From the NCBI GenBank assembly GCA_039193195.1, contig JBCCWS010000022.1:1-64000 (forward strand): a stretch of DNA of 64,000 bases, written 5' to 3'. The DNA is from Pseudomonadota bacterium. Its GTDB lineage: Bacteria > Pseudomonadota > Gammaproteobacteria > Steroidobacterales > JBCBZW01. Shown here piece by piece: positions 1 to 64,000 of the stretch (within the stretch, counting starts at the first letter, position 1; the number at the start of each line of letters is the position of its first letter). The notes beneath the pieces were generated by a model. That model did no database searches. It saw only the letters and a list, made by a program, of their open reading frames with translations, and had not been told where the DNA came from. Both the position numbers and the translations under genes were made by a program.

Positions 1-136
1 ACAGGGGCGCCGCTACCAAACCTGGTGGCGATACGCTCAGTTGGGCTGGTCATCGGCGACAACTGTCCCTAACAGACACAGATTGGCTGGTGCGCATTGG
101 TCAAGCTGATGCTGCTAGCCAATTTTCAACGGGCTG

Positions 137-472
137 CTAGTCCCGGTCCTGCACGATCACCGGGCGGCCATCCGGATCGACGAGTTCCAGCAGATGGCTA
201 CCCCAATGGCTCTGCGACCAGGGCGCGCTAACGCTCGCCTCAGGCACGGGCACCGGGGCGTGACGGTCTCCGGTGAGATAGATCCGCATAGCGGGCTCGC
301 GGTCCTCGCTCACCTGCTCTAGGAATACCGCGCCTTCGCTCTCAGGGTGCACGAACTTGCCCGCAGTGCCGAGACTCATTATCAGCTCAAAGCCGAGCGA
401 CTGCCAGAAGGCCTTACTCCCCTCCCAGTCGTGGGTTTCCATGTACAAGTACTCGAGGCCCTTGATCGCCAT
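137..472 (-). CDS. VOC (glyoxalase/bleomycin-resistance fold) family protein
   Basis: Short soluble protein of 111 residues with the pattern of one vicinal-oxygen-chelate half: an N-terminal strand ending in Y-L-Y-M-E-T, a helix with W-x-x-S-K-A-F-W-x-S-L-G-F-E, and a C-terminal H-L-L-E-L-x-D-P-D-G-R strand-turn. The family includes glyoxalases, dioxygenases and antibiotic-binding proteins, so the substrate cannot be named. The ATG at 472 is preferred over the in-frame GTG at 481 because AGAAGG lies about 10 bases before the ATG but abuts the GTG. It is alone on its strand and divergent from the beta-lactamase-like gene. Confidence 0.75.
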   Translation of the reverse strand: MAIKGLEYLYMETHDWEGSKAFWQSLGFELIMSLGTAGKFVHPESEGAVFLEQVSEDREPAMRIYLTGDRHAPVPVPEASVSAPWSQSHWGSHLLELVDPDGRPVIVQDRD

Positions 473-662
473 TGCACTCACCCTTCTGCACTAAGGAGAA
501 CGAGTTGATCCTACACGCAGGCTCACGACGTCACACCACTCGGCGAGTAAGTCGCTAGACCGCGCTAGCCGCTCCTCCGCCGCTGCGATGTGCCGGCGTG
601 GCTTCCCTCAAGTAGGGTTACCCTACAGAACTTCACCACTGAGCGATGCGCAGGGCGAGGGC

Positions 663-2060
663 ATGGCGATGGGACTCTCTCTAGGCCGTGGCGTTGGCGA
701 AATGCGCTTGAGAGCGCCACAACTCGGGTTAACGACTTGTTTTCGGTTAGCGCTGACGTCTGGCGCGTTGCTAGGGCTCGCCGCCTGCGACGTCGACGAC
801 GCCAGCAGCCCCACAGCCTGCTCGCCCACCAACATCGCCCTCACCGCTACCAAGGACAGCGATCGCGTCAACGCCGTCACGAGCCACGTCGATGAGGCCA
901 TGAACGCCCTCATGGGCACGGTCGGCAACGGCTCGTGCAGCGTGGTTCTGGTGGCCGGCAACACGATCAAGACCATCAACGGCTACGGCGACCCGCGGCC
1001 GCCGGAGTCCACGGATTCCATCCCCGTGACCTGGCCCGCGCAGGCGCCCTACTACGTGGGGTCCATCGCCAAGACGGTCACCGCCCTCGCCATGCTGCGG
1101 ATGATCGAGGAGAGTCCGGACCTAGGGCTCGACGACACCCTCGGCGAACACTTGGCCGATTACGACATCCCCTCGGGCTGGTCGGCCCTGACCCTACGCC
1201 AGCTCCTCTCGCACACCAGCGGCATCGCGAAGGACCCCACGAGCATCGACAGCGAGGCGTCCCTGCAAGCGACGTTCCCCGAAGCGGGGGACCACCCCGG
1301 TATTCACCCACGCTACGCCTTCGAGAGCTACAAGCGCTTCATGCCCCCTGGGCTGGGCTTCAATCAGCAGTTCACCGCCCTCTACTCCAACATTGGCTAC
1401 TCCCTGCTCGGCTTGATCATCGACGATCGCGTGGCCGGCGAGCTGGCGGCCGACGCGTCGGGCTACGAAGCTTACGTCTTCGATAACATCGCCCTCGACG
1501 CAGGCGGGCTGAACGAGCCGGCCATGGTGTCTATGTGTTTGGGGGCCTCCTGGCGCGCGGACAACATCGAGAACCTCGCGGCGCCACGCAACGCTGCCGG
1601 GGTTGGCATCTCCGTGTTCCAGGGCAACGGCTGGGAAGGGCCCTCCGGCGGCTGGACCATGACCGTGGGGGATCTGGGTCGGCTCATGATTGCCATGGAG
1701 TACAACGAGCGGATTTCGCCGACCATGCGCGAGGAGATGTTGACCCGCGAAGGCCGCGACTCGGGCACGCAGATGAGCAGTGAGACCGGCGATGAAGTAG
1801 CGCAGTACGCCCTTGGCGTGGCGGTGGAGCCGAGCGGCGCCGAGCCGTACTTCGCCAAGGGCGGTGATATCGACGGTTACACCTCCAACTTCAAGTACTA
1901 CACGTCGGCCAACGTGGGCGCAGGCATCCTGTGCAGCCGCCAAAGCGTGTCGCACGAAGCGCTCCTGGACGCCATCCACGCCATCCTGGAGCCGTGCTTG
2001 GGTGAAGGCTTGAACAAGCCGGCTTTCTGCTCGCCCACCGGCGGGCTGGCGGGCGGTTGA
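663..2060 (+). CDS. Serine hydrolase, class C beta-lactamase/PBP4*-like lipoprotein
   Basis: Predicted exported lipoprotein of about 465 residues in the beta-lactamase-related serine hydrolase family. The N-terminus has a hydrophobic segment ending in L-G-L-A-A-C, a lipobox. The S-x-x-K motif (S-I-A-K, residues 134-137) carries the expected nucleophile and Y-S-N (241-243) is the second motif; H-T-S-G follows S-x-x-K as usual in the family. Members are beta-lactamases, D-aminopeptidases or esterases, and the substrate is not predictable here. The frame opens at 588, but the ATG at 663, with AGGGCGAGG just upstream, gives a better signal peptide. A hairpin terminator follows the stop. Confidence 0.82.
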   Translation: MAMGLSLGRGVGEMRLRAPQLGLTTCFRLALTSGALLGLAACDVDDASSPTACSPTNIALTATKDSDRVNAVTSHVDEAMNALMGTVGNGSCSVVLVAGNTIKTINGYGDPRPPESTDSIPVTWPAQAPYYVGSIAKTVTALAMLRMIEESPDLGLDDTLGEHLADYDIPSGWSALTLRQLLSHTSGIAKDPTSIDSEASLQATFPEAGDHPGIHPRYAFESYKRFMPPGLGFNQQFTALYSNIGYSLLGLIIDDRVAGELAADASGYEAYVFDNIALDAGGLNEPAMVSMCLGASWRADNIENLAAPRNAAGVGISVFQGNGWEGPSGGWTMTVGDLGRLMIAMEYNERISPTMREEMLTREGRDSGTQMSSETGDEVAQYALGVAVEPSGAEPYFAKGGDIDGYTSNFKYYTSANVGAGILCSRQSVSHEALLDAIHAILEPCLGEGLNKPAFCSPTGGLAGG

Positions 2061-2118
2061 CGCGCCGTGCGTAACGGTCGGCCCCCGCCGCAGAGCAACG
2101 AGGGCCGCACGTCGACCT

Positions 2119-2138
2119 AGACCCCGAGGGGGGTCTTT
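2119..2138. terminator. Intrinsic terminator between convergent genes
   Basis: A 7-bp stem (AGACCCC at 2119-2125, GGGGTCT at 2130-2136) with a 4-base loop, followed by a short T run on the + strand. It lies between the serine hydrolase gene (+) and the secreted-protein gene (-), so it may serve both; the T tract is short. Confidence 0.6.
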
Positions 2139-2166
2139 AGTATCTCGGTCCTAGCAGCGCTACTCG

Positions 2167-3963
2167 CTAGTTGCCGGCGAAGTCCGGGATAGCGTACTCG
2201 CTGTACGGGTCGCCCAACACACCGATGCCTTCGATCTCGCCTGTGGCGTGATCGACAGCGCCGCTGACGTTGCCGAAGCAGAAGCCGAAGGTGTCCTCGT
2301 AGGTGGACGAAGTCTCGCCCCAGGGCAGGCCGATGAACAGGCCCGTGGAACCGCAGCTCGTGCTCGTGAGCTGGTCGAAAAGCTCAAAACTATAGCGTCC
2401 GATGTTGCCCACGGAGTTGTTGACGAAGGTCATGTAGCCCGGCCAGGGGAACGACGGGGTGGTACGTCCGATCGGCTTGACCTTACGCGTGGTGTTGCCC
2501 ACACCGATGCCGTTGCCCGGCTCAGCCCCGGTGATGCCCAGCAGCGTCTCGCCATACGCCTTCGTGAACTGAAGCGTGCCTGGCTCTCCCAGATCCTGCA
2601 CTTCGCGTACCGTCCACCCCACGAGCTGGGTGGTGGGAGTACAGCCCCGAATGCGTACCCAGCCAAAGCCGGTCTGCCCCGCAGGATAGCCGAGAGTGCC
2701 CGGCTGCAGACGCAGCGTCTGGCCCGGCGGTAGGCTCGCCTGCGTGCCGGAGCTGATCTGCGTGCCGTTGGCATCGAAGTACTGCACGGTCACGGGCCCG
2801 GCATCCGCGTTGCCTACGTTGGAGACGCCCATCAGCGTCTGGATGATACCGCCGGGGCCAGGATCGAAGCTGAAGTCCGGGTTGACCAGGACCCAGTTGG
2901 GGTCGTTGGCCATCATCGTCGTCGCCATGCGGTAGCGCGTGTTGAGCGCCAGATTGTCGGCGCCATCGTCACCGAAGAAGTCGGTCATGATGCCGTCGCC
3001 GAGGATCGGTAGCCCCTGTTCGCTGGCCACGTGCACCGTGACGTCCAAGTCGGCCCCGACTGCCGGCAGCAGCAGGCTTAGGGCGGTTTCGAAGAACCCA
3101 GGCGCCGCGCCTCCGATAGACAATAGGTGCGATCCAGTGATGTCCAGCAGAGTGCCGTTTGGCGGCAAGGTGATCGTGCGCCACGGAAGGTTGACGACGA
3201 AACCGGTGTTGCGGTCAAAGAAGTCCACGTCGATCGTGATCGTGTTGGGGACATCGTTCGGGTTGACTATCCAAAACGTCGGCAAGTTTCCGTTGAAGAA
3301 GTCGACGGCGGAGCTACTAGTGACCGGCAGCGGACCCCACCACAGTTCCGAGGTCTCGGGCTTGACTTGAAGCTGCTGCGCCGAGGAGGCGCCAGGCGTG
3401 AAGTCGTCCGGGTCGACCAGGCCTGCAACATCGTTGGTGTGCATCAGCGTCGTGCCCACGATGCCCGGGCAGTCCTGCGGGTTGGTCACCCGAATACGCG
3501 CGGAGCCGACGCCAGAGACTGAGCTCAGGTTCACCGGCGTGACGGTGCGGAACTGCTCGGGCGGGATCTGGAGAGAATCCGTCTGTGTCGGGTTGCCGCG
3601 CTCATCGAAAGTGTCGACATCCACATCACACACCGCGGATGGATCGGGGTTGTGGATCGCCATGGCGCTGGTGAAGCCTGAGAAGATCGTTGGTACCGGG
3701 TTGTAGACCAGGCCACCGGCCCATTTCTCCAGCGCACGGTTGCCCTGAAGGTGCGTGCTCGAGTGAACGTAGCGGTGATCTTGAGGGCCGAAGATCGCAG
3801 GAAAGCCCTCAGCCGGCTTGCCGGAGCCTCCGGTGGGGAAGGGGTCGACGACGAAAGTGCATAGCTGCGCGCTAGCGGGCGCAGCAGCGAGGGCCACCGC
3901 TGCAACGAAGACGGATCGCAAAGCAAGGGCTCGATCGCGGGATGATCGAAAGCGAGTACTCAT
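2167..3963 (-). CDS. Secreted protein of unknown function
   Basis: A 598-residue protein with a Sec signal peptide (cleavage expected after A-P-A-S-A near residue 32). The mature part is rich in Gly, Pro, Thr, Asn and Asp with scattered Cys and looks like a series of beta-sandwich units; phrases such as F-x-D-R-N-x-G and V-x-Y-F-D-A-N-G resemble bacterial CARDB/fibronectin-like domains, but I do not recognise a named family. GAGGTGATGT precedes the ATG. No membrane anchor or sorting signal is visible at the C-terminus. It stands alone, convergent with the serine hydrolase gene. Confidence 0.7.
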   Translation of the reverse strand: MSTRFRSSRDRALALRSVFVAAVALAAAPASAQLCTFVVDPFPTGGSGKPAEGFPAIFGPQDHRYVHSSTHLQGNRALEKWAGGLVYNPVPTIFSGFTSAMAIHNPDPSAVCDVDVDTFDERGNPTQTDSLQIPPEQFRTVTPVNLSSVSGVGSARIRVTNPQDCPGIVGTTLMHTNDVAGLVDPDDFTPGASSAQQLQVKPETSELWWGPLPVTSSSAVDFFNGNLPTFWIVNPNDVPNTITIDVDFFDRNTGFVVNLPWRTITLPPNGTLLDITGSHLLSIGGAAPGFFETALSLLLPAVGADLDVTVHVASEQGLPILGDGIMTDFFGDDGADNLALNTRYRMATTMMANDPNWVLVNPDFSFDPGPGGIIQTLMGVSNVGNADAGPVTVQYFDANGTQISSGTQASLPPGQTLRLQPGTLGYPAGQTGFGWVRIRGCTPTTQLVGWTVREVQDLGEPGTLQFTKAYGETLLGITGAEPGNGIGVGNTTRKVKPIGRTTPSFPWPGYMTFVNNSVGNIGRYSFELFDQLTSTSCGSTGLFIGLPWGETSSTYEDTFGFCFGNVSGAVDHATGEIEGIGVLGDPYSEYAIPDFAGN

Positions 3964-4305
3964 ACATCACCTCATCAGGATCTACAGTGACAGCGCCAAC
4001 ACTTCGGGCGCTTCCCTTGTGTAAGGAGTACTCATCGGGTGCGGATTGCCCCTGTCGGGGTCGACAGTCGCGCTGCGACCGAGGGAGTTTCCTCGCATCA
4101 AGTAGAGCGCCCGACGAGAGGAGATGCGTGCGTGCCCACAACCGCCGTGCATCGAACGCTCACCTCCCTCCCGCGCCCGCCCTTCACAACACGAGCCGAG
4201 CTGTCCGCGTACGTCGAGCGCGCCAGCGCCGGCCAGGGGACTGAGATAAGTGTCTATCTGCGGACACTACCCCCTAGTCCATTCCGCCTCAGAGAGGAGC
4301 CCGTC
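3964..4305. other. Intergenic region upstream of two divergent secreted-protein genes
   Basis: 342 bases between divergent starts. The ten-base string GAGTACTCAT occurs twice (near 3954 and 4025). The frame of the downstream gene stays open back to 4039, but its signal peptide and ribosome site place the start at 4306. No other gene or RNA is visible. Confidence 0.4.
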
Positions 4306-6027
4306 GTGCGCATACCCACCCTGACGCGCCGCGCCGCGGTCGCGTGCATCACGAGCGTGATGATGGCCAGTGCAATGGCAGTTGCCGGCGAAGTCACCCT
4401 GGCGGGCACGATCGTCATCCAGGATCCGATCACGTTCGAGATCATTGACGCGGACCCAAGCCCCGAGGCGCTGGTGGACTTCGGTGACAACATTCTCATT
4501 GCTGGATTCAACGACAGCGCACGCCTCACGCTGAGCGGCGGTTTCCAGTCCACCGGTCACCGCCTCACGGTGAGCGAGGCCTTCCAGGCCTCGGGCTTCG
4601 CCTCGGTACAGATCTCCGGCGTTGGCACCCGCCTGGAGCTGCTCGGCTCGCAGCGAGCAGGCTTCGGCTCCCTCGTCATCGCAAACGGTGCCGACGCCTT
4701 CGGTGAACTTATCGTAGACACCGGTGCGGTGGTGGACGCCTCCACATGCCTGGACGCCGACGGGTCATGCTTCGTCATCGTCGGCAATGGGGCGGGACTG
4801 GAGCAAGGCACGCGAGGGTCACTCATCGTGCGCGACGCCGGCACGGAGATCTCCGTCAACGAACGCTTCATCGTCGGCAATCTGGGTGTGCTTGAGGGCT
4901 TTGGCACGCCGGGCGGCGCAGTCACCGGCGAGATGCTGCTGACTGCGGGCGCGCGTGCGGTCGGCAGCGGCTTTGCGATTGGCGCCGCCAACGTGGATCC
5001 CAACCTGGCCACTGGCACCGAAGTTGGGTTCGGCGTGCTCACCGTTAGCGATGGCGCCGAGATGATCGGCGACCTGGCCGCTTACGTCGGCTTCGGCACT
5101 CAGGCTCGGGGGGAGGTGCAGATCAGCACCGGCGGACTTATCCAGCAGCAGGGGTTCCTCGCCGTCGGTCTCGCCGAGGGGGCTGGCGACGTCGATGTGA
5201 ATACCGCGGGTCAGCTGCTGCTCACGGGCGCGGACCCAGCCCTGTTTATCGGTGACGCCTTCTCCGGGGAGAGCGATCGACAGCGCACCAATCGGGTCTC
5301 CGTACACGGCGCTGGCTCAACGCTTCGTCTCGCGGCCCAGAACGGCGCACTTATCGATCTGTTCGCCAACGGCGTAGGGAGCCTCACGGAGCTAAGCGTG
5401 TCGGACTTTGGGGTGATCGATGCGAATGCCGGCGAAGGTGACGGCATCGTTCAGTTAGGTGCCGTGGTAAGCAGCACGGCCGTGCTCAACGTCTCCACGG
5501 CAGGGCGCCTAATCGCTTCGGAGATCTTCGTGAACGACGGCGGGCATCTGGAGGGTGATGGCGGCCTCATCGAGGGAGATGTCTTCATTACGAACGGCGG
5601 CCGGCTGGCGCCGGGCAATTCCGCAGGTATCCTGAGCATCGACGGCAGCCTCGACCTGGATGGGACTCTCAGCGCAGAGATCTTCGGCCTGGACGCAGGG
5701 CAGTTCGACGTACTCGAGGTGAGCGGTAGCGCGGACCTCTCAACAGGGAGAGTCGAACTTCTGCTGAGCGACGGCTTCTTGCTCGAGACCGGTGATCAGC
5801 TGGCCTTGCTCACCGCAGGGGAAGTGCTCGGCTTGGATACGGCTCAGTTCGCGTTCCCGGGTATCGCTCCTGACTTCGTCTTCGATCTGACCTTCGACGG
5901 GCAGACCGGAGACTTAGTGCTCACCGCCCTAAACGACGCCGCCTTCGTGCCCTTGCCGGGCACCCTGCCCCTCCTGGCGGGCGCGCTCGGGCTGCTGCTT
6001 CGCCGGCGCGCGGGGGGCTCTCGCTGA
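4306..6027 (+). CDS. T5SS/PEP-CTERM-associated repeat surface protein with PEP-CTERM-like tail
   Basis: Exported protein of 573 residues. The GTG at 4306 is chosen because AGAGGAG lies 6-7 bases upstream and it opens a clean signal peptide (basic start, hydrophobic core, A-V-A-G-E). The body is a run of about 50-residue Gly-rich repeats of the type L-x-V-S-D-G-A, L-x-V-G-x-G, G-x-V-x-I-S-x-G-G, as in the repeat family shared by autotransporters and PEP-CTERM proteins, which forms beta-solenoids. The C-terminus has V-P-L-P-G-T-L-P, a hydrophobic helix, then R-R-R: a PEP-CTERM-like sorting signal, which would need exosortase elsewhere in the genome. No autotransporter barrel is present. Likely cell-surface or matrix structural protein. 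Confidence 0.8.
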   Translation: MRIPTLTRRAAVACITSVMMASAMAVAGEVTLAGTIVIQDPITFEIIDADPSPEALVDFGDNILIAGFNDSARLTLSGGFQSTGHRLTVSEAFQASGFASVQISGVGTRLELLGSQRAGFGSLVIANGADAFGELIVDTGAVVDASTCLDADGSCFVIVGNGAGLEQGTRGSLIVRDAGTEISVNERFIVGNLGVLEGFGTPGGAVTGEMLLTAGARAVGSGFAIGAANVDPNLATGTEVGFGVLTVSDGAEMIGDLAAYVGFGTQARGEVQISTGGLIQQQGFLAVGLAEGAGDVDVNTAGQLLLTGADPALFIGDAFSGESDRQRTNRVSVHGAGSTLRLAAQNGALIDLFANGVGSLTELSVSDFGVIDANAGEGDGIVQLGAVVSSTAVLNVSTAGRLIASEIFVNDGGHLEGDGGLIEGDVFITNGGRLAPGNSAGILSIDGSLDLDGTLSAEIFGLDAGQFDVLEVSGSADLSTGRVELLLSDGFLLETGDQLALLTAGEVLGLDTAQFAFPGIAPDFVFDLTFDGQTGDLVLTALNDAAFVPLPGTLPLLAGALGLLLRRRAGGSR

Positions 6028-6165
6028 TCGCTCTATGGGGGCGGTCGCATCACGATGCCCGCAATCCTTCGCGATACAGTGGCTTGGAGTTTCCCGGCAC
6101 GCGAGCCCACTCCCGTACGCTGAGGCCCTGCTGGTTCGGGACCGAGAAGCCCCGCGCACCCTACC

Positions 6166-6330
6166 CTAGTGTCTTGAGTTAGAAGTTCGTTGATGAATTC
6201 GCGGCACCTTTTCGCCCCTGAACACGTTGCTCCTCCTCCCGTGGGACCTGCCACGCTCGTCCTCGCGCCGCGCTCAGGCACAAAAACTCGCCTGCGAATT
6301 CATCAACGAACTTCCAACTCAGGACACTAG
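6166..6330. mobile_element. MITE-like element 1 (165 bp)
   Basis: Terminal inverted repeats of 37 bp with two mismatches (6166-6202 against 6294-6330) enclose about 90 bp of non-coding DNA. Both ends are CTAG, which could be a duplicated or palindromic target of the type favoured by some IS5-family elements. No transposase is encoded. It lies two bases from element 2, in the gap between convergent genes. Confidence 0.72.
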
Positions 6331-6332
6331 CT

Positions 6333-6602
6333 CTAGTGGGCCGCTTGGTAAATAAGGTAACGCTCAGTCTGCGTAGGGGCAGCGTCAGTAAGGCGCGTCG
6401 CGCAGCCAGTGGCATCGCCATTGGCAAGCGATGCAACGCCGCGGACGCTGCCCCTGGGCAGACCCGAAGGGCGAGTAGCACGGGCGCCATCGCGGCGTTG
6501 GTCAAATGCAGCCATAGCTCGGCTATGGCCGCATTTGACCGCCTTGCCCTGGCGCCCATGCTACTCGCTGAGCGTCACCTTGTTTACCGAGCGGCCCACT
6601 AG
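6333..6602. mobile_element. MITE-like foldback element 2 (270 bp)
   Basis: Terminal inverted repeats of 35 bp with three mismatches (6333-6367 against 6568-6602), also bounded by CTAG. Inside are two hairpin modules: GGGGCAGCGTC at 6376 pairs with its complement at 6444-6454, and a long imperfect palindrome spans about 6470-6571, centred on GCCATAGC/GCTATGGC near 6518. It encodes no transposase. Its right arm overlaps and supplies the end of the sulfotransferase gene. Confidence 0.72.
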
Positions 6603-8120
6603 GGTCTGACCTTCCGCTTCACACGCCGCAGCAATCAGTGGCGCTAGGTGCGTCTCATAGTGCTGCCAGCGCGCCTTCGAGGAGGTGTAGATGGGCTGGC
6701 GCACCTGCCAGCGACTCGGCGTCTGCACGGCCCGCGAGCTCTCGTGGAAGGCGAGCACGCTCGGATCCCACGGCAACTCCAGGAAGTCCAGCAGGCGGCG
6801 TGCCTGGCGTTCCGGGTCTTGCACCATCGCTTCGTAGGGCGCCTCGATCATCTGCAGCGACGTGACCTCCCCCCAGTGCGCCATCAGCCGCCGGTAGCCA
6901 CGCCAGTAGGTCGCGATGTCCTCGAGGTCCGTCGACCAGCGCTGGTGCACGTTGAAGTTCTGCGAGTAGATCGAAAATCCGTTGTCGCGGATGTCCCGCG
7001 TGCAGTGGATGATCTTCGCGTGTGGCAAGGCGATCGCCACCAACCCGAGCTGCCAGAAGTTGAGGGGCTGCTTGTCGATGATGCGCACAGCGCCCGGCGG
7101 CGCCAAACGCGTCACCTGCGCCGCGTAGTCGTTGCCCAGGGCCTGGGCCTGCGCGTCGGAGAGGTCCGGTGCGTTCTCGGGCCAGGGCGGCTCGGCGCGG
7201 CCGAGGCGATCTGGTGTGCCCGTCGCGAGGTCCGCGAGCACGCCTAGCTCGCCCGCCCCGAAGCAGGCGGGGTGGGCCCCCAGGATCTGCTCGGTGAGCG
7301 TGGTGCCCGAGCGCGGCAGTCCGACGATGAACACAGGCGCCGTCGCGGCGGCCCCCCACCCGGTACGCCCATGAAAGAATTCAGCGGAGAAGATCTCCGT
7401 TAGGCGCTGTACACGCGTCTCGAAGGCGTCCGGAACGAACGGCCCCGCCAGGCTGCGGCGGGCCGCGTTGGCAGCGGTGAGCACGGTGAAGGCCTCGTCG
7501 TAGCGCTGCAGGCGATCGAGCGCCTTTCCTAGCCCATAGCCGATCAGCGCACGGTCGCGGTCCTCGGCGGCCGCCATGCGCTGCTCGGCGAGGGCAATCT
7601 CATCGCTGATGTCCACGCTGCGCCCAAGGCCCAACAGATTCGCTAGCGCTTCCCCATGGTCCGGATAGCGTGCCAAGACGCCGCGATAGGCATCAGCAGC
7701 CGCTTGCGGATCTCCCTGGTCTTCACACAGCTCCCCCAGTCCGAGCCGGGCCGACCGTGAGGTGGGGTCGAGGGCCAGCGCCTGGTCGTAGGCGCGGCGT
7801 GCACCCTCGACCATACCGAGTGCCTGAAGCGCGCGCGCGAGCCTGGTGGCGGCCACCGCGCTCTTGGGTTCCGCGGCCACCCCACGCCTGTAGCACTCGA
7901 GGCCATCGCGGGGCTGCTGGTTGGCGTCGAGCACCTCGCCGAGGCCGATCCAGGCTGCGGCGGCGTGGGGGTTGAGCTTCAGGGACCGACGGAACGCATC
8001 CAGCGCGCCGGCGAGGTCGCCCGCACGCTGCTTCTCCTTCCCCGCCTCGTACCAGCCTCGGCCGGTGGTCGGTGCGGGCGCGGCGGACGCATCAGACCGG
8101 GAATCGCTCAATAGCTCCAC
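6561..8120 (-). CDS. TPR-repeat sulfotransferase
   Basis: A 519-residue protein with tetratricopeptide repeats (about residues 15-230) followed by a sulfotransferase domain. The 5'-phosphosulfate loop G-L-P-R-S-G-T-T lies near residue 265 and indicates PAPS-dependent sulfation of an unknown acceptor. The GTG at 8120 is preferred: AGGTG lies 5 bases upstream and it overlaps the end of the TonB receptor gene by 13 bases, which suggests translational coupling; the frame stays open further upstream but there reads through the receptor. The last 13 residues, including N-K-V-T-L-S-E, are encoded by the arm of MITE 2, so the native C-terminus was probably replaced. Confidence 0.85.
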   Translation of the reverse strand: MELLSDSRSDASAAPAPTTGRGWYEAGKEKQRAGDLAGALDAFRRSLKLNPHAAAAWIGLGEVLDANQQPRDGLECYRRGVAAEPKSAVAATRLARALQALGMVEGARRAYDQALALDPTSRSARLGLGELCEDQGDPQAAADAYRGVLARYPDHGEALANLLGLGRSVDISDEIALAEQRMAAAEDRDRALIGYGLGKALDRLQRYDEAFTVLTAANAARRSLAGPFVPDAFETRVQRLTEIFSAEFFHGRTGWGAAATAPVFIVGLPRSGTTLTEQILGAHPACFGAGELGVLADLATGTPDRLGRAEPPWPENAPDLSDAQAQALGNDYAAQVTRLAPPGAVRIIDKQPLNFWQLGLVAIALPHAKIIHCTRDIRDNGFSIYSQNFNVHQRWSTDLEDIATYWRGYRRLMAHWGEVTSLQMIEAPYEAMVQDPERQARRLLDFLELPWDPSVLAFHESSRAVQTPSRWQVRQPIYTSSKARWQHYETHLAPLIAAACEAEGQTLVGRSVNKVTLSE

Positions 8121-9553
8121 CGCACCTGAAGTTGAGCATTCAGTGGCTGGCCGAAGGTGAAGCCACCGCCGGCACCGAAGCCAAAGCCGAAGGCCCGCAG
8201 GTATTCGTTGTCCAGGGCGTTGAACACGTTCAGCTGCACGTCCCAAGAATTGTTGAACTGATAGCCTAGCATCAGATCGGCGATGGCATAGCCGTCGACG
8301 AAGCCGAGATCGCGGTGCGGAACGAACACCGTCGGGAAGCGCAGGGGCACATCGCCCGTGAAGCGCACGCCGATGGAGCCGCGAAAGCCCGTGCTGAGCG
8401 AGTTGTAGTCGATGTACGCGCTGCCGTTGTACTCGGGGATCAGCCACACCTGACCGATGTTGCCGAAGATCTCCTCGGTGATCTCCACGTCGTTGTAGCC
8501 AAAGTTCACGCTGATCGAGATCGTGTCGGTCACGTTTCCGCTGGCGCTGACCTCGAAGCCCGTGCTCTGCTGCCCGCCGGCGGCGACGAAGAAGCCATCG
8601 CCCGGCTCGTTGGTGGGATCGAAGGCGGCCAGGTCCTCGCGGGTGATCTCGAACACGGAGGCATCGAAAGACAGGCCGCGCGGTCCGCGGTACTTCACGC
8701 CCACCTCGTGCGCCCGGCCGCGCTCGGGGTTGAGAAATCCCGTGCGCGAGAGCTGGGCCTGGGGCACGAAGGACTCTGCATAGCTGTAGAAGACGCGCAC
8801 GGAGTCCGTGATGCTGGCGTTGATGCCCGTCTTGATCGTGGTATCGCTCTCCGTGCGCACCTCCGGCGTGGCGAAGCGAGAGGTGGCACGCGACTCCTCC
8901 ACCTCATCCCAACGGAAGCCGAAGGGCACGGTGATGCGCTCGTGGGGCCTCAAGTAGACCTCGGCGTAGACAGAGGTCAGCTCGTCCTGGTTGTTGAACC
9001 CATCGGCGTCTTCGGGCAGCTCGAGGGTGATCGCCGGGCCGATAAAGGTGGAGGGATCGGTGAGGACGACGATGCCCAGATCTTCCGTGAGGAAATTGGT
9101 GTTGAAAGACTCACGGTCTGAGTAGGTGAAGCCGAGGAGCGCGTCGTGCTTCTGGCCGAAGAGGTCGAAGGCGCCGGCAAGCTGCACGTCGAGGTACACC
9201 TGCTCCTCCTCGTTGGCGCGGACGAACCCGTAGCGATTGCCGGTGCGATCGTCGAAGGGGATGCCGTTGAACTGGTAGTCCGGGTTGTAGTCGTCGTAGT
9301 AGCTGCAGCGGTAGAAGCCGTTGCCGTAGGCCTGATCGCCTTCGGTATCGAGGTAGCTACCGCGCACCGTGAGCTTGAGGTTGTCGAGGAAGTCGTGCAC
9401 CACCTGCGCTACGGCGTAAACGTACTCATTGTTAAGGCTATTCCTCGCCGAGCCGATGAAGGTGCCGGTGGTGATCTCCTCGGGTACGGTCAGATCGACA
9501 TTGAGGGGGAAGTACGGCTCGAAGCCTCCCTCGAGGTTTTTGACCGGCTGCAA
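8108..9553 (-). CDS. TonB-dependent receptor, N-terminally truncated
   Basis: A 481-residue beta-barrel part of a TonB-dependent siderophore-type receptor. It aligns by eye with the full-length receptor at 16377-18617 from about residue 310 of the latter: both have F-L-D-N-L-K-L-T-V-R-G-S-Y, and both end in L-N-V-F/N-N-A/L-D-x-x-Y-L and a closing strand. Signal peptide, TonB box and plug are absent, and only about 200 bp separates it from the divergent DUF3649 gene. The start codon is uncertain (TTG at 9553). Without the plug it is probably non-functional for transport, although the frame is intact. Confidence 0.75.
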   Translation of the reverse strand: MQPVKNLEGGFEPYFPLNVDLTVPEEITTGTFIGSARNSLNNEYVYAVAQVVHDFLDNLKLTVRGSYLDTEGDQAYGNGFYRCSYYDDYNPDYQFNGIPFDDRTGNRYGFVRANEEEQVYLDVQLAGAFDLFGQKHDALLGFTYSDRESFNTNFLTEDLGIVVLTDPSTFIGPAITLELPEDADGFNNQDELTSVYAEVYLRPHERITVPFGFRWDEVEESRATSRFATPEVRTESDTTIKTGINASITDSVRVFYSYAESFVPQAQLSRTGFLNPERGRAHEVGVKYRGPRGLSFDASVFEITREDLAAFDPTNEPGDGFFVAAGGQQSTGFEVSASGNVTDTISISVNFGYNDVEITEEIFGNIGQVWLIPEYNGSAYIDYNSLSTGFRGSIGVRFTGDVPLRFPTVFVPHRDLGFVDGYAIADLMLGYQFNNSWDVQLNVFNALDNEYLRAFGFGFGAGGGFTFGQPLNAQLQVRWSY

Positions 9554-9681
9554 ACTGGCGAAAGCAAATGCGCACTCGAGGATGGAGATCGCGCTAAGAA
9601 AACCCCATGACCGCTGGGGAATCTGCGCCAGGTCAGGGGGTTAGCTGCCGTTCCTGAAAATGAGATGAGGCATTGCTTCCC

Positions 9682-9702
9682 CGCAAACGCGAATCATTTG
9701 CG
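9682..9702. promoter_or_regulatory. Inverted repeat in the receptor/DUF3649 intergenic region
   Basis: CGCAAA (9682-9687) and TTTGCG (9697-9702) flank a 9-base centre in the short gap between the truncated receptor gene and the PepSY operon. It could be an operator for the iron genes; it does not match the Fur 19-mer well. Confidence 0.25.
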
Positions 9703-9764
9703 ACCGGGTACGAATGCAACCAAGATGGCGGCAGTGCAGTGCGGTAATGCCGATGGCAGGTGGC

Positions 9765-10091
9765 GTGAACAGCGAAACGGACACCGAGCAAGAGGGCCTT
9801 CGCGCCGCCGTGGCGATGGCCACCCGGGTGGCCCTGATCGTCGCGGGCGGCTACGCCTTAACCGGCGGGCTCTCCGCCCTCGGCGGGATCGCCATGCACG
9901 CCTCGGGGATGCCCCTGGACGATGCTATGCTGCTAGCGTCCATGGTCGGCTTCCTCGTGTACGTCGGCATCGTGATCTGGGGCTTCAGCGCCCCACCGCA
10001 CTGGCGCCCGTCCCTCATCATCTTGACCCTCGCGGTGATCACGATGGCCGCTGCCTCCACGCTAGCCCCGAGCGAGGTACTCACGCCGTGA
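9765..10091 (+). CDS. DUF3649-like small inner-membrane protein
   Basis: About 108 residues with three hydrophobic segments (A-L-I-V-A-G-G-Y-A-L, a central helix with F-L-V-Y-V-G-I-V-I-W-G-F, and a third at L-I-I-L-T-L-A-V). Length, topology and place directly before a PepSY protein and a DUF3325 protein match the DUF3649 family found at siderophore-receptor loci. The GTG at 9765 follows AGGTGG; the ATG at 9714 is the alternative. Its stop TGA overlaps the next gene's GTG start (GTGA, 10088-10091), so the two are translationally coupled. Exact role unknown; probably part of an iron-siderophore reduction or uptake system. Confidence 0.65.
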   Translation: MNSETDTEQEGLRAAVAMATRVALIVAGGYALTGGLSALGGIAMHASGMPLDDAMLLASMVGFLVYVGIVIWGFSAPPHWRPSLIILTLAVITMAAASTLAPSEVLTP

Positions 10092-11776
10092 GCAAACGCC
10101 AGCCCGGTTTTCGAGACTCCATGGAGTGGCTCCACACCTGGACCGGCGTGGTGGTCGGCGCCCTGCTGTTCACGATCTTCTGGATGGGCACGCTCTCCGT
10201 GTTCGACAAGGAGATCGATCGCTGGATGATGCCGCAGATGCGCGGCTCAGCCGCGCCTGTCCCCGCGCCGAGCGCCATCGATATAGACAGTGCCATCGAG
10301 GCCCTGAGCGCCGCGCCTTCCGAGTTGCCGATCGAGGGCATTTACCTCTCCCTGCCCACCGCACGCACGCCAGTGATGACCGGCTACGTCAGCTACGCCG
10401 CCGCCCAGGAGGGCACGACGGCGCGCAGCGGCGAGGAAAGCGAGGAAGAGGCGCAGTACATCGCCCGCATCATCGAGCCGAGCACCGGCGAGTTCCTCGG
10501 CGAGCCAGACTCCCACGCCGGCACTAGTTTCTTCTTCCCCTTTCACTTCCGCCTGCACATCCCCGGCAACCTCGGCTATTGGCTGGTCGGCTTCGCCGCC
10601 CTCAGCATGCTGACCATGCTTATCTCCGGCGTGATCATCCACCGCAAGATCTTCGTCGACTTCTTCACCTTCCGCCCGCGCAAGCACGTGCGACGCTCAA
10701 CGCTCGATCTGCACAACGTCACGGGCGTGCTCCTGCTGCCGTTCACCTTCATGTTCGCCCTCTCCGGGCTGATCATCTTCGCCGGCTGGTACGCCTCCTT
10801 GCCGTGGCAGTTCGCCCGTGACCTCGCCGGCGACGAGACGGTCGCCCTGTACGATCACGCCGACCACTACGCCCACTACGAGCAGAAGGCGCTCGGCGAG
10901 CCCGGGGAGCTCACCGCGATCGCGCCGCTGCTCGCACAAGCCGAGGCGATCTGGACCGAGCGCTACGGGCAACCGGCCCGCGCTGATGGCCTCAACATCC
11001 AACACGCGGGCGATGCCAACGCCCTGGTGGCTGTGCGTCGCACCTTCCCCGAACAGCGCGTGGAAATGGGGCAGGACATCGTCTACTTCCACGGCGTCAC
11101 CGGCGAGCAGCTTGCCGACTTCACCCCATCACCTATCTTCCACGCCAGGCAGTGGCTCGAGGGTCTGCACTTCGTGCAATTTCGCCACGTCGCCCTGCGC
11201 TGGTTTTACTTCGCCGCCGGGCTCGGCGCCTGCGTGATGATCGGCACGGGCTTTCTCTTCTGGTCGGCCTCACGGCGGGCGACGCGCGCCGGCAAGGCCG
11301 ACCCGCTCAAGGTGCGCGTGGTGGATTCGCTGAGCGTAGGCACCGTGGCCGGAATCATCCTGGCGAGCGTCGCCTATCTCGTCTTCAACCGGCTGCTCGC
11401 GATCTTCGGGGGTCCCGAAGGGCACGCCCGCGCCGATTTGGAAGCCCTCGTCTTCTTCATCGTCTGGATAGGCACCTTCGTGCACGCTGCCATTCGTGGC
11501 CGCCCCGCGTGGGGCGAGCAGGCGTGGGTGATCGGCGCCCTCGCCGTTGCCGCCCCCGTGCTGAACTGGCTGACCACCGCAGACAATCCGGTGTCCGCCG
11601 CCTTGACCGGTCACTGGGCGATCCTCGCCATGGATCTCGTGCTCATCGCCTTCGCCGCCGCCGCCATCGCCACCGCGCGCCGGCTCACCCGCCCGGCGGT
11701 CTCGACAGGCTCCACGCGACAGGCACCCGACGCCCTGCCGGTGCCCGGGGACTCGCCCGGGCTCGCGGTCAAGTAG
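10088..11776 (+). CDS. PepSY-associated membrane protein (siderophore-iron utilisation)
   Basis: A 562-residue integral membrane protein of the PepSY-associated TM family. It opens with the family's signature (M-E-W-L-H-T-W-T-G-V-V-V-G) in the first helix, has a periplasmic segment, then F-H-F-R-L-H, a second helix, H-R-K-I-F and F-R-P-R-K, and later helices containing His residues that could bind haem. Relatives are thought to be inner-membrane ferric-siderophore reductases or chaperones. The GTG start at 10088 overlaps the preceding stop. The open frame runs upstream to 9665, but that part is out-of-frame reading of DUF3649. The DUF3325 gene follows 12 bases after the stop. Confidence 0.82.
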   Translation: MSKRQPGFRDSMEWLHTWTGVVVGALLFTIFWMGTLSVFDKEIDRWMMPQMRGSAAPVPAPSAIDIDSAIEALSAAPSELPIEGIYLSLPTARTPVMTGYVSYAAAQEGTTARSGEESEEEAQYIARIIEPSTGEFLGEPDSHAGTSFFFPFHFRLHIPGNLGYWLVGFAALSMLTMLISGVIIHRKIFVDFFTFRPRKHVRRSTLDLHNVTGVLLLPFTFMFALSGLIIFAGWYASLPWQFARDLAGDETVALYDHADHYAHYEQKALGEPGELTAIAPLLAQAEAIWTERYGQPARADGLNIQHAGDANALVAVRRTFPEQRVEMGQDIVYFHGVTGEQLADFTPSPIFHARQWLEGLHFVQFRHVALRWFYFAAGLGACVMIGTGFLFWSASRRATRAGKADPLKVRVVDSLSVGTVAGIILASVAYLVFNRLLAIFGGPEGHARADLEALVFFIVWIGTFVHAAIRGRPAWGEQAWVIGALAVAAPVLNWLTTADNPVSAALTGHWAILAMDLVLIAFAAAAIATARRLTRPAVSTGSTRQAPDALPVPGDSPGLAVK

Positions 11777-11787
11777 CGTTACACGCG

Positions 11788-12102
11788 GTGGAGACCTTGC
11801 TGCTAGCGTTGGCCAGCGCGAGCTGCATGCTGTCGGCGGCGCTGCTCGCCCTCAGCCAGCAGCGCAACTGGCGTGCGGTAACGGCAGCGCCGTACCCTAG
11901 CGCGATCCGCACCACCGCCCGACCCCTGGCATATGGGCTGATGGGGCTCGCCCTCGTGCTATGCGTGGCTCGCGATGGCGGCAGTTTCGCCGCCCTGCTG
12001 TGGCCCCTACTGCTCGGTGCTGCCGGCCTCGCCGTGACACTGGTCATCGCCTATCGCCCACGTTGGCTGCGTCCGTTGACGAGCCCTTTCGCGCGGCGCT
12101 GA
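11788..12102 (+). CDS. DUF3325-like small membrane protein
   Basis: A 104-residue protein with three hydrophobic helices (L-L-L-A-L-A-S-A-S-C-M-L-S-A-A-L-L-A-L; A-Y-G-L-M-G-L-A-L-V-L-C; L-L-G-A-A-G-L-A-V-T-L-V) and a motif S-Q-Q-R-N-W typical of DUF3325. It closes the DUF3649-PepSY-DUF3325 set. The GTG at 11788 begins just before the first helix; the frame is open further upstream inside the PepSY gene but reads as Arg-rich shadow there. Function unknown; the context indicates iron acquisition. Confidence 0.68.
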   Translation: METLLLALASASCMLSAALLALSQQRNWRAVTAAPYPSAIRTTARPLAYGLMGLALVLCVARDGGSFAALLWPLLLGAAGLAVTLVIAYRPRWLRPLTSPFARR

Positions 12103-12125
12103 CATCCCTGCGCTCGACGCCCGTG

Positions 12126-12146
12126 ACGCCCTCACCGCGAGGGCGT
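12126..12146. terminator. Hairpin between convergent genes
   Basis: An 8-bp perfect stem (ACGCCCTC 12126-12133, GAGGGCGT 12139-12146) with a 5-base loop between the DUF3325 gene (+) and the hydrolase gene (-), overlapping the latter's stop. There is no T run, so it may be a bidirectional 3' stabiliser rather than an intrinsic terminator. Confidence 0.45.
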
Positions 12147-13496
12147 ATCACTCGCCCCACGCCGCGGCGCCACCTCAGCGCCCTCGTAGGCTGCCTCGAA
12201 GCGGCGATACCTGATCCAGTCGCTCACTAACGGCAAGTACCCAGGCGCGTACCCGGTCATTTGGCGCTCGCCCTGCTCGTCCTCTGTGAACTCGACGATC
12301 CCGTGGTCCGTATCGGGAAAGAAGGCGACGTCGATCGGGCGGCCCTCGCTCTGCAGCTCCGTGAGGATCACGCGCGTTTGCGCGGACGGTGCCGACCGGT
12401 CTTTGCCGGCCAACACCCAGAGCATGGGGGCGTCGATCGAGCGCAGCACGGGCACGGGCTCGTACTCCCAGCTCGTGTCCTTGCTGAGAAAGAAGTAGCC
12501 GATGCGGAACTGCCACAGGGGTCGGATCACCATGTCCCAGGAGACCCCACCCTCGATGTGGGCAAACCAGTCCTCATCCTCGTAGGCTTTGCGCACGCGC
12601 ACGAGATCCTCTTTGCCATCCTGGAAGTCCGAGGCCAGGAGGCGACCGGTGATGTCCGTCACCTCGCGCGCCTTCGCCAGCACGTCTTCGCCGTAGCCCG
12701 CCTCACGCAAGCGAAGCTGCACTTCGTCGCGATCCTCCGCCAGGGGTCCCTCGGCCATGCCGTAGCTGGCGATGACGAAATCGCCCTCACTCAGCGTGGC
12801 GGCCAGCGGCGCCACCCAACCGCCCTGGCTGCCACCGAAGTAGCCGCTCGACGCCACCCGATCACCTGCCATTTCAAGAGCCGTGCGGTGCGCGGCGGCA
12901 GCGTCGCCGGCAAGGAGATCGAAGTCCTGCGTGTACTCGCCGGTGGATCCCCCGGTACCACGCTTGTCGTAGACGAATACACCTATGCCCTGGGCGGGCA
13001 GCATGCGCTGATGGTAGGAGTAGTCGAGGGCGCTGTAGTCTTCCGAGCCGTGCACCAGGACGACCACGGGGACGGCGTCTTTACCTTTCGGCAGTACTAG
13101 GCGACCGGCGAGCTCTTCCCCGACGCCCTGGAAGCGGGTGCCCACGGCGTCCACCGCCACGCGCTCACCCTGCCCGTCGACACCCGCGATGCCCTCGACG
13201 CGGATCTGCGCGTCGCTGCACTCCCCGAGGTGAATGCGGGCCGGGTGAGGCTGCGTCGTCCATCCTGCCGTGCCCGTCCATACGCCCGCCTCGTCGGCCA
13301 AGGCTACGCGACCGACGCGGCCATCGAGAGTTCGCCAACGCAGGTGGTCGGCGCTGGACACACCGATGTCGATGAGCGCACCGGACGCCATGCGATACGT
13401 GCCCAACTGGCAGCGCAGGTCCTCGCTGATCGGCTCAGGCTGATCAGCGCAGGCAGCGAGTAGGAAGAAGCTGAGGAATACGAGGGGTGAGCGCAC
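12132..13496 (-). CDS. Alpha/beta hydrolase lipoprotein (acyl-peptidase/dienelactone hydrolase-like)
   Basis: About 454 residues. A lipoprotein signal (hydrophobic core, L-A-A-C) is followed by a small beta domain and an alpha/beta hydrolase domain. V-L-V-H-G (H149-G150) marks the oxyanion strand, G-G-S-Q-G-G places the nucleophile at S223, and D366 (A-G-K-D) and H398 (D-T-D-H-G) complete a likely triad. It is probably an esterase or peptidase in the periplasm or outer membrane. The GTG at 13496 is chosen because AAAGGA lies 6 bases upstream; the frame runs open to 13652 with no signal-like sequence there. Confidence 0.82.
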   Translation of the reverse strand: MRSPLVFLSFFLLAACADQPEPISEDLRCQLGTYRMASGALIDIGVSSADHLRWRTLDGRVGRVALADEAGVWTGTAGWTTQPHPARIHLGECSDAQIRVEGIAGVDGQGERVAVDAVGTRFQGVGEELAGRLVLPKGKDAVPVVVLVHGSEDYSALDYSYHQRMLPAQGIGVFVYDKRGTGGSTGEYTQDFDLLAGDAAAAHRTALEMAGDRVASSGYFGGSQGGWVAPLAATLSEGDFVIASYGMAEGPLAEDRDEVQLRLREAGYGEDVLAKAREVTDITGRLLASDFQDGKEDLVRVRKAYEDEDWFAHIEGGVSWDMVIRPLWQFRIGYFFLSKDTSWEYEPVPVLRSIDAPMLWVLAGKDRSAPSAQTRVILTELQSEGRPIDVAFFPDTDHGIVEFTEDEQGERQMTGYAPGYLPLVSDWIRYRRFEAAYEGAEVAPRRGASDTPSR

Positions 13497-14122
13497 GGCG
13501 AGTCCTTTGCACAGTCTGAACGTAGAGGTTACGCGCCAACATCGGGCCAGGGCCAGGCCACACCGGGACCAGTGCGCCATGGTGGCCGCCGCCAGTGCCG
13601 ATGTTCCCATCATCTCTGGGGTGTTGGCATCATCTGGGAACCCACTGCACACTGGTGAGCTCGCGAATCCCGAGGGCGCTCACCCTGAAGACACATCTCC
13701 CTGAGTTTTGGTCGCAATGATCACGCGACGAGACGGCGATCGAGGAGTTCTGAAGATAGGGGGCTGGCAACCCACGCTGACGCCGCAGGGCAAGTCGTTC
13801 GGCACACGGCTCTCGCGCTGATCGTCCTCGACGGACAGGTCGTCGAGGGAGAGGGTGAAGCCCCACCTAGCGGCGCCTATGGTTGCGGGCCTCACCAAGC
13901 TTTCGCTAGAGAAATCGCGCCACGGAGAGATTCGCGTGCGCGTTGCGTTCACCACGCCCCTCGCGCCACTTAGGCGAGCGCATGCTCGGGGACATCGTTC
14001 GCCTGGCAGCGCTGAGTGCAGACTTCACCACCATCGGGCTGTTCTGCGCACCCGTCCGGCCGCACCAACGTGGGACCCTTCGTTGACAACGTGTTCGACG
14101 AGCTATTCCGGGAGACCGCCGC
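13497..14122. other. 626-bp intergenic region with possible gene relic
   Basis: No convincing intact gene. It contains an inverted repeat (GTTCCCA near 13603, TGGGAAC near 13634). On the + strand near 14061-14120 a short reading, F-V-D-N-V-F-D-E, resembles the last strand of TonB-dependent receptors, perhaps a remnant. Otherwise nothing is recognisable. Confidence 0.35.
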
Positions 14123-16324
14123 CTACTGTAGACTTTGCGCGCCGCCCAACTCCCGTTGGAAAAACCTCACCATCGACGCGATCGCGTAGGCGTAGCGGTC
14201 GCCCCGTCCCTCGTGCGCATGATTGGTGCCGGGGAACAGCACCAGATCGTAGGGCTTTCCGTGCTCAGCCAGCGCATCCAACATGCGATGCGTATTGCTG
14301 ATCGGCACGTTCACATCGCTGGTACCGGCGATGAGCTGCAGTGATGCCTGCCACCCGGCCAAGCGCTCGCTGAGCTCACCCCGCGCGTAGGCTTGCGGGT
14401 GCTCTCCCGGCGCACCGAGCACAAATTCGATGAAGGCCGTGTGATCCGTGAAGCTCGTCTGCGGCACGCTGACCGAGACGGCGCGATAGGCGGTCGGCGC
14501 CTCGATCCCGGCCAGCAGCGCCGAAAAGCCGCCCCAGGAGTTACCAGCGATGCCGAGGCGTGACAGGTCCATCCACGGGCGCTCCATCGCCAATGATTGC
14601 AAGGTCGATAGGTGCTCCGACACCTGCCCCTCGGGCCAGCGCCCGTAGGTGGCTTGGCGGATCGCCCTACCTCGCCCGGGCGTGCCGGCGCCGTCGATGG
14701 TCACCACCACAAAGCCTGCGCGCACGAGCATGCCGATGACGCTCGTGTAGTCAGACCCACTGCCATGTTCGCCGAATCCGTAGTAGCCGAGCGGGGTCGC
14801 CAGCAGAGAAGGCGCGCCGTAGACGCGCTCGATCACCGGGTAGCGACGCTCGGAATCGAAGTCCGGGGGGCGGAAGATCATCCCGGTCACACTGTGCGGC
14901 CCTAAGGATCCGGCGATGGAAAACGGCTCCGGCGAGGGCCAAGTGCTGCGTGCCGCGGGTACGGACGCTTCGAAGGGAGTGCTCAGCACCGCCCCGTCCT
15001 GCAGGCGTCGCAGGCGCAGCGTGGGTGGCTCGTCGACGGCTGAATGCAGATCGAGGAAGCGATCCTGGTCGATCGCCACGTTGATGGAATGCACGCCCGG
15101 GCGGCTCGTGAGGAAGCGTTGCTCATGCGCCCCCTCGGCTCGCTGCGTCACCCGCAGCAACTGTCGATCGAGGGGCCGCTCCGCCGTGCCGGCGGTGAAG
15201 TAGAAGCGGTCCGTCGTGTCATCGTGGGCGATGAAATCAACCACGTCGAACGCCCCGGTCGTGAGGCGCGTGGGCGCTCCACCCTCGCGGTCGATCAGGT
15301 AGTAATGGAAGTATCCCGTGTGATCCGAGCGCCAGAGCACCTCATCGCCGCCGTTGAGGTAGCGCGCCGTCTGCGGGCCGCCGGGCCACTTCACGGCGCG
15401 CTCGCTGGACTGCATGTGCAGGATCGACACGCTGCCGTCGGCCACCGAGATCTCACTGAGCACGTACTCGCTTAGATCGCGCGCCACATCGATGACGAGG
15501 AAGCGCTCGCCGTCGGCGGCCCACTCGATGAAGAATCGGTAGCGATCGCTTGGCGGTGGCGGCACCGTGAGCGCTACATCGGCCTTGTCGGCGTCCACCA
15601 CCACGAGGGTGGTGCGTGGCAGGGGTTGATCGACGCGGCCCCAGTAGCGAAACTCGAGGAGTTCGTGCGCGAAGGGATCCAGCGCGCGCATCGGGACCAT
15701 CTCGGTGCTGTCGTGGCGACGGCCGACGAAGTAGCGAGCCGTAGGTGAGAAGATGCTCGCGGACGCCTCCCAGATGTCGCTGCCCAGGAAGTAGGGAGCG
15801 GGCGAGGTGCCGTCGTCGGTGATTGCAACGGCGTTGGCCTCACCCACCTTGCGCAGAGCGAGGTCCGGACCTAGCAGCGAGGCGAAGTAGCGACCGTCCG
15901 GCGACAGGCGCTCCCGACGGTCCCACCCCCACATGGGAAACATCCCGCGCACCGTCCTGGGCGATGGGGGCCGCGTCGACGCCAGCTCGACGAGCGCGCC
16001 ATCGCGCACTCGCCACTGAAGCCCACCGGGCTTCGCGCCGTAGAACTCGCAGGGACGATCCCCCGCCACGAGGGCTTGCGGATCTGCGTGCGTCGATGCC
16101 GCGCCGTCCTCGCTGCGAAAGACGCGGTAGCCGACGCACACGCCCATGCCGTCCGCACTGAATCCCCAGCCTGGCGCGGGAACGGCGAGGCCCTCGTGGA
16201 GGGCCTCGATCTGCTCCCGCACCTCGACGAGATCGTAAGCACGCTCCGCCGCCGCAGCCGCATGCGGCGCGATCGCCGCAATCGCCGCAATCGCCGCGAC
16301 TAACAGCCTAAGTTGGATAGCCAT
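14123..16324 (-). CDS. Prolyl oligopeptidase-family serine peptidase (S9, DPP IV-like)
   Basis: A 733-residue exported peptidase. The N-terminus is an Ala/Ile-rich signal peptide (A-A-I-A-A-I-A-A-I-A-P-H-A-A-A-A-A). An N-terminal beta-propeller region (about 40-480) is followed by the catalytic alpha/beta domain (about 490-730). The nucleophile is S596 in G-N-S-W-G-G; the Asp is in G-T-S-D-V-N-V-P and the His in G-T-N-H-A-H. Family members cleave dipeptides or after Pro in short peptides. Start and signal peptide agree. It is followed downstream by the 626-bp gap and the hydrolase lipoprotein on the same strand, but they are probably separate units. Confidence 0.87.
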   Translation of the reverse strand: MAIQLRLLVAAIAAIAAIAPHAAAAAERAYDLVEVREQIEALHEGLAVPAPGWGFSADGMGVCVGYRVFRSEDGAASTHADPQALVAGDRPCEFYGAKPGGLQWRVRDGALVELASTRPPSPRTVRGMFPMWGWDRRERLSPDGRYFASLLGPDLALRKVGEANAVAITDDGTSPAPYFLGSDIWEASASIFSPTARYFVGRRHDSTEMVPMRALDPFAHELLEFRYWGRVDQPLPRTTLVVVDADKADVALTVPPPPSDRYRFFIEWAADGERFLVIDVARDLSEYVLSEISVADGSVSILHMQSSERAVKWPGGPQTARYLNGGDEVLWRSDHTGYFHYYLIDREGGAPTRLTTGAFDVVDFIAHDDTTDRFYFTAGTAERPLDRQLLRVTQRAEGAHEQRFLTSRPGVHSINVAIDQDRFLDLHSAVDEPPTLRLRRLQDGAVLSTPFEASVPAARSTWPSPEPFSIAGSLGPHSVTGMIFRPPDFDSERRYPVIERVYGAPSLLATPLGYYGFGEHGSGSDYTSVIGMLVRAGFVVVTIDGAGTPGRGRAIRQATYGRWPEGQVSEHLSTLQSLAMERPWMDLSRLGIAGNSWGGFSALLAGIEAPTAYRAVSVSVPQTSFTDHTAFIEFVLGAPGEHPQAYARGELSERLAGWQASLQLIAGTSDVNVPISNTHRMLDALAEHGKPYDLVLFPGTNHAHEGRGDRYAYAIASMVRFFQRELGGAQSLQ

Positions 16325-16376
16325 CGCGTCCTTGGCACCGGAGCACAGCGATGCACCCGTGGCCTGGCGGCCGTGC

Positions 16377-18617
16377 CTAGCGCCCCCCGAAGGTCACATT
16401 GAGGGTACCGAGCACCACCAGCGGCTCGCCAAAGTTGAAGCCGCCGTTGGGCCGGCCGCTGTTACCGACGGACTCGAGGTACGACTCATCCAGCAAGTTG
16501 TTCACATTCACCTGCAGCCGGTAGCGCTCGTTGAAGCGATAGGAGGCGAAGAAGTCGACCAGCGTGTAGCCATCGTAGGTCAGGCCGCTGCCGGTGGAAC
16601 CCGGCCGATCATCCAGGAAGCGCACACCGCCACCGATCTGCAGTCCGCTGAGGTTCGGCTGCTGGAACCGGTACGACGTATACGCGCTGAAGGTGTTGTC
16701 CGGCGCCACGCTGGGGCGAAGGCCCTCCAGCCCGTCGAGGTTCTCGGTGAACTCCGCATCCAGGTAGCCGTAGCTCAGGTCGATGTCCCAGCCGGGCGCG
16801 ATCTGGCCATTGAGCGCGAGTTCGAAGCCCCGGTGACGCTGCTCACCCACGGCTACCACGAAGAACTCGTCGACGCCGTTGTTCGGATCACTGTTGGCGA
16901 CGTCCTGGCGCACGGTATTGAAGGCGGCGGCGCGCAGGCGCAGCCGCCCGTTCAGGAAGCTCGCCTTGGTGCCGATCTCGTAGCTAACCGCCGTCTCCGG
17001 CCCCACCGGGTTACCCGAGCGCAGGACCCCACTTTGGGGGACGAAGGACTGGGCGAAGCTCGCGTAGACGTTGGCGTGCTCAGTCACCGAGTAGGTGGCA
17101 CCAATACGGAAGGACACGTCGTCGTCCTCTTCCACGGTCTCCTGCACGAAGTCATCCTCAGCCAGGTCATCGCCGCCAGACGTCGGGTCGCGCAGGGTGT
17201 TCTCGAGGTCGTCGAAGCGCACGCCTACAGGGATCGTCAGGCGTGGCGTGGGACGGAAGATCACCTCCGCGTACAGGGACGCCAGCTCCGTGGTGAAGTC
17301 GAAGAACGGCGTCGGCTCCACCGTGTTCACCGGCACGGGCACCGTGTCGAAGTCTGGGTCAGTGATGTCGACGACGGCGTTGAAGCCGTCGAAGCCGAAG
17401 GTGGAAAGGCCGTTGGTCTCCTGCAGCGTGCCGCCGAACACGAAGTCGATCTCGGCGCTGCCGATCGATGTGGACCAGGCGAGCTGCGCATCGAAGTAGG
17501 TGACTTCCTCATCGAAGGAGCCGGTCGAGGAGTAGAAGTTGCCAACCGGGTTGCTCGGCGCGATGCCGGGCAGCCCTTCATCGAAGTTGTAGTTGTAGAG
17601 GCCCTGAGAGTTTTGGTAGTCGAGGTTCGTGTCCTGGTAGCTACCGCGCACGGTGAGCTTCAGGTTGTCCAGGAACTCGTGCTGCACCTCACCGTCGACG
17701 AGGATGTCATCGCCCTGCCCGCCCACGTTGTCCGGCGGCCCGAAGAAGACATCGTTTTCGAAGGCCTCCGGAATCGAGCCGTCCTGGAAGATGGGGAAAT
17801 CCAGGTCGGGCACCGTGTCCAAGTCGCGGTAGGCAATGCTGAAGTTCGAGCGGGTGCGCGGCGAGAAGTCGATCTCCACCACCGGGCGCACGGCGAAGGT
17901 CTCGCGGGCAGCGTTGTCGGCGGCGAACTGGGCATCCTCGTAGGCCACGGTCAAGCGTCCGCGCACTGCGTCCGTGCCGAACAGCGCACCGCCGTTCGCA
18001 TCGATCATCCCGCGAATGGTGCCGAAGCTGCCGCCGCGCAGCTCGACGTCGACGAAGGGATCGAGTTCGGGCAGCTTGGTCACCGTGTTGATGATGCCGC
18101 CGGGCAGCACCGGTCCGAGGCTGATCGACGCGGGCCCCTTCAACACCTCGTAGCGCTCGACGAAGGCGTTGTCGCGGCGACCGAAGCCGCGGCTGCTGGT
18201 CTCGGGCCGGTTGTTCACGAGGATCGAAGCATCGAAGCCGCGGACCAGGAAGTTCAGGCCGCCAGAGCTGAACTGGTCGCCGCTGATCACCACGTTGGGG
18301 ATCGTCTGCAGGGCCTCCAGGGGACGCACGAAGCCGCGCTCGTCGAGGAAACTGCGATCGATCACGTCGAGCGAGTAGGGCAGCTCCTCAATGGTGATCG
18401 GCAAGCGGTTGACCAGGGAGTTCTGGAAGCGGCCGGTGACGATGATCTCCTCATCGACCGACCCGTTCTCGCTCTCCTGAGCCACCACCGTGAGCGTCGA
18501 ACCGGCGTAGGCAGCGATCGCCAAGGCGGTGCATCGACCTAGGGAATAGCGCGCTTGCGGGCGGCGGGCGGTGGTGGGTTCGGATGCCGAGGGGCGCGCG
18601 GAGGTCGTCAGGTCCAT
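16377..18617 (-). CDS. TonB-dependent siderophore receptor
   Basis: Outer-membrane receptor of about 746 residues. A signal region is followed by E-E-I-I-V-T-G-R (TonB-box-like), then the plug domain (about 60-210) with P-Y-S-L-D-V-I-D, V-L-K-G-P-A-S-I and P-G-G-I-I-N-T-V-T-K, all typical of siderophore receptors; the rest is the 22-strand barrel. The protein ends in N-V-T-F-G-G-R rather than with a terminal aromatic residue. ATG 18617 and GTG 18626 are both possible. A Fur-box-like site lies just upstream, so it is probably induced on iron starvation. The transported siderophore is unknown. Confidence 0.9.
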   Translation of the reverse strand: MDLTTSARPSASEPTTARRPQARYSLGRCTALAIAAYAGSTLTVVAQESENGSVDEEIIVTGRFQNSLVNRLPITIEELPYSLDVIDRSFLDERGFVRPLEALQTIPNVVISGDQFSSGGLNFLVRGFDASILVNNRPETSSRGFGRRDNAFVERYEVLKGPASISLGPVLPGGIINTVTKLPELDPFVDVELRGGSFGTIRGMIDANGGALFGTDAVRGRLTVAYEDAQFAADNAARETFAVRPVVEIDFSPRTRSNFSIAYRDLDTVPDLDFPIFQDGSIPEAFENDVFFGPPDNVGGQGDDILVDGEVQHEFLDNLKLTVRGSYQDTNLDYQNSQGLYNYNFDEGLPGIAPSNPVGNFYSSTGSFDEEVTYFDAQLAWSTSIGSAEIDFVFGGTLQETNGLSTFGFDGFNAVVDITDPDFDTVPVPVNTVEPTPFFDFTTELASLYAEVIFRPTPRLTIPVGVRFDDLENTLRDPTSGGDDLAEDDFVQETVEEDDDVSFRIGATYSVTEHANVYASFAQSFVPQSGVLRSGNPVGPETAVSYEIGTKASFLNGRLRLRAAAFNTVRQDVANSDPNNGVDEFFVVAVGEQRHRGFELALNGQIAPGWDIDLSYGYLDAEFTENLDGLEGLRPSVAPDNTFSAYTSYRFQQPNLSGLQIGGGVRFLDDRPGSTGSGLTYDGYTLVDFFASYRFNERYRLQVNVNNLLDESYLESVGNSGRPNGGFNFGEPLVVLGTLNVTFGGR

Positions 18618-18635
18618 CGAGGTCACTCTCAGTAC

Positions 18636-18661
18636 GAATACGAATGAGAATGATGTGCATT
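18636..18661 (-). promoter_or_regulatory. Fur-box-like operator upstream of the siderophore receptor
   Basis: On the minus strand the sequence reads AATGCACATCATTCTCATT (18661 to 18643), continuing with CGTATTCG. CATTCTCATT matches the right half of Fur sites well; the left half is weaker. It sits 15-45 bases before the receptor start, a usual place for a Fur operator. Confidence 0.55.
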
Positions 18662-18784
18662 CGTGGACTTAGTGTCAAATTGCGCCGTGTGATTTCAGCG
18701 GGAGAGCGCTATGGGGTAGCCGCATGCCGTCGACGCGACCGCGTGACGGGCACTTCGGCCGGGCACCGCTACCAACCCGGCGGG

Positions 18785-19290
18785 AATGGATCGGGCGTCT
18801 CGAAGCGGACGAGGCCTCGACTGCCCTCCAGCGTGAGCGACATGCGCGGTGCGCCTTCGCGTGCGTCGGCGCTGCAGTTGCTCGACGCTAGGGGCTGCTC
18901 AAACAGCTATACGGCGGTGTCCAAGAGAGTCGCGGTCATGGACTCGGGTCCCGCCCGCCTCCATGCTGGCACGCCCGTCTGCTCCGTCTCCAGCGCCCAC
19001 AGTGCAGCGTCGAGCGCGCAGCGTGCGCCGTTGGCCGGTAGCAGCCCGAGGAGATCTCGCCGCGTCGTCCGATCTGTCAGGTCAGGGGCGAGGGCTTCGA
19101 TCTGCGCTGCCAGACTTTGCGCCGTCTCCGGCCGATAGAACAGGGCCATGCCCTCCCCCTGGCCGACGGCACCCCCCTCGCCACCCGCGCCGTGACGCAT
19201 GGGATCGATCGCCAACGAAAGGTGGCGATATCGATCGGTTGGCGCAGGGCGCGCGGGCACGCCGCAGCCATCACCTGCTGCTGGGGTTCG
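18785..19290 (-). pseudogene. Decayed dipeptide epimerase (enolase superfamily) gene
   Basis: The minus strand at 18907-19260 encodes a fragment resembling the N-terminal half of L-Ala-D/L-Glu epimerases: G-Q-G-E-G followed by Y-R-P-E-T-A-Q-S-L-A-A-Q-I-E, then L-L-P-A-N-G-A-R-C-A-L-D-A-A-L-W-A-L-E and G-V-P-A-W-R. An in-frame stop at 18907-18909 is followed directly by L-F-E-Q-P-L, the usual I-E-Q-P-L strand from deep in the barrel, then a short tail to a stop near 18785. Upstream of 19200 the matching sequence appears in another frame. Stop, frameshift and loss of most of the barrel make it non-functional. Identification is from motif memory. Confidence 0.5.
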
Positions 19291-19472
19291 CCGCTCAACT
19301 TAGCAACACTTGACAACTCCTTCCCGGCGCGGAGCAGGGCCAGCGGGAGGCCCAGGCGACAACCCTACCTCACTCACGCGGCGCTCGATAATGAACCAGC
19401 GGGCCGGCAGCGGCGATGACGCACGAACGACGCCGACCGCTGCCGACCCCGAAGGTCATGGTTCAGCCTAGG

Positions 19473-21365
19473 CTAGTACTCGCCGAAAGCGAGCATTACG
19501 AGCTGATTACCAGGATCAAACGTCAGACCCGCACTCGCGCAGTCCCACGCCGCCGCGCCGTCGGTCGGGGCGACCACCGTCTGCCCGGTGCTGAGGTTGC
19601 GACACTGCACGGCACGCGCAGCGAAGCCCGTCGTACCGCCGCGCAGCTCGCTTGCGGTATCGGCGGACGCGATGCCCCGCAGGAGCACGATGAGTCGATC
19701 CTCATCGCCCACCACCAACCCGCTCGCCTCACAGTCCCAGCTGCCATCCCCGGCCACCGCTGCCACCACGCTCTCGCCCGTGGTCCGGTTGAGGCACCGG
19801 GCCGCCGTGAGATCCAAGCCTTCTGCGATACCGCCGACGGACGGGCGCAAGGTCAAGATTTGATCGGCGCCAAAGGGGCCTGCGAAGCGCTGCGTGCGCG
19901 AGGCGAGCGCGCCCGCCCGCGGCCAAACGACCTCGATCCAGTCCGCGCTGGCGCTCGCACCGAGGCCGAAGTGAGCACGCAGGTCTTCCGTGGCGGTGAC
20001 GCTCGAGCCGCTGCGCACCTCGCGCACCTGCTGCAGTTCCCCGGTGGCCACGCGCACCAATGCACCGATGCCCTCGCGGTTGGTATTGCCACGGCCGTCG
20101 AGTTTCACCTTCAGCCAGTGGCCGGCGTCTGAACTGGTGTTCTCGTACACCGTGACCTGGGCGAAGGGGTCGTTGACGACCAGATCCTGGCGACCATCGT
20201 TGTTGTAATCAACTACTAGCGAGTGATAGCTGAAATCAAGGGTGCTGCCGAGACGTGTCGAGACGTCGACGAACTGGCCACCGCCCAGGTTCTCGATCAG
20301 GAAGTCTGGGAAGAACTCATTGCTGTGGCAGTCGCCTGCGGTAAAGAAATCCAGATCGCCGTCGTTGTCACCATCCAGCCAGTTTACGCCCCAGGTGCAA
20401 TCAACGGTAAAAGGAGTGACAGCCGTGAACACGCCATCGTCGTTTCGGTAAACGATTCCGTTCGCTACGCCGTCCACACTGACGGCGAGGTCGAAGTCGC
20501 CATCGCCGTCGTAGTCGCCGGCGGCGATGCCCATCGGTGAGATGCCGGTAAGGGCGACGGTCTGGCCTGCCGCAAGCTGGCGGCCGCCATCCTCGGCGGC
20601 AACGTTGTTTAGGATCATCATGAACCCTGCCTGGAAGCCGACCACGGCGTCGGCAAAGCCGTCTAGGTCGACATCCGTCCACAGGGCGGAATAGGCGTAG
20701 CTCGGCACCGAGGGCGCAGCCACGCGGTCCGAGGCGTCGCGGAAGCTGCCGTCGCCGTTGTTGAGCAGGAGGCGGAAGTTCTCGGCCTCCGGGGTAACGA
20801 TAAACAGGTCTGGCCAGCCGTCGAGATCCACATCGCTCCAGGTGGCTGGCGAGGTATTCTCCACGTTGCGCAGCTCCACGCCCGCCAGCGCCGTGACGTT
20901 GGAGAACTGGCCAGCGTCGTTTCGGAACAGAATCCCCAAGCGTGATCCGAACACCGATCGCGATGAGCCGTAGATGTCTGGGTCTCCATCGCGATCGTAA
21001 TCGGCGGCGACTACCGCCTGCACTTCGTTAGAGCGTGGCAGCCCGGTGTCGTCGAGGCCGCTGCCAGCGGTGACGTCGAGGAAGTTGCGATTGCCAGGCC
21101 GCGACGGATCCTCGACGTTGCGCCACAGGACATAGGTGCTGTCGGGTCGCACCACGAGCAGATCCATGTAGCCGTCAAGATCCACGTCGATTGCGCTGAC
21201 GCCCTCGGACGGAGCACCGAGGTCGATATGCCCTTGCGAGGTGACGTTGTCGAAGTTGAGCCCTTGACCCAGGGCAGCCAGCGGTACCACGGATGCGAGG
21301 ACCACTAGGCGGGGCGCGAGCACCCTTTCGACCCCCATGGGTCCCGTAAGTTGCTGATTTACCAT
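19473..21365 (-). CDS. Secreted FG-GAP/VCBS repeat protein with ASPIC/UnbV domain
   Basis: A 630-residue exported protein. After the signal peptide come repeated D-x-D-x-D-G-x-x-D calcium-binding blades (beta-propeller, about 50-420), then an ASPIC/UnbV domain (about 420-510: N-x-x-G-I-G-A-L-V-R-V, G-S-S-V, H-F-G-L-G, W-P). The C-terminus carries two ~50-residue copies of a Cys motif (C-x-N-x-T-T-G-E-S-V-V and C-R-N-L-S-T-G-Q-T-V-V, each ending W-D-C). AAGGAG lies 8 bases before the ATG at 21365. Probably an extracellular binding protein; ligand unknown. It lies 125 bases beyond the histidine kinase stop, so co-transcription is possible. Confidence 0.82.
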   Translation of the reverse strand: MVNQQLTGPMGVERVLAPRLVVLASVVPLAALGQGLNFDNVTSQGHIDLGAPSEGVSAIDVDLDGYMDLLVVRPDSTYVLWRNVEDPSRPGNRNFLDVTAGSGLDDTGLPRSNEVQAVVAADYDRDGDPDIYGSSRSVFGSRLGILFRNDAGQFSNVTALAGVELRNVENTSPATWSDVDLDGWPDLFIVTPEAENFRLLLNNGDGSFRDASDRVAAPSVPSYAYSALWTDVDLDGFADAVVGFQAGFMMILNNVAAEDGGRQLAAGQTVALTGISPMGIAAGDYDGDGDFDLAVSVDGVANGIVYRNDDGVFTAVTPFTVDCTWGVNWLDGDNDGDLDFFTAGDCHSNEFFPDFLIENLGGGQFVDVSTRLGSTLDFSYHSLVVDYNNDGRQDLVVNDPFAQVTVYENTSSDAGHWLKVKLDGRGNTNREGIGALVRVATGELQQVREVRSGSSVTATEDLRAHFGLGASASADWIEVVWPRAGALASRTQRFAGPFGADQILTLRPSVGGIAEGLDLTAARCLNRTTGESVVAAVAGDGSWDCEASGLVVGDEDRLIVLLRGIASADTASELRGGTTGFAARAVQCRNLSTGQTVVAPTDGAAAWDCASAGLTFDPGNQLVMLAFGEY

Positions 21366-21492
21366 CACACGAACTCCTTAGGCGTTTAACATACGCCCTT
21401 AGTCTACGCGCGACAGTTTTTGCGGCGACATACAGTTCGCACTAAGGGATCATACAAATATGTAAAGTAAGAGCCCGCCCAGACGCCACGCC

Positions 21493-23220
21493 TCATCCCG
21501 GCGACTGTGAGCCCTCCGGTGCCGCCGGAATCGCCACGGTCACCACCAATCCGCCATCGTTCGCCACCCTGAGTTCCGCCTCGTGCAAGCCACTTACGGC
21601 CGCCACCAGCGATAGGCCAAGCCCAGTGCCCGCGGACCCTCGGTGCGCCTCTACACGATAGAAGCGCTCGGTCAGTTTCGTTAGGGCGTGTTCCGGCACC
21701 CCAGGCCCCTGATCGCGCACCTCCAGGTGCCAGCGGGAGCCCGCCCGGCGCATCGACAGCGTGACTCTGGCGCTGCCCGATGCGTACTTCAGCGCGTTCT
21801 CCAGGAGATTGGTCAACGCCTGCGCCCATAGGCCACGATGACCGACGATCGATGCGCTGCGCGGCAACGCCGCGACCAACTGAATCTGGCTGTCGGTGAA
21901 GACGGGCTCGTACAGATCCGTAACCTCGCGGCAGATCTGCGCAAGGTCGATAGCGGTGAACGCTTCGCGTGGCCCGCCCTGCTCGAGCTGCGCGATACGC
22001 AGCAGAGCGGTAAAGGTCGCCAGCACCTGATCGGCCTCCTCGGCGATCTGCGCTACATCCTCAGCCCGCGGAGCAGCTGCCTGCGTGAGGTGCTCGATGC
22101 GGTTACGCAAGCGCGTGAGCGGCGAGCGCAAATCGTGAGCGATGTCATCCGATACCTGGCGCACGCCGCGGATCTGCTGCTCGACCTGATCGAGCATAGC
22201 GTTGAGCGTGGCACACAACCTATCGATGTCATCACCCGCCCCACGCACAGGCAATCGGGACGATAGGTCGCCTCGTCGTACCTGATCGCTGAAGGCTTCG
22301 ATCTGGCGTACGCGTCCGTGCAGCCGCAGACCGAGCAGCGCGCCCAATACCAGCGCGCCCACTAGGCTCGCGAGCGCGGCGCCCTGCCCGTAGCGCTCGC
22401 CGAGGTACACGGCGCGCAGCGTGTCGTCTGCAATGATGCCGTAATCGAGGAACTGGCCTGCCTCGTCCAGGGCCATCTCGTGCACCCAACAGCGCCGCGT
22501 TGTCGCCGCCAAAAGCGCGCCTCCTGACAGGGACACGGCGCGCATCGCTGGCGAGCCCGTCACCTTCAGGTCCTGCCAGCGCGGGGCCTCACCGTCCCGT
22601 TCGCCAAGCCTCATGCAACGGTCGCCTGGGTCCAGCTGCTGAGCGACGCCGGCGAGTACCGCAGCGAAGCGCTCAGGTGGCGACATCGCCGACCAACGCC
22701 AGGCGGTGGGCCAGAGGGGTTCTCGTAATCGCAGCATGGGGCTGAGCTCATGGTGCCATCGCGGCGGCAATTCACGCCGCAGCAGCTCAACGTAGAACTC
22801 GAAGGGTCGCTCGACGGTGGGCAGGAGGGCGCCGCTGCCGATCAGCCACAAGCGCGCGTCGATCGCCCGCCGGTTGCCCTCGTCGTCCACCCCTTCGCGC
22901 ATCAGCTGCAAGCGTCGCGCGTAATCGGCCAATACGGTGTCGAAGTCGTCATGATCAACGTCGCCGAGATCGAGCGAGCGCCGCGCCAGATCACCCTCGA
23001 ACCACAACCACACCTCGAGCTCGTCGCTCTGCGCTACGCCTTGAAGCTCCTCGATCTCCTCGAGCACCACCGCGGTCAGTGGCTCGAGCAAGGCATCACG
23101 CACCTGGGACAGCACTAGGAGCATCGAACTGAGCGCACATGCCCACACCACCAGGGTGATCAGCAGGAAGCGTCGAACGCTAGCGCTGCGCCAGGCACCA
23201 GCATCACGTGCGAAGGACAT
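21493..23220 (-). CDS. Sensor histidine kinase (HAMP-HisKA-HATPase)
   Basis: A 575-residue membrane sensor. The first TM helix (about residues 17-40) is followed by a periplasmic domain of some 250 residues, a second TM (A-S-L-V-G-A-L-V-L-G-A-L-L-G), a HAMP linker, and HisKA with the phospho-acceptor H362 in D-I-A-H-D-L-R-S-P-L. The ATP-binding domain shows N-L-L-E-N-A-L-K-Y-A, D-Q-G-P-G-V-P and G-T-G-L-G-L-S-L. The ATG at 23220 gives the correct first helix and overlaps the response regulator gene by 17 bases, so the pair is one operon. The stimulus is not predictable. Confidence 0.9.
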   Translation of the reverse strand: MSFARDAGAWRSASVRRFLLITLVVWACALSSMLLVLSQVRDALLEPLTAVVLEEIEELQGVAQSDELEVWLWFEGDLARRSLDLGDVDHDDFDTVLADYARRLQLMREGVDDEGNRRAIDARLWLIGSGALLPTVERPFEFYVELLRRELPPRWHHELSPMLRLREPLWPTAWRWSAMSPPERFAAVLAGVAQQLDPGDRCMRLGERDGEAPRWQDLKVTGSPAMRAVSLSGGALLAATTRRCWVHEMALDEAGQFLDYGIIADDTLRAVYLGERYGQGAALASLVGALVLGALLGLRLHGRVRQIEAFSDQVRRGDLSSRLPVRGAGDDIDRLCATLNAMLDQVEQQIRGVRQVSDDIAHDLRSPLTRLRNRIEHLTQAAAPRAEDVAQIAEEADQVLATFTALLRIAQLEQGGPREAFTAIDLAQICREVTDLYEPVFTDSQIQLVAALPRSASIVGHRGLWAQALTNLLENALKYASGSARVTLSMRRAGSRWHLEVRDQGPGVPEHALTKLTERFYRVEAHRGSAGTGLGLSLVAAVSGLHEAELRVANDGGLVVTVAIPAAPEGSQSPG

Positions 23221-23875
23221 ACCCCATCCCCCGCACGGTCTGGATGATCGGTCGAGAGAAACCCCGATCGACCTTTTGGCGCAGGCGAGAAACATGCACG
23301 TCCACCACGTTGGTCTGCGGGTCGAAGTGCAGCCCCCACAAGCGCTCCAGCAGCATCGTACGCGTCACCACCTGGTCCGCGTGCTCCATCAGAAACTCGA
23401 GCAGCGCGTACTCGCGCGGGAGCAGATCGAGCAGCCGACCAGCGCGCCTCGCCGTGCGCGCGAGACGGTCCAGCTCGACCTCGCCCACCCTCAGGTGCGT
23501 ATCGCCCACCGCCCGCGAGCGACGCCGGCCGAGCGCCTCCACCCGTGCTAGAACCTCACTAAAAGCGAATGGTTTAGTTAGGTAATCATCGGAACCTGCG
23601 CGAAGGCCCTCGACCCGATGATCCACCTCGCCGAGAGCGCTCAGGATCAACGCGGGCGTCTCGTTGCCGTTCGCACGCAGCGCCCTGATGATGCTAAGGC
23701 CATCCATCCCCGGCAGCATGCGATCGATGATCATGACATCGAAGGCACCGCGGGACGCCTCGATCAAGGCGGCATCGCCATCCCCGATGGCCTGCGCCCT
23801 ATGCCCTGCTTCGCTAAGGCCCTTGGCCAGATAGGCGCTGATCTTCTCGTCGTCTTCGGCGATCAAGATATTCAT
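23204..23875 (-). CDS. OmpR/PhoB-family response regulator
   Basis: A 223-residue two-domain regulator. The receiver has the acidic pair E7-D8-D9, the phospho-acceptor D51 in M-I-I-D-R-M-L-P-G-M-D-G, and K101 in D-D-Y-L-T-K-P-F. The C-terminal winged-helix domain has R-E-Y-A-L-L-E-F-L-M and V-D-V-H-V-S-R-L-R-Q-K-V-D. It is first in the operon with the overlapping kinase gene. Two palindromes in the 165 bp upstream are candidates for autoregulation. Its targets are unknown; Asp/Glu patterns suggest a QseB/CpxR-like member, but this is not certain. Confidence 0.92.
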   Translation of the reverse strand: MNILIAEDDEKISAYLAKGLSEAGHRAQAIGDGDAALIEASRGAFDVMIIDRMLPGMDGLSIIRALRANGNETPALILSALGEVDHRVEGLRAGSDDYLTKPFAFSEVLARVEALGRRRSRAVGDTHLRVGEVELDRLARTARRAGRLLDLLPREYALLEFLMEHADQVVTRTMLLERLWGLHFDPQTNVVDVHVSRLRQKVDRGFSRPIIQTVRGMGYVLRT

Positions 23876-23896
23876 TATGTCCGTGGACCTGTCGCG

Positions 23897-23956
23897 TACA
23901 CCAGACAGTGTAGGCCAGAGCGTGGTCCGCTTGTCACATTACACGCCTGTAATGTG
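23897..23956. promoter_or_regulatory. Two palindromes in the response-regulator/DUF1800 intergenic region
   Basis: CACATTACA (23935-23943) and TGTAATGTG (23948-23956) form a perfect 9-bp inverted repeat around CGCC. A shorter one, TACAC-6-GTGTA, lies at 23897-23912. They sit between divergent genes and look like operator sites, perhaps for the adjacent OmpR-type regulator. Confidence 0.45.
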
Positions 23957-24039
23957 CCCTCCACCTTGTTGCAACCCTCCCCCGCGTAGGCTCGAGACAG
24001 TCGTACTTGATAGGGCGAGTGAGCCCAAGGGGGAGAGTG

Positions 24040-25890
24040 GTGTCGATTCGATCTGGCAAGGGGCCTGTCCTAGTGCTCGCGTTGCTGGCCGCGACGGCTT
24101 GCTCGGATGCGACGGACAGCGAGGAGCTGAACGCGGCACCCGAACCCGCGGCGGTGACCAAACAGATAGACGGGCTGCTAGCGACCTCCACGGTCAGCCT
24201 CAGCGAACCTCCCCTCGTGCCCACCGCAAACGGCGGCGGCGCGTTCGCCACGGCCACGAGCACGAGTCGATTTCTCACCCAAGCCACCTTCGGCCCTAGA
24301 CCCAACGAGGTAAGCCGCCTCATCGGGAGCAACCCCTCGCAGTGGTTCGTGCGGGAGCTGAACAAACCCCCGTCTCTGCACTTACCGGTGTTACAAGCCT
24401 ACCTTAGCGTGATCGAAGACCCCCTGGAACTCACGGAGTTTCGGGGCGAGCGCACAACCTTCTCCTTCTGGAGTAAGGCGCTCGGAGCCCGCGACCAGCT
24501 GCGCCAGCGCACGGCCTTCGCCCTGTCTCAGCTGCTGGTCGTGTCCAACTTCGGGGGCGAGACCCTATCGGACATCGCCGAGGCCGTCGCCTACTTCGAG
24601 GACGTGCTGATCACCGGCGCCTTCGGTAACTACCGCGATCTGCTCGAGCAGGTGACCTACGCCCCAGCCATGGGCTTCTACCTCACCTACCTCGGCAGCA
24701 TCAAGGCGGACCCGCAGACCGGCCGCATGCCGGATGAGAACTACGCCCGGGAGATCCTTCAGCTGTTCTCCATCGGACTGGTGGCACTGAACCCGGACGG
24801 CACGCCGCGCCTAGACGACGATGGGCACCCGATCGAAACCTACACCAACGAAGACGTGACGGGCCTCGCCAAAGTCTTCACGGGGCTCGACATCTTCACC
24901 GATGACGAGGAGTTTCCGTTCGATCCGTGGATCGCGCCGATGTTCGTCAACCCCGAGGAGCACTCGACGGCGGCCAAGACCTTCCTCGGTGTCACCATCC
25001 CGCCGTTTACGGACTCCGCGACGAGCATCGATATCGCCCTCGACACGATCTTCGCCCACCCAAACGTCGGGCCCTTTGTCGCGCGTCAACTGATCCAGCG
25101 CTTCACCACAAGCGACCCGACGCCCGCCTACGTCGAACGGGTGGCGGCGGCTTTCGATGCGGGCAGCTACCCGCTGCCCGACGGCACCCGGGTGGGTACC
25201 GGCGAACGCGGGGATCTGGCCGCAACCGTGGCGGCGATCCTGTTCGACGACTACGTGCGCAGCGATGAGCGCCTCGACGATCCCACCTTTGGCAAGCTGC
25301 GCGAGCCGATCCTGCGTTTCACCTCGTGGGCGCGAGCCTTTGGCGCCAGCACCGTCACGCCCCAATACACGCGGGAACTGTGGGACACATCGGCAAGCGG
25401 CGCCCTCACCCAGCACCCGTATCGATCGCGTTCCGTCTTCAACTTCTACCGCCCCGGCTACGTGGCCCCCGGCACGCAGTCCGGCGCCCTCGGCATGACC
25501 GTGCCGGAGCTACAGCTGGTCAACGCCTCGTCAACCCCGGGCTACGTGAACTTCTTGGATTTCTTCATCGACGGTGAAACGGCGTTCACCGACGTGCGCG
25601 CCCTCTTCGAGGCCTTCCGCGATGAAGGCGTGCGCCTTGACCCCAGGCGGGCCCGCACGAGCTTTCTGCCCAATTACGCACCGGAGCTCGCGCTCGTCGA
25701 CACGCCCACCGCGCTGATCGATCACCTGGCGGACAAGCTCACCTACGGCACCCTTTCGCCCGAACTGCGCGCAGGGATCGTGAGCGCCCTCGACGCCTTC
25801 GCGCTGGATCCCGCGGTGGACGATGCAACGCTCGTGCAAACCGCCATCACCCTCGTCATGTCCTCTCCCGATTTCCTCGTGCAACGCTAG
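24040..25890 (+). CDS. DUF1800 family lipoprotein
   Basis: About 616 residues, exported: a hydrophobic core ending A-A-T-A-C gives a lipobox-like signal. The family signature is clear: S-R-F-L-T-Q-A-T-F-G-P at the start, N-Y-A-R-E-I-L-Q-L-F-S-I-G-L mid-protein, T-N-E-D-V-T-G-L-A-K-V-F-T-G, and repeated V-A-R-Q-L-I-Q-R-F. The GTG at 24040 follows AAGGGGGAGA at a good distance. DUF1800 proteins are usually encoded together with a DUF1501 protein, as here, 22 bases downstream; their role is unknown, possibly in extracellular polymer or cell-surface metabolism. Confidence 0.85.
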   Translation: MSIRSGKGPVLVLALLAATACSDATDSEELNAAPEPAAVTKQIDGLLATSTVSLSEPPLVPTANGGGAFATATSTSRFLTQATFGPRPNEVSRLIGSNPSQWFVRELNKPPSLHLPVLQAYLSVIEDPLELTEFRGERTTFSFWSKALGARDQLRQRTAFALSQLLVVSNFGGETLSDIAEAVAYFEDVLITGAFGNYRDLLEQVTYAPAMGFYLTYLGSIKADPQTGRMPDENYAREILQLFSIGLVALNPDGTPRLDDDGHPIETYTNEDVTGLAKVFTGLDIFTDDEEFPFDPWIAPMFVNPEEHSTAAKTFLGVTIPPFTDSATSIDIALDTIFAHPNVGPFVARQLIQRFTTSDPTPAYVERVAAAFDAGSYPLPDGTRVGTGERGDLAATVAAILFDDYVRSDERLDDPTFGKLREPILRFTSWARAFGASTVTPQYTRELWDTSASGALTQHPYRSRSVFNFYRPGYVAPGTQSGALGMTVPELQLVNASSTPGYVNFLDFFIDGETAFTDVRALFEAFRDEGVRLDPRRARTSFLPNYAPELALVDTPTALIDHLADKLTYGTLSPELRAGIVSALDAFALDPAVDDATLVQTAITLVMSSPDFLVQR

Positions 25891-25912
25891 GCCCCGCAGC
25901 AGGAGTATGTCC

Positions 25913-27322
25913 ATGAGCCTCTCGCGCAGAACGTTCCTAAAGCACTCCATCGCCTCCTCCCTCGCGGCTGCTAGCCTCACCGGCGTCGGCGGCGCCCTGG
26001 CCGGTTTTCAGGCCAAGGCGCAGGAAGTGGGCGGCTACCGCGCCCTGGTGTGCGTGTTTCTCTTCGGTGGCCTCGACAATCACGATGTCGTCCTGCCCTA
26101 CGACCCGCCCTCCTACGACGCGTTTGCCGCAATTCGAAGCACGCTGCTCGCGCAGCAAGGCGATGCCCGATCCCGGGAGAATCTCCTGCCCCTACTCACG
26201 GCAAACCCCGATCAGTTCGGCAGTCGTCGCTTCGCCTTGCCGCCAGAGCTGGCCGGTATCAAGTCCATCTACGACAGCGGTCAGGCCGCCGTCGTCGCCA
26301 ACGTCGGCCCCCTCATCGTGCCCACGGACCGCCAAAGCTACGACAGTCAATCGGTACCCCTCCCCTTACGCCTGTTTTCGCACAACGATCAGCAGGCGAC
26401 TTGGCAGGCGAGTGCCCCCGAAGGCGCTCAGTTAGGCTGGGGTGGCCGCTTCGCCGACGTCGCCCTCGACGCTGGCGCCAATGGCGCGCCGGAGTTCTCC
26501 ACCATCAGCGGCAACGGCGACGGCCTGTTCCTCACCGGGCAACTGGCCCAGCCCTACAACGTAAGCCCAGGCGGCGCCGACACGATGCGCCTGCTCGATG
26601 AGCTGGAAGCCCGCCCGGGCCGTCCGGGAGCTGCCGAGACATTGGCCCAAGTGCGCGCCCTGCTGCGCAACGAGCTGTACCAAGGCGCAAACGTCATCGC
26701 TCAAGACATCGGCACCGCTTTCCGCAACGCCATCGACAGCAACGACCGCTACAACGATGCCCTGAGCGGTGGCGATCCGCTCGGCACTCCCTTCCCCGAA
26801 TCCGACTTGGGTCAGCAGCTGCGCGCCGTGGCCGAAGCCATCCAGATTCGCGATAGCCTGCAGGCCACGCGGCAGGTGTTCTTCGTCGGCATGGGGGGCT
26901 TCGATACCCACTCCGAGCAGGCCCGCGCCCTGCCGGAGCTGCTCGCTGATCTGGACGCCGCCGTCAGCGCTTTCCACTCGCAGATGCAGGAGAGTGGCCT
27001 TGCCAACGACGTCACCCTGTTCACTGCCTCGGATTTCGGCCGCACGCTGGCCGTAAACGGTGACGGCACGGACCACGGCTGGGGCGGCCATCACTTCGTG
27101 GTCGGCGGCAGCGTGCAAGGCGGCGCGATCTACGGAGACTTCCCACCGGTGGGCTTCGACCACACGCAGGACGCTGGCAACGGTCGACTCATTCCGACCA
27201 TCGCCGTGGAGAAGTTCGCGCAGCCCCTCGGCAGCTGGTTTGGACTCAGCGCCGAGCAGCTCGATGAGGCCTTGCCGAACCTCGCCAACTTCGCCGCAGA
27301 GCCGGACCTGACCTTCCTCTAG
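25913..27322 (+). CDS. DUF1501 family Tat-exported protein
   Basis: A 469-residue protein with a twin-arginine signal (S-R-R-T-F-L-K, then a hydrophobic stretch to A-K-A-Q). DUF1501 features are seen: V-F-L-F-G-G-L-D-N-H-D near the mature start, G-M-G-G-F-D-T-H-S-E-Q mid-protein, and F-T-A-S-D-F-G-R-T, T-D-H-G-W-G-G-H-H toward the end, a layout like alkaline-phosphatase/sulfatase-fold enzymes. The ATG at 25913 is preferred over 25907 because AGGAG at 25901-25905 is 7 bases away. It is the second gene of the DUF1800-DUF1501 pair. Confidence 0.87.
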   Translation: MSLSRRTFLKHSIASSLAAASLTGVGGALAGFQAKAQEVGGYRALVCVFLFGGLDNHDVVLPYDPPSYDAFAAIRSTLLAQQGDARSRENLLPLLTANPDQFGSRRFALPPELAGIKSIYDSGQAAVVANVGPLIVPTDRQSYDSQSVPLPLRLFSHNDQQATWQASAPEGAQLGWGGRFADVALDAGANGAPEFSTISGNGDGLFLTGQLAQPYNVSPGGADTMRLLDELEARPGRPGAAETLAQVRALLRNELYQGANVIAQDIGTAFRNAIDSNDRYNDALSGGDPLGTPFPESDLGQQLRAVAEAIQIRDSLQATRQVFFVGMGGFDTHSEQARALPELLADLDAAVSAFHSQMQESGLANDVTLFTASDFGRTLAVNGDGTDHGWGGHHFVVGGSVQGGAIYGDFPPVGFDHTQDAGNGRLIPTIAVEKFAQPLGSWFGLSAEQLDEALPNLANFAAEPDLTFL

Positions 27323-27413
27323 CGCGCCGCTGGCGGTGGGATCGACGCAGGCCGCGGGCGCAAGCGCCAACCGCGCAAAGGGATATCCCCAGATGACACA
27401 GCCACTGCGATTT

Positions 27414-27434
27414 CCTCGCCATAGGAGGGCGAGG
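27414..27434. other. Hairpin in leader of the 27488 gene
   Basis: CCTCGCC (27414-27420) pairs with GGCGAGG (27428-27434) around a 7-base loop, about 55 bases before the next start codon. It could end the DUF1501 transcript or structure the following leader. Confidence 0.3.
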
Positions 27435-27487
27435 GGCGGATCCGAGGAGGTCCCTGGTCCTCGTCAACCTAACACCGGAGAACACAT

Positions 27488-28480
27488 ATGCGTGCATTCG
27501 CAACGATTTCTGCCCTTGCACTTGCCGCCGCCAGCGCCACCGCCGGGCCGGTTGAGGACATGGAGGTCAAGCTCCTGGCGTGGGAGGCGCTCGCCATCAA
27601 CTTCCCCGTCGTCGACGACGTGCAACGCCTAGTGGACGACGCCCAGCGGGACCTTGCCGGCGACGATTTGCTCAAGGCGATGGTCCACATCGACGACGCG
27701 CGAGGCAACCTGATCGATGACTTCATCGACGGTGACCTCAGCACCGGTGATTACGAGCTGCTCTTGCGCGACCTGGTCGATGCGATACGCATCGGCGCCG
27801 CGGACCTCATCGGCATGCCCGCCCCAAGCCCGGTCGCGCAGCCGTTCGCCTTCGATGGGCGCACGGGGCTATGCAGCCGCACCATGGACGACGGTTCCAC
27901 CGTGTCGTGGCCGTGCACCAGCGTACCCGCGGGCGGGCCGCCGCTCCCTGCCAATTGTGACGTCGAGCAGGCCGTGTGCACGCTGGGCGGGGTGGTCATC
28001 GGCACCTACACCAGCACAGACACGGACGAAATCGTCGCGACCGTGACGATTCAGGGAATCACCGTCGATCTTCTCGTCGCCGAGCCGTCGGGCGTCATCG
28101 AATACACGGCGCTGGATATCGACAACGCCTGTGGCACCCTCGGGGTGACGCCTCAGCCCGTGTGGCCATTGCGTAGCGTGGGCACGCGCCCGGGCAATCC
28201 CGGCGTGGCCCTGGCCATGAACGCAGCGACTGGGCAGCTCGAGTGGCTGCTGCTGAGCACGCCTTATACGGGGCCAGCGTGGACCTCAGACGCGCGGATC
28301 GAGGGCAGCCCCTGGGAAGACTCCGGACCGACTGTGCCGGGCACATGCAGGTTCGCCGGCGGTGGCGATGAACCCGATCCGCAAGACCCGATCAGCCAGG
28401 GCGCTTTCTTCATCACCAGCGACAACTTCCTGGGGGTGCCCACCTTTGATGCCGTACGGCTTGGACCTTCGGGTCCGTAG
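27488..28480 (+). CDS. Secreted protein of unknown function
   Basis: A 330-residue protein with a short Ala-rich signal peptide (cleavage near A-S-A-T-A-G). The N-terminal ~110 residues are predicted helical and acidic (V-D-D-A-Q-R-D-L-A-G-D-D-L-L-K-A-M), the remainder a Gly/Thr/Pro beta region with several Cys. No family is recognised. CGGAG lies 8 bases before the ATG. Two hairpins sit at its end. It may be co-transcribed with the DUF1800/DUF1501 pair, 165 bases upstream. Confidence 0.68.
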   Translation: MRAFATISALALAAASATAGPVEDMEVKLLAWEALAINFPVVDDVQRLVDDAQRDLAGDDLLKAMVHIDDARGNLIDDFIDGDLSTGDYELLLRDLVDAIRIGAADLIGMPAPSPVAQPFAFDGRTGLCSRTMDDGSTVSWPCTSVPAGGPPLPANCDVEQAVCTLGGVVIGTYTSTDTDEIVATVTIQGITVDLLVAEPSGVIEYTALDIDNACGTLGVTPQPVWPLRSVGTRPGNPGVALAMNAATGQLEWLLLSTPYTGPAWTSDARIEGSPWEDSGPTVPGTCRFAGGGDEPDPQDPISQGAFFITSDNFLGVPTFDAVRLGPSGP

Positions 28481-28516
28481 CGCCACGTGACCCGGCGACG
28501 CTTGGGCGTCGCCGGG
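28463..28516 (+). terminator. UUCG hairpin plus 11-bp stem-loop at the end of the 27488 gene
   Basis: GGACC-TTCG-GGTCC (28463-28476) lies in the last codons; then a perfect 11-bp stem, CCCGGCGACGC (28491-28501) with GCGTCGCCGGG (28506-28516), follows the stop. No T run follows, so this may be a Rho-dependent or protective 3' end. Confidence 0.5.
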
Positions 28517-28603
28517 CAAGAGCTGCGCGCACCGCCAGCAGCGACGAGCACGCCCAGAGGCCCGTTCCAAACGCCCGAAACGCCGCTTCCCTTTTGAGCT
28601 TCA

Positions 28604-28628
28604 GATAGTAATAATTCCCATTTGCATT
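28604..28628 (+). promoter_or_regulatory. Fur-box-like site before the membrane protein/flavodoxin genes
   Basis: An AT-rich island in GC-rich DNA. GATAGT-AATAAT-T gives two near-consensus Fur hexamers, followed by CCCATTTGCATTT. It lies about 100 bases before the start of the 28724 gene. With flavodoxin downstream, iron-dependent repression fits. Confidence 0.45.
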
Positions 28629-28723
28629 TAACCTCGAATAGGTGAAGCGCAAGTGAGACAGTCGGCACTGCACTGGCGTGGGCGCAGGCGCTGCCCCGAC
28701 CTGGAGATCCTGGGGTACTCGGG

Positions 28724-29209
28724 ATGATCCGCGAGGCGGTGGTCTTTGGCCTACTGAACAGCGCGCTGATCAGCGTGCTCATCCTGCTCTCCTTCAAGCA
28801 CGAACCTCGCCTGTGGCTCCACCACTTCCCCGAGCAGATGCAGGCCTTGGTGCCGGCGAAAACGGCTGCTGAAAAGCGCCTCGAGAGGCGCTGGGGCGTC
28901 CCTATCATCGGCTGCATGATCGTGCTGCCCCTGGCGGTCGCCATGTGGCGCCACCAAACCCACGGCTTCACCTACCTCGACGCCTATCTGTTTCTCTGGA
29001 TCGCCACGCAGACCTTCAACCTAATGGATCTTCTCGTCCTCGATTGGTTGGTCACCGTGCGCTGGAGTCCACCTTGGATGCAGCTGCAGGGGGCAGAGTC
29101 GATGAAGCGCTACGACAACTATTGGTTCCACTTTGTGGGCTTTCTTAAGGGCCTCCTCATCGGTTCCGTCGGCGCCGCCGTGATTGCCCTACCCTTTCTC
29201 TGGCTCTGA
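28724..29209 (+). CDS. Four-helix membrane protein of unknown function
   Basis: A 161-residue protein with four hydrophobic segments (about residues 5-25, 55-75, 85-110 and 136-158); the second loop is basic (K-R-L-E-R-R-W-G). No family is recognised with confidence. It begins about 100 bases after a Fur-box-like site and ends 39 bases before the flavodoxin gene on the same strand, so the two probably form an iron-regulated operon. Confidence 0.65.
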   Translation: MIREAVVFGLLNSALISVLILLSFKHEPRLWLHHFPEQMQALVPAKTAAEKRLERRWGVPIIGCMIVLPLAVAMWRHQTHGFTYLDAYLFLWIATQTFNLMDLLVLDWLVTVRWSPPWMQLQGAESMKRYDNYWFHFVGFLKGLLIGSVGAAVIALPFLWL

Positions 29210-29248
29210 GCCAGGGTTGACTCTATCGACAACGGAAAAGGCGAAGCT

Positions 29249-29797
29249 ATGACCTTGAAGGCGGCCAGCGTGGCCCTGGTATTCGGTACGGACCTCGGCA
29301 ACACGGAGGAGGTGGGAGAGAAGATCATCGAGCGTCTCGCGCCAATGGTGGCGAGCGCCGTGGAGATGTTCAATGTGCGCGAGGCCTCGACCGAACTCCT
29401 GGAACGTTACGACTTTCTGATCCTGGGTATCCCCACCTGGGAGTTCGGCGGTATCCAAAGCGACTGGGAGGACTTTGAAGCCCAAGTGCTCGCTGCAGAC
29501 TTCGAGGGCAAGACCGTGGCGTTGTACGGACTGGGCGATCAGATCGGCTACCCAGACTACTTCCTAGACGCGATGGGCTGGCTGCACGAACGCGTGCTAC
29601 GCAACGGCGCAAACATCATTGGCACCTGGTCGACACAAGGCTACGACTTCGAACGCTCTGCGGCAGCGAACGAGGACGGCAGTCAGTTCTGCGGACTCGC
29701 CATCGATCAAGATCGCCAGCAGGCACTTACCGACGAGCGCGTGGCGCAGTGGGTGACGCAGTTGGCAGTGGAGTTCGAGCAGATCGTGCCGGCGTGA
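29249..29797 (+). CDS. Flavodoxin (long-chain type)
   Basis: A 182-residue flavodoxin. The FMN phosphate loop is G-T-D-L-G-N-T-E (residues 13-20), slightly different from the usual G-S-D-T-G-N-T-E. The isoalloxazine-binding parts are I-P-T-W-E-F-G-G and the G-L-G-D-Q-I-G-Y-P-D-Y-F loop; the second half contains G-T-W-S-T-Q-G-Y-D-F, the long-chain signature. It carries electrons in place of ferredoxin, especially when iron is short, which agrees with the Fur-box-like sites on both sides. It resembles FldA, but paralogues cannot be separated here. Confidence 0.88.
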   Translation: MTLKAASVALVFGTDLGNTEEVGEKIIERLAPMVASAVEMFNVREASTELLERYDFLILGIPTWEFGGIQSDWEDFEAQVLAADFEGKTVALYGLGDQIGYPDYFLDAMGWLHERVLRNGANIIGTWSTQGYDFERSAAANEDGSQFCGLAIDQDRQQALTDERVAQWVTQLAVEFEQIVPA

Positions 29798-29845
29798 GCA
29801 GCCACCGAGGCGCGCGCATGAACCGCCGCAGGCGCCCTTTTCGAT

Positions 29846-29864
29846 ATTGATAATCATTCTCTTT
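29846..29864 (+). promoter_or_regulatory. Strong Fur-box-like operator
   Basis: ATTGATAATCATTCTCTTT matches the 19-bp Fur consensus closely; as a 7-1-7 motif TGATAAT-C-ATTCTCT has 12 of 14 paired positions. It is the best Fur-like site in the window and precedes the 29988 gene. Confidence 0.7.
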
Positions 29865-29987
29865 TGGCGCTGCCATCAGGCCAAGCATCGGCTCTCGAGT
29901 GAGCTGAGGCTGGCATGCCCGCTCGCAGCACTCACCCCCCTGCGCAGCGATGATCTTGCGGCAGACAAGCTGGAGCCCCTAACGCCA

Positions 29988-30350
29988 GTGAACCCGATCC
30001 CAGCCCGCCACACGCTCGAGGAGAGCGTGCGCTTAGGCTCATCGCCGGATGACCCACAGCTGCTCCACGCCTACCTAGCCCTGTGCGACGAGCTCGACTG
30101 CTGGCGCGTGTACCTGCGCGCCCACCGCACGGTACTCGCCGTCATCCGCGACGCCAAGGTGGCTCGGCGCTGGCGCTTGTGCTGCCAAGATCACGCCTAT
30201 CGGCCCCTCGCGGGACTCTATCGCCTGGCCCGCACGGACGCAGAGCGCGAAACCGTACGCCAGTGCAACCATGAGCTCAGCCTATCGAGCCACATGCACT
30301 TGGTAGAGGAAAGGGCAGCGTCGGTAAGCCGCTCTCGCCGCGCCTGTTAG
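29988..30350 (+). CDS. Small protein of unknown function behind a Fur box
   Basis: About 120 residues if started at the GTG at 29988; the frame is open back to 29847, but that first TTG lies inside the Fur-box-like site. The sequence is helical and rich in Leu, Arg and Cys: H-A-Y-L-A-L-C-D-E-L-D-C-W-R, R-W-R-L-C-C-Q-D-H, N-H-E-L-S-L-S-S-H-M-H. Clustered Cys and His could bind metal. No signal peptide and no known family. It is probably iron-regulated. Its end touches the DUF1513 gene, which is convergent. Confidence 0.5.
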   Translation: MNPIPARHTLEESVRLGSSPDDPQLLHAYLALCDELDCWRVYLRAHRTVLAVIRDAKVARRWRLCCQDHAYRPLAGLYRLARTDAERETVRQCNHELSLSSHMHLVEERAASVSRSRRAC

Positions 30351-31459
30351 CTGCCCCGCACCTCGATGGCACTTAGGTGGTTATCCCACCGCAGCGTGCG
30401 ATGGGTCGCGCCCCGGTGAGCCTGCACGGAGCGCACTTCGCCCTCCCCAGTGCTCACGATCATCCCGTCGCTGCTCCTGGCGACACCGCAGACGTCCACC
30501 AGCGACGTCGCGTCGAGGAGGCGCCCGGTCGTCGCCTCGTAGGTGTTCACCCGATTGCCGCGAGGACTGGTGACCGCGACGATCGGGCGCGAACTGTGTG
30601 CGGAGACCGAACCCACGTAGCCTGCGAGTGCGCTGGTTTGCTGTGAGTCACCGATCACCTGCAGCGCCGCGTCTCCCCGCCGGTGTCGAAGGACCAGCGG
30701 TGCGCCGCCCCCCCCCCCACCCTCGTCCTGCCCCCCGACCCAGACGCTGCCATCGCTCGCCTGGGCCAGGTGCCGGAGCGACACCTGGTGCCACTTTGCG
30801 GGCAACTGCACCTGCTCAAGCAATGCGCCGTCAGCCGCGCGAAGGTACGCCAGGGACGGGCGCATGTTGGCCAGATTCAGCTTGCGTCGCGGGTAGTCCG
30901 GGTGGGTCTCGATGCCGCCGTTGGCCACGGCGATGGCAGCGCCGTCACCGAGGAGCACCGCCTCGTGCGCGCCGATACCGTGGGTGATCATCTCGCCAAG
31001 GCGGCGAAAGCCGGCATTGACGTCGTAGACTCCAAGCACGCTGGTAGGCGCCTCGAAGTCGTTCTCCGTGGTGTAGAACAGCCCACCGTTAGGGCCGAAG
31101 AACCCATGTCCGAACAGATGCCTCTGCCGCGGCGTGTCGAAGGTGTGGGCCGCGCGCAGCTGGCGCAGGTCGATCACGGTGGCCGTGCGGCTCGGGCGCC
31201 GCCCCAACACCACGGCCAGGTGGCCTTGGGGCGCCACCGCGATGCCGTGCCCCCTGGCGGCCAGGGGAATGCTCGCTAGCTCGCGCCACGCTTGATCGAG
31301 CACCACGGCAGCGAAGCCGCCCTCACGCAGCGCGCAGCAGCCGATCAGGCGAGGGGAGCGGTCCGAATTCTCACGAACACAAGCGTTGGGCAAGACCCCA
31401 AGCGGCGGCAACGCCGCCAGCCACCTAAGCGAGCGCCGGCGCTGGCGGTCAATCGCCAT
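30347..31459 (-). CDS. DUF1513 family exported protein
   Basis: A 370-residue protein with an N-terminal R-R-R-S-L-R-W-L-A-A-L signal that resembles a Tat or lipoprotein leader (P-N-A-C). The body is a seven-bladed-propeller-like repeat with typical DUF1513 phrases: G-H-G-I-A-V-A-P, F-G-H-G-F-F, L-F-Y-T-T-E-N-D, G-I-G-A-H-E, V-A-N-G-G-I-E-T-H-P-D. It is the last gene of the imelysin/diheme operon and overlaps the preceding gene by 11 bases. DUF1513 proteins regularly accompany imelysins at iron loci; the biochemical role is not established. An 8-C run at 30711-30718 codes for part of a Gly tract. Confidence 0.8.
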   Translation of the reverse strand: MAIDRQRRRSLRWLAALPPLGVLPNACVRENSDRSPRLIGCCALREGGFAAVVLDQAWRELASIPLAARGHGIAVAPQGHLAVVLGRRPSRTATVIDLRQLRAAHTFDTPRQRHLFGHGFFGPNGGLFYTTENDFEAPTSVLGVYDVNAGFRRLGEMITHGIGAHEAVLLGDGAAIAVANGGIETHPDYPRRKLNLANMRPSLAYLRAADGALLEQVQLPAKWHQVSLRHLAQASDGSVWVGGQDEGGGGGGAPLVLRHRRGDAALQVIGDSQQTSALAGYVGSVSAHSSRPIVAVTSPRGNRVNTYEATTGRLLDATSLVDVCGVARSSDGMIVSTGEGEVRSVQAHRGATHRTLRWDNHLSAIEVRGS

Positions 31460-32546
31460 CGGTGGAGTTGAACCCCGCGCTCAGGCCCAGGGCGCCGGTC
31501 AGCCCGGTGCTCAATCCATTGTGCGCACTCAACAGGGGCTGGCGCAGGTAGCGCAGGCGCTTTCGGTGCTCCTCATCACGCACCACCCTCTCCCAGGTGC
31601 CCGCCTCGGCCAGCACGCCCAGGTGAAACTGGACATCCTCCAGTTCGCGCAGCATGCCCGCGCCCACGTACCGACTGTCCTCTGGCAGCAGCCGTTGGAA
31701 CTCATCGCCTAACATTTCATGAAGGCTACCTACCATGGCGCCAATCGCCCGCGCGGCGAGACTCGAGCGCGAGAAAGGGGCCAAGGCTGGGCGCGCCGCG
31801 GACGCTTGCTCACCCATGGCTCGGCCGATCTTGCCATCGGCCGCGAGCGTGAGCGCAGAGGCCGCCTCCTGCATGGTCTTGCCTAGGGCCCGTTCTTCGC
31901 TCAGAGGCTCATCGGTGCGGCTCAAGGCCGCCGCCAGGGTTCGCTCCGATCGCCAATCCCGTGCCAGGGAGGCGGTGACTTCGCTCACGAGGGCAGCCAT
32001 GGGGCGGGCGGCGACGCACTGGGCACTCTCCGCGCGGATCGTCGGAGGATCAGCGTAGAGCACGTACTCCAGTGCCGACAGCCCCTGCAGCGCGACGCTC
32101 TTAGTGGCCAGGCCGTCGCGATCGAGCTGCCCGGGGCCGAGCTCAGCGATGAAACGCGCTAGCTGGCGTCGACCGCGCAGGCCGCGATCGGGCCAATAGA
32201 ACAGGCGCTCGTAGCGATGGTCGGTAGCGACGGGCCCGAGACGCAGCCACTCCACCCGTGACCAGGCGGCCACTAGAGCCTCGAAGGCAGCATGCGCCTC
32301 TCGCAGCGCGCTCGCAGGGTCGACATCCGGCTGACAGAGCTGCTCAACTGCGCCCTGTTGCGCGCGAGCGCGCTCGGCCAACGCGTCGTAGTCGCTCGCG
32401 AGGTGCTCGAAGGCTTGGTCGAGAAACGCCCGGTAGGCGTGCTCCGGGGGGCGCGGCTGCGCACCGCAGCCGGTCAATAGCAGTGCGCACAGCGCCAAGA
32501 GGCGTGCCGCTCGCCCCAAACCCCGCGTCTCGAACCGCACGTTCAC
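31449..32546 (-). CDS. Imelysin-like lipoprotein (second copy)
   Basis: A 365-residue lipoprotein (signal ending L-L-T-G-C) of the imelysin/peptidase M75-like family. All-helical layout; the first half has the usual V-x-A-W-x-R-V-E-W-L-R-L-G-P. At the position of the G-x-H-x-x-E motif it reads G-L-S-A-L-E-Y-V-L-Y, so the His is replaced by Ser while the Glu stays, as in the shorter partner copies found beside DUF1111 genes. Start ATG overlaps the DUF1111 stop by 4 bases. Likely periplasmic or outer-membrane iron-binding function. Confidence 0.8.
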   Translation of the reverse strand: MNVRFETRGLGRAARLLALCALLLTGCGAQPRPPEHAYRAFLDQAFEHLASDYDALAERARAQQGAVEQLCQPDVDPASALREAHAAFEALVAAWSRVEWLRLGPVATDHRYERLFYWPDRGLRGRRQLARFIAELGPGQLDRDGLATKSVALQGLSALEYVLYADPPTIRAESAQCVAARPMAALVSEVTASLARDWRSERTLAAALSRTDEPLSEERALGKTMQEAASALTLAADGKIGRAMGEQASAARPALAPFSRSSLAARAIGAMVGSLHEMLGDEFQRLLPEDSRYVGAGMLRELEDVQFHLGVLAEAGTWERVVRDEEHRKRLRYLRQPLLSAHNGLSTGLTGALGLSAGFNSTDGD

Positions 32547-34117
32547 AGGGATCGTAGGAACGCGAGCAGCGCGCGACGCTCACTCGGGGCTAGGGCCATG
32601 ACCCGATCGCGAGCGGCACTGGCCTCGCCGCCGTGCCAGAGGATCGCCTCAAGCAATCCGCGGGCACGCCCATCGTGGAGCAGCTGCGTGTGGCCGCTGA
32701 CGGCCTCCGTGAGTCCGATTCCCCACAGCGGCGGCGTCCGCCACTCCCGACCGGACGCTTGACCGACCGGCGTTTCGCTGCTGAGCCCCTCCCCCATGTC
32801 GTGGAGGAGTAGATCGGTGTAGGGCCAAATCATCTGGAACTGGTGCGCAGCCCGCGATGCATCGCGCCGAGTGACGTAGTTAGGTCGATGACAGCCGGCG
32901 CAGCCAACCTCGTGAAACAGGCCCTTGCCGGCCAGCACCTGCGGATCGTCCACATCGCGCCGCGCCGGCACCGCCAAGTTGGCGGAGTAGAACACGACAA
33001 GATCGAGCATTTCGTTCGTGGCCTCGAAGGGGCCCTGGGCGTCCTGAACTCCGGTCGGCGCCGCGAGACAAGCGGTCTGTTGCAAGGTGCACTCCCCGGA
33101 TGCGCGGGGCTGTACGGCGGAGGAGATGCCCATGTCGTTCAGAAACGCCCCACCAGTCTGGGCGCGTAAGCTGGGCGCGGCAGCCTTCCACCCGAAGCGC
33201 CCTACGCGCCACTCGCCGCTCTCGGGATCGCGCACGCGCTGGGCGCGACCGGAGATGCCGTCCCCGTCAGCGTCCTGTGGATCCTCCCGATCGAGTAGAT
33301 CGCCCTCGTGGATCGCCTCGAGCAAGCCGAGACCGATCATCGGTTGCGCCACGCGAGCCGAGAGCACTGCGCTGGGATGCAGAGGACCGTAGGCCGGATT
33401 GGCGAGTGTGAAGTGGGGCTCGCGCAAGCTCACGCGCTCACCGCCACTCAACTGCACCTCATGCTCTACATAGGCGAGCCCCACCCTGCCCTCGGCCGGT
33501 ACGCCGGCAACGGCCACGTCCTGAATCTGCCCGCCGTACGCGGGATCTGGCGTGGCCAGTCGCTCGCCCTCGCGGCGCGCGCGCACATCGTCGTCCGTCT
33601 CTGCCGTCAGGGCGACCCGCAATAGCAGCGAAGTGCTATCGTCCTGATCGTCCACCGGTGGATGGCCCCGCCCGTCCTTGAGATGGCAGCGTTGGCAGGA
33701 CCGTGCGTTGTAGATCGGCCCGAGGCCGTCGGAGGCTTGCGTGGAGGACGGCGAGGAGACCCACAGTTTGCGGAAGATCGCATTGCCCAAAGCGAACGCC
33801 TGGAGGCCCTCGAGGGAAAGGTTGCTGGACGGATTGGAGAAGGCGTTGCGCGATACGCTGCCGGTGAAGGTGGCCGCACCGGCGCTGTTGATCTCGAAGG
33901 GCTGCGCAACCGCGACCGCCCCGGGCGCGGCGGTGAGATCGCGCACTCGCTCACGGTCCCGCGGAGTCAAATCGGTGCGCCATGGGAGCGGCCCGGAATC
34001 AGCTTCGCCCGGCGCTGGCCCCTGCGCTGGCCAGGGTATAGGCCGCAGTGCGAGCGCCGCGAGCACGACCGCGACGCCGATCGCAGCGGCGATCAGGAAG
34101 CGGCCGTCAACACTCAC
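32543..34117 (-). CDS. Diheme c-type oxidoreductase, DUF1111 family
   Basis: A 524-residue exported protein with an N-terminal anchor helix and two haem c sites, C141-Q-R-C144-H145 and C406-A-G-C409-H410. Family phrases include N-A-R-S-C-Q-R-C-H-L-K-D-G-R-G, D-A-D-G-D-G-I-S-G-R and F-G-W-K-A, and T-P-P-L-W-G-I-G-L toward the end, relating it to diheme peroxidases/MauG. It lies between two imelysin genes with 4-base overlaps on both sides (34114-34117, 32543-32546). It probably moves electrons for iron oxidation or reduction during periplasmic uptake; this role is inferred from context. Confidence 0.87.
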   Translation of the reverse strand: MSVDGRFLIAAAIGVAVVLAALALRPIPWPAQGPAPGEADSGPLPWRTDLTPRDRERVRDLTAAPGAVAVAQPFEINSAGAATFTGSVSRNAFSNPSSNLSLEGLQAFALGNAIFRKLWVSSPSSTQASDGLGPIYNARSCQRCHLKDGRGHPPVDDQDDSTSLLLRVALTAETDDDVRARREGERLATPDPAYGGQIQDVAVAGVPAEGRVGLAYVEHEVQLSGGERVSLREPHFTLANPAYGPLHPSAVLSARVAQPMIGLGLLEAIHEGDLLDREDPQDADGDGISGRAQRVRDPESGEWRVGRFGWKAAAPSLRAQTGGAFLNDMGISSAVQPRASGECTLQQTACLAAPTGVQDAQGPFEATNEMLDLVVFYSANLAVPARRDVDDPQVLAGKGLFHEVGCAGCHRPNYVTRRDASRAAHQFQMIWPYTDLLLHDMGEGLSSETPVGQASGREWRTPPLWGIGLTEAVSGHTQLLHDGRARGLLEAILWHGGEASAARDRVMALAPSERRALLAFLRSL

Positions 34118-35454
34118 TGGAAGATGGCGGCAGGGTCGTCCAAGGCATCGGAGCCTTCGATGTACACGCTGCCAAGGCCGAGCGCCGTGACTAGCTGCTC
34201 CAGGGGACGGGTCTGGGCGATCAGCGCGTCGACGCCCTGTTCGATCGCTCGCTGCCCATCCGCGTTGCCCTCGGCGATCATCTGATCGAAGGCCTCAATG
34301 TCATCCCCGCGTGCCTTCAGGGCGGTGAGGGCCTGGGTCGCAGCCAGCACCGCCTCCTCCAGCTGCGCTGCCAAGGCCGGGTCGGCTTCCTGCGCCAGAC
34401 CGGCAAGGGAGGGGCCGCTCACGGTGCTGCCGTCGACCCGACGGTAGCGACCTCGATACACGTTCTCGATGCCCACCTGGTTGTAGTAGTGGGAGTTGTG
34501 CGTGTTGTCCGAGAAGCAGTCGTGCTCCTCTTCCGGGTCGTGTAGCACCAGACCGAGGCGCATGCGCTCTCCGGCCAGCTCGCCGTAGGAGAGTGAGCCC
34601 ATGCCGCTGATCATGGCGTTCACGCCCGTCACGGGGTCGTCGGTAAGGTTGGTGCGCGCCGCGCCGCCGTCCTCCCACAGGGCGACCATCGTCTCGAGAT
34701 CGTCGATCAGCAGCTGCGCCGCCGTGCGCAGGTAGGCGACGCGGCGTTCGCAGTGCCCCCCGGTGCAGTCCGCTGCCGCCTGAGCGAAGTCGCTCGCCGG
34801 CCGTTGGCCAGCACCCGGGCCGGTCCCATTCAAATCCTGCCCCCAGAGCAGAAATTCGATCGCGTGATACCCAGTTGCCACGTTAGCTTCCACGGCTCCG
34901 GCCTCGTGCAGTACTTCGCGCAGTAGCTCACCGTTGATGGCGCTGGCGTCGACGGGCTCACCGTTGACCGATGGTTGAGCGTTGGCGATGACGTTCACCG
35001 CATATGCGGGATTCGCGTCCGACTGCTGCCCGTAGCTCGCGTCGACGTAGTCGATCAGCCCCTCGTCCAGAGGCCAGGCGTTAACTCGCCCTTCCCAATC
35101 GTCCACCAGCGGATTGCCGAAGCGAAAGGTCTCCGTCTGCTGGTAGGGGACGCGGGCCGCCAGCCAGGCGTTGCGTGCCGCGTCGAGGGTGCTCTGCGCT
35201 GGCGCGTCGACGAGCGCCTCGATCGCCTCACTCAGGGCCCTCGCCGTTAGCAAACTGTCTTCATAGGTCGCGTGGGCGAGGTCGGCGTAGGTATCTACCA
35301 CCGCGCCTGCGCGCTCGACGCTCAGGCTAAGCACCTCGGGCTCATCGGACTCCACGGCCGTCGCAGGCGGCGCCTCGTCGGCGCAGGCGCCAAGCAGGAG
35401 CGCTGCGGTGGCAGCGACACCCAGGGTCCGTGCCGGCCTACTTCCAGCCAGCAC
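34114..35454 (-). CDS. Imelysin family iron-regulated lipoprotein (IrpA-like)
   Basis: About 446 residues. A lipoprotein leader (A-A-L-L-L-G-A-C) is followed by two helical imelysin halves. The conserved motif is G-Y-H197-A-I-E200-F-L-L-W-G-Q-D-L, and G-Q-R-P-A-S-D-F follows as in IrpA. The second half has N-T-H-N-S-H-Y-Y-N and G-P-S-L. The start is uncertain: the GTG at 35454 overlaps the preceding gene by 17 bases and gives the cleanest signal, while ATGs at 35505 and 35514 would overlap by more. Iron-binding surface or periplasmic protein, acting with the diheme protein and the ABC importer. Confidence 0.87.
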   Translation of the reverse strand: MLAGSRPARTLGVAATAALLLGACADEAPPATAVESDEPEVLSLSVERAGAVVDTYADLAHATYEDSLLTARALSEAIEALVDAPAQSTLDAARNAWLAARVPYQQTETFRFGNPLVDDWEGRVNAWPLDEGLIDYVDASYGQQSDANPAYAVNVIANAQPSVNGEPVDASAINGELLREVLHEAGAVEANVATGYHAIEFLLWGQDLNGTGPGAGQRPASDFAQAAADCTGGHCERRVAYLRTAAQLLIDDLETMVALWEDGGAARTNLTDDPVTGVNAMISGMGSLSYGELAGERMRLGLVLHDPEEEHDCFSDNTHNSHYYNQVGIENVYRGRYRRVDGSTVSGPSLAGLAQEADPALAAQLEEAVLAATQALTALKARGDDIEAFDQMIAEGNADGQRAIEQGVDALIAQTRPLEQLVTALGLGSVYIEGSDALDDPAAIFQ

Positions 35455-36499
35455 GGTCAAAGGCCATGATGGCTTGCGCTTGATGCTCTCCGAGCAATGC
35501 AGCATTGAGTTCATCCTCTTTAAAGGTCCCCAAGGTTTCCACAGTGGAAGACGCATCCAGCCCGGCCACGGCCGGATACTCGTTGTTGCCGTTGGCGAAG
35601 TACTGCTGCGCCTCGGGAGACGTTAGGTACTCCAAGAACTGAACGGCGTGATCGCGATTCGGTGCGCCCTTGACGACACCCGCGCCGCTAATGTTGATGT
35701 GGGTGCCGTGACCCGCTTGTTCGGGGAAAACCACGGCGACGGATTCGGCAATCGCGCGCTCGGCGGGGTCATCGGAGGCTGCCAAGCGGGCGATGTAGTA
35801 GGTGTTGACCACACCGATGGCGCACTCGCCCGTCGCGACCGCGCGAATCTGGCCGGTGTCGTTGCTCTGCGGCGGCCTTGCGAAATTCTCGACGACCCCG
35901 CGCGCCCACGCCTCGGCGTCATCGATTCCCTGGCGCGCGACGATGCTCGCCATCAGGGAAACGTTGTAGATGCTCGAGGATGAGCGCACGCAGACTGTGC
36001 CACGATGGGCAGGGTCCGTAAGGTCAGCGTAGGTGTCGAGTGGCTCGGGCTTGCCGCCCGCGCGATTGTAGATGATGACCCGCGCGCGCTTGGATAGACC
36101 GAACCACAGGCCGTCCGGATGGCGCAGGTTGCTCGGCAGGCGCTCGCTGAGCACCGTCGATTGCACGGCTTGCAGAATTCCCGCCTGCTCGGCTCGCCAC
36201 AAACGCCCGGCATCGACGGTGACGAGCACGTCGGCGCGGGTGAACTCGCCCTCGGCGCGAATCCGTTCGATCAGCTGGTCGGCGTCCGCCTCGATCAAGT
36301 TCACGCGGATTCCCGTCTGTGCAGTGAAACCGTCGTAGAGCGCCAAGTCCGTGTCGTAGTGGCGCGAGGAGTAGAGGTTGACCTCTCCGCGCGTCGCCAC
36401 AGGCAAACTCTGCGCTGCGCCGTCGGGCGCGCCCGACTCGGCACAGCCCCCTAGAGCCCACGCGAAGCACAGCAGAAAACCGACGGGAAGGACGCGCAT
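35438..36499 (-). CDS. Iron(III) ABC transporter substrate-binding lipoprotein
   Basis: About 353 residues. The leader ends in L-G-G-C, a lipobox. The mature part matches the FbpA/FutA ferric-binding family: V-N-L-Y-S-S-R-H-Y-D-T-D at the start, D-V-L-V-T-V-D-A-G-R-L, G-L-S-K-R-A-R-V-I-I-Y-N, and the Tyr-rich iron site V-V-N-T-Y-Y-I-A-R-L. It would capture Fe3+ in the periplasm for the adjacent importer. ATG 36499 fits the leader; 36523 is the alternative. It lies 83 bases after the ATPase gene and runs into the imelysin gene with an overlap. Confidence 0.88.
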   Translation of the reverse strand: MRVLPVGFLLCFAWALGGCAESGAPDGAAQSLPVATRGEVNLYSSRHYDTDLALYDGFTAQTGIRVNLIEADADQLIERIRAEGEFTRADVLVTVDAGRLWRAEQAGILQAVQSTVLSERLPSNLRHPDGLWFGLSKRARVIIYNRAGGKPEPLDTYADLTDPAHRGTVCVRSSSSIYNVSLMASIVARQGIDDAEAWARGVVENFARPPQSNDTGQIRAVATGECAIGVVNTYYIARLAASDDPAERAIAESVAVVFPEQAGHGTHINISGAGVVKGAPNRDHAVQFLEYLTSPEAQQYFANGNNEYPAVAGLDASSTVETLGTFKEDELNAALLGEHQAQAIMAFDRAGWK

Positions 36500-36582
36500 T
36501 CGGGGAGCACCTCGCAATGGCAAGACGGGCGCTGATGGTAGAGCCCTCGCCCGGCGAGTTCAATTCGTTGCGCGGGGTCAGA

Positions 36583-37605
36583 TCACGCGCTCAGAGCCGC
36601 GAACACGCAGCGATCGACTGGCGTGACGGATACTCGTTCCCCCGGTGCCAGCGGCGGCGCATCGCGCATCCGCAGGACCTGTAGGCGATCCTCGGAATTG
36701 GGCGCTTCCAAGTGCACGATCAGGGCGTCGTCCGAGCGCCGAATTTCAATCACTGTGGGTCCGTTCTGCGCGACCGCTAGGCGCAGATCCTGAGCGCGCA
36801 CCACAATCTCCACCGAACCGTCCTCGAGGGTACGGTCGACCAGGCAGTCGCGCGACCAGCGACCGAACGGCGTGCTTAGGGCATCGTCCTGCAGGGTGCC
36901 GCGCAAGCGTTGAGCGCGGCCGAACATGGCGGCGACCTGGAGCGTCGCCGGCCGATCGTAGAGCTCGCCCGGGGTGCCCTGCTGACTGACGCGGCCGCGC
37001 TCCAGAACCACCACTTTGTCCGCCACTGCCATGATCTCCTCGGGATCGTGCGTTACGAACAGGCCCACGGCGTTGCGCTCGCGGATCGTGCGCCGCGCAT
37101 CTTCGCGCAGGCTGCGGCGCAGGGCGACGTCTAGATTGGCGTAGGGCTCATCGAACAGTAGCGCTCGGGGCGCACGGGCGAGTGCCCGCGCCAGACCGAC
37201 CCGCTGGCGCTGGCCGCCGGACAGCGCGTGCGGGAGGCGATCGCCGAGGGCATCGAGCTGCACCTGGGCGAGCAGCGCGGACACCGTCGCCTCTCGTTGC
37301 GCTCGGGCGAGCCCGAAGCCGACGTTCTGCGCCACGCTCAGATGAGGGAACAGCGCCCCTTCCTGGAACACCAACCCGATCGGTCGCCCCTCCGGCGGCA
37401 GCGCCGCCGGCAGCGCTTGCCCATCCAGGGCGATCGAGCCGGCCTGGAGGCGCAACAGGCCCGCCGTGATTCGCAGCAGGGTAGTCTTACCGCACCCGGA
37501 CGTGCCGACCAGGCAGGTGAGTTCTCCCGCGGCGGCGCTAAAGCTGACGTCGGTGAGCGCCGCGAAGGCATCGAAATGATGAGAAACTTGATCGAAGGTG
37601 AGCAC
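36583..37605 (-). CDS. Iron(III) ABC transporter ATP-binding protein
   Basis: A 340-residue ATPase of the FbpC type. Walker A is G-T-S-G-C-G-K-T-T, the Q-loop region L-V-F-Q-E-G-A-L-F-P, signature L-S-G-G-Q-R-Q-R-V, Walker B A-L-L-F-D-E-P, and switch His V-T-H-D-P-E-E. The last ~100 residues form a TOBE-like regulatory domain. The GTG at 37605 begins right before the first strand (L-T-F-D-Q-V); no clear ribosome site is seen. It drives ferric iron import with the permease, which is divergent and begins only 21 bases away. Confidence 0.87.
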   Translation of the reverse strand: MLTFDQVSHHFDAFAALTDVSFSAAAGELTCLVGTSGCGKTTLLRITAGLLRLQAGSIALDGQALPAALPPEGRPIGLVFQEGALFPHLSVAQNVGFGLARAQREATVSALLAQVQLDALGDRLPHALSGGQRQRVGLARALARAPRALLFDEPYANLDVALRRSLREDARRTIRERNAVGLFVTHDPEEIMAVADKVVVLERGRVSQQGTPGELYDRPATLQVAAMFGRAQRLRGTLQDDALSTPFGRWSRDCLVDRTLEDGSVEIVVRAQDLRLAVAQNGPTVIEIRRSDDALIVHLEAPNSEDRLQVLRMRDAPPLAPGERVSVTPVDRCVFAALSA

Positions 37606-37626
37606 AGGCGCCGCTAGCGGACCTCC

Positions 37627-39273
37627 ATGGATCGAATGACCGATCAGCCTACACGCAGCCCCAAGCGCGGATCCAGCGCCCTTTGGACCCTGCCACCGCT
37701 CCTCGTTGCGCTGGCGATCGCGGTGCCACTGCTCATCGTCCTTAGCGTGCTCCCCGCCCCCGCAGGCGAAGCTTGGCGACACCTGCGCGAGACCCTGCTC
37801 CTAGAATACATGGGCAGGTCACTGCAGCTGATGCTGCTAACGGGATCGTTCGCTCTGATCATCGCCGTGCCCTGCGCATGGTTCACGGGGGCCTGCCGCT
37901 TTCCCGGTAGCGCTACCTTGGGCTGGCTGTTGGTCTTGCCCCTCGCCGCGCCCGCCTACGTCGTGGCCTACGCCTACACGGACCTGCTGGACGTCTCAGG
38001 TCCGATTCAAGCGGCGCTGCGCCAAGCGCTGGAACTGTCGCCCCAAGCGCTCGTACTGCCACCAATTCGCAGTCTGCCGGGCGCGGCGCTGCTGCTCTCG
38101 CTCGTGCTCTACCCCTACGTCTACGTGCTGGCTCGCAATGCCTTCGCCACCCGCTCGGGGTTGCACTTCGAGGCGGCCCGGGTGCTGGGAGTGGGACCGC
38201 TGCTGGCGTTCTGGCGGGTGGCGCTGCCGGCGGCGCGGCCAGCCATCGCGGGCGGCCTCGCCTTGGTCCTGATGGAGACCCTCGCCGACTTTGGCGTGGT
38301 CGAGTACTTCTCGGTGCCTACGCTAAGCACGGGGATCTACCGCACGTGGATCGGTTTGGGCGAGAAGGCCGCCGCGCTCAAGCTCGCCGCCCTCATGCTG
38401 CTGTTCGTGCTCTTGCTGGTAGGCCTCGAGGCAGCTGGCCGGCGCGGGCGCGCCGACCGCAGCGACCACTCCCGCGCTGCGTCGCTCGAGTTGCGAGGAT
38501 GGCATCGATGGGTCGCCTTCGCCTGGTGTGCCGTGCCCGTCGCGTTCGGCTTCGCGCTGCCCGTGATGCTGCTTGCGTTCTACGCCATCGGCGCAGGCGA
38601 TGCGGTGCTGGGGCGAGGCTTCGCCCGCTACCTGTGGAACAGCATTTCGATGGCGGGCGGTGCTGCCCTGCTCGCCACTGCCCTGGCCCTGCTCCTCGCC
38701 TACTCCATGCGGCTCGAGGGGCATCGCGCTAACCGGGCACTGATCCGCATCTCCACCCTAGGGTACGCGCTGCCCGGCGTGTTGCTCGCAGTGGCCTTGC
38801 TCGGCCCCGTGAGCGCCCTGGATCGCTGGCTCATCACCTGGTTGCCAGGGGCCCAGGGAGGCCGCGCGCTCGTGAGCGGCAGCGTGGCGGTGCTGCTCTA
38901 CGCGTACGTGTGTCGCTTCCTCACGGTGGCTTATCAGTCAGTGGATGCCGGTTTGACCGCCATTTCCTCGGAACTCGACGCCGCAGCCCGCACCCTTGGC
39001 GCAAGCCCAGGCGGGGTCTTAAGGCGAGTGCACTTGCCGCTGCTGGCGCGTCCGCTCGCTGCTGGCATGCTGCTGGTGTTCGTCGACGTGATGCGCGAGC
39101 TGCCGGCGACGCTCCTGCTCCGTCCCTTCAACTTCGAGACCCTGGCCACGCGGGTGTACCGCCTCGCCAGCGACGAGCGCCTGGCCGAAGCCTCCACTGC
39201 AGCGCTGTGCATCGTGCTCATCGGGATCGTGCCGGTGCTGCTCATCAACCGGGCATCGCGCGGCCGCGCCTGA
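37627..39273 (+). CDS. Iron(III) ABC transporter permease (fused two-domain type)
   Basis: A 548-residue integral membrane protein with about 12 helices, formed by two homologous permease halves (about 20-275 and 295-545), as in FbpB/SfuB. Each half has an EAA loop: E-A-A-R-V-L-G-V-G-P and D-A-A-R-T-L-G-A-S-P-G-G-V. It is the translocation pore for the substrate-binding protein and ATPase. Unusually it is encoded on the opposite strand to both, with its start only 21 bases from the ATPase start. ATG 37627 or 37636; neither has a clear ribosome site. Confidence 0.9.
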   Translation: MDRMTDQPTRSPKRGSSALWTLPPLLVALAIAVPLLIVLSVLPAPAGEAWRHLRETLLLEYMGRSLQLMLLTGSFALIIAVPCAWFTGACRFPGSATLGWLLVLPLAAPAYVVAYAYTDLLDVSGPIQAALRQALELSPQALVLPPIRSLPGAALLLSLVLYPYVYVLARNAFATRSGLHFEAARVLGVGPLLAFWRVALPAARPAIAGGLALVLMETLADFGVVEYFSVPTLSTGIYRTWIGLGEKAAALKLAALMLLFVLLLVGLEAAGRRGRADRSDHSRAASLELRGWHRWVAFAWCAVPVAFGFALPVMLLAFYAIGAGDAVLGRGFARYLWNSISMAGGAALLATALALLLAYSMRLEGHRANRALIRISTLGYALPGVLLAVALLGPVSALDRWLITWLPGAQGGRALVSGSVAVLLYAYVCRFLTVAYQSVDAGLTAISSELDAAARTLGASPGGVLRRVHLPLLARPLAAGMLLVFVDVMRELPATLLLRPFNFETLATRVYRLASDERLAEASTAALCIVLIGIVPVLLINRASRGRA

Positions 39274-39454
39274 CGCACCCGCCGCCCATCGTCGCAGGGC
39301 AGATGCCGCGTTACCCCCTTGTCGAGGGGCGGGCCCAGCTTGCATCGCCACCTGCCCACCGCTATCGTCGCGAATGCTTCTCGTTTAGCGTGGGCGGGCG
39401 CTTCGCGGCGGCTCGGCGGCTCCCCCCATCGACCACCTGTTCGAGGTAACACTT

Positions 39455-41134
39455 ATGTCCCAGGGAACCTCTGCCCTGCCAACCCTCCGCGTCGTCTCAG
39501 CTGCGCTGCTGCTGAGCATCGGCACTCTCTTCGCGCCGAGCACCTTCGGCCACGGCGAGTCGGTAGCCCGCTTTGTCGCCCCCCAAGGGATCGATGGCGG
39601 CGACTGCACCGACGCCGCTGCCCCCTGCAGATCGATCATGTACGCCATCGAGCGCGCGCAGAAGGGCGACAACGTGTTGCTAGCCAAGGGGACCTACACC
39701 TTCGACCCGAAGGAAGCCGTGCTTCTCGTGAGCGACGTGATCCCCGTGACCGGCGGCTACAGCACGCGCGACGGTTACCTAAATCGCAACACCTCCAGCG
39801 CCCAGACCTTCGTGATCGGCCTGCCGGCGCGATATCGCGAACGCTTGGCTAAGCGTGGCATTACCCTCATCCAGGACCGCAAGGGATTGGCGATCGGCCA
39901 CGATCGCTACGCAGCACAAATCAACGCCGTCGCGACCGCGCCAGCAACCATCTTCTGCGTGGGTGGCCTCGTGGGACCCTACCCGTGCGAGAACGTAAAC
40001 CTCCTCGGCCTGCGCCCACTGTCCACCTTCAGCACCCTGCCGTCCGCCGCCAATGACATCTGGGGATTCGTTGATCTTAACAACGGCCGCGAGTACGCGC
40101 TGTTGGGGCTCAACAACGCGACGGCGATCGTCGATCTCGCGCGCCCCCGCCGCCCGCGAGAAGTTGGCAGCATCCCCGGGGAGAGCACCGTCTGGCGTGA
40201 CATTAAGGTGCTGCAGTTCTTCGATCGCGACGAGGGCCGATGGAAGGGCTACGCGTACGTGGTCTCCGACTCGACCGACGATGGCCTACAGATCATCGAT
40301 CTAACGAACCTGCCCTTTAGCGTGTCCGTCGCGAATACTTACACGGAGTTTGCGAGCGCCCACAACATCTACATCAGCAACGTGGACTACGCGACCGGCC
40401 GCGTGACGCCAGGCCGTACCCCCTACGCCTATATCCTCGGATCCAACCGCGACGGCGGCGCCTTCCGAATCCTCGATTTGAGCGATCCCCTCAACCCCGT
40501 TGAAGTGACCGCCCCGCCGGGGGGTACGCAGTACGTGCACGACGCCTCGAGCATCACCCTAGAGGGCGAACAGGCCGAGCGCTGCGGCAAGAGCCGCACG
40601 CTGTGCGAGATCTTCATCGACTTCAACGAGAGCACCGTGGACCTCTGGGATACCACGGACAAGGACCTCCCCGTGTTGATGAGCCAGACGCCGTACGAGC
40701 TCAGCGCTTACACGCACTCGGGCTGGTGGTCTGAAGACGGCCGCTACGTCTACATCCAGGATGAGATCGACGAGCTGGTCTCCGGGATCAACACGACCCT
40801 TCGCATCCTGGACATCAACGATCCCTTCGCACCCACGCTAGCAGGCGAGTGGATCGGCCCCACGCCCGCGATCGACCACAACGGGTTCGTCAAGGGCGAC
40901 CGCTACTACATGTCCAACTATCGGCGCGGTCTGACGATTCTCGACATCAGCAACCCCACGGAGCCCACCCAGGTCGGGTTCTTCGATACTTATCCGGACA
41001 GCGACAGCGCCACCTTCAGCGGCGCCTGGGGGGTGTACCCCTACTTCCCGAGCGGCCGCATCATCGTGAGCGACATCGAGACGGGGCTGTTCATCTTCCA
41101 AGAAGCCACGCCCCAAGAAGAGGCGCAACGCTAA
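39455..41134 (+). CDS. Choice-of-anchor B / LVIVD-repeat secreted protein with N-terminal beta-helix segment
   Basis: A 559-residue exported protein. After the signal peptide, residues about 35-130 look like the start of a right-handed beta-helix (F-V-A-P-Q-G, C-R-S-I-M-Y-A-I-E, A-K-G-T-Y). From about 200 the choice-of-anchor B domain follows: N-D-I-W-G-F-V-D, Y-A-L-L-G-L-N-N-A-T-A-I-V-D, V-W-R-D-I-K, then repeated L-R-I-L-D-I and L-T-I-L-D-I-S-N-P blades. GAGGT lies 9 bases before the ATG. No anchor remains at the C-terminus. Extracellular binding role likely, ligand unknown. Confidence 0.8.
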   Translation: MSQGTSALPTLRVVSAALLLSIGTLFAPSTFGHGESVARFVAPQGIDGGDCTDAAAPCRSIMYAIERAQKGDNVLLAKGTYTFDPKEAVLLVSDVIPVTGGYSTRDGYLNRNTSSAQTFVIGLPARYRERLAKRGITLIQDRKGLAIGHDRYAAQINAVATAPATIFCVGGLVGPYPCENVNLLGLRPLSTFSTLPSAANDIWGFVDLNNGREYALLGLNNATAIVDLARPRRPREVGSIPGESTVWRDIKVLQFFDRDEGRWKGYAYVVSDSTDDGLQIIDLTNLPFSVSVANTYTEFASAHNIYISNVDYATGRVTPGRTPYAYILGSNRDGGAFRILDLSDPLNPVEVTAPPGGTQYVHDASSITLEGEQAERCGKSRTLCEIFIDFNESTVDLWDTTDKDLPVLMSQTPYELSAYTHSGWWSEDGRYVYIQDEIDELVSGINTTLRILDINDPFAPTLAGEWIGPTPAIDHNGFVKGDRYYMSNYRRGLTILDISNPTEPTQVGFFDTYPDSDSATFSGAWGVYPYFPSGRIIVSDIETGLFIFQEATPQEEAQR

Positions 41135-41151
41135 GCGGGCGCCGGGGGTTG

Positions 41152-41177
41152 CGGCGCTCCCAAAGGTAGGAGCGCCG
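41152..41177. terminator. Hairpin between convergent genes
   Basis: A 9-bp perfect stem (CGGCGCTCC 41152-41160, GGAGCGCCG 41169-41177) with an 8-base loop in the gap between the LVIVD protein gene and the CBS gene. Lacks a T run; probable bidirectional transcript end. Confidence 0.5.
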
Positions 41178-41205
41178 GGCAGAAACGGGGGCCGTCGCCG
41201 TCGCT

Positions 41206-41736
41206 CTAGCCGACGATCATCTGCTTTAGCTGCAGAGCCTCGAGCTCCAGCTCCTTGAGACGGAAATGGACGACGTCACCGATGGTGACCATGCCGACCA
41301 ACTCCCCACCCGTCACCACTGGCATGTGGCGGAAACGGCCTTCCGTCATGCGACGCAGCACGGTCATCAGGGGCTCGTCGGGGTCGCAGGTCTGCACCTT
41401 AGAGGTCATCACCTCTTCGACGCGCTGAGGCAAGGTCCGACCGGGCGTGACCGCGAGCTTACGCACGATGTCACGTTCGGAGAGAATGCCCGTGAGCTTG
41501 CCGTGCTCGTCCGTTACCACCAGGGCACCGATGCGCTTCTCGCTCAGGGCGTTCACCGCCTGGGCTAAGGTGTCTTGGGGCTGAATCGAGAAGATGTCCG
41601 AGCCCTTGGTGTCGAGGAGCTTCTGCACCGTAGAAGAGCTCACGGACATGTTGCTGCGCTGCGACTGGCTGACCGTGCGATGGTCTTTGTTCTTTTGCTT
41701 ATCGGCGCGCGTCGGCGCCTGGTACGAGCTTGGCAT
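41206..41736 (-). CDS. CBS-domain pair protein
   Basis: A 176-residue cytosolic protein made of two CBS domains (about 45-95 and 110-165): S-E-K-R-I-G-A-L-V-V-T-D, G-I-L-S-E-R-D-I-V-R-K-L, V-M-T-S-K-V, and R-H-M-P-V-V, G-M-V-T-I-G-D-V-V-H. Such stand-alone CBS pairs bind adenine nucleotides; the partner is unknown. The ATG at 41736 follows GGGAAGG at a good distance; an internal ATG at 41643 has no ribosome site. Confidence 0.85.
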   Translation of the reverse strand: MPSSYQAPTRADKQKNKDHRTVSQSQRSNMSVSSSTVQKLLDTKGSDIFSIQPQDTLAQAVNALSEKRIGALVVTDEHGKLTGILSERDIVRKLAVTPGRTLPQRVEEVMTSKVQTCDPDEPLMTVLRRMTEGRFRHMPVVTGGELVGMVTIGDVVHFRLKELELEALQLKQMIVG

Positions 41737-41823
41737 AAGCACCTTCCCTGCTGGCTTGACTGAGCAACGTTCCTAAGGACACTTGAGCTTAGTCGAAGAA
41801 CGAGCCGCTAGGAAACACCCGCC

Positions 41824-42012
41824 TTGCACCTCACACCACTTAGCGCCACCACCCTGTTCGTACTCGCCTGCCTGGCGGGCTACCGGTATCGCCGCACGTG
41901 GAAGCGCCGCGGACCGGCCTGGCAAACCTGGCTGTACGGCACCGTGGCCGCGCTTGCCCTGCTAGCCCTGGGCTTCGCTCCCCTGTCCGCGGCAGTGCCA
42001 CCTGGCGGCTAG
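41824..42012 (+). CDS. Possible two-helix small membrane protein
   Basis: A 62-residue frame from a TTG with AGGAAA upstream. It encodes two hydrophobic stretches around a basic, Trp-containing loop (Y-R-Y-R-R-T-W-K-R-R-G). It ends 13 bases from the convergent nqrM stop. No family is known; the composition favours a real membrane protein, but the case is weak. Confidence 0.35.
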   Translation: MHLTPLSATTLFVLACLAGYRYRRTWKRRGPAWQTWLYGTVAALALLALGFAPLSAAVPPGG

Positions 42013-42025
42013 CGGCGATACTAAG

Positions 42026-42256
42026 TCAGTCGCGCGCCTGCTCGATGGCGCCGCGGGTGCGAGGGCAATTGAGCCGGTTCTTGAGCGGACTGTTTGGGTC
42101 GATCTCGCGCTGACAAACCAGGCAGCGATCGGCCCCTGCCACGGCGTTCAAACCGCCGCAGCTGCCCTTGATCGTCCTGCCCGAGAAGACCACACCGAGG
42201 GCCATGGCAAACACGACCAGGAGCAAGAGTAGGAAGGCGAGTATGAAGGTGCTCAT
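42026..42256 (-). CDS. nqrM: Na+-NQR maturation protein NqrM
   Basis: A 76-residue protein with one N-terminal TM helix, then G-S-C-G-G-L and three more Cys (33, 45, 48, 64). NqrM is required for assembly of Na+-NQR, probably by delivering iron to the Cys site between NqrD and NqrE. Usual NqrM has C-G-G-L-x-x-x-G followed by a C-x-C-x3-C cluster; here the spacing is C-x2-C and a distant Cys, so it is a divergent member. It begins 12 bases after the apbE stop, in one operon, divergent from nqrA-F. Confidence 0.8.
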   Translation of the reverse strand: MSTFILAFLLLLLVVFAMALGVVFSGRTIKGSCGGLNAVAGADRCLVCQREIDPNSPLKNRLNCPRTRGAIEQARD

Positions 42257-42268
42257 CGTCTGCGGAGC

Positions 42269-43417
42269 TCACTTAGCGTCGAGCTCAGCGAAGCGCTCGC
42301 TGACCTCGGTGATGAAGGTGTGTTGTGCTGCTGTGGGATCGCGGCTAACGAACAACGCGGCTAGGCCCCAGCGTTCGGCCACCGGCATGCCGCGCTCCAG
42401 CCCCAGGGCGAGCAGTGCCGTCGCCCAGGCATCCGCCAGGGTAGCCGACTCGGCGACCACGGTGACCGAAGCCGTCGTGTGCGTGACCGGCCGGCCGGTG
42501 GTGGCATCGATAATGTGCGAGTAACGCACGCCGTCCTCTTGGAAGTAATTGCGGTAGTCGCCCGAGGTGGCGAGGCCGACGTCGGTGGCATCGACGACCT
42601 GGTGCACCGATCGCCGGCCCGCCTCCGGGCGCTCCACGCCGATCCGCCAAGCAGCACCCCGGACGTTCGTGCCCGAGGCGTAGATATCGCCACCGATCTC
42701 CACCATGAAGTCACGCCACCCCTGCTCGCGAAGGGCGCGCGCCACCGTGTCGATACCGTAGCCCTTGGCCAGGGCGGCCAGGTAGACGGAGGTCTCAGGT
42801 CGACGCTTTCTGAGCGTTGCCGGCGCCTCGGCACGCAGCTCCAGCCAATGCGCCTGCCCCACCGCTTGCAGGGCGCGATCGATGGCTTCGCTCGTCGGCA
42901 CCGCGCGGGCGAGCGGCGCGCTGGCGCCAAAGCCCCATAGCTCGATCAGCGGCGCGACGGTGACATCGAACGACCCCAGGCTGCGCTCGTGCACCTCGCG
43001 AGCCACCTGCATCACCTCGCTGAGCGCCTTGGAGATCGCGACTGGCTCGGTGCTCGACAGCGCATTGAAGCGGGAAATCTCCGAGGTATCGGACCAATTC
43101 GACAGCTGGGTGGTCACCGGCATGAGCGATTGCTCGACGAGCTCGCCCAAGGCGCTTGGGCTCGGTGCGTCATGGCGCTCGGCGACCAGCGCAATACTGT
43201 AGTAGGTGCCCATGGTCTCGCCGGAGACTTCGACCAAGGTCCGGTCTCTAGCACCGCCCAGAATGGGCCCCTCGCAGGCGGCTATCAGGGCGAGGGACGC
43301 GACCGCGGCGAGCGCCCGGACTGGATACGCGCGCCGTACGATTCGACCGGTGTCGCGACGTCTCGAGTCAAGCGCTGCAGGCCATCTTGACGAGGTCCGC
43401 TGAGTCTCTTTTGGCAA
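42269..43417 (-). CDS. apbE: FAD:protein FMN transferase ApbE
   Basis: A 382-residue lipoprotein (leader ending L-I-A-A-C). Family motifs are G-E-T-M-G-T-Y-Y-S-I, F-D-V-T-V-A-P-L-I-E-L-W-G-F-G, A-K-G-Y-G-I-D, E-I-G-G-D-I-Y-A-S-G and H-I-I-D-A-T-T-G-R-P. ApbE transfers FMN from FAD to Thr residues of NqrB and NqrC, whose target motifs are present nearby. No ATG or GTG lies in a suitable place; a TTG at 43417 is the likely start. The position beside the nqr operon and nqrM fits this role. Confidence 0.9.
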   Translation of the reverse strand: MPKETQRTSSRWPAALDSRRRDTGRIVRRAYPVRALAAVASLALIAACEGPILGGARDRTLVEVSGETMGTYYSIALVAERHDAPSPSALGELVEQSLMPVTTQLSNWSDTSEISRFNALSSTEPVAISKALSEVMQVAREVHERSLGSFDVTVAPLIELWGFGASAPLARAVPTSEAIDRALQAVGQAHWLELRAEAPATLRKRRPETSVYLAALAKGYGIDTVARALREQGWRDFMVEIGGDIYASGTNVRGAAWRIGVERPEAGRRSVHQVVDATDVGLATSGDYRNYFQEDGVRYSHIIDATTGRPVTHTTASVTVVAESATLADAWATALLALGLERGMPVAERWGLAALFVSRDPTAAQHTFITEVSERFAELDAK

Positions 43418-43559
43418 TGTGGGTATTCAATGCAAACGTTTCGGCGGGCCGGCCGCCCGAGAGCGGCCGCGTCGGGCCGCACGGTGGAGCAAACTCATGT
43501 GCACCAAGTGCTTCCAGTTTAGCAGCGAGTTCGAAATAATTGTCGCCGCGCAATATCAC
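43368..43559 (-). CDS. Possible small protein upstream of apbE
   Basis: A 63-residue frame beginning with GTG 43559, preceded by GAGGAG at 5-6 bases, the best ribosome site in this gap. The product (D-N-Y-F-E-L-A-A-K-L-E-A-L-G-A-H-E-F) has a plausible amphipathic helix and no known family. It overlaps the apbE start by 50 bases. It may be a leader or small gene co-transcribed with apbE; expression is unproven. Confidence 0.35.
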   Translation of the reverse strand: MILRGDNYFELAAKLEALGAHEFAPPCGPTRPLSGGRPAETFALNTHIAKRDSADLVKMACSA

Positions 43560-43600
43560 CCCACTCCTCTTCCGTCGGTCAGGTTGGCTTGAAGCAGTTC

Positions 43601-44941
43601 ATGTTAAGAAAGGGTCTGGACCTCCCGATCCTCGGCGCCCCCAGGGTCGACGCCATCGGCGAGGCGCCCCCCGTGCGGACCGTCGCCGTGCTCGGTGACG
43701 ACTACCTCGGACTCAAACCCCGCGTCAGCGTGCAGGAGGGCGATCCGGTCGGTGCCGGCAGCGCGCTCTTTGCGCACAAAGACAACCCTGGCGCGATGAT
43801 CACCTCGCCAGCGGCCGGTCACGTGCGCGCCATCAATCGCGGCGAGCGCCGTCGTTTGATCAGTATCGAGGTCGATCTGGACCCGAGCGCCGCCCCACCG
43901 GTCGACTTCAGCGATGTGGGCGACATCGATACGCGCCAGGGCCTCGCCGCACGCCTCGGGGCCGCCGGCCTCTGGACGTCCTTCCGCACGCGCCCCTACT
44001 CCAAGGTGCCCGCGCTCGATGCGGTGCCGGCTGCCATCTTCGTCAACGCCATGGACAGCGAGCCCCTCGCGCCCGACCCAGCGCACACCCTGGCGCACGC
44101 CTCCGAGGCGTTTCGCACCGGGCTCACCGCAGTGAGCCGCCTTTGCGACGAAGACGGCAAGACCTACCTTTGCCAACCCCAGGGCGCGGACATCGCCGAC
44201 GATCTGGGCCCGGGCGTGGAAGCGGTGACCTTCAGCGGCCCGCATCCGGCGGGCTTGCCAGGCACGCATATCCACTTCTTGCACCCGCCCACGGCGGAGC
44301 GCCCCGTCTGGACCATCGGGTATCAGGACGTGATCGCCATCGGTCGGCTCCTGCAGTCAGGCCACCTCGACGGCGAGCGAGTAATCGCCCTCGCTGGCCC
44401 CCTATGCCGAGCGCCGCGGTTGCTACGTACCGTGATGGGCGCTTCCCTCATGGACCTCACCACGGGCGAGCTTCACGATGGCTCCGACGCACGCCTGATT
44501 TCAGGCTCCGTGCTGAGCGGCCGCGCAGGCGAGGGCCCCACGGCCTACCTCGGCCGCTACGCGCGCCAGGTCACGGTGATCGAGGAGGACCGCGAGCAGA
44601 TCCCCTTCGGCTGGATCCGCCCCATGGCCGACAAATTTGCGTTTCAACCGGTGTTGGGCTCGGCGCTCGCCAAGCGCGTCTTCGCCCTCACCAGCAACTT
44701 GAATGGCGGGCGCCGCGCGATGGTGCCCACCGGCACCTTCGAGCAATTGATGCCCCAGGATTACCTCCCCACCCAACTGCTGCGTGCCCTGCTGGTAATG
44801 GACACAGATACGGCTCAGGCCCTAGGCGCCCTGGAACTCGACGAGGAAGATCTCGGCCTGGTCGGCTTCGCCTGCCCGGCCAAGTACGAGTACGGCCAGG
44901 CCCTGCGCGACTGCCTCAGCAAGATCGAGCGTGAGGGCTGA
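43601..44941 (+). CDS. nqrA: Na+-translocating NADH:quinone reductase subunit A
   Basis: A 446-residue peripheral subunit of Na+-NQR, binding quinone on the cytoplasmic side. It opens with the diagnostic [11 protein letters not shown] and continues with [14 protein letters not shown]-x-E-G-D-x-V, [14 protein letters not shown] and G-R-Y-A-R-Q-V-T-V. The ATG at 43601 matches the usual N-terminus and follows GAAG; a TTG at 43589 would add four residues. First gene of nqrABCDEF; the nqrB ATG comes directly at its stop (TGATGG). Confidence 0.93.
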
Positions 44942-46146
44942 TGGCCATGAAGCTCCGTGCCTTCTTCGATCGCATCGAGCCGCACTTCGAGCAGGGCGGC
45001 AAGTGGGAACGCTACTTCCCCCTGTACGAGATGATCGAGAGCATCCTGTACACGCCAAAGACAGTCACCACGGCCGCACCCCACGCGCGCTCCTACGTGG
45101 ACATGAAGCGCATCATGACCTACGTAGTGCTGGCCACCTTACCCGCGCTGTTCGTGGGGCTGTACAACGTGGGCCTGCAGGCAAACGGCGCCATCGCCGA
45201 CTACGGTGCCAGCGGTTGGCGCGCAGGGCTACTCGAGTGGCTCGGCATCGGCTTCGATCCGCGCAACCCGCTCGTCAACGTGCTGCACGGTCTGCTGTAC
45301 TTCATTCCCATCTACCTCACGACGCTGATCGCCGGCGGCCTGTGGGAAGTGCTGTTTGCCACCGTGCGCAAGCACGAAGTGAACGAAGGCTTCATGGTCT
45401 CCTCTATGCTCTTTGCCCTTACGATGCCGGCGACCGTGCCCCTGTGGCAGGTGGCCCTCGGCATCTCCTTCGGGGTGGTGATCGGCAAGGAGGTGTTCGG
45501 CGGCACGGGCAAGAACTTCTTGAACCCCGCCCTCACCGGTCGCGCGTTTCTGTACTTCGCCTATCCCGCCCAGCTCTCGGGCGATTCGATCTGGACCCCC
45601 GTCGACGGCTTCTCCGGCGCCACCGCCCTGGCCGTGTCCGCCTCGGACGGCGTCGACGCCCTCGCCGACCAGGGCATCACCTGGCTGGACGCGTTCTTCG
45701 GCACGATCCAAGGCTGCATCGGCGAGACCTCGGCCCTCGCCTGCTTCATCGGCCTGGCATTCCTGCTGTTCACCAAGATCGCCAACTGGCGCCTGATCGT
45801 CGGCTGCCTGGCCGGCATGATCGGCTTCTCGACCCTGCTCAACCTGATCGGCTCGGACACCAACCCCATGTTCGCCATGCCCTGGCACTGGCACCTGGTG
45901 GTGGGTGGCTACGCCTTCGGCCTCGCCTTCATGGTGACCGAGCCCGTGTCTGCATCGCACACCAACCTCGGGCGCTATGTCTACGGCGCCCTGATCGGCT
46001 TCATGGTGGTGATGATCCGCGTCATCAATCCGGCCTTCCCGGAAGGCATGATGCTAGCGATATTGTTCGGTAACGTCTTCGCACCACTGATCGATCACTT
46101 TGTGGTGCAGGCGAACATCGCCCGAAGGGCCAAACGACATGCCTGA
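44941..46146 (+). CDS. nqrB: Na+-translocating NADH:quinone reductase subunit B
   Basis: A 401-residue membrane subunit with about 10 helices. FMN attaches covalently to Thr228 in D-G-F-S-G-A-T, the ApbE recognition motif. Other family landmarks are [21 protein letters not shown] and [16 protein letters not shown]. It binds riboflavin/FMN and forms part of the Na+ pathway. The start overlaps the nqrA stop by one base; the nqrC start overlaps its end by eight. Confidence 0.94.
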
Positions 46147-46960
46147 CGATCCTACGCCGCCACAGCGGCAGCCCGGGCCGCTTCGCCGGTTTCTGAACCT
46201 GCCCGCCGACTCCATCCCGAAGACGATCTTCGTGGCCGTCTCCCTGTGTCTGGCCGCCTCGATGGTCGTATCCGCCGTGGCGGTCTCCCTGCGGCCGATG
46301 CAGGAGCAGAACCGCCTGCGCGACAAGCACGTGAACATCCTGCAGGTGGCCGGGCGCTACCAGCCGGGCATCGACATCGGCGAAGCCTTCTCGGCCTTCG
46401 AACCACAGGTGCTGGAATTAGAGACAGGCCGCTTCACCGACGTCTTCGACCCGGCCACCTTCGATGATCGCGCCGCCGCCGACGATCCCGCCACCTCCAT
46501 CGCCCTCGACGGCGAGGACCCGGCGTCCATCGGTCGCCAAGGTCGCTACGTCACGGTCTACCTCTTGCGCGACGATGAGGGCAGGCTCGACAAGGTGATC
46601 CTGCCCATCCACGGCTATGGCCTGTGGTCCACCCTGTATGGCTTCATCGCCCTCGAAGAGAACGGCAACGACGTGTACGGCTTACAGTTCTATGAACACG
46701 GTGAAACCCCAGGCCTCGGTGCCGAGGTGGACAACCCGCGCTGGAAGTCGCTCTGGCGGGGCAAGCGCCTGCGCGACGACGGCGGCGAGCTGCGAATCAC
46801 CGTGGCCAAGAACCAACCGGCCGCGGGCGCGGACTACCACATCGACGCCCTGTCCGGCGCCACGCTCACCTCGCGCGGCGTCGACAACCTAGTGCGCTTC
46901 TGGATGGGCGACCAGGGCTACGCGCCCTTCCTCGCCCAGCTGCAGACGGAGGACATCTGA
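46139..46960 (+). CDS. nqrC: Na+-translocating NADH:quinone reductase subunit C
   Basis: A 273-residue subunit with one N-terminal TM helix ([15 protein letters not shown]) and a periplasmic FMN-binding domain. FMN is bound to Thr242 in D-A-L-S-G-A-T. The conserved [13 protein letters not shown] and [10 protein letters not shown] are present. The start overlaps the end of nqrB by eight bases; the stop overlaps nqrD (TGATG). Confidence 0.93.
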
Positions 46961-47613
46961 TGGCGCAGACCCAACGCGAACTGCTGGTCGACCCGATGGT
47001 CGACAACAACCCCATCACCCTGCAGGTGCTCGGCATATGCTCGGCCCTCGCCGTCACCTCGTCATTGAAGGTGGCGCTGGTGATGTCGATCGCCGTGACC
47101 CTGGTGACCGCTTTCTCCTCCATGTTCATCTCGATGCTGCGCAATCACATCCCCAGTTCGATCCGCATCATCGTGCAGATGGTGATCATCGCCTCGCTAG
47201 TGATCCTGGTCGATCAGATCCTGAAGGCCTACGCCTTCGAGGTGTCGAAGACCCTGTCCGTGTTCGTTGGGCTCATCATCACCAACTGCATCGTCATGGG
47301 GCGGGCCGAAGCCTTCGCCATGAAGAACCCGCCGATCGCCTCCTTCCTCGACGGCATCGGCAACGGCCTCGGCTACGGCCTGATCCTAATGCTGGTCGGC
47401 TTTATCCGCGAGCTGTTCGGCTCCGGCACCCTGTTCGGCACCACCGTGTTCGAGACGGTGCACAACGGCGGTTGGTACGTGCCGAACGGGCTGCTGCTCC
47501 TGCCGCCCTCGGCTTTCTTCGTGATTGGCCTGCTGATCTGGGCCGTGCGCGCGTGGAAGCCGGCGCAGGTGGAAGAGCGCGAGTACGAGATCCAGTCCGT
47601 CGAGGCCCACTGA
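46960..47613 (+). CDS. nqrD: Na+-translocating NADH:quinone reductase subunit D
   Basis: A 217-residue membrane subunit with six helices. It shows [43 protein letters not shown], and E-L-F-G-S-G-T-L-F. With NqrE it holds the Cys-ligated iron centre (here the Cys in helix 1 and in T-N-C) across the membrane. Start and stop overlap both neighbours by one base. Confidence 0.94.
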
Positions 47614-48221
47614 TGGAAGCGCTCCTCTCCCTGGCGGTGAAGGCCATCTTCGTCGAGAACATGGCCCTCTCCTTCTTCCTCGGCATGTGCACCTTTATCG
47701 CCGTCTCAAAGAAGATCTCCACCGCCATCGGCCTTGGCATCTCGGTGATGATCGTGCAGGCGATCACCGTGCCCGCCAACAACCTGATCCTGAACCACCT
47801 GCTCGCCCCGGGCGCCCTGGCGTGGGCAGGCTTCTCCGAGGTCGACCTCACATTCCTGGGACTTATCTCCTACATCGGCGTCATCGCAGCACTGGTGCAG
47901 ATCCTGGAGATGGTGCTAGATAAGTACTTCCCACCGCTCTACAACGCCCTCGGCGTGTTCCTGCCGCTGATCACCGTCAACTGCGCAATCCTCGGCGGCT
48001 CCCTGTTCATGGTGGAGCGCGACTACAACTTCGCCGAATCGCTGACCTACGGCCTCGCATCCGGTTTCGGCTGGGCCTTGGCGATCACCGCGATGGCGGG
48101 CGTACGCGAGAAGCTAAAATACTCGGATGTGCCCGACGGCCTGCAGGGCCTCGGCATCACCTTTATCAGCGCGGGCCTCATGGCCCTCGCCTTCATGTCC
48201 TTCAGCGGCGTGAAACTCTAA
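47613..48221 (+). CDS. nqrE: Na+-translocating NADH:quinone reductase subunit E
   Basis: A 202-residue membrane subunit with six helices, inverted relative to NqrD. Features are [22 protein letters not shown] and [14 protein letters not shown], whose Cys residues pair with those of NqrD at the iron centre matured by NqrM. The frame extends upstream into nqrD, but the ATG at 47613 overlapping the nqrD stop is the true start. Confidence 0.94.
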
Positions 48222-48234
48222 GGCCTCTCAACCT

Positions 48235-49455
48235 ATGGAAACCTTTACCCTCGGCATGGTGCTGTTCACGGTGATCGTGAGCGCCCTGGTCGCGATGATC
48301 CTCCTCGCCCGCTCGCGCCTGGTCTCCACCGGCGATGTCAACATCACCATCAACGGCGAGAAGACCATCTCCGTTCCCGCCGGCGGCAAGCTGCTGCAGA
48401 CCCTCGCCGGCGCCAAGCTGTTCGTGCCCTCGGCCTGCGGCGGCGGCGGCACCTGCGCCCAGTGCCGGGTGAAGATCCACAGCGGCGGCGGCTCCATCCT
48501 CCCCACGGAAGAGAGCCACATCACCAAGCGCGAAGCCTCGTGCGGCGATCGCCTCTCCTGCCAGGTGGCGGTGAAGCAGGACATGCAGATCGAGGTGCCC
48601 GAAGAGGTCTTCGGGGTGCAGAAGTGGGAGTGCGAGGTGGTGTCGAACGAGAACGTCGCCACCTTCATCAAGGCCCTCGTCCTCAAGCTGCCCGAAGGTG
48701 AGGACGTGAACTTCCGCGCCGGCGGCTACATCCAGATCGCCGCCCCGCCCCACCACGTGCGCTACGAGGACTTCGCCGTGGGCGAGGAGTATCGCGAGGA
48801 CTGGGACCGCTTCAGCCTCTGGCAGTACGAGTCCGTGGTGAACGAGCCCATCGAGCGCGCCTACTCCATGGCCAACTACCCCGAAGAGCGGGGCATGATC
48901 ATGCTCAACGTGCGCATCGCGACACCGCCGCCCGGCAGCGAGGGGATTGCGCCGGGGAAGATGTCGTCGTTCATCTTCAACCTGAAGCCCGGCGACAAGG
49001 TGACGATCTCTGGGCCGTTCGGCGAGTTCTTCGCGCGCGATACGGACAAGGAGATGGTATTCGTCGGCGGCGGCGCGGGGATGGCGCCGATGCGCAGTCA
49101 TATCTTCGATCAGCTCAAGCGCTTGCACAGCGATCGCAAGATCAGCTTTTGGTACGGCGCGCGCTCCAAGCGTGAGATGTTCTTCGTCGAAGACTTCGAT
49201 GGGTTGGCGGAAGGCAACTCGAACTTCGACTGGCACGTCGCCCTGTCAGATGCGCTGCCCGAGGATGAGTGGGAGGGCTACACGGGGTTCATCCACAACG
49301 TGCTGTTCGAGGAGTACCTGAAGGACCACCCGGCGCCTGAGGATTGCGAGTTCTACATGTGTGGGCCGCCGATCATGAATAAGTCGGTGATCAACATGCT
49401 GCTCGATCTGGGAGTGGATCGGGAGGACATCATGCTAGATGACTTCGGTGGGTGA
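48235..49455 (+). CDS. nqrF: Na+-translocating NADH:quinone reductase subunit F
   Basis: A 406-residue NADH-oxidising subunit: an N-terminal TM helix, a 2Fe-2S ferredoxin domain with Cys 68, 74, 77 and 109 (C-x5-C-x2-C-x31-C), then an FAD/NADH domain with [20 protein letters not shown] and F-Y-M-C-G-P-P. Electrons enter Na+-NQR here from NADH. It is the last nqr gene, 13 bases after nqrE. A weak hairpin (GTAAGG/CCTTAC, 49567-49586) lies ~110 bases after the stop. Confidence 0.95.
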
Positions 49456-49792
49456 ATGTCGGTAGCGGTACGCGTCCTGCCCGCAAGCTCCTTCGAAATC
49501 CAGGTACAGCATCCGCACGATCGATGGCGATTGCGTAGAGCACTGCGGGCACCGGTGCTGTGTTCGGTAAGGTAGGGCCTCCTTACGCTATTCGTCACCC
49601 TCACCGAGCCGAGCGCAACGAGGGCTCCCTAGGCCGCTTCCCTGGCGACGCCCCGACCCGCGGACCGATCGTCACCTGACATGGCAGCACTCCGCGGCCA
49701 GTCACTTCCCAAAGCAAGACGCACGGACGCAACCGGCACGCAGCCCAGGGCGAACCCTCCCGTGCCACCGTAAAGCTCAAAGGGCCAGGCTG
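49456..49792. other. 337-bp gap after nqrF
   Basis: Contains a short hairpin (GTAAGG...CCTTAC around 49567-49586) that may end the nqr transcript, and presumably the promoter of the SOUL gene. No gene, RNA or repeat is recognised. Confidence 0.35.
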
Positions 49793-50479
49793 ATGCGCTC
49801 CCAGTCTCTCCGTTCGCGCTTACCTGCGCTCTTCCTCCTCGCCCAAACCCCGCTGGTTGGAGGCCTCGCCTTGGCTACGGAAGAACCCGCCTACGAGGTG
49901 ATCGACACTCTTGGCACTATCGAGATTCGCCGCTACGACGCCTACGTCGTGGCCGAAACCACCGTCGAAGGCAACTTCAACGCCGCTCGCCGTCAAGCCT
50001 TCGGTCGCTTGTTCCGCTTTATCTCCGGCAACAATACGCGGCGCCAAGAGATCGCCATGACCACGCCGGTGAGCCAGAGCGCGGGCGACCGAAGTGAGGG
50101 CGAGAAGATTGCGATGACCGTCCCGGTCTTCTCCGACCCCAAGCGCGCCGAGCGCGCAAACGCGTGGACCATGGAGTTCGTGATGCCGCCGGGGGCGACG
50201 CTCGAGCAGCTGCCCGTGCCGCGCCATCCGCTGGTGAGTCTGCACACGGTCCCGTCGCGCACGGTGGCCGCCTATCGCTACTCCGGCAGTACCGGCGAGA
50301 AGCGCTTCCTCGAACACGCGCAGCGCCTCGAGGCTGCGCTCGCCCACGAGCGTATCGCCACGGTGGGAGCGCCAGTGCAGGCGGTGTACAACGGCCCGTT
50401 TACGATTGGGCCCCTACGCCGCAATGAAGCCGTTGTCGAGGTCGACCTCGACGCACCAGGGCGCACTGCGGGTCCGTAG
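49793..50479 (+). CDS. SOUL/HBP family haem-binding protein, exported
   Basis: A 228-residue protein with a Sec signal peptide (A-L-A-T-E) and a SOUL domain: Y-E-V-I-D-T-L-G-T-I-E-I-R-R-Y-D-A-Y-V-V-A-E-T, F-R-F-I-S-G-N-N, I-A-M-T-T-P-V, I-A-M-T-V-P-V-F and E-F-V-M-P. The two I-A-M-T-x-P-V repeats are diagnostic. Members bind tetrapyrroles; the bacterial role is unclear, perhaps periplasmic haem handling. It stands alone, convergent with the metalloprotease gene. Confidence 0.88.
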   Translation: MRSQSLRSRLPALFLLAQTPLVGGLALATEEPAYEVIDTLGTIEIRRYDAYVVAETTVEGNFNAARRQAFGRLFRFISGNNTRRQEIAMTTPVSQSAGDRSEGEKIAMTVPVFSDPKRAERANAWTMEFVMPPGATLEQLPVPRHPLVSLHTVPSRTVAAYRYSGSTGEKRFLEHAQRLEAALAHERIATVGAPVQAVYNGPFTIGPLRRNEAVVEVDLDAPGRTAGP

Positions 50480-50578
50480 CGAACCTCCCCTCGCGTGTCG
50501 GCGGGGCCACGAATACCGCCCGATCGCGTGAATTTCTCCGCTCGTCTGCTGGAAACGCCGCTAGCTGCTTCAAGAACC

Positions 50579-53239
50579 CTACGGTATGCGGCGGTACTCG
50601 ACCTCCGCTTCGAACGAGTCGCCAACGCCGATGCTGTCGTCGGGCAGGATCTCCATGTAGTACTCGCTCACGCGCAGCGCCTCCTCGGGGATTGACCCAT
50701 AGTGACTCGACGGGTCTGGCTTGAAGCTCAGCACGTGGGTCAGTCCCTCCCCCGACTTTGCGAGCACGCGCCCTAGGTCATCCACTATCCGCACTTGCCC
50801 AGGCACCTCTAGGGTGACGGTCAGCTCCATCATGAAGTCCTCCGAGAGCCACGGCGGGCACTCGATGCATGAGGGAATTGGCACGTGGGCCATCCGGTCA
50901 AGATCATCCAGGCGCAGGTGCAAGGTCAGGATGTCCATGTCCGTGTAGCCGCGCACGCGGTACTGCTCGGCGAAGTCGCAGGCAAAACCGAGGCCATTGC
51001 TGTCCGTGTCCAGCTGGTCCGGGTTGTAGGTCCGGGGGCAGTTGTCGGCGCCGTCCGGATGCATGTCGTTGTCGTCATCCAGGTCGCACTCGTTGCCGTC
51101 GCCGTCGCGGTCCGTGTCGAGCTGCGTGGGGTTGGGAATGCCCGGGCAATTGTCGCAGACGTCGCCAGCGCCGTCGCCGTCATCGTCCAGCTGCGCCGTG
51201 TTGGCGATCAGGCGGCAGTTATCGCTGGTGTTGGGGGCGCCGTCGCCGTCAACATCGTCGTCGCAGACATCGCCGATACCGTCCCAGTCGCTGTCAGTTT
51301 GGCGGGGGTTGTAGCGGGTTGGGCAGTTGTCCTCGATGTCGATGTATCGGTCCCCGTCAAGGTCTTGGCACCGGTCGCCAACCCCGTTGCCGTCGCTGTC
51401 TTCTTGCCCCGGATTGGCCCGATTGGGACAGTTGTCGACGGCATTGCCCGAGCCGTCGTCGTCGCGATCTGGGTCGCAGGCATCGCCGAGCTGATCGCCG
51501 TCGACGTCGCCTTGACTCGGATTTCGCACGGTGGGGCAGTTATCACGTACCGTAGGAATGCCGTCGAAGTCCGTGTCGGTGCTCTGGTCATCGTCGAGGC
51601 CATCGCAGTTGCTGTCGTTGGGCCCTAGACCAACGGCGTGATAGGCCTTGATCACGGCGCATACGTGGCTGCTCGTGAACCCGTGGGTGCCACTGCGCTG
51701 CCACGCGCTGGCCTGGGCGACGACGGCGTCACGCAGGTCCTCGAAGGTGGACGTCGGACTCAGCCACAAGCGCAGCACTTCGAACAGCAGCTGCTCCGTG
51801 CGCGGTTCATCGATGGCCGTCACGCTAACGCCGCGGTGCGTTCCACCGAATACCATTAGGTGGGCGGCCTTCGACGGAATCGTGGAGTTGAAGTGAACGC
51901 CGCCTCGGTTGTTGTTCGAGTTAGGGGTAGTCGTGTTGGGCTGGCGTCCACTGATGTGGTCCGGATTGCCCGAGGCGCTCGGGTTCGCGAGATCGCGCAC
52001 GACAACGTCGAAGTTGTTGATCACCCAGTCATTGGCTTGGAAGGCCGCCATGAGGTCTGAGTAGCTCTCGTCGAGAGCACCGGACTCGTTCTCGTAGACG
52101 AAGTCTGCGTAGCGAATATTGAGTGCATGCGTGTACTCGTGGACGATCACGTCAGTGTCGGTAGTCAGGGCCGCGAACAGCATGTGATCGCAGCGAGGGT
52201 CGTAGGCGGCGACGGGGCCGAACGCCAAGAGCAAGTTGCCGTAGTAGACCAGGCCCTCAGGCGCATCGCCGGTCCACCCCTCCACCCCGAAGGTCGTGTC
52301 GAACCAGTCCCAGGTGGTGTTCACGCCGTCGAACACTGCCTGCCCGTCCAGCAAGTAGTCGCCAAAGTTGAAGTCCAGCGGGTCGAAGTTGTTATCGAAC
52401 ACGGGGTCGGGCAGCACGCCGGGGTAGCCAGCGGTGGCGCCAGAGGCGTCGAACCACGAACGCGGCAGACCGTCGCTGCGCGATAGGGCGGCCCAGCAAT
52501 CCGTGGCCGTGGAGTGCTGGGCACTCAACACCTCAAAGGCCTTCGCATCACGCCGCTCCGGGTACGCGCGCACCACATCACCCGTGTGGCCATCTATCAG
52601 TAGGATCCAGGGACCCGGGTAGTCACTCCCGTCCTCGCCGCGGGTCGGCACGCGATAGACCCACTGGGCGGTGCTTTCGAACGCGGGGTTCAGGATCGAC
52701 GGATCGAAGTAGCGCAGGCGAGGCAGGGCGATGGCGCTGACCCCTGCGGGCAGAGCAGTGAGCGTCTGTTGCGGTAGGAGCGCTGGCGGGTCTAGGGCGA
52801 CTGGCTCGGTCACCCAGCGGCCGCGCACGGCGGTGACGTTCCCTGCTGAATCACCGTGCAGGGCAATCGAGGCGCCGAACACAGGAGTTTGGTCGATGAG
52901 TTGCCCGAATTCCAGGTGGGGGCCGCTGTGACGACGGGGAAACAGATTTTGCCTTGGGGCCGCGAGGCGTAACGCGGTGGCGTGCTGTTCGAGAAAGCCG
53001 AGGCTTCGCTCGAGGGCGTCGCTACCCTCAGCGGGAAAGGTCCCGGTGATGACTTGGGGCCGGGCATCGGTCACCTCCAGGCTGGTAGGCCCGGTGCTCT
53101 GCGCTAGGAGATCCGTCAGGGCTTGCCCGAACGCCAAGTCCTGGGCAACGGGGTCGTCGTCAGCAGGGGGTTGCGCCACGGCGAGCTTGAGGGTGAGCAG
53201 GCAGAGGCCGCCACAGACTGTCCATTTGCGGTTGGTCAC
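50579..53239 (-). CDS. M4-like secreted metalloprotease with thrombospondin type 3 repeats
   Basis: An 886-residue secreted protease. Signal peptide, then a propeptide region (about 30-200) with FTP/PepSY-like L-x-F-G-Q-L-I-D-x-x-P-V-F-G-A-S and a catalytic domain. Zinc ligands are H367-E368-Y-T-H371 and E391 (G-A-L-D-E-S-Y-S-D), the thermolysin spacing. Residues about 575-800 hold seven Asp-rich TSP3 repeats (D-x-D-x-D-G-x-x-D-x-x-D-N-C-P), which bind calcium. A C-terminal beta domain ends the protein. The GTG at 53239, with GAGGA 9-10 bases upstream, is the likely start. Confidence 0.85.
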   Translation of the reverse strand: MTNRKWTVCGGLCLLTLKLAVAQPPADDDPVAQDLAFGQALTDLLAQSTGPTSLEVTDARPQVITGTFPAEGSDALERSLGFLEQHATALRLAAPRQNLFPRRHSGPHLEFGQLIDQTPVFGASIALHGDSAGNVTAVRGRWVTEPVALDPPALLPQQTLTALPAGVSAIALPRLRYFDPSILNPAFESTAQWVYRVPTRGEDGSDYPGPWILLIDGHTGDVVRAYPERRDAKAFEVLSAQHSTATDCWAALSRSDGLPRSWFDASGATAGYPGVLPDPVFDNNFDPLDFNFGDYLLDGQAVFDGVNTTWDWFDTTFGVEGWTGDAPEGLVYYGNLLLAFGPVAAYDPRCDHMLFAALTTDTDVIVHEYTHALNIRYADFVYENESGALDESYSDLMAAFQANDWVINNFDVVVRDLANPSASGNPDHISGRQPNTTTPNSNNNRGGVHFNSTIPSKAAHLMVFGGTHRGVSVTAIDEPRTEQLLFEVLRLWLSPTSTFEDLRDAVVAQASAWQRSGTHGFTSSHVCAVIKAYHAVGLGPNDSNCDGLDDDQSTDTDFDGIPTVRDNCPTVRNPSQGDVDGDQLGDACDPDRDDDGSGNAVDNCPNRANPGQEDSDGNGVGDRCQDLDGDRYIDIEDNCPTRYNPRQTDSDWDGIGDVCDDDVDGDGAPNTSDNCRLIANTAQLDDDGDGAGDVCDNCPGIPNPTQLDTDRDGDGNECDLDDDNDMHPDGADNCPRTYNPDQLDTDSNGLGFACDFAEQYRVRGYTDMDILTLHLRLDDLDRMAHVPIPSCIECPPWLSEDFMMELTVTLEVPGQVRIVDDLGRVLAKSGEGLTHVLSFKPDPSSHYGSIPEEALRVSEYYMEILPDDSIGVGDSFEAEVEYRRIP

Positions 53240-53533
53240 TGATCGATTCCTCCATGAGCGAGAAGTGCTAAGCGCAGGCTGTTCCACCTCTCCTACCTAC
53301 TCCTACGCGTGGCCGCGACTAAGTGATCTAGATGCGCACGCTTTGCCTTCGCCAAGGTCCCCGCTGACGGGGAGACGGATGCCCGAAACCGTCGCCGCCT
53401 GGGTTCGCCAGGGGATTGACTCTGTTCATTGCCATTCGGTCGTCAGTTAGACTGGCAGGCCGTCACCGTGTCGCACTGCGCGAAGGCTAAACGACAACAC
53501 CGAAATCGAGCATCCGGCGCCAGGGAGGGAGCC

Positions 53534-55246
53534 ATGTCGACCGACACCACAAGAAAACTCTGTATCGCAGCGGCAGTGAGGAGGGCCCTGGGTACCTCAG
53601 CCGTGGTCTCCATGCTGGCAGGGCTCTCGCTTTCGGGGACCGCCGCGGCCCCGGGCCCGCGGGCTGACGCAGACGCGAACGCCGCATTTCCGCCTGTCAT
53701 CGAACTCGCGAGCCTCCTGCCGTTCACCGGTGGTGACGGGAGTGCTGGCTTCGTCGTGTCGGGGTCGAGCCTCGATACGGATGGATTCCTATCCGCCGTC
53801 CCCGCGCATAGCGATTTCAATGGGGATGGCATCGACGATCTCATCTTGCCGTCCGGACGAGACAAGTTCGTGCTCTTCGGCGACTCCTCCGGGTTCCCTC
53901 CCTTCTTGTCTGTCGATGCGCTCCGGCCGGCGGCCGGCGGTGATGGGTCTCGCGGTTTCGTCATCATCGACCCGTCGGAGGGCGGCAATCAGCGGAGCGT
54001 GATCGCATCCGCCGGTGATGTGAACGCGGACGGAATCGACGATGTGATCATCGGCAATCGCCGGGGAGAAGACGGTGACATTGCCCCAGGGGTCGCCTAC
54101 GTGCTCTACGGCCGCTCGGACGGCTTCCCGGCCGAGATCGATCTCGCATCGCTCAGCGCCGAGGGAGGCGGTGATGGGTCGACAGGCTTCGAGCTCGTGG
54201 GGGTGGAGGATCTTGCCAGTACGGGGACGGCCGTCTCCGGCGTCGGCGATATGAACGGGGATGGCATCGATGATTTCGTCGTGGGAGCGTCGGACGAGAG
54301 TGTCGAAGGCTCCTCACGTGGCGTGGCTTACGTGGTGTACGGTCGCGCCGAGGGCTTCCCGATCCGCTTCGAGCTGGGGACTTTGCGGGCGGACAACGGT
54401 GGCGATGGCAGCGAGGGCTTGGTGATCGAGGGCACCAACGATCTTGATCGGGCTGGCAGTCGCGTCGGCCCTGCCGGGGATATCAATGGCGATGGCCTGC
54501 AAGATCTCATCATCGACATCACCGGTTTCCTGAGCCCCGGTCCCACGGCCGTCGTGTTCGGTCGACGCAATCTGCCAGCGCGTCTGCCCCTGAGATCACT
54601 GAACGGTGCCAACGGCTTCACCGTCCGCGAAGGCAACCTGATCGACGGCGTCACGGTGGTGAAGGGCGGCGATATCAACGGTGATTCGCTTGACGACCTC
54701 ATCGTCGGCGAACCCTTCGCCTACGTCGGCAACCTCCGCCGCGGGTCGGCCTACGTGTTGTTCGGTAAGGTCGAGCCCTTCGAGCCAGCGTTCAGCATCA
54801 CCTTCCTGACCGGCGAGCGCGGGGGTGACGGCTCAGAGGGCTACCGGCTCGCCGGCAATGGCTACAACGAGCTGGCGGGTAGCGGGATTGGCGCGGCAGA
54901 TGTCAACGGTGATGGACTCCAAGACGTGATCGTGGGCATCCCTCGGGTGGATGTGCGCGACAACGTCGATGCCGGACGGGTCTACGTCCTCTACGGCCGA
55001 ACGGAACGCACCGGGCCTGACATACCGCTCTTCCGTCTGCTCCCGGTGCAAGGTGGGGACGGCAGCGAGGGCTTCTCGGCGAGCGGTATCGCCGAGGACG
55101 ACGAGACCGTTGGCGTGGGCGGCGTTGGCGATATCAACGGGGATGGTATCGAGGACTTCGCGTTCGCGGCGACAGAGGCAAACCGCTTCGGCCGGGAGGA
55201 CGTGGGTCAGGTCTACGTGCTGTTTGGACGCTTGCCAACTCCATAG
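53534..55246 (+). CDS. Secreted FG-GAP (integrin-alpha-like) repeat protein
   Basis: A 570-residue exported protein composed of seven FG-GAP blades. Each has a Ca-binding loop of type D-x-N-x-D-G-x-x-D (for example G-D-M-N-G-D-G-I-D-D-F-V-V-G) followed by A-Y-V-L-Y-G-R and G-G-D-G-S-x-G-F, so a beta-propeller is expected. AGGGAGGGAG precedes the ATG at 53534; the frame is open further back without a signal peptide. Close paralogue of the partial gene at 62998. Ligand unknown; probably extracellular adhesion or binding. Confidence 0.82.
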   Translation: MSTDTTRKLCIAAAVRRALGTSAVVSMLAGLSLSGTAAAPGPRADADANAAFPPVIELASLLPFTGGDGSAGFVVSGSSLDTDGFLSAVPAHSDFNGDGIDDLILPSGRDKFVLFGDSSGFPPFLSVDALRPAAGGDGSRGFVIIDPSEGGNQRSVIASAGDVNADGIDDVIIGNRRGEDGDIAPGVAYVLYGRSDGFPAEIDLASLSAEGGGDGSTGFELVGVEDLASTGTAVSGVGDMNGDGIDDFVVGASDESVEGSSRGVAYVVYGRAEGFPIRFELGTLRADNGGDGSEGLVIEGTNDLDRAGSRVGPAGDINGDGLQDLIIDITGFLSPGPTAVVFGRRNLPARLPLRSLNGANGFTVREGNLIDGVTVVKGGDINGDSLDDLIVGEPFAYVGNLRRGSAYVLFGKVEPFEPAFSITFLTGERGGDGSEGYRLAGNGYNELAGSGIGAADVNGDGLQDVIVGIPRVDVRDNVDAGRVYVLYGRTERTGPDIPLFRLLPVQGGDGSEGFSASGIAEDDETVGVGGVGDINGDGIEDFAFAATEANRFGREDVGQVYVLFGRLPTP

Positions 55247-55879
55247 CCTTAGGGTGAAGTTAGCACCGCTCGCCATCAGTCCCTACTGGAGGTGAGTGAG
55301 ATGAGCTGCGGGCACAACGCGACCCGGTTGCAGTCAAGGTTCGGGTTGACCCGATGTTCGGCGCACGCCCAGAGCCGAATGTCCTACTTTCTTGCGACCA
55401 TAACCACCGATAGCGCTTGCGAGCCGATCGAAGGCGCGCTTGCTCACCCGAGCAGCGACTTGCCCCCGAGGTCAGCACCACTTGCTTGTGACGTCGTTCG
55501 AGCAGGGCCAGGCCGACGTGCGCTTCGAGCTGCACCCTCCGGCTCACCGCAGGCGTGGCGGCAGCGTTCTGTAAGATCAGAGAGACTCGGGAGATCTGTC
55601 CCGCAATTTCGAACAAGCAAGACGTATCCGATCTTGTGCATGGACACCCTCGCTGTCGCCCCATCGTCACCCCCGAGTGGCTCAAGGAGCGATGCATCGC
55701 GGGCTGATACGGCGGCGCATCCCTGGATCGCCTGAGGGGGCGGTGAAGTCGTACCCGGGCCACGCTCTGCCTCACCATCTCGATCGCGGACTCTGCATCC
55801 ATGAGGGGATCTGCACTCGCTTTTCGTATGAAGAGGGGACATACGCAAAATCAAGTCAGCGTTAAAGGGGAGCGACAAG
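55247..55879. other. 633-bp intergenic region
   Basis: Overlapping frames exist on both strands (for example 55260-55802 on the minus strand), but their Arg/Ser-rich products look like chance translations. One frame at 55301 (+) has a good ribosome site (GGAGGTGAG) yet no recognisable product; a decayed gene is possible. GC content falls toward the 3' end. Confidence 0.3.
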
Positions 55880-57301
55880 ATGAAACCACCCAGGGCAACT
55901 ACCTTGAGCCTCTTCGCCTCCAGTGCCTTGGCGGTCTCGAGTGCATGGGCCAACAACAACCCACCCAAAATCGGGAACGTAACCGTCGACTCTGACGCCA
56001 ATCAAATTGTCATCGTTGGTACAGGCTTGCTGCGGGCAAACGGCAACGTCCCCAACATCAGACTTCTCGACAATCCCAATATCATCCTCGAGGGCTGCGT
56101 GGCTGATCCCGTAACCCCGAATTTAGTTGTGGTGTGTGAGCTGCCTGCGGTCAGTGGCACTGACTACGTTCTTCGCATCTCTGACGGCAGCGGCACTGAT
56201 GATTTCAATTTGACGATCGGCATGGTTGGGCCACAAGGCGACCCCGGTCCTCAGGGCGAACCTGGCCCTCAGGGCGAACCTGGCCCTCAGGGCGAGCAGG
56301 GACCTGTTGGCGCACCTGGGCCTCAGGGTCTCCCCGGTGACACCGGACCGCAAGGACCCGCCGGCGCAACCGGACCGCAAGGACCCGCCGGCGCAACCGG
56401 ACCTCAAGGGCCCCCAGGTGACACCGGGCCGCAAGGACCCATCGGCGACACCGGACCCCAGGGACCGGCTGGTCCCGATGACCAGACGTTGAGCGTCAAT
56501 GGCACCGAATTGAGCATTGAAGACGGTAACACTGTGGAACTGGCGTCCCTCTTGGACTCGACAGACATACCCTTGCCAGCAAACATGGCATGGATCAGCC
56601 CTGGGTCGTTCAACTTGGGCAGCCCGCAGGCTGAAGAGGGTCGGGATTCGGACGAAGACGATACTGCTGGCGCTGGTGGACGGCAGGTAACTGTTTCGAT
56701 TCTCAGTGGGTTCTGGATCGGTATTCATGAGGTGACCCAACGAGAGTACCTGAATCTGATAGGACTCAACCCCAGCTTCTTCACCGACAGTCTGGATCAG
56801 CCAGTTGAGCAGGTAAGTTGGAATGACGCGATCTTCTACTGCTTAGCACTCACTTCAGACGAGCGAGCAGCCGGAAACATCCCGACCGATTGGGAGTATC
56901 GCTTGCCCACCGAAGCGGAATGGGAATACGCAACCCGGGCGGGCACGGTGACGGCTTACAGTTTCGATAACTCTCCTTCAGACTTGGGGGACTATGCTTG
57001 GTTCTCAGACAACAGCAGTAGTCAAACGAGGGAAGTGGGCCTTAAGTTACCCAATCCTTGGGGCCTTTATGATGTTCACGGCAATGTGGCTGAATGGGTA
57101 TTGGACGCCTATGCAGCCTCCTACCCCCCCGGGGCGTTGATCGACCCCCAGAGTCTTCCAGGCGGTTCTGAGCGCGTGATACGTGGTGGCAGCTGGTCCC
57201 TGTCGAGCAAAGACGCGCGCTCAGCGGCTCGTCGTAGTGCGATGACCATCTCCGCTTCCATCGACATCGGATTTCGTGTAGTGCTCGCACCAGTTCGATA
57301 A
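55880..57301 (+). CDS. Exported collagen-like protein with FGE/SUMF1-type domain
   Basis: A 473-residue protein in four parts: signal peptide (to about residue 25), an IPT/TIG-like beta domain (about 27-114), 28 perfect Gly-X-Y triplets (117-200, rich in G-P-Q and G-P-A), and a formylglycine-generating-enzyme-like domain (about 230-473: [38 protein letters not shown]). The catalytic Cys pair of true sulfatase activators is absent after G-G-S-W, so it probably binds or has another activity. The triplet region should form a trimeric triple helix. AAGGGGAG precedes the ATG at 55880. Codon use is less GC-rich than that of its neighbours. Confidence 0.87.
56228..56479 (+). repeat. Collagen-like Gly-X-Y coding repeat
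   Basis: 252 bases of 9-bp-periodic DNA coding for 28 Gly-X-Y triplets. It includes two adjacent identical 18-bp units (GGCCCTCAGGGCGAACCT) and two adjacent 27-bp units, so slippage could change its length. Confidence 0.85.
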
Positions 57302-57546
57302 CGAAACTGAGGGGACGGGTTCACCTTCTTGCTCAAGGGGCTCACAGAGCAGCCGGCCCTCTCTTCTTTTATCTGATCATTTTGTCGGGGGCATTCGAGC
57401 CGTATCGGATCGAGGCCATGCGGAGGTAGTGCAGATGCACGCCCTGAGGGAGCTAGGTTGTAAACCCCGTGGCGCACGCCGGGAACGTGCGCTCTCAGGC
57501 CGGGGCTGCAGTCGCCGACGGCGTAGCTTTTGCGAAGAGCTGTTTC

Positions 57547-57933
57547 TTAGCCGCCGGAGTAACCCGTGGGAATGGCGCCGTTGGAGATCTCTGCTCGAAT
57601 CAGTTCGAGTGCCGCGTCGTGCTTATCTAGTCTACCGCAACGTGTAGTGAGCTTCCTGCCGGGAAGTTCACTCTTGAGTTGGAAGTCATAGGTCTTGTCG
57701 AGGAATGCGCGCCATTGCTCATGTATTTCAATCACGCAAGCGCTGTCTTTACCGCAACCGGGGTCTGCAATGACATCACTCACTAGTAGCGAAGAGAAAC
57801 TTTCGCTCCTTTCATTACGCCCTTCGATGGCCTGCCCGACCCAACAGACTGCATACACTCGCGCTACTGCTGTGCGGCAGGCCATGCATAAGAGAACGAA
57901 TAGCGCGGATCTAGAATGACTCACCATCGTCAC
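57547..57933 (-). CDS. Small secreted protein of unknown function
   Basis: A 128-residue frame with a signal-peptide-like start (R-S-A-L-F-V-L-L-C-M-A-C-R-T-A-V-A). The mature part contains C-V-I-E-I-H-E-Q-W-R-A-F-L-D-K-T-Y-D-F-Q and several Cys. No family is recognised. Codon use is less GC-rich than the surrounding DNA, as in the collagen-like gene. The coding case is fair but not firm. Confidence 0.45.
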   Translation of the reverse strand: MTMVSHSRSALFVLLCMACRTAVARVYAVCWVGQAIEGRNERSESFSSLLVSDVIADPGCGKDSACVIEIHEQWRAFLDKTYDFQLKSELPGRKLTTRCGRLDKHDAALELIRAEISNGAIPTGYSGG

Positions 57934-58598
57934 TTTCTTGCGGTCTAAAGTAGGGGATTAAGATGGCTTTGGGCCGTTCGAAGTATTGTATTGCGAAATC
58001 GCATGCTCCTTGGTCCCTCTCTCCAGCCTCGCGAGACTAGCACAAGCGCAGACCACTCCCGTGTGGCAACTCAATGATATCAATAGTGACTGTGGATTTT
58101 TGACTAACCGGCTATGCAAATTCCTTATCGAAGGTGCAGAAGTCAACGTTCTCATCTCGGGACCGTCAAGTAGGCCTGTGCGCAAGGTCATGTGGTTGAG
58201 GGGCAGCGTGGCGGCGGGTGCGGGAAGCATGTCGCGGTTTGCCGCCAGATCGGGCGGATCGAGATGCACGGTGCCGCCGAGCGATGTACATAGGCGGGGG
58301 CACTCGGCCTCAAACCTGTCGTTCGAGGTTGCGTCGACGTATTGAGTGGCACTCAGCGAGGGCGCAATCGCGCCGTTGCCCCGCAGCAGCGGCCTTAGCG
58401 TGCGCTGGCGACTGTTCGGGTCGAACGTCGTGGCGACCGTTCTCTCGAGTTGGCCCTACTCCACTCGTTGGAAGCTCGGCGCAAGATACCTGATTTCCAC
58501 TGGATCGTCGTCCCGACGCGGCGCCAACCCCACCCGCGCGCGCCGAAATCCCGCCGCCAACCTGGCAGCTCGCAGGCAGATCTTCTAAGGTGCGCGCC
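57934..58598. other. 665-bp intergenic region before the AAA+ gene
   Basis: A + strand frame from 57986 begins with a signal-like segment and N-D-I-N-S-D-C-G-F-L but degrades into Ser/Arg-rich sequence; it may be a gene remnant. The 5' half is AT-richer than the 3' half. No RNA or repeat is seen. Confidence 0.3.
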
Positions 58599-61500
58599 AT
58601 GGAAATCGCGCTCCCCCTTTTGTTCGGTGCCCTGCTCGGTGCCGCCATGACCTTGCTCGTCTCCCGGCTCCTCGCCGCGAAGGCGGACGAGCCGGCGTCT
58701 ACGCAACCCGACGAACAGCCGTCTACGCCCGACGGCGAGCACACGACTAAGCCCGAGACCCCGTCGTTCAACGCCGCAGCCCTGCACAAGCTGGCCGAGG
58801 ACCTCGAACCTCGCGCGGACGAGCTAGCGAGACCGAACGACCTACTCGAGGACGAAGATTTCCGTAAGGCGGTCGCCCTGCTACGCGATGGCGCAGTGTC
58901 CGTAGAGACGCTGGTCGAGTACGCCGGCGGCGCCAACTGGCTGGTGGCATGCGCAGCCCTTGAGGTGCTGCGCACCCACGCCGAGGGCGCGAAGGCCCTT
59001 GACGACATGCCCGACGTGCTCCAAGGGATGGGGGCCTGGCCCATGTACTTCGGCAGCCGCTACGTCCAAGCCCACGCACCCGAGCGCGCCATCGGCCTCG
59101 TCTTCGCCCGCGTGCGATCCTGGTGGACCGACAACGTGCGCATGCACGCGCTGCTGAACGGCATGTTGCGCGAGCTCGACGCCGCGGGCGTCCCGTGCAC
59201 CTTCGGCAGCGAACTCCCGCGTATCCCCCGCAAGCGCCTGGAGAAGCTGCGCGAACTGCTCAAGCAACTGTCGAACCCAGCCGTCAGCACCCTTGCCGTC
59301 GAGGTGGACGAGGCCCTCGCCAGCACGGTCGACGTGGACTTCCTGACCACAATCGGCCGCGTGCGACGCCCGGGACCGACGCTACCCGCCGAGGCGCCAC
59401 CCATCGCCGATCCCCGCTCGGCGAAGTATCTGGAGATGGTGAGCGCTCGACTTCAACGCGATCCACCCGCCTCGGTGGTGTTGGTCGGCGACACGGCCGT
59501 CGGCAAGAGTGCCGTGCGCGAGCTGTTGGCCAGCGCGCTCATCGCCGATGGCTGGACGGTGGTGGAATTCACCGCCAACCGCCTGGTAGCGGACAAGTCC
59601 TACATCGGTCAGATCGAAGGCGTGGTGCAGCGGGTCGTCGAGAAGGCCACCGTGCGTGCGCGGGTGGCTTTGTTCGTCGACCGCATGCACGAACTGAGCT
59701 CCGCCGGCACCTACCGCAACCACCCCCAAGGCGTGCTCGACGCGCTGCTGCCCGCCCTGGAGCAGGGCACGGTGTTCCTCGTCGGCGAGACGGGCACGCG
59801 CGCTTGGCAGCAGCTGCTAAAGCAGAGGCCAGCGCTGCCGACGGCCCTCGAGGCCCTCATGGTGGACCCCGCCACGGATCGTGAGACCACGGCCCTGGTA
59901 AGCGCCTACCTCAACTCCCTACCGTCGATGCGCGACAGCGGCGACGGCGCCGTGGCCCAGCTTACCGGCGAGGCCATCGCCCTCGCGCGCAGCTACATCT
60001 CGCACCTGAAGCTGCCGGGAGCCGCGATGGAGCTGGTGAAGATGGCCGTGGAGCGTGACCGCCGACGCGCCACGGACAACACCGCAGCCAAACCCCTGGG
60101 TCGACAAGATCTACTCGCCACCCTGGGCGAGGTGAGCGGCCTACCCGAAGCCCTTCTCGACGAGCAGCAGCGCCTGGACATCGACGCCATCGCCCACGGC
60201 TTCGCCGAGCGCATCATCGGCCAGCAGGAAGCCATCGACTGCCTTGTGGAACGCATCGCCATGATCAAGGCGGGACTGACCGACGCCGGTCGGCCCGCGG
60301 GCGTGTTCCTGTTCGCTGGCCCCACGGGCACCGGCAAGACGGAGATCGCCAAGACCCTGGCTGAGCTCCTGTTCGGCAACGTCGATCGCATGATCCGCCT
60401 CGACATGAGCGAGTACCGCGGGGGCGAGGCCCCGGCCAAGCTCCTGGGCGCGCGCTACGAGACGGGGCAGCAGCAGTCGCTCGTCGACCAGGTGCGACGC
60501 CAGCCCTTCTCCGTCATCCTGCTCGATGAGTTCGAGAAGGCGGACCGCACCGTGTGGGACCTGTTCCTGCAGGTCTTCGACGATGGCCGCCTGACCGACG
60601 CGGTGGGCAACGTGGCCGACTTCCGGCACTGCATCATCATCCTCACCTCCAACGTCGGCGCGACGATCAGCTCCAACGCGGGCATCGGCTTCACGGGCGA
60701 GGACGCGGGCGGCTTCGATCCCCGCGACGTGCGCACGGCGATCGGTAACACCTTCCGCAAGGAGTTCGTCAACCGCCTCGATCGCGTGGTCGTGTTCCAG
60801 CCCTTCACGCGCCCGCAAATGCGCCGCATCCTGCAGAGGGAACTGCACGATGTGTTGCAGCGGCGAGGCTTGCGCAACCGCGAGTGGGCCGTGGAGTGGG
60901 AAGACTCAGCCGTCGACTTCCTCCTGGCGAAGGGCTTCAGCCCTGACCTGGGCGCGCGCCCCTTGCGCCGTGCCATCGATCACTACGTGCTGGCACCCCT
61001 GTCGATGACCATCGTGCGCCAGCAGTTCCCCGAGGGCGATCAGTTCCTCTTCGTGCGCGGCGACCAGCACGGCATCCGCGTCGAGTTCGTCGACCCTGAC
61101 CTGCCCGACATCGCGAAGTCACCCCCCGCCGCCGCCAGCCTCGAGTCGGCCGGATCGGCATCGGCGGATCTGTCCCTCGGCCAAGTCATGCTCGATGGGA
61201 CAGGAAATGCCGCCGAGCGCGCTTACCTAAGCGCACAGATCGCCACCCTGGCCCAGACGCTGGAAGGCGAGCGCTGGGAGAGTCAGAAGAGTGCACTGCT
61301 GGCGAGGATCAACGAACCCGCCTTCTGGGAGTCGCCGGAGCGCCATCAGTCCCTCAGTCGTATGGAACTGATGGATCGTCTCGAGTCGGGCTGGCGCGCC
61401 CTGCACTCCCTGCTCCAGCGAAGGACCAACGGCGCGGCGAGCGCTCGTCTGCACGCTGATATCGCGCAAAAGCTGCACCTGCTGGGCGCGGCGCTGGAAG

Positions 61501-62009
61501 ACCTCAACGGCGAGCGTCCGATCCACGCCTTCATCGCCGTCTCCGCCGGCGAGGCTGGGCAGGCGCTAGCAACGGATCCCGAGCATTGCTACGCGGCCGT
61601 GTGTCGCATGTACGAGCAGTGGGCATCGCACCGGCGCATGAAGTACGAGGTGCTAGAGCCACGCGCCGAGACTGGTAGCGCGCGCGAACAGCACGCCGCC
61701 GTCAGCGGCTTCGGCGCGTACAGCTTGCTGCGCGGCGAATCGGGCCTGCACGTGTGGGAGATTCCCCTGCAGGAACGTCGCACGAGGCTCGTGGTGAGAG
61801 TGACGGTCACGCCCCAACCGGTGGCGCCCGCGCCCTCGCGCGCGGCCTGGCTCGAGAGCGCACGGCAGCTGCTGAGCGACGCGAGCGCTAAACCTATGGA
61901 TATCGTTCGGCGCTATCGAGAGCAACCCTCACCACTAGTGCGCGATGCGCGCGGGTGGCGTACGGGGCGTTTGGATCGGGTGCTGGACGGTCACTTCGAC
62001 ATCATGTAA
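58599..62009 (+). CDS. Membrane-anchored double-AAA+ ClpB-like ATPase fused to a GGQ-less release-factor-2-like domain
   Basis: A 1136-residue protein. One TM helix (about 3-24) is followed by a linker and a helical domain (about 50-270). AAA-1 has Walker A V-G-D-T-A-V-G-K-S (296-304), but its Walker B reads F-V-D361-R362-M-H, so the catalytic Glu is Arg, and no arginine-finger pair is evident. AAA-2 is intact and ClpB-D2-like: G-P-T-G-T-G-K-T (574-581), L-L-D643-E644-F-E-K-A, I-I-L-T-S-N-V-G-A, and a small domain with G-A-R-P-L-R-R. From about 865 the sequence resembles RF2: N-E-P-A-F-W-E-S-P-E-R-H (905), V-S-A-G-E-A-G (980s), R-M-Y-E-Q-W-A-S-H, L-L-R-G-E-S-G-L-H (1043-1051), and a tail with V-R-D-A-R and V-L-D-G. 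ATG 58599 follows AAGG; GTG 58590 is in frame. Function unknown. Confidence 0.88.
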   Translation: MEIALPLLFGALLGAAMTLLVSRLLAAKADEPASTQPDEQPSTPDGEHTTKPETPSFNAAALHKLAEDLEPRADELARPNDLLEDEDFRKAVALLRDGAVSVETLVEYAGGANWLVACAALEVLRTHAEGAKALDDMPDVLQGMGAWPMYFGSRYVQAHAPERAIGLVFARVRSWWTDNVRMHALLNGMLRELDAAGVPCTFGSELPRIPRKRLEKLRELLKQLSNPAVSTLAVEVDEALASTVDVDFLTTIGRVRRPGPTLPAEAPPIADPRSAKYLEMVSARLQRDPPASVVLVGDTAVGKSAVRELLASALIADGWTVVEFTANRLVADKSYIGQIEGVVQRVVEKATVRARVALFVDRMHELSSAGTYRNHPQGVLDALLPALEQGTVFLVGETGTRAWQQLLKQRPALPTALEALMVDPATDRETTALVSAYLNSLPSMRDSGDGAVAQLTGEAIALARSYISHLKLPGAAMELVKMAVERDRRRATDNTAAKPLGRQDLLATLGEVSGLPEALLDEQQRLDIDAIAHGFAERIIGQQEAIDCLVERIAMIKAGLTDAGRPAGVFLFAGPTGTGKTEIAKTLAELLFGNVDRMIRLDMSEYRGGEAPAKLLGARYETGQQQSLVDQVRRQPFSVILLDEFEKADRTVWDLFLQVFDDGRLTDAVGNVADFRHCIIILTSNVGATISSNAGIGFTGEDAGGFDPRDVRTAIGNTFRKEFVNRLDRVVVFQPFTRPQMRRILQRELHDVLQRRGLRNREWAVEWEDSAVDFLLAKGFSPDLGARPLRRAIDHYVLAPLSMTIVRQQFPEGDQFLFVRGDQHGIRVEFVDPDLPDIAKSPPAAASLESAGSASADLSLGQVMLDGTGNAAERAYLSAQIATLAQTLEGERWESQKSALLARINEPAFWESPERHQSLSRMELMDRLESGWRALHSLLQRRTNGAASARLHADIAQKLHLLGAALEDLNGERPIHAFIAVSAGEAGQALATDPEHCYAAVCRMYEQWASHRRMKYEVLEPRAETGSAREQHAAVSGFGAYSLLRGESGLHVWEIPLQERRTRLVVRVTVTPQPVAPAPSRAAWLESARQLLSDASAKPMDIVRRYREQPSPLVRDARGWRTGRLDRVLDGHFDIM

Positions 62010-62080
62010 GCGGTACGAGATCGCTCGTGCGCGGGGTGGTTCGTGGGAGCTCGGCCGCGCACCCTGGCGCACCAAATCGA

Positions 62081-62980
62081 TCAGCCCCCGAGGCGACGCA
62101 GCAAGGCGAGCGCTTCATCGGCCAGCGGCTGGAGTGCCTCTCGATCACTGCTCTGCGCCGTCCCGTATACCTCCAGCAGGAACCGTCGCAGGTTGTGCCT
62201 CGCGGCCAAGCGTTCGAGGGTTGTCGTGGCCCCGTCAAATACATCGGCGTTCGCCTGTGCCAATTCCTCGAACCAACGCTGCCAGGTCGACGCGGACGCA
62301 CGTTCATGCAGTGCCATGTAGAGAATGGGCCGAGCGAGTCGCTGGGACTCGCCGTGCACATATGGGGCGGCGGGGGCGACTTGGGCCGCGACGGCAGCCC
62401 GCAGCACCGCATGTTGATCGGCATCGGTCCTGTCGTTGAGCACGAGCTGCAGCGCGAAGTCACTGCTGTGGGCGATCGCGTGGCGCCATCCAACGTCCGG
62501 ATCGTAGCCGCGATAATCGCGCACTTCCCGCAGGCTCTGGGAGGCAGTGGACACAAGTCCCGAGAACTCCTCGTCGCTCAGGAACTGGTGTAGACGATCG
62601 ACGCGTGCCAGCTCCGACAGCCCTAGGATTGCGAAGGACCGTCGAACGCCTGCCGGATCAGGCTCCTGCAAGCGCGCGGTGAATAGATCGATCAGCTGGC
62701 GCGCGGTGGCTCGATCCCCATCCCCACGCCTGAGAATGGCGGACAGCCCGGTGAACCCGATTTCGTCGCGGAGAAAGGGGTCGACGTCCTGCATCAAGCG
62801 AGCGAGCAGCATGAGGCTCGCGTTAGGATCGTCGGTCTGAAACTCCCCAACCCGCCAGGCCTCGAGCTCGGCGCGATCGGTCGGCACCTGCGTCGCCTGG
62901 GCCAGGCCAGACACGCCAGTGAGCAGAAGCGCTAGCGAGACGCCCCATGTTGCCAAAGGCGCGAACGAGCGACCTATCAT
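62081..62980 (-). CDS. DUF2785 family exported protein
   Basis: A 299-residue helical protein with an N-terminal signal (S-L-A-L-L-L-T-G-V-S-G-L-A-Q-A). DUF2785 features are L-R-D-E-I-G-F-T-G-L-S, S-F-A-I-L-G-L-S-E-L, V-R-D-Y-R-G-Y-D-P-D-V-G-W-R-H-A-I-A-H-S-S-D and L-Y-M-A-L-H-E. Function unknown. The ATG at 62980 follows CAGGA; it lies 17 bases after the FG-GAP gene stop, so the two are likely one transcript. Convergent with the AAA+ gene. Confidence 0.82.
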   Translation of the reverse strand: MIGRSFAPLATWGVSLALLLTGVSGLAQATQVPTDRAELEAWRVGEFQTDDPNASLMLLARLMQDVDPFLRDEIGFTGLSAILRRGDGDRATARQLIDLFTARLQEPDPAGVRRSFAILGLSELARVDRLHQFLSDEEFSGLVSTASQSLREVRDYRGYDPDVGWRHAIAHSSDFALQLVLNDRTDADQHAVLRAAVAAQVAPAAPYVHGESQRLARPILYMALHERASASTWQRWFEELAQANADVFDGATTTLERLAARHNLRRFLLEVYGTAQSSDREALQPLADEALALLRRLGG

Positions 62981-62997
62981 GTATTCCTGCCCCCTGA

Positions 62998-64000
62998 TCA
63001 AGGCGCCGGCACGGGACGCGGTCGGCCAAAGACTACGTAGGCCCCACCCCCAGCGGGATTCAAGAAGCGCGGCGAGTGCGGCGCGCCTAGCAAGACGTCA
63101 TCGTAGCCATCGCCGTTCAGATCCCCCGCCGAGGACACCGCCTCACCCATGCGCCCCGGGTTCTCTGTGAGGGTGAGCGACTCCCCGCGAAACACGATGC
63201 CTTCAGTGCCGTCGCCGCCGTTCGCCACGCGCAAATCCGTCAGATCCACTTGGGCAGGAAAGCCGCCAGAGCGACCGTAGAGCAGGTACGTGACACCTTC
63301 CGCGACAACGCCATCTCGCTGCACCCCGTTGGCGTCGATGTCCGGGTGACCGATGAGCAGGTCATCGATACCGTCGCCGTCGAAGTCGCCGGCGCTTGCC
63401 ACCCGGTCCCTAACGAACCCCTGAGGATTGGAAACCTCGGCGCGCAGGAAGAACCCGTCGGTGCCGTCACCACCGAGCGCTGGCCTCAATCGATCCAGGC
63501 GCACGCGGGCCGGCCGTGGCGCTGAGCTGCCGTACAACACGACGGCCTCTCGCGCGCCAATCCCGTCGATGCCGATCGGCGCCAGGTCGACAACCATGTC
63601 GCTGCGGCCGTCGCCATTCATGTCGCCCGCGCCTTGCACGCGCGACACCCCCTGCGGGCGCTCGACCGTCACGACGAAGCCCGCCCTGCCGTTGCCGCCG
63701 TTCTCGGGGAGCAGGTTGGCAAGATCGATCACCGGCGGGAAGGCCGTGTTGCGCCCGTACAGGACGAAGGGCGTGAGCAGCAGATCGGGCAGGCCGTCCG
63801 CGTTGATGTCAGCACAGGCGATCTCGTCGCCGATGTCGCCGGCGAAGTTGGCCGGTGCCGCACCCTTCACCACGAAACCCGCGCTGCCATCCCCGCCCGC
63901 CTGGGGAAGCAGCGACGCGAGATTGACTGCCGGCGGAAAGTCCGAGCTCCCATACACCACATAGACCACGCCTGCGGCGTTGCGGCCGTCGGGGTCCGCA
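62998..64000 (-). CDS. FG-GAP repeat protein, 5' end beyond the window
   Basis: At least 333 residues, open to the window edge with no stop, so the N-terminus lies outside. FG-GAP blades with D-x-N-x-D-G-x-x-D loops (G-D-M-N-G-D-G-R-S-D, G-D-F-D-G-D-G-I-D-D, G-D-L-N-G-D-G-Y-D-D) alternate with V-V-Y-V-V-Y-G and G-G-D-G-S-A-G-F. The segment P-A-V-N-L-A-S-L-L-P is nearly identical to the start of the 53534 protein, so the two are paralogues. Followed by the DUF2785 gene. Confidence 0.82.
   Translation of the reverse strand, partial: ADPDGRNAAGVVYVVYGSSDFPPAVNLASLLPQAGGDGSAGFVVKGAAPANFAGDIGDEIACADINADGLPDLLLTPFVLYGRNTAFPPVIDLANLLPENGGNGRAGFVVTVERPQGVSRVQGAGDMNGDGRSDMVVDLAPIGIDGIGAREAVVLYGSSAPRPARVRLDRLRPALGGDGTDGFFLRAEVSNPQGFVRDRVASAGDFDGDGIDDLLIGHPDIDANGVQRDGVVAEGVTYLLYGRSGGFPAQVDLTDLRVANGGDGTEGIVFRGESLTLTENPGRMGEAVSSAGDLNGDGYDDVLLGAPHSPRFLNPAGGGAYVVFGRPRPVPAP

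What the first reader, a model, noticed from the sequence alone, without database searches (positions are those of the whole stretch)
61190..62009. ClpB-like AAA+ ATPase with a C-terminal release-factor-2-like module lacking GGQ
The last ~270 residues follow RF2 in order: an N-terminal helical segment with N-E-P-A-F-W-E-S-P-E-R (RF2: Q-P-D-V-W-N-E-P-E-R), the PCRF core (V-S-A-G-E-A-G for Q-A-G-S-G-G; R-M-Y-E-Q-W-A for R-M-Y-L-R-W-A; G-A-Y-S-L-L-R-G-E-S-G-L-H for Y-A-Y-G-W-L-R-T-E-T-G-V-H), and an end like RF2's V-L-D-D-S-R and V-L-D-G. The S-P-F stop-codon motif is replaced by I-P-L and the GGQ hydrolysis domain is missing. The fused form, behind two AAA+ domains and a TM helix, suggests a membrane-tethered unfoldase that may use an RF2-derived module to touch ribosomes, or a repurposed fold. 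I do not know a described system of this kind.
Basis: partly seen in the sequence, partly recalled or inferred. Interest (0 to 1): 0.88.

Follow-up and report, generated by a model that had tools for sequence, protein, structure and literature searches.

The report
Membrane ATPase with release-factor tail
Scattered bacteria carry a Clp-type ATP-driven protein machine, usually membrane-anchored, whose tail is a bacterial release factor (most like RF2) with its catalytic domain cut out, which suggests an undescribed link between protein-remodelling motors and the translation machinery.

Summary
The last ~270 residues of the 1136-residue protein (58599-62009, +) are release-factor-derived, most like RF2: Pfam PCRF 39.4 bits, cut-off 24; a profile of 28 homologous modules finds E. 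coli RF2 in the PDB set at 3.7e-18; the AlphaFold model (pLDDT 90.8) aligns with crystal RF2 over 248 residues, Z 16.6, RF1 within one Z unit. Domains 1, 2 and 4 are kept; the GGQ domain and SPF are absent. The fusion is a conserved, sparse family: 29 loci labelled as six phyla, with three cultured strains; the modules form one clade apart from sampled RF1 and RF2. Two ordinary PCRF proteins remain in 13 of 14 genomes checked. The ATPase has ClpA/ClpC-like layout, a GF loop, D1 without the Walker B D-E, and D2 with ATPase motifs but no GYVG pore loop. The last 36 residues are the most conserved part. No paper found describes it. Function is inferred: most likely a membrane-bound remodeller whose release-factor arm docks on ribosomes. 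Ribosome binding was not tested.

The parts
58587..58590 (+). Shine-Dalgarno-like AAGG ahead of the ATG start
   Evidence: sequence read; inference
58599..62009 (+). CDS of the fusion protein, 1136 aa
58605..58661 (+). N-terminal hydrophobic segment (residues 3-21), predicted TM helix followed by basic residues
   Evidence: KD average 2.32 over 19 residues; helix 4-27 in the model
58773..59366 (+). All-helical N-domain (about residues 59-256) with no Pfam match; matched over its length only in family members among the listed rows of one order sample
59412..60098 (+). D1 AAA+ domain; Walker A kept, pore-1 Tyr kept (SYIGQIE), Walker B D-E changed to D-R
60171..61049 (+). D2 AAA+ domain and D2-small: Walker A GPTGTGKT, Walker B LLDEFEKA, NRLD, GARPLRR
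60447..60473 (+). Place of the D2 pore-1 loop; PPGYVG of ClpA/ClpB is missing
60684..60692 (+). I-G-F, aligned with the I-G-F of the genome's own ClpA
61104..61196 (+). Variable linker (residues 836-866; pLDDT under 50 at 838-856)
61197..61523 (+). RF2 domain-1-like helical part
61524..61823 (+). RF2 domain-2-like part (Pfam PCRF match 61524-61754); SPF lost, GG(T/D)EA tip not kept
61824..61898 (+). Short linker or helix where RF2 carries domain 3 (GGQ)
61899..62006 (+). RF2 domain-2 last strand plus domain-4-like end, IVRRYREQPSPLVRDARGWRTGRLDRVLDGHFDIM; most conserved stretch of the protein

Best explanation
SHOWN by sequence and structure prediction: a sparse but phylogenetically wide bacterial protein family in which an N-terminal membrane anchor (18 of 30 rows), a helical N-domain, a two-ring Clp-type AAA+ core of ClpA/ClpC layout and a release-factor module (domains 1-2-4, most like RF2, with the GGQ domain missing) form one conserved polypeptide. 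INFERRED from motifs: D1 grips nucleotide and substrate but does not hydrolyse ATP; D2 is the live ATPase; the module can neither read a stop codon nor release a peptide. INFERRED mechanism, committed as most likely: the hexamer sits on the cytoplasmic face of the membrane and its release-factor arms act as a docking domain for the ribosome (A-site rim and GTPase-centre side) or another part of the termination machinery, so that D2 can remodel or strip ribosome complexes that are stalled or idle at the membrane. The [IVL]GF loop may hand clients to ClpP. This would work like the eukaryotic Vms1-Cdc48 pairing, a release-factor-type protein with an AAA+ motor, but in one chain, from the unrelated bacterial release-factor fold, and without hydrolase activity.
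For: Release-factor origin, nearest RF2 by profile: (the 14 best distinct PDB sequences of the family profile are all RF2, the next is RF1). Single origin: the 27 modules used form one side of a branch against 12 RF2 and 12 RF1 with support 100/100. D2 Walker B in frame with the module in 29 of 29 loci. Retention of all three non-catalytic RF domains, with R-x-Y, P, D, R-G-W-R-T-G, L, V, G, F-D of the end invariant in 28 aligned modules and 20 of 36 end columns at 90% or more in 26 rows, argues for a retained working surface. That end carries 7-10 K/R, against 3-5 in the ends of 21 RF2 and 25 RF1 rows, and the whole module has net charge -11 to +3 against -5 to -23 for the same domains of those RFs: it is on the whole more basic than factors that do bind ribosomes. 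Two ordinary PCRF proteins in 13 of 14 genomes, so it is not a replacement there. D1/D2 motif states. Anchor. Vms1-Cdc48: passages of PMC6514570.
Against: The decoding elements through which RF2 reads the codon are gone: SPF in 0 of 28 modules, and the GG tip of helix 5 not at its place except perhaps L086. The switch-loop side of domain 3 falls in the gap. No neighbour group points to translation: 3 of 129 neighbour groups cross lineages, and these look like common kinase/FGE, ABC-transporter and other domains by eye. The D2 pore-1 aromatic is missing, so threading is doubtful. The tail should sit on the ClpP-facing side of D2 (recalled geometry), which may block ClpP docking. In 7 of 30 rows no anchor is seen. 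In one genome (G520) only one ordinary PCRF protein was found. No binding experiment was possible.
Confidence: 0.4

Rival explanations
1. Exapted scaffold: the release-factor fold was captured long ago and now serves as a protein-interaction, oligomerisation or substrate-recognition domain of the AAA+ machine, with no ribosome contact. The invariant C-terminal end packs on D2 or on a client.
For: SPF and GGQ are lost in 28 of 28 modules. The conserved hot spot is the last strand plus end rather than the decoding loops. Of the 11 further loci in which one search found the R-G-W-R-T-G motif, 10 have the D2 motifs in the same frame; the other (L140, 216 aa) may be a broken copy. A RF2-derived protein with a new job exists: plant PrfB3 (PMC5897788, passages).
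Against: Domain 1, which is thought to meet RF3 and is not essential for release (PMC1586002, passages), is retained, and the module is on the whole more basic than true release factors, which a pure scaffold would not need.
Confidence: 0.4
2. A membrane-anchored ClpP partner: an adaptor-fused Clp protease motor in which the release-factor tail selects clients and the [IVL]GF loop docks ClpP.
For: 30 of 30 rows keep G-F at the ClpA loop position, 26 of 30 with I/V/L before it, aligned with I-G-F of the genome's own ClpA while its ClpB lacks it. The first ten fold matches of the full model are ClpC chains from ClpC-ClpP entries.
Against: The D2 GYVG pore loop is deleted, D1 has the Walker B D-E in 0 of 29 rows, the tail should hang from the ClpP-facing end of D2 (recalled), and scores are far below the ClpA cut-off (296 against 993 bits). 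Presence of ClpP in this genome was not checked.
Confidence: 0.15
3. An RNA- or mRNA-binding tail like PrfB3 that keeps certain transcripts or translating complexes at the membrane.
For: PrfB3 lost SPF and GGQ and stabilises petB mRNA (PMC5897788, passages). The C-terminal end is Arg-rich.
Against: An ATP-driven Clp motor is not explained by mRNA protection.
Confidence: 0.04
4. Assembly chimera or chance similarity.
For: The first sight was a single reading of one sequence.
Against: 29 loci elsewhere, among them the strains Solirubrobacter taibaiensis KCTC 29222, Solirubrobacter deserti CPCC 204708 and Pseudoxanthomonas helianthi 110414; profile E-values down to 3.7e-18.
Confidence: 0.01

Closest known systems
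Release factor 2 (prfB; PCRF, Pfam PF03462)
   Same: Fold and order of domains 1, 2 and 4; MYxxWA, SGxxAxxxLxxExGxH and the end R-[S/R]-Y ... D ... R-T-G ... V-L-x-G-x-(F/L)-D.
   Different: No GGQ domain, no SPF, helix-5 GG tip not kept, fused behind an AAA+ motor; its own clade. RF1 is a close second by structure and slightly first for the single sequence, so descent from RF2 itself rather than from an older RF is likely, not proven.
ClpA / ClpC (HSP100 unfoldases)
   Same: Two AAA+ rings, one continuous ClpA-model match without an M-domain stretch, D2 Walker A/B, arginine finger and sensor 2, and a GF loop at the ClpP-docking place.
   Different: Membrane anchor in most readable rows, own helical N-domain, D1 without the Walker B D-E, D2 without GYVG, release-factor tail; D2 sequence slightly nearer ClpB.
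ClpB
   Same: Nearest D2 sequence in the PDB set (228.9 bits) and best NCBIfam score (303.7 bits).
   Different: The ClpB model matches in two stretches, GF loop present, GYVG absent; 303.7 bits against a cut-off of 1232.
Vms1 with Cdc48 (eukaryotic quality control)
   Same: Release-factor-type module paired with an AAA+ motor (passages of PMC6514570).
   Different: Unrelated fold (archaeo-eukaryotic RF1), two proteins, a loop with a conserved Gln kept; here one chain, bacterial release-factor fold, no hydrolase.
Plant chloroplast PrfB3
   Same: RF2 paralogue that lost SPF and GGQ and took a new task (PMC5897788, passages).
   Different: Not described in those passages as fused to an ATPase; binds the petB 3' UTR. 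Its sequence was not compared here.
RFH / PrfH
   Same: A class-I RF relative outside the RF1/RF2 pair.
   Different: RFH lacks domain 1 and keeps GGQ (PMC1586002, passages); this module keeps domain 1 and lacks GGQ. VIA-align Z 9.4 against 16.6 for RF2.

Membership tests
Class-I bacterial release factor (RF2) | PCRF domain | tested here: met
   39.4 bits against cut-off 24; 25 of 28 modules hit at E<=0.001
Class-I bacterial release factor (RF2) | Fold of domains 1, 2, 4 | tested here: met
   Z 16.6, 248 residues, rmsd 4.7 to 1gqe; Foldseek TM-score 0.58 by the query's length
Class-I bacterial release factor (RF2) | GGQ motif and domain 3 | tested here: not met
   0 of 28 modules have GGQ; domain 3 falls in the alignment gap
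Class-I bacterial release factor (RF2) | SPF stop-codon motif | tested here: not met
   0 of 28
Class-I bacterial release factor (RF2) | GG at the tip of helix 5 | tested here: not met
   4 of 28 rows contain GG somewhere in the scanned stretch; in three (L078, L080, L081) it lies just before MY, not at the tip; L086 has one nearer the tip; the window has none
Class-I bacterial release factor (RF2) | Ribosome A-site binding | not testable with these tools
   needs experiment
ClpA/ClpC (HSP100, two rings) | Two AAA+ domains of Clp type | tested here: met
   AAA_2 and ClpB_D2-small in D2; one stretch 293-809 on ClpA 209-723 covers D1 and D2
ClpA/ClpC (HSP100, two rings) | Catalytic Walker B in both rings | tested here: not met
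   D1 has D-E in 0 of the 29 rows that show it; D2 has LLDE in 30 of 30
ClpA/ClpC (HSP100, two rings) | Pore-1 aromatics in both rings | tested here: not met
   D1 Tyr or Phe kept in 27 of 29 rows; D2 PPGYVG missing in the 10 family rows aligned with ClpA/ClpB, any aromatic in the scanned loop in 1 of 27 rows, the window
ClpA/ClpC (HSP100, two rings) | ClpP-docking [IL]G[FL] loop | tested here: met
   G-F in 30 of 30, I/V/L before it in 26 of 30, P or A in 4; aligned with own ClpA. ClpP binding itself not tested
ClpA/ClpC (HSP100, two rings) | NCBIfam ClpA cut-off | tested here: not met
   296.3 against 993.15 bits
ClpB | M-domain between D1 and D2 | tested here: not met
   continuous ClpA-type match, ClpB match in two stretches; helix 474-491 runs on to the next at 502-513 in the model
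RFH/PrfH | No domain 1, GGQ kept | tested here: not met
   domain 1 present, GGQ absent; definition from PMC1586002

The most novel reading that the evidence does not exclude
A bacterial, single-chain counterpart of the Cdc48-Vms1 pairing: a membrane-bound AAA+ machine that uses a release-factor-derived arm to find ribosome complexes at the membrane and spends ATP in D2 to take them apart or clear their nascent chains, in organisms of about six phyla.
Probability: 0.3. Interest if true: 0.92.

Novelty: new variant of a known kind. Interest (0 to 1): 0.76.

Why it matters
If the tail binds ribosomes, some bacteria possess a membrane-tethered motor that couples translation termination or rescue to Clp-type remodelling, a link reminiscent of eukaryotic Cdc48-Vms1. 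If it does not, this is a clear case of a release factor recruited as a protein domain by loss of its catalytic insert, which bears on how release factors evolve. The family is testable because cultured hosts exist (Pseudoxanthomonas helianthi, two Solirubrobacter species).

Tried and rejected
Chance or chimera: rejected by 29 loci and profile scores. Single-genome oddity: rejected, although the family is sparse. Members by score and full-length match: 4 of 246 same-order genomes (the other 48 of 52 genomes over the 1e-7 threshold look like ordinary release factors); 1 of 274 in a class sample with the single window sequence as query; 2 of 299 in a phylum sample; 7 of 247 for the phylum of L067's genome (12 genomes passed 1e-15, five only through a release-factor-sized frame); 7 of 151 for the order of L079's genome; 9 of 199 for the phylum of L072's genome; 2 of 246 for the phylum of L083's genome, one of them in a 216-aa frame. 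Each sample includes the genome it was centred on, and the tool scores only a limited number of candidates per genome, so these are lower bounds. The same genome can bear two handles (G788 and G1510 show the same place).

Descent from RF2 within the tree: the tree separates modules, RF2 and RF1 but has no outgroup and took RFs only from the window's own order, so it does not say from which of the two the module sprang.

Mobile element: no relative confirmed in viral contigs. Plasmid records gave 10 and phage records 3 partial matches, none covering 80% of the query; the rows shown (5 of 10, 3 of 3) cover 54-55% at 25-27% identity, like ordinary release factors.

Conserved operon: of 129 neighbour groups with two or more loci, 3 cross lineages: one resting on kinase and FGE-type domains (the window's FGE call is by Pfam, the rest by eye), one ABC-transporter-like by eye, one unidentified. 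Several loci are cut short. A MutS-like ORF (by eye) lies upstream in three Lysobacter-type loci (L079, L084, L086).

A wider family with the N-domain but without the tail: a profile of N-domain plus D1 matched from its first position only the same 4 of 246 genomes; of the other 202 genomes over the threshold the listed rows start at position 145 or later, as ordinary Clp proteins would (list cut). Two (G380, G007) score higher than the rest and were not followed.

Defence system: PADLOC hits (DolB, PDC-M37B and weaker ones) lie within the D2 AAA core; not taken as evidence.

Prior description: literature searches for such a fusion found none. Searches were for background. Only PubMed Central papers with open licences are held, so this is not proof of absence.

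The PxT pattern (2 rows) hit a P-E-T ahead of the loop and means nothing.
Full report
WHAT IS THERE. The gene at 58599-62009 (+) starts at an ATG with AAGG eight bases ahead and encodes 1136 residues. Its order is: hydrophobic N-terminal helix (residues 3-21), helical N-domain without Pfam match, D1, D2 with the D2-small domain, a variable linker, then the module. The genome is 6.7 Mb in 113 contigs and its two ordinary release factors are elsewhere, on C1 (RF1, with P-A-T) and C12 (RF2, with S-P-F).

IS THE LIKENESS REAL? Yes. The module alone hits PCRF at 39.4 bits and the RF2 model at 41 bits. With the single sequence as query the 34 PDB sequences found up to E 1 are release factors, best RF1 at 5e-6, RF2 from 2.9e-5. 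With the 28-row family profile the best is E. coli RF2, 3.7e-18, profile 6-187 on RF2 10-203, and the 14 best distinct sequences are RF2, the best RF1 following at 5.2e-11. In the reverse direction, matches in release-factor-sized frames (358-478 aa, presumably ordinary RFs) score up to 61.9 bits, E down to 1.9e-16. Profile-profile comparison gives 3.2e-16 against RF2 and 3e-10 against RF1 and runs through to the end, with the GGQ domain opposite a gap; in global mode the RF1 alignment did not place the end so. Foldseek's TM-scores are moderate (0.58 for 1gqe, about 0.4 for most others), as expected when one domain is missing and domains turn freely.

WHAT WAS LOST AND KEPT. GGQ 0 of 28, SPF 0 of 28. 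In bacterial RFs the catalytic domain is inserted in the codon-recognition domain (PMC6514570, passages), so its loss leaves domains 1, 2 and 4; that is what is seen. The most conserved part of the whole protein is the last 36 residues, 20 of 36 columns at 90% or more and mean 0.80, against 130 of 334 and 0.72 for D2 (26 rows). This corresponds to the RF2 stretch after the GGQ domain. It holds 7-10 K/R where 21 RF2 and 25 RF1 rows hold 3-5, and the module's net charge (-11 to +3) is above that of the same domains of most of those RFs (-5 to -23; boundaries differ somewhat and the RF rows are from one order). What that stretch contacts is unknown.

THE FAMILY. The search for related loci with a four-row alignment gave 29 loci, each with the D2 Walker B in frame. 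Three of them (L068, L070, L073) are the contigs of G360, G514 and G021 found; L087 and L088 are one strain. Titles name Acidobacteria, Planctomycetota, Woeseiaceae, Lysobacter and relatives, a Rhodospirillales bin, Krumholzibacteria, Deltaproteobacteria (Myxococcota in the tree's labels), Solirubrobacter and one unnamed bacterium; most are metagenome bins, so single labels may be wrong. Whole-genome samples are listed under Tried and rejected. The 27 modules used group apart from RF1 and RF2 with support 100/100. A tree of D2 plus module groups rows mostly by phylum, 6 label changes where 5 is the least possible (27 rows), which fits an old family with many losses or old transfers. Of 14 genomes checked, 13 hold two full-length ordinary PCRF proteins and G520 one; the fused gene itself shows as a PCRF match in 12 of the 14 (not G523, G527).

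THE MOTOR. NCBIfam gives ClpB 303.7 bits in two stretches and ClpA 296.3 in one continuous stretch 293-809. D2 alone is nearest ClpB in the PDB set, then ClpC, then ClpA. The first ten fold matches of the full model (pLDDT 84.7, pTM 0.57, so domain arrangement is uncertain) are ClpC, then ClpC and ClpB mixed, with one ClpA at rank 49. Aligned with the genome's own ClpA and ClpB (10 family rows): D1 keeps Walker A in most rows (Solirubrobacter have R for K) and an aromatic pore-1 residue in 27 of 29 rows, but the D-E of Walker B in 0 of 29. D2 keeps Walker A (29 of 30, one row cut) and B, NR[LI]D and the G-x-R-P-L of sensor 2 (27 rows). The PPGYVG loop is gone; only the window has an aromatic in the scanned stretch. 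G-F stands where ClpA has I-G-F. IGF loops dock on ClpP (PMC9035409, passages), and KYR and GYVG loops grip substrate (PMC9663308, passages).

THE ANCHOR. 18 of 30 rows have a 19-residue stretch of hydropathy 1.75 or more ahead of the N-domain; L078, L080, L081, L085, L083, L087 and L088 do not; L069, L074, L075, L092 and L094 are cut, interrupted or unclear. Basic residues follow the helix in the window, so the ATPase is inferred to be cytoplasmic.

HOW IT MAY WORK. Shown: architecture, kinship, motif losses. Inferred: D2 is the sole ATP-hydrolysing ring; D1 holds substrate or nucleotide passively; the module cannot act as a release factor. RF2's superdomain 2/4 binds the decoding centre of the 30S and domain 1 bridges the subunits at the A-site rim (PMC6742477, passages); domain 1 is thought to meet RF3 (PMC1586002, passages). 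Keeping all of these while losing codon reading and catalysis, and turning more basic, fits a ribosome-docking arm that accepts the A site irrespective of codon. Against it: the decoding contacts are exactly what is lost, and neighbourhoods give no help. I rate ribosome docking and a scaffold role about equal and commit to the former because domain 1 is retained and the conserved end is Arg-rich. Identity as a release-factor-derived, GGQ-less module in a Clp fusion I hold at about 0.97; the mechanism at 0.4.

NOVELTY. No held paper found describes it, and Burroughs and Aravind 2019, a survey of release-factor architectures, does not hold the word Clp in its main text (find only, not read whole). 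It combines two known kinds, HSP100 motors and release factors, into an architecture I could not find described.

Noticed in passing
window 53429-55246 (+) and 62998-64000 (-): FG-GAP repeat protein upstream (Pfam) and a similar-looking repeat protein downstream (by eye), on either side of the fusion gene.
   Followed up: partly
window 55880-57301 (+): Collagen-like triplet repeat joined to a sulfatase-modifying-factor (FGE) domain.
   Followed up: partly
window 62081-63001 (-): DUF2785 protein convergent with the fusion gene.
   Followed up: no
L143 4234-4479 (-), genome G001 of the same genus: Weak match (33% over 101 columns, E 4e-5, one stop) to the last 100 residues, possibly a decayed remnant in the sister species.
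   Followed up: partly
L080: Titled Gammaproteobacteria but sits inside the Krumholzibacteriota clade in both trees: wrong bin label or transfer.
   Followed up: no
L020, L030 and G028:C1:2115962-2116225: Release-factor-type matches in unusually long open frames (775, 780 and 1780 aa), perhaps frame read-through or further fusions.
   Followed up: no
L140: A family module in a frame of only 216 aa, possibly a broken or frameshifted copy.
   Followed up: no
G000:C2:65194-67248: A further Clp-type two-ring ATPase of this genome in a 1015-aa frame; my script did not extract it and its identity is not settled.
   Followed up: no
L002: The genome's RF2 frame opens shortly before FDYAGKADQL, which would fit the known programmed frameshift of prfB (recalled, not tested).
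   Followed up: no
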